Part shown: positions 1-26,829 of the stretch, piece by piece
Layout of the letters: each line of letters starts with the position of its first letter
Numbering within the stretch: position 1 is the stretch's first letter
Origin: a virus
Length of the DNA: 26,829 bases
IMG/VR virus record: IMGVR_UViG_3300020183_005528
Coordinates: 1 to 26,829 of that record
Strand: one strand, 5' to 3'
Program-made: the position numbers and the translations under genes
The notes under the pieces: model-generated
What the model saw: only the letters and a program-made list of their open reading frames with translations
Database searches by the model: none
Told to the model about the DNA's origin: nothing

Positions 1-1090
1 CAATACTTTTTTTATACTTGTCTGACCATTTTTCTTCTTGTTTTACTTCATTTTCCTCACGCATATCTTCTGTCTTTTTTTTCATTGAATTAATGAAACT
101 TCTATAAATTGCTGCTGCACCAGTTTTACCCATTACACGGGCTCTTTGCTCCATGGCAATTGCAGCTTGTATTTTGTGTGCATGAGATCGACCACTTGTT
201 TTTATTTTTTTCACGCTCATCTTTGCATCATCAGGTGTTGCAAATTTTAAACCGTGAATTGTTCCTTTTGGATCTTCATCTGTGTATAAATCGGAATGTT
301 TATCTGATTTAGCTGGTTGATTGGGTTTTCTGGGTATTCTTTGTGTGTCTTCTTGTTCAAGTGGTTTGCGTTTTAGTAGTCGTGTTAGAATGCTTTGTGG
401 CCCCGGTGGTTCACCCTGAGATCCAACACCAAGTCCGGCCACATTACCTGAACCAGCGGCATTTGCTGGCGCATCTTCATGTATTTCTTTATTACCATGG
501 TATCTTTTCATGGACCCATCATGTTGAACATGGTACGCATGAAATTGAACATGTGGATGATCATTCTTCATTGCAAGAAAATGATCAAGATTTGTGGTAC
601 TATCGTCATACATGTGTGCATGTTTATAATCGCCAGATTCCAAGTGTCTCTTGATAATCTTAACTTTCTTTACTGCGGGTAATTCATTGCCTTGAATATT
701 ACCAGCGCGATGCACATGTATATTGTCTATGTCTACATTTTGTTTTCTGAATGTGTCAAGAAACTTGTTCTTGTCATCAAAGTCTGCGCGAGCAGTATTC
801 ATGATAACTCTGGACTTTGATCCTGCTTTTTTCTTTATATTACCATGAATAGCCTTGAGCTTGTTCAACATTTTTGTAATAGGCTTTGATTCATCATGAA
901 ACTTGTCAGCAGATCTAAATTCGGAAAAATTGTATGAGTGATTTGGCTGAAGATTATGATCATTGAATTCAGAATTGGACAATCTTTGCACTACTTTGCC
1001 CTGATGATCAACAACTTTCACCTTTGCATTTGTATGAAATAGGGTATCGTCTATATCAAAAATATGAAGGTTATTTTCTCGGAGATTCAT
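1..1090 (-). CDS. HAD-superfamily phosphatase-like protein, C-terminus cut by window edge
   Basis: The frame is open from an ATG at 1090 to the left edge (363 codons, no stop), so the gene is partial at its 3' end. Residues 8-17 read LHIFDIDDTL, the DxDxT nucleophile motif of HAD hydrolases (D12, D14, T16). A later VIMNTARADF segment and a MYDDSTTNLDHF segment fit HAD motifs II and IV, so the enzyme core looks intact. A glycine-rich linker (GSGNVAGLGVG, about residue 205) joins it to a Lys-rich second half containing an alanine/glutamine-rich helix-like segment. The start overlaps the stop of the upstream gene as TAATG, so translation is probably coupled. HAD proteins act on phosphate esters; the substrate here is unknown. 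The linker type recurs in virion-associated proteins of marine T4-like phages, which is recollection rather than something shown here. Confidence 0.75.
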   Translation of the reverse strand, partial: MNLRENNLHIFDIDDTLFHTNAKVKVVDHQGKVVQRLSNSEFNDHNLQPNHSYNFSEFRSADKFHDESKPITKMLNKLKAIHGNIKKKAGSKSRVIMNTARADFDDKNKFLDTFRKQNVDIDNIHVHRAGNIQGNELPAVKKVKIIKRHLESGDYKHAHMYDDSTTNLDHFLAMKNDHPHVQFHAYHVQHDGSMKRYHGNKEIHEDAPANAAGSGNVAGLGVGSQGEPPGPQSILTRLLKRKPLEQEDTQRIPRKPNQPAKSDKHSDLYTDEDPKGTIHGLKFATPDDAKMSVKKIKTSGRSHAHKIQAAIAMEQRARVMGKTGAAAIYRSFINSMKKKTEDMREENEVKQEEKWSDKYKKSI

Positions 1091-1476
1091 TATTGTTTTC
1101 TCAAAATATCTGCTAGTTTTAGATCAACTGGAATATCCGACGATCTTATATTTTTACCCCTTATACTCATAACATATTTTGGCATGTAATTTAAGTATAT
1201 CAAAAATGTTTTTAAAATAGTATAATATTTTTCATCAACCTTGTAGAATAAAATTCTAGTTGCTAGATTTGCACCAAACACATTATATATTACTATCAAA
1301 TGGTTTATGACAAGACGTTCTTTTATTTCCCTATTCTTATAATATTTAATAAACAATCGTTTTATATATTTAATTCTTTTTAAATCTTCATAAAACTCGC
1401 TCATAACGCAATTTGGTTTGTTATACGCTTTAATTGCAAATATTAAGAAGGTTTCATCATTTAAATCATCATTCAT
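1090..1476 (-). CDS. Conserved small phage protein, function unknown
   Basis: 128 residues, rich in Lys, Ile and Tyr and predicted mostly helical, with no signal peptide. It begins with an acidic MNDDLNDETF and has a patterned middle (EDLKRIKYIKRLF, then LVINHLIVIYNVFG) ending in LADILRKQ. I recognise this as a widespread protein of T4-like marine phages (possibly the family called DUF7207; the name is from memory). It has no known enzymatic motif. It sits between the repeat protein and the HAD protein and overlaps the HAD start as TAATG. Expression is probably co-transcriptional with its neighbours. Confidence 0.8.
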   Translation of the reverse strand: MNDDLNDETFLIFAIKAYNKPNCVMSEFYEDLKRIKYIKRLFIKYYKNREIKERLVINHLIVIYNVFGANLATRILFYKVDEKYYTILKTFLIYLNYMPKYVMSIRGKNIRSSDIPVDLKLADILRKQ

Positions 1477-1481
1477 TCATG

Positions 1482-1561
1482 TTATTGAGTTTGTGTGTCT
1501 CTCCAAGTAAAATATTCTTTTGGTTCAATTACTTCAATGCCTTGCTCAGTTACTTTTTTTT
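1482..1561 (-). other. Probable frameshifted C-terminus of the repeat protein at an A8 run
   Basis: The gene starting at 2448 reads through a run of eight A (minus strand; T in 1554-1561) and stops 13 bases later at 1546. If one A were missing, the frame would continue as VTKKVTEQGIEVIEPK and then EYFTWRDTQTQ, ending at a TAA at 1484-1482. That is 5 bases before the next gene start at 1476, the spacing seen throughout this genome. The extra 22 or so residues look like real protein, whereas the actual 65-base gap would be unusually long here. It may be a sequencing error in a homopolymer, a genuine recent mutation, or slippage at the A-run. Confidence 0.6.
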
Positions 1562-2448
1562 GTAACCTCTCCTGTGTCTGGATTCACAAGATGTGTTGGT
1601 TTTACTTTTATCTTACCAAATTCACCTGATGGAGCCATAGGCAACTGTATTGATGGTTTCTGTGGTTGTGTCTGTGTATGTGTCTGTGGTGGTTTCTCTG
1701 GTGATTTAGCATGAGCCCCAGCACCAATTGGTGTAACCTTTCCTGTATCTGGATTCATAAGATGTGTTGGTGTTACTTTTGTCTTACCAAATTGATGTGA
1801 TGGAGCCATAGGCAACTGTACTGATGGTTTCTGTGGTTGTGTCTGTGTATGTGTCTGTGGTGGTTTCTCTGGTGATTTAGCATGAGCCCCAGCACCAGTT
1901 AGTGCTGCCGCACCAATAGTGGCAGCAGCAATAGCACCTTTAATCTTTTTCATATCTAGCTCATCAATAGCTTCTTCATCTACATTTTGATGAACATCAA
2001 ATTGATCAACATCTTCATCTCCGCCCATATCCATCATTTTTTCAAGTTCATCGGAATCCACAAGTGCTGCAAAGCAATCATAGTATCCATCATCGTTCAT
2101 AGTGTATGAAAAATATATGAAATGATCAACTTCTGATTTTGCAGGTGAACCGTCGATATTCATACCAGCAAGTTGTCCAAACTGAGTTGCATCAAATACA
2201 ACTTCACCTTCTTCTCGGTCCAAAAATGTATATTGTGGTACCACAATATTAGCATACGCAAGAATACGAGCAACATTTCCTAGTGCAATGTATGGTGTTA
2301 GAAATGGATTGCTTGTTACATTAATGAGACGAGAGTTTATAATTTCTTTCGTAACTTTATTGTCAATACTCTTGCAATTTAGTCCTGTCTGAATAATAGC
2401 TTTGCTATCTTCTTCCTCCAGGAATTTCTTGAACGAAGAAATTTTCAT
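1546..2448 (-). CDS. Repeat-containing phage protein with CTS-like leader, possible internal head protein
   Basis: 300 residues. The N-terminus MKISSFKKFLEEED resembles the capsid-targeting leaders of other proteins in this window, with an L-E-E that could serve as a prohead protease site. Residues 40-140 form a globular region (YIALGNVARILAYAN; YTFLDREEGEVVFDATQFG) familiar from marine T4-like phages. A short Ala/Gly-rich segment (170-190) follows, then two 57-residue Pro/Thr/Gln-rich repeats (185-241 and 242-298) each ending in an NPDTG[KE]VT turn. The reading frame probably continued past the present stop (see the A8 feature). The start is an ATG with AGGA about 8 bases upstream. Function is unknown; a structural or packaged role is inferred from the leader and neighbours. 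Confidence 0.75.
   Translation of the reverse strand: MKISSFKKFLEEEDSKAIIQTGLNCKSIDNKVTKEIINSRLINVTSNPFLTPYIALGNVARILAYANIVVPQYTFLDREEGEVVFDATQFGQLAGMNIDGSPAKSEVDHFIYFSYTMNDDGYYDCFAALVDSDELEKMMDMGGDEDVDQFDVHQNVDEEAIDELDMKKIKGAIAAATIGAAALTGAGAHAKSPEKPPQTHTQTQPQKPSVQLPMAPSHQFGKTKVTPTHLMNPDTGKVTPIGAGAHAKSPEKPPQTHTQTQPQKPSIQLPMAPSGEFGKIKVKPTHLVNPDTGEVTKKSN
1555..1896. repeat. Two tandem 171-bp coding repeats
   Basis: Copies at 1726-1896 and 1555-1725 are in frame (57 codons each) and nearly identical at DNA level; the shared stretch beginning gatggagccataggcaactg starts at 1628 and again at 1799, exactly 171 bases apart. Both encode GAGAHAKSPEKPPQTHTQTQ followed by a K/P-rich half. The near identity suggests a recent duplication. 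Confidence 0.92.
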
Positions 2449-2460
2449 TTTTTTGTCCTA

Positions 2461-3009
2461 TCAAGCTACATTGTTTAGCGCGCAAAGTGTTTCAAACATT
2501 ACACGATTAGCGCGGCCGCCCATTGTCACAGTAAATGTAGCAGCTGATATATTTGAACCTTGTGCTGTTACAGTGGGTGTTGTTGTAAAGTTTGAACCTT
2601 GACTTACCAAAGTTACAGTTGAAATAACATTTTGAACTGGTGTTCCTATTGTTCTTGTAAATGATGCGTTTGCGCCAGAGCCGCCACCACCAGTAAATAC
2701 AAGAAATCCATTTGCATTATAACCAGTACCACCACTGGAAATAGCAATATCAGAAACAAATCCTGTTCCTTGTTTTCTCAAATTCCAACCGGTATGTGCT
2801 GCTTTGCCAAGACCACCACCATTTGCCAATTGAGTATTAGCTACTTCAACAGTATTTACACCTTCAATACCAAGTTGAACACCTGTAACAAACGCTCCAG
2901 TTGTTGTATTTTGATACGCTGTAAACCCATTTGCAGATGAACCTAGACCACTAAGTACTGACCATTTTGGTGCATTTGCTGAATTATCTATTGCTCCCCA
3001 TAGGGCCAT
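2461..3009 (-). CDS. Gly/Thr-rich virion structural protein
   Basis: 182 residues starting MALWGAIDNSANAPKW, an opening I recognise from small structural proteins repeated through marine T4-like phage genomes. The body is rich in Gly, Thr, Asn and Ser with short beta-like repeats (ISSGGTGYNANGF; TVTLVSQGSNFTTTPTVT), as in tail, fibre or decoration proteins, and it ends in RVMFETLCALNNVA. It lacks a signal peptide. It has a strong ribosome site (AAGGAG) and its own TATAAATA late promoter, both of which fit an abundant late virion component. The exact place in the particle cannot be told from sequence. Confidence 0.8.
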   Translation of the reverse strand: MALWGAIDNSANAPKWSVLSGLGSSANGFTAYQNTTTGAFVTGVQLGIEGVNTVEVANTQLANGGGLGKAAHTGWNLRKQGTGFVSDIAISSGGTGYNANGFLVFTGGGGSGANASFTRTIGTPVQNVISTVTLVSQGSNFTTTPTVTAQGSNISAATFTVTMGGRANRVMFETLCALNNVA

Positions 3010-3037
3010 TGTTTTTCTCCTTGTTTATCTTTTATAC

Positions 3038-3045
3038 TATTTATA
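3038..3045 (-). promoter_or_regulatory. T4-type late promoter TATAAATA
   Basis: The minus strand reads TATAAATA, the exact T4 late promoter -10 box. It lies in the 37-base gap between two genes, 28 bases before the ATG at 3009, with the AAGGAG ribosome site in between. T4-type late promoters need no -35 box and are read by the phage late sigma factor and sliding clamp. The position makes a chance match unlikely. Confidence 0.8.
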
Positions 3046-3046
3046 A

Positions 3047-4690
3047 TTAGGTTGTTGTTGACTTTATACCAATACCCTCTTTGGTTGGCCCTGATGGATT
3101 CATATTTATAGAATCAGCCTCTTGACCCGTCATTGTTTCATCGTTTTCTTTCGTGTTTTTCATGGCCATCTTTGTTGCTGTGGCATACATTACTTCTTTT
3201 CCTCTTTTTTTGCCGTAACGTTTTTCAAAATCAGCCAATTTATCTTTTAGTTTCAAGACAATCTTTTCACGCTTTTCTTCTTCAGCATCAGTCATTTTGC
3301 GCTCATTGACTTCTTCACCAAGACGAACCTCAATAGGTTTGCGTTCCGTAGGTTCTTTGGCATCCATTTTCTGTTGTTTTGAATGTGATGGATTACCTAA
3401 CGTTTTCTTGATTGCTTCCGGACGACCGGAGGCAACATCACTTAGAGATGCACCGGGTTTACCAATTCTAACATAACCTTCCGAAACTTTTTTCTCTTCG
3501 TTTTGATGAAACGTTCTAACTTGCTTTACTGTTTCAATTGGAATTTCTTTAAGATTTTTGTTGTTTGTTTGTTTTTCTGGCTCGACAAGCATTTTTTTTC
3601 CATCTGTTTTTGGCTGATAAGTATTTTTACTTGTGCCAGAGATTTCGTCATAGTGTTTCATCATGTGATCATGAGACTTTGTAATTTCACTTTGAATCTT
3701 CTCTTTTTGAAATGGCTTTAGTCCACCCTGATCAGTTGGAAGTTCATAATGTTTAACAATTGCACGGGCAACGTCTCTGGACATAGGATGCTTTTCGCCA
3801 TTATCGTATTCAAAATGACCACCTTTCATTGATAGAGCAATTCTTCTTAGTCTATCAATTGGATGCTTGCGAGCTGATTCTTCTGGATCTTCCGGCTCTG
3901 TTTTTGGTGGAGGATTTGCAACTGGCTTTTTTGTGTCCGGCTTTTGTTTTGCCTTTAGTGCAGCTTTAGCATCACGAATTTTTGCTTTTAGCTCATCACG
4001 ACGACGCTTTGCTTCAGGTGATAGTGCTTCATCAATAGATTTTGTTGCAACATCTTTTGACATTGTTGTTGGATATTCTTTTCCACCAAATTCAAAATGA
4101 GATTTACCCGCCTTTGATGCTGCGGCAGCTGCCATATGAAATGCTGTACGCTCTTTCATTGACATACCCTTTGGCATGACTTCTTCATCAACTTCTTCTT
4201 TCATTGGAGAAGCAGCTGCTTTATGTGGCATTGAACTACCGCCGTAGTTTCTTTCCTTAGGTGGTTCCTTGATCATTGAATATGATGGATTATATGGTGT
4301 CTTTGGTGTTATCTTACCTGCTTTTACACCAAATGATGGTTTTTGTGCAGTCGTAGTTGTTGGTTTATTTGCAGGTTCTTTTGCACGAACTTTTGCATCA
4401 CCAGATAGCTTTTGACCTGCAGTAGAAAATCCTTTTTGTCTTTTCTGCAACTCAGGTCCTACTACGTTAGGATTTCTCATGCGTTCGCGACTTTTTTCTC
4501 TATACGCTTGAAGTGCAGCTGGACTCAATTCATTTAGTTCTTCTTCAGAAAGTTCCAAATGATTGATGTTTGGCTGTTCGTTTGAAGCTTCATCAATCTT
4601 TTTTGATTCTTCAACGATAGGCTCTTTCAATATCTTTTCAGTAATCTCTACTAGACTTTCAGGTAGATTGTTGAACTTCTTCGTGAACAT
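3047..4690 (-). CDS. Long Lys/Glu-rich disordered phage protein with duplicated motif
   Basis: 547 residues, strongly charged and Pro/Lys/Glu-rich, probably largely disordered with helical parts. Residues 197-222 (SHFEFGGKEYPTTMSKDVAT) and 291-315 (GHFEYDNGEKHPMSRDVARA) are two versions of one motif. Near the C-terminus, ADFEKRYGKKRGKEVMYATA followed by TKMAMK (487-511) is a tail I recognise in many marine T4-like phage proteins. The N-terminal 30 residues contain several L-x-E sites (LPE, LVE) that a T4-type prohead protease could cut. There are no enzyme motifs. It has an ATG with AAGGA 8-9 bases upstream. A role as an internal or scaffold-like head protein is plausible but inferred only. 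Confidence 0.75.
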   Translation of the reverse strand: MFTKKFNNLPESLVEITEKILKEPIVEESKKIDEASNEQPNINHLELSEEELNELSPAALQAYREKSRERMRNPNVVGPELQKRQKGFSTAGQKLSGDAKVRAKEPANKPTTTTAQKPSFGVKAGKITPKTPYNPSYSMIKEPPKERNYGGSSMPHKAAASPMKEEVDEEVMPKGMSMKERTAFHMAAAAASKAGKSHFEFGGKEYPTTMSKDVATKSIDEALSPEAKRRRDELKAKIRDAKAALKAKQKPDTKKPVANPPPKTEPEDPEESARKHPIDRLRRIALSMKGGHFEYDNGEKHPMSRDVARAIVKHYELPTDQGGLKPFQKEKIQSEITKSHDHMMKHYDEISGTSKNTYQPKTDGKKMLVEPEKQTNNKNLKEIPIETVKQVRTFHQNEEKKVSEGYVRIGKPGASLSDVASGRPEAIKKTLGNPSHSKQQKMDAKEPTERKPIEVRLGEEVNERKMTDAEEEKREKIVLKLKDKLADFEKRYGKKRGKEVMYATATKMAMKNTKENDETMTGQEADSINMNPSGPTKEGIGIKSTTT

Positions 4691-4693
4691 TTT

Positions 4694-4933
4694 TTAGTCC
4701 TTTTTATTATATTTGAGATAATCATAAACTGTTTGAATATAATCTTCGGCTAATGTAATCTTGGATTCAACCCACGCTTCAAGCTGTGTGTCATCCTTTA
4801 TATCAGCAGCCAATTCTCTAGCTTTATCTGATACGGACATTAATTGTGTTCGCGCCATTTGTCCGCGAAACTCATCATAGTTATCCGCATCATTGCCAGA
4901 AGCTTCTTTTAGAAAATTAGTAAATGTTTTCAT
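4694..4933 (-). CDS. Small internal-protein-like phage protein with CTS leader
   Basis: 79 residues. The first ten, MKTFTNFLKE, closely match the T4 internal-protein leader MKTYQEFIAE, with A next as in T4, so cleavage after E10 is predicted. The rest (GQMARTQLMSVSDKARELAA; LEAWVESKITLAEDYIQTVY) is a helical module I recognise as common in marine T4-like phages. It sits between two other large leader-bearing proteins with only 1-3 bases between genes. It is probably a packaged or virion protein; biochemical function is unknown. Confidence 0.8.
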   Translation of the reverse strand: MKTFTNFLKEASGNDADNYDEFRGQMARTQLMSVSDKARELAADIKDDTQLEAWVESKITLAEDYIQTVYDYLKYNKKD

Positions 4934-4934
4934 T

Positions 4935-7421
4935 TTACCATGCCTTACACGACCAATAGCGCGCCTTCCATCTTGGACCCGGATCTACATCACAACGATG
5001 CCTTGCTCTAAATGACTTTCTACGAGCCGGAATATTTTTCTTAATTGTCATGTTAGGATCACCAAAGTTTACTTTTACAATACGACCCGACGGACCTTTT
5101 ACATAAACTTTTGATTTTTTAACATCTCCAGGCATTGGTTTACCAAGAGGAACTTTTCTTCCCTGATATTCAGCCTCATCAATGGGATTTGTTTCCTCAT
5201 CCCACTGCAATGTCTCAATTAGTTCATCTTCCTCACAATGAAATGTCACTTCGTCCTCGTTAACTTTCTGCATTTTTACTTTTTTTTTATCCTCACCAAA
5301 TGCTTGCTTTGCATAACCTGTTGGTGGTTGACCTAATTCTGGCCCACCAATAGACAAATTAAAAGGCCTTGTTTCAGAAAGATCTTCCGATTCTTCTAAC
5401 TTTTGTCTAAATGAATAGAATGATGTCTTTGCATTAACCATACGATGTGCAGCTTCAATTAATTTTTCTTCCGCCGCATCACCATAACGCTCAATAAAAT
5501 TCTTTTGCGTAAATTCTTTTAATGCCCACGCACGAATAGAATCATTTTTTGGCAATTTTTCCTCTTGAACACTAATACTATACGCACCACCAATTCCACC
5601 TACGGCAGCCGGCGCTCCGGAAAGTCTTGAGTTATAATCTGCACCTGCATAATCTTCTTTCTTATCTTTTTTACTCTTGACTTTATTTACTTCAGTATAA
5701 CCGGGTTCACCTGGTGTCATTTTTTGTGCCGTTATTCGCGCGGTATCAGTTCCCAATAGATTTGATTCAATATTTGTATCAAGGGCATGAACATTTTCAT
5801 TTAGAAATGTTTCAAATTGTTTATCAATGTTTTCATTATGTACTGGAACTTTATCAAAATCATCAATATGAGGAACGTATCCCGCATGTCCGACGTAATC
5901 AGTAGAAACATTTTCATTCTTTTGCTTCTTTTTCTTTCCTTGACCACTCAAGTCCGAATCAGCACCATAATATGTTCCTTTACCTTTGGTAATATACGAA
6001 TTGACACGAGCCATACCCCATTGCTGCGGTGTGGTTCCAGGTCGATGACCTGTTCTCCATGCTGCCATTCCCCTATTATACACCTTTCTCAAAGTGCCTA
6101 TAGAAATACCAGATTTTGCTGCCTTTGCTGCAAGACCTTTTGCTGCTTCCTCATTCATGGGTTCGTTCCTTAAAAGATTTTCAATTTGTGAATTATTTAT
6201 TTGTTCTTCACCGTACATTCGCCTGTATTTTAAGGTATGTTTTGATGGTTTTGTTTTTGCTCCGGCATCACCTGGTGCAGGTTCATATGCCGATGAATCT
6301 GAAGGATCTTTTGCACTTTGTGTTCTAAAGTGTGAGTATCGTTTTTCTTTAGTTGATTTTTCAAGTCCAGCATAATATTTACCTGGCGTTGTATTTTTTT
6401 TATCTTTGAGATCCTTGTCTTGAGCTGATCTTTTAGAATGTCCTGCTTGTTCTTGTTTATCTTTTGGTGCATCCGCAACCCCACCAAAGAAATAATCAGG
6501 GGCATTAGTGGCAAGATGACCAACGGCTTCAACAAGAGAAAAGTCGCCATATTGTGACGACTTCATCATGCCTGTAGCAAGAACATTGTATACTATTGAA
6601 TTTTCGCGCAGAGATAAAACTTTACCAATCTCACCTAAATCATTTTCAATAAGTGTCCCAACCTTTATCATGGTTTCATCAATACCAGAGACAAACTTTG
6701 TGTCTAATTTATTCTCTTCGGGAACACAATTTGGAACCATTCGCTTCCCTTTCTTTTTTAAACCAACCGCTTTGTATCCATCCCAGCAAGCCTCATCCAT
6801 TTCTTCATGAAGTCCCATGCCTTTGCGTGTATCATTAAATAATTCCCTTGCATGTTCATCATGTACGTGTTTAGGAACACCTTTACGAAATTCATCAAAA
6901 TTATTGTTCTTTGCATGTTCGCGCATCTTGGATGCTGACATACCTTCAACACCCTCGGCATCAGGATCTCTTGCACCAGCTGATACTACTGAAATTTTCT
7001 TGAAATTGAATAATGCACCTTCGTGTGTTCCATTATATCTTTTTAATGTATCATGAAATTCCTTGACACGATCTTGACCAGCAACCATGATAAGATGTTC
7101 GTGACCAGCTTGATGCAGGCGTTTTGCATGTGCAATAAAACTTGGATGTTCTTTACTTGATGCAACTATATTTGTGCCGGGAAAATATCTTTTTGCGTGT
7201 TTTAGTTTTTGTTCTTGCGATAATGGATTCTTTTTTGCATCTTGTGAATGAGAAACTATGACTTCGTGATGAGCATTGTGTTGATCTGCCAATTGTTTAA
7301 CTCTGTTTACAAGTTTTTGATGGCCAACAGTTGGGGGATTCATGCGCCCAAATGCCATGACAACAGTCTTTAAAGCTTTCTTTTGCGCTTCAATAATAAA
7401 CGATTTATAGTCTTTCATCAT
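4935..7421 (-). CDS. Large CTS-bearing protein with N-terminal nucleotidyltransferase (NadM/cytidylyltransferase-like) domain
   Basis: 828 residues. After the leader MMKDYKSFIIE (cleavage after E11 predicted) comes a nucleotidyltransferase domain: VVMAFGRMNPPTVGHQKLVN (20-39) holds the TxGH form of the (H/T)xGH motif (T31-H34), and GMSASKMREHA (160-170) fits the C-terminal ISSTxxR-type loop. Such enzymes transfer AMP or CMP to a phosphate substrate, and NMN adenylyltransferases look like this. The remaining 600 residues are charged and repetitive with short ordered pieces (DEACWDGYKAVGLKKKGKR; ALKEFTQKNFIERYGD), closing with a Cys/Trp-rich end (HRCDVDPG, ARYWSCKAW). Two ATGs lie at 7421 and 7418; the second gives MKDYKSF, closer to T4 leaders. 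The substrate is unproven. Confidence 0.82.
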   Translation of the reverse strand: MMKDYKSFIIEAQKKALKTVVMAFGRMNPPTVGHQKLVNRVKQLADQHNAHHEVIVSHSQDAKKNPLSQEQKLKHAKRYFPGTNIVASSKEHPSFIAHAKRLHQAGHEHLIMVAGQDRVKEFHDTLKRYNGTHEGALFNFKKISVVSAGARDPDAEGVEGMSASKMREHAKNNNFDEFRKGVPKHVHDEHARELFNDTRKGMGLHEEMDEACWDGYKAVGLKKKGKRMVPNCVPEENKLDTKFVSGIDETMIKVGTLIENDLGEIGKVLSLRENSIVYNVLATGMMKSSQYGDFSLVEAVGHLATNAPDYFFGGVADAPKDKQEQAGHSKRSAQDKDLKDKKNTTPGKYYAGLEKSTKEKRYSHFRTQSAKDPSDSSAYEPAPGDAGAKTKPSKHTLKYRRMYGEEQINNSQIENLLRNEPMNEEAAKGLAAKAAKSGISIGTLRKVYNRGMAAWRTGHRPGTTPQQWGMARVNSYITKGKGTYYGADSDLSGQGKKKKQKNENVSTDYVGHAGYVPHIDDFDKVPVHNENIDKQFETFLNENVHALDTNIESNLLGTDTARITAQKMTPGEPGYTEVNKVKSKKDKKEDYAGADYNSRLSGAPAAVGGIGGAYSISVQEEKLPKNDSIRAWALKEFTQKNFIERYGDAAEEKLIEAAHRMVNAKTSFYSFRQKLEESEDLSETRPFNLSIGGPELGQPPTGYAKQAFGEDKKKVKMQKVNEDEVTFHCEEDELIETLQWDEETNPIDEAEYQGRKVPLGKPMPGDVKKSKVYVKGPSGRIVKVNFGDPNMTIKKNIPARRKSFRARHRCDVDPGPRWKARYWSCKAW

Positions 7422-7445
7422 GCACCAATATGTTGTGGTATGTAA

Positions 7446-7459
7446 TATTTATCTAAATA
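7446..7459. promoter_or_regulatory. Divergent late-promoter-like palindrome
   Basis: The 64-base gap between the minus gene (start 7421) and csgF (start 7486) contains TATTTATCTAAATA: TATTTA and its complement TAAATA separated by TC. On the minus strand it reads GATAAATA, fitting the NATAAATA late consensus, 25 bases from the ATG. On the plus strand it reads TCTAAATA, one base off consensus, 26 bases before the csgF ATG. One element could therefore serve both directions. The plus-strand half is the weaker claim. Confidence 0.6.
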
Positions 7460-7485
7460 ATACTTGTAAGAAAGGACTCAATATC

Positions 7486-7929
7486 ATGAGAAAATTACCT
7501 TTCTTAGTTATGTTTTTGTTGATTTCAAATAATATTTGGGCTGATAGCCTACAATTTGGCTTCAAAAATCCTTCTTTTAGCGGTATTGGATATTCTTCGC
7601 ATGTTTTAACCATTGAGACAATGGAATATCAAAGACGCGAAAAACTAAAAGCCGAAGAAGAAGCAAAAAAAGCAGCCGAGCAAAGAAAGATAGATAACTC
7701 AAATCTATCCAAGTTTCTATTGAATGTTGAGGGTAGAATATACGCTCAACTAAGCAAACAACTTGTTGATACAATGTTTGGTGAAAACGCAAGCAACACA
7801 GGAACCGTTGTCATTGAGGGTAATACAATATCTTTTGTAAAAACAGCCAGTGCTGTTACATTATCAATAGTTCAATCCAATGGCAACACAACAACCGTTG
7901 AAGTTCCTATAGGTGAGTTTAAATTTTAA
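7486..7929 (+). CDS. csgF: CsgF-like curli assembly protein
   Basis: 147 residues. A signal peptide (1-19, ending NNIWA) is followed by DSLQFGFKNPSFSGIGYSSH, matching the CsgF mature N-terminus (F-x-F-x-NP-x-F-x-G), the part that in E. coli CsgF enters the CsgG channel. A helical neck (residues 46-70, Lys/Glu/Ala-rich) and a C-terminal beta segment ending TTTVEVPIGEFKF also follow the CsgF layout. Length is close to E. coli CsgF (138). The ATG at 7486 was chosen because it begins the signal peptide and has AAAGGA ten bases upstream; an in-frame upstream extension has neither. The stop overlaps csgG as TAATG. In bacteria CsgF is exported to the outer surface and caps the CsgG pore. A phage copy is unusual. 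Confidence 0.9.
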   Translation: MRKLPFLVMFLLISNNIWADSLQFGFKNPSFSGIGYSSHVLTIETMEYQRREKLKAEEEAKKAAEQRKIDNSNLSKFLLNVEGRIYAQLSKQLVDTMFGENASNTGTVVIEGNTISFVKTASAVTLSIVQSNGNTTTVEVPIGEFKF

Positions 7930-8708
7930 TGTATAAAGCACCATTGATGCTTTTATTATTACTTGTTGGATGTGCTTACCCCATGCAAACATCTCAACCT
8001 GAAATAATGCCTTCACAGGCACAAAGCATGTTTGAAATGATTGAAGAAATTGATGGACAACCATTAATTGTCGCTGTTTACTCATATATGGATAAAACTG
8101 GACAAAGAAAACCAAGTGAAAATGTTGCACATCTAAGCACAGCAATAACACAAGGTGCAGAAGCATGGTTGATTAAAGCCATGCAAAATGTAGGTAAAGG
8201 TAAATGGTTTCGTGTTGTTGAACGTGTAGGTCTTGATAATCTAATTAAAGAAAGACAATTAATTCGTACTGCACGCGAGGCTTTTGAAGGAGAAAAAGCA
8301 AAAGAATTACGCCCACTATTATTTGCTGGATTAATAGCTGAAGGTGGCGTAATAAGTTATGATACAAATATTTCTTCTGGTGGTGTTGGTGCAAGATATC
8401 TTGGTGTTGGTGCATCAACACAATATAGACAAGATATTGTTACTGTATTTCTTCGCTTAGTCTCTGTACAAACCGGTGAAGTATTGACAACAGTGGCAGT
8501 GCAAAAAACAATATTAAGCGTAAAAACATCAGTAGACGTATTAAAATTTCTTGACATGGGAACAAAAATAGTTGAATTTGAAACAGGAATTGCAGTAAAT
8601 GAGCCAACAAATTATGCTGTAAAAGTAGCAATAGAACAAAGCGTAATAGAAACCATCAAAGAAGGCGAAAGAAAAGGTTTTTGGAAAAGAAAGGAAGGAA
8701 ACAAATGA
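7929..8708 (+). CDS. csgG: CsgG-like curli secretion channel lipoprotein
   Basis: 259 residues (E. coli CsgG 277). A lipoprotein signal ends in LLLVGC with the lipidated Cys at 15. Family hallmarks are in order: VAVYSYMDKTGQRKP (48-62), a conserved domain with LIKERQLIRTA, and the transmembrane hairpin region VISYDTNISSGGVGARYLGV (141-160), TQYRQDIVTVFLRLVSVQTG and TILSVKTSVDVLKFLD. CsgG forms a nonameric outer-membrane pore exporting unfolded curli subunits. The loop that forms the E. coli constriction (Y51, N55, F56, mature numbering) is replaced here by SENVAHL and is one residue longer, so pore selectivity may differ. The gene overlaps csgF by one base and the curlin gene by four. No CsgE is present in the window. 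Confidence 0.93.
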   Translation: MYKAPLMLLLLLVGCAYPMQTSQPEIMPSQAQSMFEMIEEIDGQPLIVAVYSYMDKTGQRKPSENVAHLSTAITQGAEAWLIKAMQNVGKGKWFRVVERVGLDNLIKERQLIRTAREAFEGEKAKELRPLLFAGLIAEGGVISYDTNISSGGVGARYLGVGASTQYRQDIVTVFLRLVSVQTGEVLTTVAVQKTILSVKTSVDVLKFLDMGTKIVEFETGIAVNEPTNYAVKVAIEQSVIETIKEGERKGFWKRKEGNK

Positions 8709-9373
8709 AAAAACTATGGGCAACATTGTTCATGGTTTTGTTATTCAACGTAGCCAATGCAACGGATAATAAAATTTATATTGATCAAGCAGGAGATGCG
8801 TTAACATTAACAATCACTCAACAAAATGGCGCATTGAATCAAATCAATTCATCATTGACACCTGCAACAATAACAGGCGACAATAATGACATCACCATCA
8901 TGCAAAATGGCGCAGTGAATACATTAAATTTTGAATTGAATGGTAATGGAAATTTAGTTGACCTGAAGCAAGAAGGTAATACTAATACCATGGAATTTAA
9001 TTGTAATGCTGGTAATACAGATGCATGTGCATCAGTAGACGCCAAGTTTTATAATATAGGTGATAACAATACAACTAATATTACGATCAAGAAAAATAGT
9101 GTAACAATTAATGCAACCGTAACAGGCGATAGCAATCAAACAACAGTACTCATGAATTCAACCGGTGGTTCATTGATAATGAACGTAAACGGAGATTTAA
9201 ATACAACCAGCTTTAGTCAATCTGGTGCACCTGTAGTGCCACATACGGCAACAATTACACATACCGGTAATAGTGGAGCCTTTACATATTCACAATCCGG
9301 CAGCATAAAAAAGACCATGAATGTGACAACAAATGGTAATAATCTTACTACTACTATTACTCAGTCTGACTGA
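8705..9373 (+). CDS. Curlin-like secreted repeat protein (CsgA/CsgB type)
   Basis: 222 residues. A signal peptide (1-19, ending NVANA) is followed by curlin-like units of x-I-x-Q-x-G-x-x-N type: NKIYIDQAGDALTL, TITQQNGALNQI, ITIMQNGAVNTL, LKQEGNTNTM, TSFSQSGA and FTYSQSGSIK. This Asn/Thr/Gln/Gly strand-turn pattern is that of curli amyloid subunits, though the repeats are degenerate. An insert near residue 99-109 carries two cysteines (C100, C108), unusual for curlins. The ATG overlaps the csgG stop (ATGA) and has a strong AAGGAAGGAAA ribosome site, the best in the operon, fitting a high-yield cargo. It is the probable substrate of the neighbouring CsgG/CsgF channel; whether it nucleates (CsgB) or elongates (CsgA) cannot be told. 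Confidence 0.85.
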   Translation: MKKLWATLFMVLLFNVANATDNKIYIDQAGDALTLTITQQNGALNQINSSLTPATITGDNNDITIMQNGAVNTLNFELNGNGNLVDLKQEGNTNTMEFNCNAGNTDACASVDAKFYNIGDNNTTNITIKKNSVTINATVTGDSNQTTVLMNSTGGSLIMNVNGDLNTTSFSQSGAPVVPHTATITHTGNSGAFTYSQSGSIKKTMNVTTNGNNLTTTITQSD

Positions 9374-10364
9374 AGCTAAAGCCAATCCAATTGGTGAATT
9401 TATTCAACTGACGGGCCCTGCACAAGTAGATAAAAAAACGGGCTCGTCAGTTGATGCATCTTTAGGATCTAAAATAGAGTCTTTAGATACAATTCGCACA
9501 TCTCGTGCAAGAGCAAATATTAAATTTAAAGATAATACACAAGTTGCAATTACAGAAAATAGTAAACTTGTAATAGATGAATATGTTTATGACCCAAATC
9601 GCGGTACAGGTAAGATGTCAATGAAAATTGCTCTTGGCACTGTTAGATATGCGTCTGGAACAATTGCAAAAAATAACAACGAAAATATAAACATTCAAAC
9701 TCCAGTTGCAACTGTTGGTGTTCGCGGCACGTCATTTAGTATGACCGTAGATGAGATAGGACAAAGTTTAATCATTTTATTACCCAATCGTGATGGCACA
9801 ATTGGTGAAATACGAGTTGAATCTGATGCTGGTCAAGTTATATTAAACAAAGCTTTTCAGTCTACTTACGTCACATCAAATGAGGGAAAACCAACACAAC
9901 CAACAATACTTAATATTCTTGATAGCCAAATTAATAATTTATTAATTGTATCAAAACCAGAAAAATTAAAAGAAAATAACGAACAAAGTAAGAATGATCC
10001 ATTAAGAATAGATCTTCTTGAATTTAAAGAACTTGATAAAACAGATTTGGATAAAGATAATCTTCAATTTAGTGATCTTGACATTAATCTATTAGATGTA
10101 GACTTATTACAAAATGTTTTAAATGAGTATGATGTATCTTCCATAGGAAAAGTTGCGGGAATCAATCAATCTACTCAAATATATACTATATTCACCGCTA
10201 CAAAAGTAAGACTTGTTCGTAATGTGGAAAATACAGTTCAAATGGAAATAGAGAAAGATAAAAACTACAATATGACTATAACACAAGGAGATAGAACCGT
10301 ATCATTTGGTGTAAACGATTCTGATTCTCCTTATGCAAATAAAATAAGGATAATACAAAAATGA
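9333..10364 (+). CDS. Secreted FecR-domain protein
   Basis: 343 residues. The first 17 (MVIILLLLLLSLTEAKA) form a signal peptide, so the protein is periplasmic or beyond. Residues about 20-135 form a FecR domain: GEFIQLTGPAQVD, DTIRTSRARANIKF, then the hallmark NIQTPVATVGVRGTSF (120-135). The C-terminal half has an Asp/Leu-rich stretch (225-262) and a final beta-like part (YNMTITQGDRTVSFG). There is no membrane anchor or sigma-factor-binding N-terminus, so it is not a classical FecR anti-sigma factor. The start lies inside the curlin gene (41-base overlap, +1 frame); no later ATG keeps the signal peptide, so the start is forced. Its stop overlaps the cyclase ATG (ATGA). FecR proteins paired with CHASE2 cyclases are known to me from bacteria, so a sensory partnership is inferred. 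Confidence 0.85.
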   Translation: MVIILLLLLLSLTEAKANPIGEFIQLTGPAQVDKKTGSSVDASLGSKIESLDTIRTSRARANIKFKDNTQVAITENSKLVIDEYVYDPNRGTGKMSMKIALGTVRYASGTIAKNNNENINIQTPVATVGVRGTSFSMTVDEIGQSLIILLPNRDGTIGEIRVESDAGQVILNKAFQSTYVTSNEGKPTQPTILNILDSQINNLLIVSKPEKLKENNEQSKNDPLRIDLLEFKELDKTDLDKDNLQFSDLDINLLDVDLLQNVLNEYDVSSIGKVAGINQSTQIYTIFTATKVRLVRNVENTVQMEIEKDKNYNMTITQGDRTVSFGVNDSDSPYANKIRIIQK

Positions 10365-12412
10365 ACTTCTTTACATCTTGGAAAATCGTCGTTATTGTTC
10401 TACTTGGTTTGATTGCATTAAGATTCCAAGATGGATGGTTAGTTGAAACAGCACGACTAAAAACATTTGATTATTATCAAGTATCAAAGCAAAGAACATC
10501 AAGCGAACAAATCTCAATCATAGAAATTACGGACGACGATATAGAAAACCAAGGTCAATGGCCATGGCCTCGCGATAAAGTTGCAATGATTATTGAAATG
10601 ATGAAATCATTTAATCCTGCAATGATTGTCATGCCAATAATATTTTCAGAGCCAGATCGTTTTGGAAAAGATCAAGATCTTGCAAACGCTCTTGATGGTG
10701 TTGTAATATCACAGGCACCATCAAACAAAGCATCAAAAGTTGAAGGTTCACCCCGCGGAATTGCAGTTGTGGGTCAACGATCAGATGGCTGGCTACAAAG
10801 ATTTTTAGGTATTGTTCGTCCACTAAAGATATTTGAAGATAATTCTGCTGGTGTTGGTGTTCTTGCCGCATCTGGTGAAATTGATGGCGTTGTTCGTCGC
10901 ATGCCAATGGTTGTGCAAATAGACAAAGAACTATATCCAACACTTTCTTTGGAAGTCATTCGTGCATTAACAGGTGATCCAAGTTACCAAATGAAGGTTG
11001 GATTCAATGGTGTTGAATCTGTCCGCATTCCACAATTTGAAACAATTCAAACGGATTCAAATGGTCGTGTATGGATAAAGTATAATAAAGAATTTGATCG
11101 TCATTCAATCTATCGCATGGATGATATAGAAAATCGTGTTGTGATACTAACAATATCTGCTGAAGGATTGGCTACAAATGTTCCAACACCATATGGTCTA
11201 AAGAATATAGCTGAAGTACAAGCAGCAATGATTTCCACATTGATAAATGGTGACAGTCTTACACGGCTTGATTATGCAGATCTCATTGAATTGCTTACTT
11301 TGACTATGATAGGTTTATTGTTCATCACTCTTGTTCCAAGATTGAAGATTTGGCAAACCATGCCTTTTTATATGGTTTTGGCAGTCGGAATCGTTGGTTT
11401 CTGCTTCTATATGTATGAAATGAATATTCTGTTTGATTATTCATTTCCTTTATTTGCAATTACTTTAGTATTCTCTTGGCTAGTCTTCAATAACTTTGCA
11501 AGAGAGTTTAGACTAAAGCAACAAATCAAGAAACAGTTTCAATCATATCTTTCAAAAGCTCTTGTTGAGAAACTACAAAAGAATCCTGAATTGCTAAAAC
11601 TTGGTGGTGATAGTAAAGAACTATCAATCATGTTTACCGATGTTCGTGGATTTACAAGCATTAGCGAACACTACGGAGAAAATGTTCAAGGACTAACGCA
11701 AATTATGAATCGCTATATGACTGCGATGACAGCAAAGATTCTTGAGAATGAAGGCACGCTTGACAAATACATAGGTGATGCACAGATGGCATTTTGGAAT
11801 GCACCTCTTGATGATAAGCAACATGCCAAGAATGCAATAAAAACAGCTCTAAGCATGTTAGGAGATTTAGATGAATTTAACAGAAAAATTTCAGCTGAAG
11901 GCGTTCCTCCTTTCGGCATGGGTCTTGGTATTAATACTGGTGTGGTTGTTGTTGGAAATATGGGCAGCGATCAGCGTTTCGATTATACTTGCCTCGGTGA
12001 TGCTGTCAACCTTGCTAGTCGTCTTGAAGGACAATCGAAACCGTACGGAGTAAAGATTGTTGTTGGACCCAAAACAGCCGAATACATTGCAGATGAATAC
12101 TTTGTCGTTGAACTAGACACAATTGCTGTCAAAGGAAAGAAGCAAGGAGTGAACATTTATACTGTGCTTGGCACATCAAAAGAAATGGAGTTTCTAAACT
12201 ATATCCCATTTAGAGAAATTCATAATGAAATGCTTGATGACTATCGTACACAGAATTTTGCAAGAGCAATCAAGTCTTGTACAAATCTAAGAACCGCATT
12301 TGGCGGAAATATGAAGAATTATTATGAGATGATGCTGGAACGTTGTGAGGAATATGTTAAGAATCCACCACCAGCAGATTGGGATGGAGTATATAGAGCT
12401 ACATCAAAATGA
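10361..12412 (+). CDS. CHASE2 sensor / class III nucleotide cyclase, intact catalytic site
   Basis: 683 residues. An N-terminal membrane helix (6-22) precedes a periplasmic CHASE2 domain (about 25-300, with ISIIEITDDDIENQGQWPWP). Three membrane helices (about 308-326, 335-352, 358-378) and a short linker lead to a class III cyclase domain (about 415-605). Catalytic residues are all present by alignment to known cyclases: metal Asp D427 (FTDVRGFTS), K469 and metal D473 (DKYIGDAQMAFW), T543, N550 and R554 (YTCLGDAVNLASRLE). The Lys/Thr pair is typical of class IIIb adenylate cyclases, so cAMP is the likely product. The tail (DWDGVYRATSK) is the usual end of this bacterial family, so the protein looks full length. 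AAGGA precedes the ATG, which overlaps the FecR stop. It is the last gene of the operon. Confidence 0.93.
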   Translation: MNFFTSWKIVVIVLLGLIALRFQDGWLVETARLKTFDYYQVSKQRTSSEQISIIEITDDDIENQGQWPWPRDKVAMIIEMMKSFNPAMIVMPIIFSEPDRFGKDQDLANALDGVVISQAPSNKASKVEGSPRGIAVVGQRSDGWLQRFLGIVRPLKIFEDNSAGVGVLAASGEIDGVVRRMPMVVQIDKELYPTLSLEVIRALTGDPSYQMKVGFNGVESVRIPQFETIQTDSNGRVWIKYNKEFDRHSIYRMDDIENRVVILTISAEGLATNVPTPYGLKNIAEVQAAMISTLINGDSLTRLDYADLIELLTLTMIGLLFITLVPRLKIWQTMPFYMVLAVGIVGFCFYMYEMNILFDYSFPLFAITLVFSWLVFNNFAREFRLKQQIKKQFQSYLSKALVEKLQKNPELLKLGGDSKELSIMFTDVRGFTSISEHYGENVQGLTQIMNRYMTAMTAKILENEGTLDKYIGDAQMAFWNAPLDDKQHAKNAIKTALSMLGDLDEFNRKISAEGVPPFGMGLGINTGVVVVGNMGSDQRFDYTCLGDAVNLASRLEGQSKPYGVKIVVGPKTAEYIADEYFVVELDTIAVKGKKQGVNIYTVLGTSKEMEFLNYIPFREIHNEMLDDYRTQNFARAIKSCTNLRTAFGGNMKNYYEMMLERCEEYVKNPPPADWDGVYRATSK

Positions 12413-12517
12413 GCATTTGAATAATTGAAAAACAACGCCAACAATTATTCCAAATGTGAATCCCATTAATATTCCACCCCATAATGCGACAGCCATGTCG
12501 GAAGTTTTATAGGCCAT
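12404..12517 (-). CDS. 37-residue single-span membrane peptide
   Basis: A short frame starts at ATG 12517, inside the end of the upstream gene, and stops at 12404, inside the antisense end of the cyclase gene. The product begins MAYKTSDMAVALWGG and has one membrane helix (about 9-33: ILMGFTFGIIVGVVFQLF) with G-xxx-G spacing, then KCSF. It would fill the only gap in this minus-strand operon and follows the overlap habit of its neighbours. Function is unknown; a holin-like or toxin-like role is only a possibility. The frame is short and part of it forms a hairpin, so it may be non-coding. Confidence 0.5.
   Translation of the reverse strand: MAYKTSDMAVALWGGILMGFTFGIIVGVVFQLFKCSF
12414..12456 (+). 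terminator. Imperfect hairpin between convergent operons, likely terminator
   Basis: CATTTGAATAATTG (12414-12427) and CAATTATTCCAAATG (12442-12456) pair as a 14-bp stem with one bulged C and a 14-base loop. It starts two bases after the cyclase stop codon, where two operons converge. There is no clear U-tract on the plus side; on the minus side a short TTTT follows. It may end or protect both transcripts. Confidence 0.5.
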
Positions 12518-12821
12518 TTTCCTTCTTTATACTCATTGGAACATAGTTATTTGAAACACTTACTATACAACTAATTCCTCTAAAATTTTCAATGACCAAT
12601 AAATCTTCAGCACTTAATAGAAACCAAACAAATCCTGCCACTTCATTTACATCAATTGTTGATTTTCCAATTAGTTTGTAGTCTTCGCTTTTCACAGTTT
12701 CTAATATGACATTGGTTTCACCGCATAATACTGGCTTTGAGCGTATCATTAACTCGCTTTGAGCGTTAGCTCCGGCACTAAAAAGTGCCAGAGCAAGTGC
12801 CAAACCTAAAATCTTTTTCAT
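12507..12821 (-). CDS. Small secreted (periplasmic) protein with two cysteines
   Basis: 104 residues with a clear signal peptide (1-20, ending AGANA). The mature part has exactly two cysteines (C33 in KPVLCGETN and C85 in FRGISCIVSV), probably one disulphide. The arrangement SKP-x-x-C with a C near the end of a beta-rich domain is one I have seen in small exported proteins of marine phages, but I cannot assign a function. The ATG overlaps the stop of the autotransporter-like gene (TAATG), so the two are translationally coupled. It could be a chaperone or an envelope modifier; neither is shown by sequence. Confidence 0.8.
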   Translation of the reverse strand: MKKILGLALALALFSAGANAQSELMIRSKPVLCGETNVILETVKSEDYKLIGKSTIDVNEVAGFVWFLLSAEDLLVIENFRGISCIVSVSNNYVPMSIKKENGL

Positions 12822-14722
12822 TAGAATAGTATCCTCATCTGGGCTCCGATAATGTTATTTACCACGCCCTCTTTCTCTTGTACTGCATATTTTAGCATTA
12901 TTGATGCACTAGGATCAAATGCATATGAAAATCCACCAAAAATTGTCTTTGTTTTTGATGTTTCCAATAAACCCTCAACAACCGTAGTTAAATCTTTTAT
13001 AACTTCTTGTTCAAATCTTAGACCGCCATGAGCAGTTGTTGCAAAGTCTTTTCTTGCATTATGATCGACCGCCGTTAATGAAGACCCGCTTTCAAATATG
13101 TTTTTTCTATAATCATATTCAAATTTGACACCAGCAAATGGTCTAAATCCATATGTATCTGGAGTGTAAACTCTATTCACAAACCAAACATCATGACCTG
13201 ACGTTTCAGCCATATTACTTAAATTTAAACCACTCATAAAATGATGTGTCTCAAATTCGTTATATGCTGTACCTAGATTTGTTTTTAAAATCCAATCTTC
13301 ATATGTTTTTAGTGCAAAAAAGTCTATTGAATATTTTCTTAGTTCTCCACCAGAATCTTCTCCTCTCATTTCTGTCATGCCAAAATTAAATTGACCGCCA
13401 AACAATAATGAGTCATTATATTTTTCCTCATATCCAATACCAAAAACACTAGTTGTATATCTATATGTGTCTTTTGTTCCAGAACGAAGAGAGTATCCTG
13501 TTACATATACTTGTGAATTTTTGTTAGGATCACTTCTATTAGTAATCTTATCATTCTCAACTTTATTTCTTGACATGGGATCAGACAGTGAGTTTTCATT
13601 TTGCAATGTGCTAATCTTATCAAGTTTTGTAAGTTGATCAATACGAGTAGTGTACACTCTATCGTTTGTTGTGGATACTACTTCATTTGTTGTTGTTGTT
13701 CCTGTTAAAATTTCATTAACAACATTTGTTGTGGTTACTGTTGTGCCATTTACTGTTGTTGTTGTGCCATTGCTCCATGTCTGAATTGTAGTTGGTGTTG
13801 TATTTGTTACTGTTGTAATTGGAGTTGTATGTGTTGTTACTGTTGTGATTGGAGTAGTAGAAACTGTTCTAATGTTTCTATTTACTGATAGTGTTGGTTC
13901 TTGTCTTGTTGATGTATATGTTGTAGTAGGAACAGAGGTGGTTACTCCTCTTGTACTTGTTGTGGTAGTTGTTGTAATTCCTCTAGTTGAAGAAGTAGTT
14001 ATTGTGCTTGGTCCATCAGTTGTGTTTGTAATTGTTGGTGTCGGATTACCTGCAGCTGCACCTTGTGCAGGTGTTGCAAGTGTTGTAAATCCAGCACTAC
14101 TTGGTATTGTACATGATGCTACTGCTATTGATGTGTCAGCACAAGGACCTGCATAAACACCAAGCTGTACTGATCCACCATTGCTTGTATGATTGCCCAA
14201 TACTTCAAATGATAGTGTATATGTTGTTCCCGCAGTTAGTTCAATACCTTGATAGATACCATCAAAGGTTCCTACTGCACCATCGTACCAAACACCGCCG
14301 TGTGTTCCGCCGATGTTTTGCCATGAACCAGCTGCAGCTGGAAATGTTCCGTTTTGATACCAAACACCCCAATTTGTAGGTGCTTGAATTGATCCTGGTC
14401 CATTGTTTGTTGTTATGCTTATCGCACCACCAGAGGTAAATTCGCCATTAGTTAAAAGATTTGTCTGAGATCCTGGGGCTGTTAAAGTGACATTATCAAA
14501 AGTCCAAAATGCGGGATCTTGTCTAAAAGCAAATCCAACATAATTTGAACCTGCATTATTTGGTGTAAACGAGTACGAATAGGTCTGCCAGGTATTCGGT
14601 GTATTATTTGTAACCGTACCAATATAACCGCCAGGTAGAACTTGTGATAATGCTATAGATGTTGTAAATAATGTGACAAAAAGTAGAAGGTTATTCAGTA
14701 TCCTTCTTGTCTTTGTTTGCAT
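12821..14722 (-). CDS. Autotransporter-like outer-membrane protein with threonine-rich stalk
   Basis: 633 residues. A signal peptide (1-26, ending SIALS) is followed by a beta-sandwich, carbohydrate-binding-like region (about 30-200; NLLTNGEFTSGG, TYTLSFEVLGNH). A low-complexity Thr-rich stalk (about 228-352) follows, then a short helix-like linker, and from about residue 405 a beta-barrel pattern of alternating strands (YRYTTSVFGIGYEEKYND, LLFGGQFNFGM, FRPFAGVKFEYDYR). The chain ends in ...GAQMRILF, and a C-terminal Phe is the usual signal for outer-membrane barrel insertion. This is the layout of type V autotransporters, with passenger, stalk and barrel; the barrel is about 230 residues. 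The last bases of the neighbouring membrane-protein gene overlap its start by 32 bases. In a phage it is unusual; it may display an adhesin or receptor mask on infected cells. Confidence 0.8.
   Translation of the reverse strand: MQTKTRRILNNLLLFVTLFTTSIALSQVLPGGYIGTVTNNTPNTWQTYSYSFTPNNAGSNYVGFAFRQDPAFWTFDNVTLTAPGSQTNLLTNGEFTSGGAISITTNNGPGSIQAPTNWGVWYQNGTFPAAAGSWQNIGGTHGGVWYDGAVGTFDGIYQGIELTAGTTYTLSFEVLGNHTSNGGSVQLGVYAGPCADTSIAVASCTIPSSAGFTTLATPAQGAAAGNPTPTITNTTDGPSTITTSSTRGITTTTTTSTRGVTTSVPTTTYTSTRQEPTLSVNRNIRTVSTTPITTVTTHTTPITTVTNTTPTTIQTWSNGTTTTVNGTTVTTTNVVNEILTGTTTTNEVVSTTNDRVYTTRIDQLTKLDKISTLQNENSLSDPMSRNKVENDKITNRSDPNKNSQVYVTGYSLRSGTKDTYRYTTSVFGIGYEEKYNDSLLFGGQFNFGMTEMRGEDSGGELRKYSIDFFALKTYEDWILKTNLGTAYNEFETHHFMSGLNLSNMAETSGHDVWFVNRVYTPDTYGFRPFAGVKFEYDYRKNIFESGSSLTAVDHNARKDFATTAHGGLRFEQEVIKDLTTVVEGLLETSKTKTIFGGFSYAFDPSASIMLKYAVQEKEGVVNNIIGAQMRILF
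13667..14041. repeat. Threonine-codon low-complexity tract
   Basis: Simple-sequence DNA dominated by ACA/ACT codons on the minus strand (tgttgttgt-like on the plus strand). It encodes residues about 228-352 of the autotransporter-like protein, including imperfect repeats such as STRGITTTT/STRGVTTS and TPITTVTTHTTPITTVTNTT. Such tracts change length easily and may vary between strains. Confidence 0.85.
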
Positions 14723-14951
14723 GTGTTTCCCTCATCATTAGAACGATGTTAATTTTTTGATTTAATCTAATCAAATCATTGTCCAACATTCTAACGCGGT
14801 CGATCAATGCAATCAGCACTGTGTTTGCTTCAGATAACACAGGTTTAATTTCTGCCGTAGCCCATTTCCAAACGTAGAAGATCAAATACCCCATACCGCC
14901 AGCAGCAACGATAGGAAATCCATATTTGTTAATTAGTTGTACGAGATCCAT
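14691..14951 (-). CDS. Small membrane protein with helical tail, paralogue 1 (holin-like topology)
   Basis: 86 residues: a short N-terminus, one membrane helix (about 10-32, GFPIVAAGGMGYLIFYVWKW), then an amphipathic helical tail (DRVRMLDNDLIRLNQKINIV) and a charged end. AAAGGA lies 9 bases before the ATG. It overlaps the following gene by 32 bases. It aligns end to end with the next gene upstream (14954-15238), so the pair arose by duplication. One-span proteins with a charged coil occur among phage holins and membrane-anchored regulators; which applies here is unknown. Confidence 0.75.
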   Translation of the reverse strand: MDLVQLINKYGFPIVAAGGMGYLIFYVWKWATAEIKPVLSEANTVLIALIDRVRMLDNDLIRLNQKINIVLMMRETHANKDKKDTE

Positions 14952-14953
14952 GT

Positions 14954-15238
14954 TCAGTCCTTTCTTGCGTCGTTTTTACCGTCAGCTCTTGCAAGTCTTT
15001 CGGTATCAGGTCTAACATGAAGTGCTGTTGAAATCAAAGTATCAATTCTCACGATGTCGTGATTCATCGTCTTGACGCGATTATCAAGAGCCATGATAAT
15101 ACCACTCAATCCTTTTACTGAACTTTGAACGCCGGCCAGAATAAACTTTAGCGTAAGAAAAACAAAGTATCCGCCTGCTATTGAAGATGCAATTGGAAAT
15201 CCAACTTCCGCCACCAGCTTGAAGAATTCTGCTTCCAT
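14954..15238 (-). CDS. Small membrane protein with helical tail, paralogue 2 (holin-like topology)
   Basis: 94 residues: a membrane helix (about 11-34, VGFPIASSIAGGYFVFLTLK), an amphipathic stretch with DNRVKTMNHDIVRIDTLIS, and a very charged tail (ERLARADGKNDARKD). It shares the GFPI...GG.Y.(I/V)F core and the (D/N)RV(R/K)..(D/N).D(L/I)(I/V)R pattern with its neighbour. It is the first gene of the minus-strand envelope block, and a weak late-promoter-like ACTAAATA lies about 32 bases before it. A two-component holin or spanin-like role is a guess from size and topology only. Confidence 0.75.
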   Translation of the reverse strand: MEAEFFKLVAEVGFPIASSIAGGYFVFLTLKFILAGVQSSVKGLSGIIMALDNRVKTMNHDIVRIDTLISTALHVRPDTERLARADGKNDARKD

Positions 15239-15269
15239 GGTATACTCCCATAATTAGCGGTGACGAGAG

Positions 15270-15277
15270 TATTTAGT
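15270..15277 (-). promoter_or_regulatory. Weak late-promoter-like ACTAAATA
   Basis: The minus strand reads ACTAAATA, one base from NATAAATA, in the 98-base gap between the nuclease gene and the membrane-protein pair and about 32 bases before the ATG at 15238. The same CTAAATA core occurs on the plus strand before csgF. It is a candidate for starting the minus-strand envelope block. Confidence 0.4.
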
Positions 15278-15336
15278 TTACTTCACTTTTTCCAATTTGA
15301 GAAGTTAAATAAAACCCTATAGATTGTGGGATTATC

Positions 15337-15756
15337 TTATAGTTCACCACGCTCCATTAGTATTTTCTTATTTGCTTGATGTTCAACCTGTGTCAATTCT
15401 TTGTTTTCTCCCCTATATGGAACAGCATAATTGTTTTGAATTAACCAATCATTTACTTTTGTTCCATCCTCAAGAATGAACACACCAAGAATTCTACCAA
15501 ACTTGTCATCATTGTTATCCGATTTTTGTGTCTCAATAATATGCCATGAACCAACAGGTAATTTCTCTGCTAGTTTCTTTTTAGATAAAAGACCTCGTGG
15601 TTTTTCTTCTTTGTTTGAAGTTCTAGATTCCGGCGTATCAACTCCAGCCATACGAACACGCTGATTTGCCAACACAATATTAAATCCTAAATCCAAATCA
15701 ATGTCAACTGTATCGCCATCAAGAACTTTATTAATTTTACATTTATATTGATACAC
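15337..15756 (-). CDS. Staphylococcal-nuclease-like (thermonuclease) enzyme
   Basis: 139 residues covering one SNase domain. Catalytic residues line up with staphylococcal nuclease: D15 (VLDGDTVDID), R35, D40 and E43 (VRMAGVDTPE), and R88 (DKFGRILGVF), so the enzyme should be active as a Ca-dependent DNA/RNA nuclease. The C-terminal W-L-x-x-N-x-Y-A-V-P motif is also typical. There is no signal peptide, so it acts in the cytoplasm or particle rather than the periplasm. The start is GTG at 15756, chosen for the domain fit and AAAGGA about 6 bases upstream; the upstream gene stops 3 bases before it. A role in breaking host DNA or RNA is inferred. Confidence 0.88.
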   Translation of the reverse strand: MYQYKCKINKVLDGDTVDIDLDLGFNIVLANQRVRMAGVDTPESRTSNKEEKPRGLLSKKKLAEKLPVGSWHIIETQKSDNNDDKFGRILGVFILEDGTKVNDWLIQNNYAVPYRGENKELTQVEHQANKKILMERGEL

Positions 15757-15758
15757 AA

Positions 15759-16952
15759 TTATCCTTTCTTAGCAAAGTTTGCTCTTGAAAATTGCTGACG
15801 ATTTACCATCTTGACTATCTGGCCCTTGTGTTGAACGACGTGTCCTTCAGGATCAGCTTCCTTATCGTCAATTGATTGCTTCATCGGATTTGATGTTTTT
15901 GTGGCTTTATTTAAACCAGAAACAAGAATATTCTTTGCTTGTTGAATGTGATGATGAATTTCTAGTGCTTTACCAAAGTGTTGTTCGTGTTCATCATGAT
16001 GTGCAAGTGCAGAATTCAATCTTTCTGTCTTTGCTGCTTTGCCTTTTCCAGTCTTCATTTTGTCTACTTCTTTTTGCATACGATTTTGTATATGCTTGCG
16101 TAGACCTTGAGTTGTTGGCCTTTCGCCAGTTCTTACTGTCTGATTGATATAAGTTGAAATATGTTCAGCATGACGATTGATGATATCATGATGAGCTGGA
16201 TGCAAATCGTTGTGAAGTGCTTCAGCTTGTTTTATGTGATGCTCTACTTGCTTGCTTTCTTGATTTGAAAGATGTTTACCAGAGCCAAGACTAGTTTGTG
16301 CGGAGATATGATGTACATCTGGATGTTGCTTGAATCTTGATGTATCTCTTAGGGGAGAAGCTTGTAGAGTTTCTACCTTGTCTGGATTTCCGTGAATTTC
16401 AGTATGTGTAGCAAAACCAATTTTTGATCTTACTGCTTTTTTTCCCTCTGGTGTATTCTTGCCTATACGATATCTAATTGTGTTTGGCTTAAATGATGTT
16501 TCGTTTTTATCTTCTTTTCTTTCACTTGAATCATGCATAAAGTCGCCTTGAAATACACCTTTCTTTGGTGCAATTTTAGGTAAATGTTCCAAGGCTGCGT
16601 GCATTTTTTCTGCAAGACCTGGAGAGTGACCAAAATATTGATCTACTTCATCGTGTGTTGTTGCATGTCTGGGAGTCTTACCAAATGCTGCATGTTTTGT
16701 CGCGACAAAAAACTTTCCGGTTTTCGGATGATGTCCATAAACTATTGCTGGTGAACCATCAAGTTTTGTGGAGATATGTGTATCACCAGAGTTTCCTGTC
16801 TTGAGTGCGTTATGCACTGCTCTTAGAGTAGAAACGGAGTGTTCAAATCCTGCACGATTCTTGATTGCATTATCTTCAGGATGTTCCTGATGTCTTGCGG
16901 ATGCAATACCTGATTCATCTGATTCTAACAAAAAGGATTTGAAGTCTAGCAT
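15759..16952 (-). CDS. CTS-bearing ligase/nucleotidyltransferase-like phage protein
   Basis: 397 residues. The leader MLDFKSFLLE fits the capsid-targeting type, with cleavage after E10 predicted. THISTKLDGSPAIVYG (58-73) contains the KxDG motif I of the DNA/RNA ligase nucleotidyltransferase superfamily (K63 being the adenylated Lys), and KKGVFQGDFMHDSS (130-143) resembles motif III. The C-terminal half is His/Lys/Gln-rich helix (HHIKQAEALHNDLHPAHHD). I recall this as a marine phage family named DUF6267, from memory. The classical motifs IV and V are not clear, so full ligase activity is uncertain. Its start region is an almost exact copy of that of the next gene upstream. Confidence 0.75.
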   Translation of the reverse strand: MLDFKSFLLESDESGIASARHQEHPEDNAIKNRAGFEHSVSTLRAVHNALKTGNSGDTHISTKLDGSPAIVYGHHPKTGKFFVATKHAAFGKTPRHATTHDEVDQYFGHSPGLAEKMHAALEHLPKIAPKKGVFQGDFMHDSSERKEDKNETSFKPNTIRYRIGKNTPEGKKAVRSKIGFATHTEIHGNPDKVETLQASPLRDTSRFKQHPDVHHISAQTSLGSGKHLSNQESKQVEHHIKQAEALHNDLHPAHHDIINRHAEHISTYINQTVRTGERPTTQGLRKHIQNRMQKEVDKMKTGKGKAAKTERLNSALAHHDEHEQHFGKALEIHHHIQQAKNILVSGLNKATKTSNPMKQSIDDKEADPEGHVVQHKGQIVKMVNRQQFSRANFAKKG

Positions 16953-16964
16953 TTATTTCTCCAA
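16921..16964. repeat. Duplicated gene-start region, copy 1
   Basis: 44 bases spanning the GGAG ribosome site, ATG and first codons of the gene starting at 16952. They match 17911-17954 with a single mismatch; the inner 36 bases (16929-16964) are identical. Both encode MLDFKSFL. Confidence 0.9.
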
Positions 16965-16967
16965 GTA

Positions 16968-17942
16968 TTATCTTTCATCCAATTTAAAATTACCTGAACG
17001 CCCAATACCTTTTGGTAAAGCAACTCTTGGACGAGATCCTTCATGATCATGTTCATCTACATGAACTACTTTAGCACCTTTACTACCTGACATAGATTTG
17101 ACAAGAAACGATGCTGTATGTGCAGCTCCTTTACCAAATTTACCTTCACCTGTCATTGCTTCTTTTCTAACATAGTGATTCAATTCAGGATAAGCATCGT
17201 GTGCAATATCTATATGTTTTTGCGCTTTATTTTTCAATTTTATCATATCTTCTCTGGACGCTGTTCTCATAGCATCAACATGCTTACCTGCTTTTTTCAT
17301 ATTTCCCATTATGTGATCATGAATTTCTTTTTTCTTTTCTGAAGATAACTTTGCATATTTTGGATGATTATTCAACATTTCTAATGCAGCATGATGATGT
17401 GTAGCATTATTCTCTTCTGGACCACCAGACATCAATTGAGAACCTGCACCCTTTTTCATTGAAAGTCTAATACCTTCGTGTTCTCCTTTTTTAGGATCAT
17501 AAATTGCAATATCTGTTTTAGATGTTGCGCCTTTAGTTGCTCCGTATTTTTTCCAAGTGTCGGAAACATTACCCTTTGCACCGCCCATGACTTTTGCTTT
17601 ATGTTTTTCTTTTACTGCTTTAGCAAAGTCTTTATGTGTTGCCATAGCATGAACTGTATTCATTGCAGTTTCTAATTCAGCATGATAACTATTTTTAGAA
17701 TCTTTTGTTTTCTTTCCGCCAGTAAATCCTTCTTTTCCAGCATTTTTAAAATGCAGAGGATGTGTTTTATCCGTCTTTGCGATTTCTAACTCTTTTTTCA
17801 TTGCCTCTTTATCGCGAGCAATTCCTTTTTCAGTCATATAATTCCAGACTTTTACATGTGCATGTTCGTCACCATAACTACCTTGGTTTGCTTCAATCAA
17901 AAAAGATTCTGATTCTATCAAAAAGGATTTGAAGTCTAGCAT
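16968..17942 (-). CDS. CTS-bearing protein with possible PD-(D/E)XK-like core
   Basis: 324 residues, Lys/His-rich. The leader MLDFKSFLIESESFLIEAN has the FLIE cleavage site twice (after E10 and E17). Residues 140-172 contain SKTDIAIYDPKKG then IRLSMKKGAGSQLMSGG: a D on one strand (D144) and S-x-K on the next (S161, K163), resembling the active-site hairpin of PD-(D/E)XK nucleases. The distal helices are His/Lys-rich with no recognised motif. If the leader is real, this would be a packaged protein delivered into the host at infection. Nuclease activity is only a hypothesis, because an acidic first motif and the exact (D/E)XK are not certain. Confidence 0.7.
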   Translation of the reverse strand: MLDFKSFLIESESFLIEANQGSYGDEHAHVKVWNYMTEKGIARDKEAMKKELEIAKTDKTHPLHFKNAGKEGFTGGKKTKDSKNSYHAELETAMNTVHAMATHKDFAKAVKEKHKAKVMGGAKGNVSDTWKKYGATKGATSKTDIAIYDPKKGEHEGIRLSMKKGAGSQLMSGGPEENNATHHHAALEMLNNHPKYAKLSSEKKKEIHDHIMGNMKKAGKHVDAMRTASREDMIKLKNKAQKHIDIAHDAYPELNHYVRKEAMTGEGKFGKGAAHTASFLVKSMSGSKGAKVVHVDEHDHEGSRPRVALPKGIGRSGNFKLDER

Positions 17943-17954
17943 TTATTTCTCCAA
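17911..17954. repeat. Duplicated gene-start region, copy 2
   Basis: Second copy of the 44-base ribosome-site/ATG/leader segment, at the gene starting at 17942. The coding part just downstream repeats the FLIE-encoding bases once more, so this region has been duplicated more than once. Confidence 0.9.
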
Positions 17955-18689
17955 TTATATCATATTTACTATTAATGCTGTTTTTGGTATTTGGTCAGTT
18001 ACAACTATTCTTCCTGCACTATCACCTTTTGACGGAGATTTTCCATATATTTTTGGAACTCCGCGATTATCTTTTGCTTCAGGATCAAATCTTTGATCTT
18101 CTCGTCTGGCTCTTAGTCTAAAATAAAGATTATGTGTTTTTGCATATGTTTCAGAATCAGTTAAAGTTCCATTTTGAAATGTTAAAACATTTTTTTCTTT
18201 ATCATATCTTGATCTTACATTCATTTCACCTATGTACATATAGTCTATTGGTCCCCCCATGGATTTATTTCCTATGACAATTTTTAATTTGTCCCTAGAA
18301 GATATTTTGCCATAAACATCAGGAATTTTATCACCAACTTTTAGTTTTTGCACTTTTATTAAATTCTCATATGCTTCAGTCATGAATTTTTTTGCTATTC
18401 CAGGAATAGCAATTTCTAAACCCCTAAGACCTCCACCAGCTAATGATGGTGCTTCTTCTCCTTTTAGAGAAAGATTCAATGTTTTTTCATTACTCAAATA
18501 AAGAACAACATCTGTATAAGGTTCAGATCCTGAGATCTGACGATACTTAAATTTTTCTGCTTCAATGACATCTGAAATAGTAGTTTTTCCTGCAACTATA
18601 GTTATAGGATTTTTATCATTAGACATTATTGCTTTTTTAATAGCCTTTATTACACTAGTTTCTTGTCTTTCTGCAGATACTCCGGCCAT
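17955..18689 (-). CDS. Phage protein with PD-(D/E)XK-like hairpin, function unproven
   Basis: 244 residues without leader, signal peptide or membrane segment. SEPYTDVVLYLSNEK (55-69) and LNLSLKGEEAPSLAGGG (71-87) give the same T-D-[IV]-x-[IL]-Y ... L-S-[LM]-K pattern as the preceding gene's 143-163 region, here with D60, S74 and K76, again followed by a Gly-rich loop. The rest is mixed alpha/beta ending in TALIVNMI. The common pattern suggests the two proteins share a fold, perhaps a nuclease-like one. The ATG at 18689 has AGGA about 7 bases upstream. It sits at the head of the 15.3-18.7 kb block. Confidence 0.65.
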   Translation of the reverse strand: MAGVSAERQETSVIKAIKKAIMSNDKNPITIVAGKTTISDVIEAEKFKYRQISGSEPYTDVVLYLSNEKTLNLSLKGEEAPSLAGGGLRGLEIAIPGIAKKFMTEAYENLIKVQKLKVGDKIPDVYGKISSRDKLKIVIGNKSMGGPIDYMYIGEMNVRSRYDKEKNVLTFQNGTLTDSETYAKTHNLYFRLRARREDQRFDPEAKDNRGVPKIYGKSPSKGDSAGRIVVTDQIPKTALIVNMI

Positions 18690-18741
18690 GCTATTTCCTG
18701 TTATTACACGTTTGAATCGCCAGAACTTTTTATTCCACTCT

Positions 18742-18779
18742 ATATTGAGTCATCTATATTCTCTTGAATCACTCAATAT
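18742..18779. repeat. Inverted repeat in intergenic gap
   Basis: ATATTGAGT (18742-18750) and ACTCAATAT (18771-18779) form a perfect 9-bp stem around a 20-base loop, directly after the stop codon of the gene ending at 18780 and 53 bases before the start of the next at 18689. No U-tract follows on the minus strand, so it is a weak terminator candidate; an RNA-processing or protein-binding site is as likely. Confidence 0.4.
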
Positions 18780-18989
18780 TTAGTCTTTGCTAGTAGCTAA
18801 CTTGTCTGCAATGGTGTAAAACATCTTGGCCGTATCTTCATTTCCCATGAATTGTACATACATTCTTTGAGCAACGGCCAGCAACGAACCATTCACAGCA
18901 AGAAACTCGTCTCTTGTTTTTGCATCCATCACCATCTTTTCAGCTTTTACCATCGTTTCTCGCATCAATTCTTCAATATTTTCTTCCAT
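18780..18989 (-). CDS. Small conserved helical phage protein, function unknown
   Basis: 69 residues, all helical by pattern: an acidic start (MEENIEELMRETMVKAEKMV), DAKTRDEFLAVNGSLLAVAQ in the middle and TAKMFYTIADKLATSK at the end. I recognise it as a recurrent small protein of marine T4-like phages but know no function. Its ATG lies within the last codons of the upstream HExxH gene (17-base overlap), so translation is coupled. It has no signal peptide or metal-binding motif. Confidence 0.75.
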   Translation of the reverse strand: MEENIEELMRETMVKAEKMVMDAKTRDEFLAVNGSLLAVAQRMYVQFMGNEDTAKMFYTIADKLATSKD

Positions 18990-19560
18990 TTAGCACCCCT
19001 AAATTTAGATATGTTTTTTTTAAAAGTCTCTTCATAACAGGATGATCTGGTTCAAATTGCTTGCGATAGATATTCAAAGTTTGAGATTTATCCCACCCAT
19101 GTGTATTTACCTCAATCGCGATATCATACGAATATGCATCTATCTCATCTCTTTCACCAAGATATTTTTGTTCTCTATTTCCTCTCATGCATAATGAAAA
19201 GGAATCCGTTTGTAATTCATCTCTCTTGATAAATTGCTGATGATGAATGAATTCGTGCTGAATTGTTTGTGCCAAATGAAAGCGAAATAGATTGGGATTA
19301 TCTATGTTCAAATATCCCTTTGCTTTCTTCGGTATTATTAGAACAATTTCTATCTTTTGAAGTTCCTCAAGATAGAATCCTGCTATTGTATAGTCTTCAT
19401 TTTCCAGACTATTCGTTCTTTCAATGTTGAACTTTACATTTGTAATCCGCCAACCGGCAAATAAACTCGCAACTCTTTTCTTGATGTCAATAGCTTTGAT
19501 TCTACCTTGAGGTATATCAATGCCATTGAGAAGAAGCATTAGAGTATTGAATATGAACAT
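18973..19560 (-). CDS. Zincin-like (HExxH) metallopeptidase-like protein
   Basis: 195 residues. TIQHEFIHHQQF (99-110) contains the zinc-binding HExxH motif (H102, E103, H106), and the later LGERDEIDAYSYDIA (134-148) gives an acidic third ligand candidate (E139) in a helix, as in gluzincin-type enzymes. The N-terminal part is mixed beta/alpha. No signal peptide is evident (MFIFNTLMLLLNGIDIPQ is hydrophobic but short and lacks a cleavage site), so it probably works in the cytoplasm or particle. The target is unknown. It is tightly packed: one base separates it from the upstream gene's stop. Confidence 0.7.
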   Translation of the reverse strand: MFIFNTLMLLLNGIDIPQGRIKAIDIKKRVASLFAGWRITNVKFNIERTNSLENEDYTIAGFYLEELQKIEIVLIIPKKAKGYLNIDNPNLFRFHLAQTIQHEFIHHQQFIKRDELQTDSFSLCMRGNREQKYLGERDEIDAYSYDIAIEVNTHGWDKSQTLNIYRKQFEPDHPVMKRLLKKTYLNLGVLNGRKY

Positions 19561-19561
19561 A

Positions 19562-19753
19562 TCACGGATTTAGAAAAAATTTTGGAGTAAATCCATCAAA
19601 GCCGCCACCACTCATTAAATGCATAACCATGGCAATTGCATCATCTTCAAATATAAACTCATAAATTATTTGATCAGTCTGTGATTCAACAACATTCCAA
19701 GTAAATGTATCATCATCTTGCTGTACAAGATGATAGTGATAATTTTCAATCAT
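19562..19753 (-). CDS. Small acidic protein, function unknown
   Basis: 63 residues, acidic and aromatic (YHYHLVQQDDDTFTWNVVES; YEFIFEDDAIAMVMHLMSGG), predicted as a small beta-sheet followed by a helix, then FDGFTPKFFLNP. There is no known motif. It lies one base after the gp41 gene on the same transcript, with AAAGGTG before its ATG. Tight packing and a proper ribosome site support it as a real gene. I recognise no function. Confidence 0.65.
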   Translation of the reverse strand: MIENYHYHLVQQDDDTFTWNVVESQTDQIIYEFIFEDDAIAMVMHLMSGGGFDGFTPKFFLNP

Positions 19754-19754
19754 A

Positions 19755-21170
19755 TTACACCTTTAATCCAGAGTTTTTAAATTTATTTTGATTAAATGAA
19801 GACTTCACCACTCTATCTACAAATTTGTCATCTATCCCTTTCTGTTGCCCAGAATCCAGAATATCATCTTGTGCTGATTGCTCTACATCATATAGACGCA
19901 TCTTTGCACGATCAATACCCAAAACAAATCTTTTGTTGCTTGTTGGATCATTATATCTATTCTTTAATTGCTTAATCATAATTTGATTTAATGCCTCCAA
20001 TTCTTCTGTAGATATCAAAGCTGCCATGAAGTCTGCTGTTGCAGGTAGACCAAACGACTCTGATGTGTCTGTTAATTCAATGTCTGTGCTTGAAAAACCA
20101 GATCTTGTTGTTTGTGTGGCTGATACAATTGGTAACTTGAATTCAACTGCAAGACCACGAATCTCTTCGGCAATGGCTTTGATGTAAGTATATGAATTAA
20201 TATTTGAACCAGGTTTAACTCTGGCCGAGCAACAAATATTGAGATAATCAATAAAAATTATATCTGGACGAAAACTCTTTTTCAAGAGCAATTCATTTAG
20301 CAATGTGCGAAAGTGTGTTGTTGAAGCTAGAGCAGTTGGATATTCTTTGATGATAAGCTTACCTGTTGTTGTCTTTCTTACTCTTTCAACTTTCTTATCG
20401 TAAATATCTTTTGGAAGATTTGAAAGATCGTCCAAAGTAACATTAAGTAGATTTGCGTCAATACGTTCTGCAATTTTTTCTTCCGCCATTTCCATTGTGA
20501 TATAGAGAACATTGTAACCCTGAACAAGGCAAGCAGACGCAACATGACACATAAACAATGATTTACCAACACCGGTGCCTGCCAAAAACACATTTAATGT
20601 CTTTGATGGCAATCCGCCCTTTGTAATCTTGTTCATAAAGTCAAGATCAAAAGGAATTTTCTTCTCTGTACGATGATAGAAATCAAATCGTGCGTCCGAG
20701 TCATCCAAATAATCATGACCAACGTGACTATCAAAGCTAACTGCTAATGCGTCGGAAAGAATTTTTGGAATTGCACCTTTATCTTTTATAGATTTTGAAT
20801 TTGCGTCAAGAATACCAATAGACTCAAGAACAGCATTGTAGATAGCTTTTTCTTGACAAAATTTTTCTGTCTTGTCAATTAGCCACTGCTGTTCGCTTCT
20901 CTCTTCTTTTATTTGCTCAACTGATTCTAAAATACCATATGCAGTTTTTATTTCCTCGTCTTTTACACCAGATAAGTTATTGATGTTAATATGAAGAGCC
21001 TCAAGAGTTGGAAGAGCATTATATTTCAGAATAAAATCTTTGATATTTTGAAATACAAGTTTTTCCGACCTCTCGGTAAAATATTCATCATTCAGAAACG
21101 GAAGAACCTTTCTCGCGTACTCTTCGTTTTGTATCAAATTCTTCAGTATAGTTGTTTCCAGTCTCTTCAT
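19755..21170 (-). CDS. gp41: Replicative DNA helicase gp41 (DnaB-type)
   Basis: 471 residues, close to T4 gp41 (475). The N-terminal helical domain starts like T4 gp41 ([20 protein letters not shown]). The RecA-type ATPase core has Walker A AGTGVGKS (197-204), YITMEMAEEKIAERI (223-237) and Walker B IIFIDYL (304-310), with a later SATQTTRSGFS segment. It unwinds the phage fork as a hexamer and works with primase gp61, loader gp59 and polymerase gp43. The start is set by the match to T4 and lies inside the preceding gene (83-base overlap). Confidence 0.93.
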   Translation of the reverse strand: MKRLETTILKNLIQNEEYARKVLPFLNDEYFTERSEKLVFQNIKDFILKYNALPTLEALHININNLSGVKDEEIKTAYGILESVEQIKEERSEQQWLIDKTEKFCQEKAIYNAVLESIGILDANSKSIKDKGAIPKILSDALAVSFDSHVGHDYLDDSDARFDFYHRTEKKIPFDLDFMNKITKGGLPSKTLNVFLAGTGVGKSLFMCHVASACLVQGYNVLYITMEMAEEKIAERIDANLLNVTLDDLSNLPKDIYDKKVERVRKTTTGKLIIKEYPTALASTTHFRTLLNELLLKKSFRPDIIFIDYLNICCSARVKPGSNINSYTYIKAIAEEIRGLAVEFKLPIVSATQTTRSGFSSTDIELTDTSESFGLPATADFMAALISTEELEALNQIMIKQLKNRYNDPTSNKRFVLGIDRAKMRLYDVEQSAQDDILDSGQQKGIDDKFVDRVVKSSFNQNKFKNSGLKV

Positions 21171-21513
21171 CGTGCGTTTCCCTTTCTCTCTCTATCCCGG
21201 CTATGATGATAGAATTTAGAATGGCTCCTAGCGTATCCGTAAATGCTTGGCTACCTTCCAGCTTTTTAGGATTGTGTTTACCTGGTTTTAGTATATCATA
21301 ATCAAAGTGTAATGTATATGTTCCATCAGAGTTTTCCCTATCTTCAACCCTAATGCCACCAAAGCAAAATGTTATTCCCTTGTATCTACCAGTCAATATC
21401 TTGATGGCAGCCATCTTGCTTTTGTCTTCATTCTTAAAATCCGAATCAAGATCAAAGTCTTTATCCATCATCATGGATTTTTTGAAGAGATCTTTAACAC
21501 TCTTCACTATCAT
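21088..21513 (-). CDS. Conserved protein between uvsX and gp41 (gp40 position)
   Basis: 141 residues. The core ([35 protein letters not shown]) is beta-rich and followed by a helix ([20 protein letters not shown]) and a very charged tail. In T4 the gene in this slot is 40, linked to head vertex assembly, and marine T4-like phages have a protein of this kind here, so a head-vertex chaperone is the best positional guess. Its charged C-terminal 28 codons are shared, in another frame, with the start of gp41, and its start overlaps uvsX by 20 bases. Homology to gp40 was not tested. Confidence 0.7.
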
Positions 21514-22543
21514 CGGTTGCTACCTCCGTCTTTCCATATAGAAATTCATTTGCACAGTTTTCGTTGATCTGATCAAGTATTTCTTGCGTGAAATACTTTT
21601 CTGGATTCTCTAGAATATTCTTTTCAAATACCTTGGTACCATCTGGTAGTTCAAGACGAGTTGAAATCTTCTTGATGATATTGAACTTGATAGCTAGATC
21701 AAGAAGACCATAATACTTGTCAACACCAGAATCATAACGAAGAAGCGTTTCAACTACTTTGTCGGCAATCGTCAAACGACTCTTTTGAAGCTTGCACTTG
21801 ACGATGTTGCCAACAACTTCGTTGTCTTGCTTTTCCTTCTTTTTTGAAAGAAAGATAATGGTTGAAGCAGCATATTCAAGACCTGAGCCGCCACCCATCC
21901 TCTTTGTAGGAACATATGATCCAATAACATCATATGTGTGATTCGTGATGATCATCGATACTTTTGCCTTACCAAGCTTCAAGGTGATGACGCGAAATGC
22001 ACCACGAATCAATTGCGAGCGAGTCATGTCTCGCGTGTCTTTGCCATCGGTTATATCGGTAATTTCTTTCTCGGTTGAGAGATTACCAAGAGAGTCAAGA
22101 ACCATTAACATTGGCGGACGATCATTTGCAGGAGTCTCTGTATACTTGTCCAGAATCTTTACAGTCTGTGTACGAAACTCTTGAATTGTAGTTACGGGAA
22201 TAATATGCACACGACGAACATCAATTCCACGATCAACAAACATCTGTTTTGTTAGTGCAGATTCGGATTCAAAATACATCACACCGCCATTCGGGTTGTC
22301 AATTAGAAATTGTTTAACCACATTTAGCGTGTAATATGTCTTACCTGTTGCTGGCTCACCTGCAAGTGCTGTGATCTTGTTTGCTGGAAGACCACCATAA
22401 ATTGAACCAGAAAGCAATGCATTTAGTGCATATGAACCTGTACCAATATAACCAGTCACATCGCCGGCCTCAATGCCGTCTTCAACAAGACTAGCATATT
22501 CATTACCAGCCTCTTTGATTAGAGCCGAAAAAATATTACTCAT
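21494..22543 (-). CDS. uvsX: UvsX recombinase (RecA-type)
   Basis: 349 residues (T4 UvsX 391). The ATPase core shows Walker A GEPATGKT (62-69), a glutamate-containing [12 protein letters not shown] strand, Walker [13 protein letters not shown] and a DNA-binding loop region [13 protein letters not shown]. The acidic C-terminus (VATDDSEEC) is like that of UvsX and RecA proteins. It catalyses strand exchange for recombination-dependent replication and repair. The ATG at 22543 (MSNIFSAL) is preferred over an upstream TTG at 22558, because AAGGAG lies 7 bases before it and the upstream codons run through that ribosome site. Confidence 0.93.
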
Positions 22544-22575
22544 GAAAAACTCCTTCAAATATATTGTATTTTATA

Positions 22576-25134
22576 TTAAGAGAAGAAAGAAGTCAAGTCA
22601 GATTCCTGATATGCCTTCCAACCAACACAATCAAGAATAGCTTTAAGTGGCTCAATAAAAGCCTTATCAAATTGCAAATCATAATTCACAAATCTATGTA
22701 GATCAAACTCCTTTGGTAGTCTGCCGGGATAAGATATTACAGTATCATTTATAACATTTGGAAGTTTAAGATATGTGAAACGCAACTTTTCACCTTCTTG
22801 AATTTTAGGATATCTCTTTGTCAGATTATGTTTCTTTAGAAGATTGTTGTATAATAACGCACCTTTTACATGAATTGGTGTGCCTTTCTTGTATATGGTG
22901 CCAGCATCCTCATAAGTTTCCATACCGGTAACACCACGAGGGAATGATATGTCTTCTGGAGAAAGATTATTGAATTCTTTCTTAAAAATTTCAATGAAAT
23001 TTTGTATGTCACTTTCTGATCCACGAAGAATAATTTCAATTGCATGTTTCATTTTTTCACGAATGGCAGCAGGTGTAGATGACTTAATCATCTCAAGACC
23101 CATGACCTTTAATTTTGGTTTTGCGTATTGTATGCCCTCATTGTTATACACATTCATGATATAGCGTTTCTTTGCAGTCCATATACCACGATCTGCCAAT
23201 GCCTCTCGTTTCATCTGCATCTTTTGTGCATACGCATTCATATACGAAGCAAGATCTTGATAAGCCTCATCAATAAAAGGTTGAATTTTAGTTTCACAAA
23301 TCTTATCCATGAATGTGATGATTTTTGCAGGCTCAGTTGATTCGATACGATCACCAAAAGATCTGCATACAATCCCATCAAGTGTAAGATAAATGCTATC
23401 TGTATCCGATGCAACGACATAATCAACATTCTCCGTTTTTAATAATTTGTTAATATATTCATTAATACGCAACTCAATCCAACGAATGGATAATTGACCA
23501 GCAAGAGTTATTGCCTCCGCTATGCGAATATCAAAAAAACGAAAGTGCTTATTTCCCATTGCACCATAAGCCGAGTTTAACGACAACTTTTTTGCAAGTT
23601 GAAGATTATTGTATCGTGCTATACGTTTTTCAATTTCGTAGCGCATATCTTCGTTCTTGCAATTTTCTAACTCTTTCTTGGCTTGAAGGGCCTTTCTCTT
23701 ATATACGAAACGATCTTCATACATACGCTCCATTATCTCAGGAAGAAATCCATGAATATCTCTACGAAAAAATTGTTTGTTTGGTGTAAATGTTACATTT
23801 AATTCTTTCAACGCAGATATGTCTACATTTTGTAAAAGAAGCTCATCAACTGAAATTTTATTACGCAATATATCATGCATCTCTTTTTTATAGTTGGATG
23901 CTTGTACAAGTGTTTCAGGTGAAAGATTATATTGCATGATTAAATGTGGATACAACGAATTTAAATCAAAGCTGGCCATCCATTTGTGCATACCAACAAG
24001 CGGATCCTTGACGAATGCACCTTCATATGCAGCATTCTTTTCATTTTCATTCTTTGGAGGAATGACAATGTTCTTTTTGCGAAGATGATTGTATATCAAC
24101 GTATCCCACATACGAACCTGTGTAAATACATCTTCATAGTTTGTCTTGGAATCATACGCAAGAGTAAGAGCCAGCTCAATCAACTTCAACTTGTCGTCAA
24201 GCTTTTCCACGAGACGAACGTCATGAATATTATATTCAATAAATTTCTGATAGTTTTTACGATATAGATGATCTAGACTATCATACTCTTCATATGATAT
24301 CTTTTTTTCGTTAAGCTCCACATTTGCAATATTATTAAGCTTATATGATTCTTGAGACACACCACCTGGCGCAAACTTACGATACATTTCAATGTAATCA
24401 AGTGTTGCAATTCCAAGCATTTCATACGCAGTATTTGTACGACCCATGATTACAACTGTACGATCACTAACTCGTCCCCAAGGAGATAGACGATAGACTT
24501 CTTTCTCACCAAGAATTTTATTGATGCGATTGACAAGATAAGGAAAATCAAAAAACTTAATATTCCAGCCGGTCACAATATCAGGATAGTTTAATGTCCA
24601 ATGATCAAGAAATTTGTTGAGTAGATCAATCTCGCTTGAACATTTTACATATTGAACATCATATTTTATTGTGGATGCATCAAATGTGCCACAACCGAAA
24701 ACATAATATCTGCCATTAGATTTTATCGTGATGGCAGTAATCTCTTCATTAGCAGCAGTTGGTTCTGGAAAACCATTGTCCGATGCAACTTCAATATCAA
24801 TGATGGCTATATTGATTTTTTCAATATCCCATTCGATATCGTCTGGATGTGCATCTGAAATGAATGCATATTGATAGTTCGTGTTTCCATATACTGTAAA
24901 TCCACGAACGTCTTTATATTTTTCAACGAATTCACGACATTCTTTGATTCCACCAGGGTGAACTGTATCAACATATTCACCAAAAAGAGTTTTATATTCC
25001 GTAGATTTTTTGGAAGATACATATAGAGTAGGTCTATATGGAATCTTTCCTCGTATTTTTTTACCGTCTCTTATTCCACGATAAAGAATGTTATTGCCAA
25101 GAACAGCAACATTCGTATAAAAATCTTTTATCAT
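22576..25134 (-). CDS. gp43: DNA polymerase gp43 (family B)
   Basis: 852 residues (T4 gp43 898), full length. The 3'-5' exonuclease has Exo I IIDIEVASD (D113, E115), Exo II NIKFFDFPYL (191-200) and Exo III YNIHD (301-305). The polymerase has motif A SFDLNSLYP (D390), motif B KKLSLNSAYG (515-524) and motif C ASDTDSIY (D577, D579). All catalytic acids are present, so proofreading and synthesis should both work. The C-terminus DLTSFFS resembles the clamp-binding end of T4 gp43. It lies 33 bases upstream of uvsX. Weak promoter-like sequence (TATAAT on the minus strand at 25161-25166) precedes it. Confidence 0.96.
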   Translation of the reverse strand: MIKDFYTNVAVLGNNILYRGIRDGKKIRGKIPYRPTLYVSSKKSTEYKTLFGEYVDTVHPGGIKECREFVEKYKDVRGFTVYGNTNYQYAFISDAHPDDIEWDIEKINIAIIDIEVASDNGFPEPTAANEEITAITIKSNGRYYVFGCGTFDASTIKYDVQYVKCSSEIDLLNKFLDHWTLNYPDIVTGWNIKFFDFPYLVNRINKILGEKEVYRLSPWGRVSDRTVVIMGRTNTAYEMLGIATLDYIEMYRKFAPGGVSQESYKLNNIANVELNEKKISYEEYDSLDHLYRKNYQKFIEYNIHDVRLVEKLDDKLKLIELALTLAYDSKTNYEDVFTQVRMWDTLIYNHLRKKNIVIPPKNENEKNAAYEGAFVKDPLVGMHKWMASFDLNSLYPHLIMQYNLSPETLVQASNYKKEMHDILRNKISVDELLLQNVDISALKELNVTFTPNKQFFRRDIHGFLPEIMERMYEDRFVYKRKALQAKKELENCKNEDMRYEIEKRIARYNNLQLAKKLSLNSAYGAMGNKHFRFFDIRIAEAITLAGQLSIRWIELRINEYINKLLKTENVDYVVASDTDSIYLTLDGIVCRSFGDRIESTEPAKIITFMDKICETKIQPFIDEAYQDLASYMNAYAQKMQMKREALADRGIWTAKKRYIMNVYNNEGIQYAKPKLKVMGLEMIKSSTPAAIREKMKHAIEIILRGSESDIQNFIEIFKKEFNNLSPEDISFPRGVTGMETYEDAGTIYKKGTPIHVKGALLYNNLLKKHNLTKRYPKIQEGEKLRFTYLKLPNVINDTVISYPGRLPKEFDLHRFVNYDLQFDKAFIEPLKAILDCVGWKAYQESDLTSFFS

Positions 25135-25161
25135 TCTTGCATAATATCATAAAAAGATGAA

Positions 25162-25461
25162 TTATACAAGAAGAGTTCTTGGTGGAGTAATTATTCCTCC
25201 AAAGATAGAGTTATAGTTATTAACCATCTCTTTAATTGGTTTTGCTTCATAAACAACATTATTTTTTGTAATCATTACGGATTCGTTTTCAGCATATGGC
25301 ATCCACGGTGCCAAACCAATTGAAGGTTGCTGCGGATTTGCTCTACTAGGAACAAGTGCTACAATCACAGCATTTTTGATTGAATATGAGAGACCCTGAT
25401 CAGTTACATCACCAAGAAGTTCTTCTCCAGTAATTAACTTAATGATACGAATATTAGACAT
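25162..25461 (-). CDS. Small protein with Sm-like start
   Basis: 99 residues. The start MSNIRIIKLITGEELLGDVT has the pattern of an Sm/LSm-type strand pair (I-x-L-x-x-G-x-x-x-x-G-x-V), followed by IKNAVIVALVP, LAPWMPYAEN and an acidic/Asn helix, ending near SIFGGIITPPRT. I recall small proteins of this type in marine T4-like phages; RNA or single-stranded DNA binding is a guess. The ATG at 25461 is preferred because it has GGAG 8 bases upstream and overlaps the upstream gene's stop by 8 bases; a longer frame to 25494 lacks these. Confidence 0.7.
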   Translation of the reverse strand: MSNIRIIKLITGEELLGDVTDQGLSYSIKNAVIVALVPSRANPQQPSIGLAPWMPYAENESVMITKNNVVYEAKPIKEMVNNYNSIFGGIITPPRTLLV

Positions 25462-25627
25462 TTTCAAACTCCACAAAATAGTCATAAACACCACGAGGAA
25501 TCCAACGATAGGGAATTAACATTTCGCGCCCACGAAAATCCTCAAGATCAATGGTCGGATCAACTTCATACGACCACAGAACCCACTTACCGTCATAGCT
25601 ACGCTGAGTAAATTCAGTCTTTTGCAT
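25454..25627 (-). CDS. 57-residue protein, function unknown
   Basis: Starts MQKTEFTQRSYDGKWVLWSY and ends DYFVEFENV; aromatic and acidic, with no motif I recognise. The ATG at 25627 has AAAGGAG nine bases upstream and starts within 2 bases of the upstream gene's stop, so it is preferred to a longer frame reaching 25717 that would lie inside the oxygenase gene. It overlaps the Sm-like gene by 8 bases. Tight coupling on both sides supports translation. Confidence 0.65.
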   Translation of the reverse strand: MQKTEFTQRSYDGKWVLWSYEVDPTIDLEDFRGREMLIPYRWIPRGVYDYFVEFENV

Positions 25628-25628
25628 G

Positions 25629-26321
25629 TTATACTCCTTTATATACTTTCCAATTGGAAACGGGCATGATACCATAAGCCCGACCGATTCTTTGCTTATA
25701 TGTAAGAACAAAGTCACCGGCGATAGATATGCGTCTAGGTTTTAGATCATCCAGCGTTTTCACTGGAGTGTCGGGAGACCCAGAACCATAACCCGACGTA
25801 TAGTGAAATAGTTTGCCTGGAAACATGTACATTTGTCCTTCTACAGGATTGAAGTACCAATTTGTACTATTCCATGTGTTCCAATTATTGATATTGGTAT
25901 TTCCAATACCATGAAACAATTCGTTTGGAGAACGTTCAATAGCAAAGTTTACTGGTTTATTTAGATTCTCTGGAATTTGAATGTAATAGACAAAAGACAA
26001 ATGCGAATCAGCATGATTGTGATAAGGTGTATGAAACTCCGTTATGATGTTTAGCCATGTCTTTACGAGATTCAAATCAAATTCGTCATTCAATTCCAAA
26101 GTTTTTAAATATTGAAATGCATTTGAAGCTGCAAATCCAAATATGTCACTCAATTCTTCATCATGATGAATGTTAACATTACCAGTAGTTTCCATGGAAT
26201 AACCATGTTCATCCATGTGATGTAGAACTCTATTGAAAAACCTTTGCTTGAAATCTTCTTTCTTATCATAATGAAACTCAGCTACGAGCGTAGGAAATAA
26301 TGCGTGTGTAATCATGTCCAT
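25629..26321 (-). CDS. 2-oxoglutarate/Fe(II) oxygenase-like protein
   Basis: 230 residues. PYHNHADSHLSFVYY (99-113) supplies the H-x-D pair (H103, D105), LFHYTSGYG (171-179) the distal His (H173), and KPRRISIAGDF (194-204) the Arg that binds 2-oxoglutarate (R196 or R197). This is the layout of 2OG-Fe(II) dioxygenases, which are frequent in marine T4-like phages. Substrates are unknown; hydroxylation of a protein or nucleotide is possible. Two ATGs (26321 and 26315) fit the start; the second overlaps the upstream stop as ATGA. Confidence 0.85.
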   Translation of the reverse strand: MDMITHALFPTLVAEFHYDKKEDFKQRFFNRVLHHMDEHGYSMETTGNVNIHHDEELSDIFGFAASNAFQYLKTLELNDEFDLNLVKTWLNIITEFHTPYHNHADSHLSFVYYIQIPENLNKPVNFAIERSPNELFHGIGNTNINNWNTWNSTNWYFNPVEGQMYMFPGKLFHYTSGYGSGSPDTPVKTLDDLKPRRISIAGDFVLTYKQRIGRAYGIMPVSNWKVYKGV

Positions 26322-26829
26322 AAACTTTTACGAATCTTGATCAAGCGAAGAAGCATTTCCTCTTCTTCTTTTGCATATGCTTCTTCTATTTCGTTAAGAT
26401 TTCTAATCAGCATTTGCTCTTTTTGTTTTTCATCTTCGGAACGATTATTATGATGTTCAAGAATGTCATGACCTTGTTCACGACGCAAGTCGAGATATGC
26501 AGACCAACCAGATGCGTCTATAGGATCAGGACGAGTTAGATATACTTCCTTCCACCATTTGTAGAGTGCAAGTGTTTCCTTTGCTGTCTCCGCATTAACC
26601 TTGTTTTCATCACCCTCAAGATCAATTTCCGATTGAAGATATTGAATGCCAAGTTCTGGTGAACGAAATCTTTCAAATAGACCACGTTTGCCGGGTTCCT
26701 TACCCCACACAACGTTCATCCACGCCTTTTCGCATTCAACGAAATTGACCAACTCGTTGAACAAGCCGTGAAGAATACGAGTGTCTAAATCATAATAGTT
26801 TGGTTCTAGACCAGTATGAAGAACATTGT
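26312..26829 (-). CDS. Conserved phage protein, N-terminus beyond the window
   Basis: At least 171 residues; the frame stays open to the right edge, so the true start is outside (an internal TTG at 26764 is not the start). The visible N-terminal part reads NVLHTGLEPNYYDLDTRILH, followed by LFNELVNFVECEKAWMNVVW, a pattern I recognise in a widespread marine T4-like phage protein of unknown function. The middle is helical (ALYKWWKEVYLTRPDP) and the C-terminus is a charged coil (ENEI-rich, then EEEEMLLRLIKIRKSL). It overlaps the oxygenase start, so it is in the same transcript. Confidence 0.75.
   Translation of the reverse strand, partial: NVLHTGLEPNYYDLDTRILHGLFNELVNFVECEKAWMNVVWGKEPGKRGLFERFRSPELGIQYLQSEIDLEGDENKVNAETAKETLALYKWWKEVYLTRPDPIDASGWSAYLDLRREQGHDILEHHNNRSEDEKQKEQMLIRNLNEIEEAYAKEEEEMLLRLIKIRKSLWT

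Follow-up and report, generated by a model that had tools for sequence, protein, structure and literature searches.

A short palindrome as a putative bidirectional late promoter between curli and nucleotidyltransferase genes of a marine T4-like phage

The late sigma factor system of bacteriophage T4 requires no -35 element. Its late box, TATAAATA, occupies positions -13 to -6, the first of which is loose; a CTAAATA late motif is known from Aeromonas phage Aeh1 (PMC1524935). There is no -35 conservation at late promoters (PMC2988020), and NATAAATA is the late motif of cyanomyophages S-PM2, Syn9, and their relatives (PMC2984593). In Escherichia coli, bidirectional promoters do not compete at basal activity, although competition appears upon activation by recruitment (PMC12825309).

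Curli (type VIII secretion) operons with the gene set csgF-csgG-curlin repeat-FecR-cyclase, the same as that described here, are carried by pelagiphages and the OM43 phage Melnitz, but the available sections of these reports assign no promoter to csg (PMC7029224, PMC9004378, PMC9599517). In those sections, late-promoter prediction in pelagimyophages is described as unsuccessful (PMC7029224), and 15 late promoters are counted in Melnitz with csg not discussed (PMC9004378). A pelagiphage time-course transcriptome deals with HTVC022P and HTVC027P rather than HTVC008M and says nothing of the T8SS (PMC12753301). Here, we analyze a stretch of 26,829 nucleotides (the window) from a marine T4-like virus of bacteria, IMG/VR record IMGVR_UViG_3300020183_005528, in which such an operon faces a divergent gene across a short gap.

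The divergent gap and its palindrome

The left gene (ATG at 7421, minus strand) and csgF (ATG at 7486, plus strand) are separated by 64 bases (7422 to 7485). Inspection of this gap confirms the perfect inverted repeat given in the preliminary description: TATTTATCTAAATA, TATTTA-TC-TAAATA, lies exactly at 7446 to 7459 with 6-base arms and a 2-base center and would form the central element of a two-way late promoter. Leftward, it reads as the putative late box GATAAATA (7453 to 7446, minus strand; positions -13 to -6 if the spacing is T4-like), which ends 24 nt from the start codon of the left gene. Rightward, it reads as TCTAAATA (7452 to 7459, plus strand), which ends 26 nt from the csgF start codon, and both distances agree with the earlier figure of about 25 bases. 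The two octamers share 2 bp, and these symmetric -10 elements are close enough for mutual exclusion of polymerase.

We propose, with a probability of about 0.8, that the palindrome acts in both directions as a compact T4-type late promoter. Its halves would each be a -10-like TAAATA box for the phage late sigma factor gp55, acting with gp33 and the gp45 clamp. Because a late promoter needs no -35 element, 8 bases per direction suffice and two boxes fit in 14 bases. RNA polymerase would bind in one orientation or the other and initiate about 6 nt past the box, giving a rightward start near 7465 for csgF-csgG-curlin repeat-FecR-cyclase and a leftward start near 7440 for the nucleotidyltransferase/DUF5824 gene and the block behind it, with both units expressed after replication begins. 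Simultaneous use by two polymerases would be impossible since the octamers overlap by two bases, and one direction could therefore dominate; the strength of each direction, like the start sites, is a prediction. Homologues of gp55, gp33, and gp45 are all present in a close relative of 196,948 bases (G001, the contig of locus L005), and they are known only from that relative because the window is a fragment that stops short of those genes.

Plain palindromes with 6-base arms are frequent in the AT-rich window. A back-to-back pair of [AC]TAAATA boxes occurs once, whereas order-2 Markov sequence would give 0.0175; the probability of such a pair in a random 64-base stretch is ~0.0005. It is very unlikely that the two-way arrangement of boxes in the gap arose by chance.

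Comparison of the gap in related phages, proposed earlier as a check, gives 63 of 64 identical positions between the window and G001, with identities of 72% for the left gene and 85% for csgF. About 1.5% of 64-base segments reach this level of conservation, although recombination could be a partial source of the high local identity. The entire palindrome is kept in L004 and L005/G001. In a more altered copy, L103 (CsgF 88% identical), the sequence is TATTTATCCTAAATA, in which both TAAATA arms are intact and one central base is added, and many positions of the gap other than the arms are changed. Other than L004, L005/G001, and L103, the searches made yielded no additional phage with a closely related gap. 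The csgF ribosome-binding site read from the sequence, AAAGGA (7471 to 7476, plus strand), is unchanged in G001 and L103.

An imperfect extension of the palindrome to 22 bases (GTAaTATTTATCTAAATAaTAC, 7442 to 7463) was considered as the functional unit and rejected, being absent from L103 and other copies. Its absence from L103 leaves the two TAAATA arms as the only apparently important parts.

The rightward genes, identified with Pfam, include adjacent csgF and csgG, a curlin repeat, FecR, and a cyclase, as in other phage curli operons. The first gene of the proposed rightward transcript, csgF (7486 to 7929; CsgF, PF10614, E = 3e-16), is followed on the plus strand by csgG (7929 to 8708; PF03783, E = 5e-49), a curlin-repeat protein gene (8681 to 9373; PF07012, a weak match with E = 2e-4) whose true start is probably slightly downstream of 8681, a gene for a FecR-domain protein (9333 to 10364; PF04773), and, last in the unit, a gene for a protein with CHASE2 and adenylate/guanylate cyclase domains (10361 to 12412).

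The leftward genes had been described as head genes, and this identification is not supported. The first of them (4935 to 7421, minus strand) encodes an 828-aa fusion of a cytidylyltransferase-like nucleotidyltransferase and DUF5824, and a comparison of the capsid, neck, tail, and other structural proteins of HTVC008M with the window yielded zero matches. Further left, matches to virion profiles are weak only. A 182-aa protein of this block matches a hypothetical protein of Caulobacter phage Cr30 along with weak virion profiles, and comparison of a 547-aa protein (3047 to 4690) with phage records, Pfam, and PHROGs gave no match. The block contains a second late box, a perfect TATAAATA (3038 to 3045, minus strand) that lies in a 37-base gap before the gene at 2461 to 3009 and is conserved in G001; another perfect minus-strand TATAAATA is found at 3103 to 3110, 65 bases from it. 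Homologues of the left gene situated away from csg (L099 to L101) have TATAAATA 8 nt before the ATG, so that the predicted lateness of this gene would be independent of curli.

Late-box variants and back-to-back pairs in related phages

Relative to the T4 consensus, each octamer of the window has one deviation, G at -13 on the left and C at -12 on the right. Every NNTAAATA in HTVC008M and G001 was scored for lying between genes, no more than 100 nt ahead of a gene of its own strand. [AC]TAAATA is so placed at 43 of 121 sites and [GT]TAAATA at 3 of 172 (Fisher P = 8e-16), counts that are approximate because the gene calls were mechanical. The C form is also enriched on its own (P = 7e-7), which matters because the rightward box TCTAAATA has C. 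In HTVC008M, structural genes are downstream of 14 of 19 such [AC]TAAATA sites (P = 0.0007, with the structural share of the genome estimated from annotation at 35%). Specifically, HTVC008M has GATAAATA before its tape measure gene and before gp48, and TCTAAATA is found before gp4 in HTVC008M and gp19 in G001. Together with CTAAATA in Aeh1 (PMC1524935), these sites indicate that the rightward box, previously listed as having one mismatch, is a genuine variant. Boxes in G001 precede gp2, gp18, gp19, gp22, and gp3, and many others precede genes of unknown function.

The A and C forms can replace each other, since a homologous site reads ACTAAATA in the window and CATAAATA in G001. In the window, this site is at 15270 to 15277, upstream of a gene (14954 to 15238) that is 95% identical in G001. 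[AC]TAAATA offers a usable late-promoter motif for pelagimyophages, where published prediction failed.

Across the collected loci, most back-to-back [AC]TAAATA pairs occupy divergent gaps, whereas the six [GT] control pairs are all within genes. Such pairs occur at csg heads in the lineage of the window, L103, L106, L107, L046/L069/L071, L055/L056, and L159/L171, with 0, 2, 3, or 4 nt between the TAAATA cores among relatives. L106 and L107 have TATTTATAAATA adjoining DUF6267, with a nucleotidyltransferase gene further along; in L046/L069/L071, the divergent partner across TATTTATAAATA is the CHASE2-cyclase itself. A pair is also present between gp2 and gp4 of HTVC008M (18922 to 18937), and T4 has TATTTATAAATA between the divergent late genes 26 and 51. 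The compact arrangement is common without being obligatory, since the two boxes of L105 are ~330 nt apart, still with one per direction, and L072 has a divergent cyclase with a rightward box only. Recurrence of the back-to-back layout in related phages and T4 makes it probable that the curli machinery of the phage is a late product of infection.

The cyclase gene, which usually ends the csg unit, is divergent from csg in L046 (625 to 2469), L069, and L071, with a common predicted two-way late promoter, an arrangement which suggests that coexpression of cyclase and curli is maintained there.

It is doubtful that the back-to-back promoter represents a selected coupling device through which csg and its divergent partner would be made together, late, and in a set ratio. 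In such a device, the output of csg would be tied to that of the partner because one polymerase excludes the other, and the partners would be the nucleotidyltransferase block, the DUF6267 block, or, in the L046/L069/L071 lineage, the CHASE2-cyclase. Since E. coli bidirectional promoters compete upon activation by recruitment only, the two outputs might conceivably be coupled (PMC12825309).

The same loci bear on whether one half of the palindrome, GATAAATA or TCTAAATA, might be the only working late promoter, with the other half a by-product of AT-rich symmetry. Each octamer is one base off TATAAATA, and the separated boxes of L105 and the single box of L072 are in keeping with this idea. However, both octamers precede structural genes elsewhere, L103 retains both arms despite its altered center, the split boxes of L105 still serve both directions, and the gap contains no alternative promoter-like site for either operon. 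A single working half is thus unlikely. Conservation, motif enrichment, and recurrence support the earlier proposal that one short palindrome provides two divergent late-type promoters.

Late boxes at phage curli loci

The csg loci collected from IMG/VR, HTVC008M, and Melnitz form 42 clusters at 85% CsgF identity, and a box lies upstream of csgF or its preamble in 38 of them. Where csgF has its own upstream gap, the box is within 120 nt in 17 of 19 clusters, compared with a mean of 2.1 and a maximum of 6 for resampled upstream sequence. Where csgF abuts or overlaps the upstream gene, a box is present within 1 kb upstream in 21 of 23 clusters (counted by eye), usually 530 to 650 nt from csgF and ahead of a two-gene preamble. 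An orientation control gave 30 sense A/C boxes versus 5 antisense A/C and 5 sense G/T. The four exceptions are L029 and three loci at contig edges (L036, L057, and L067). On the basis of these two sets of clusters, almost all csg units examined have a late box at their head, which is the broader and more useful result.

The preamble (L002, L020, L046, L049, L055, and others) consists of a gene for a 91- to 93-aa membrane-like protein and a second small ORF, which in many cases overlaps csgF. The N-terminal 70 residues of the membrane-like protein have no Pfam match.

In HTVC008M, TATAAATA (7549 to 7556) ends 5 nt before the csgF ATG. The same phage has 13 late boxes exactly 5 nt before an ATG (L092 to L094; examples, in record coordinates, are 7549, 11959 before the cyclase gene, 16020 and 18929 on the minus strand, 18930, 19443, 31119, 49747, and 75817), and this spacing is also seen at the csgF loci L016, L037, L041, and L070 and at the cyclase in L046/L069/L071. 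Combined with T4 spacing, it would make the A of the ATG the first base of the RNA, so that leaderless messages may be numerous among the late transcripts of HTVC008M.

A late box at almost every csg head argues against early takeover. Motif, conservation, and these boxes all favor the tie to the late program that had been proposed for curli in the window, with the timing itself predicted. Early csg expression from a host sigma-70 promoter within the gap or close to it, with the late boxes adding later expression only, is quite improbable: a weak sigma-70-like match exists at 7369 to 7397, and cyanomyophage genes with both early and late promoters have been reported (PMC2984593), but a sigma-70 scan gave 4 matches versus 4.7 expected in shuffled sequence and none in the gap, and the position of the HTVC008M box so close to csgF is also against it. 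Some other host sigma factor could also read the AT-rich gap.

In one subgroup, a conserved inverted repeat, GGTGTAAA-N4-TTTACACC, lies a few bases upstream of the late box before csgF (L009, 3474; L010, 3237; L011, 9389; L013, 9387; L018, 9475; L030, 9397; L034, 9392) and is a candidate operator or terminator. The presence of this different repeat next to late boxes in other csg loci, along with the imperfect symmetry reaching 22 bases in the window, could be taken to mean that the palindrome is itself bound as an operator by a dimeric DNA-binding regulator instead of acting as a promoter pair. We consider this very improbable, as a center of 0, 2, 3, or 4 nt would shift the half-sites, the extension is lost in L103, and the arms are an exact late-box match. 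A role as an RNA hairpin, whether in termination or in a leader, has next to no likelihood: a short stem is possible on paper, but the gap folds worse than shuffles (z = +1.39) and has neither a terminator-like site nor an Rfam match.

Comparison thus strongly supports the reading of the palindrome as a putative late promoter, which would put curli in the late program, a matter left open by the published promoter prediction for pelagimyophages. Lysis timing, aggregation ("sibling capture"), and molecule uptake have been proposed as functions for phage curli, and timing helps to separate the proposed functions of these phage-borne genes. Late production would fit roles at virion release or in a late change of the cell surface.

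Comparison with known late and bidirectional promoters

The boxes of the window resemble the cyanomyophage motif in their loose -13 position and in the same placement before structural genes, although that motif lacks the C at -12 and curli operons were not treated in that work (PMC2984593). The rightward box shares its C at -12 with the CTAAATA of Aeh1, where the C form dominates (PMC1524935), whereas a single genome here contains both A and C forms. As in the bidirectional promoters of E. coli, one short symmetric element would serve both strands, and the predicted start spacing of 25 bp in the window, like that of 23 bp for TATTTATAAATA, is near the E. coli 23-bp class; however, those promoters use host sigma-70 with possible -35 elements, while the window would use a phage late sigma factor with no -35 element (PMC12825309).

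The 50-bp gap between the divergent baseplate genes 26 and 51 of T4 is similar in having two consensus late boxes back to back. The window differs in combining GATAAATA and TCTAAATA around a 2-nt center and in facing auxiliary curli genes on one side and a nucleotidyltransferase gene on the other. The T4 pair is a precedent for the two-way late promoter predicted here.
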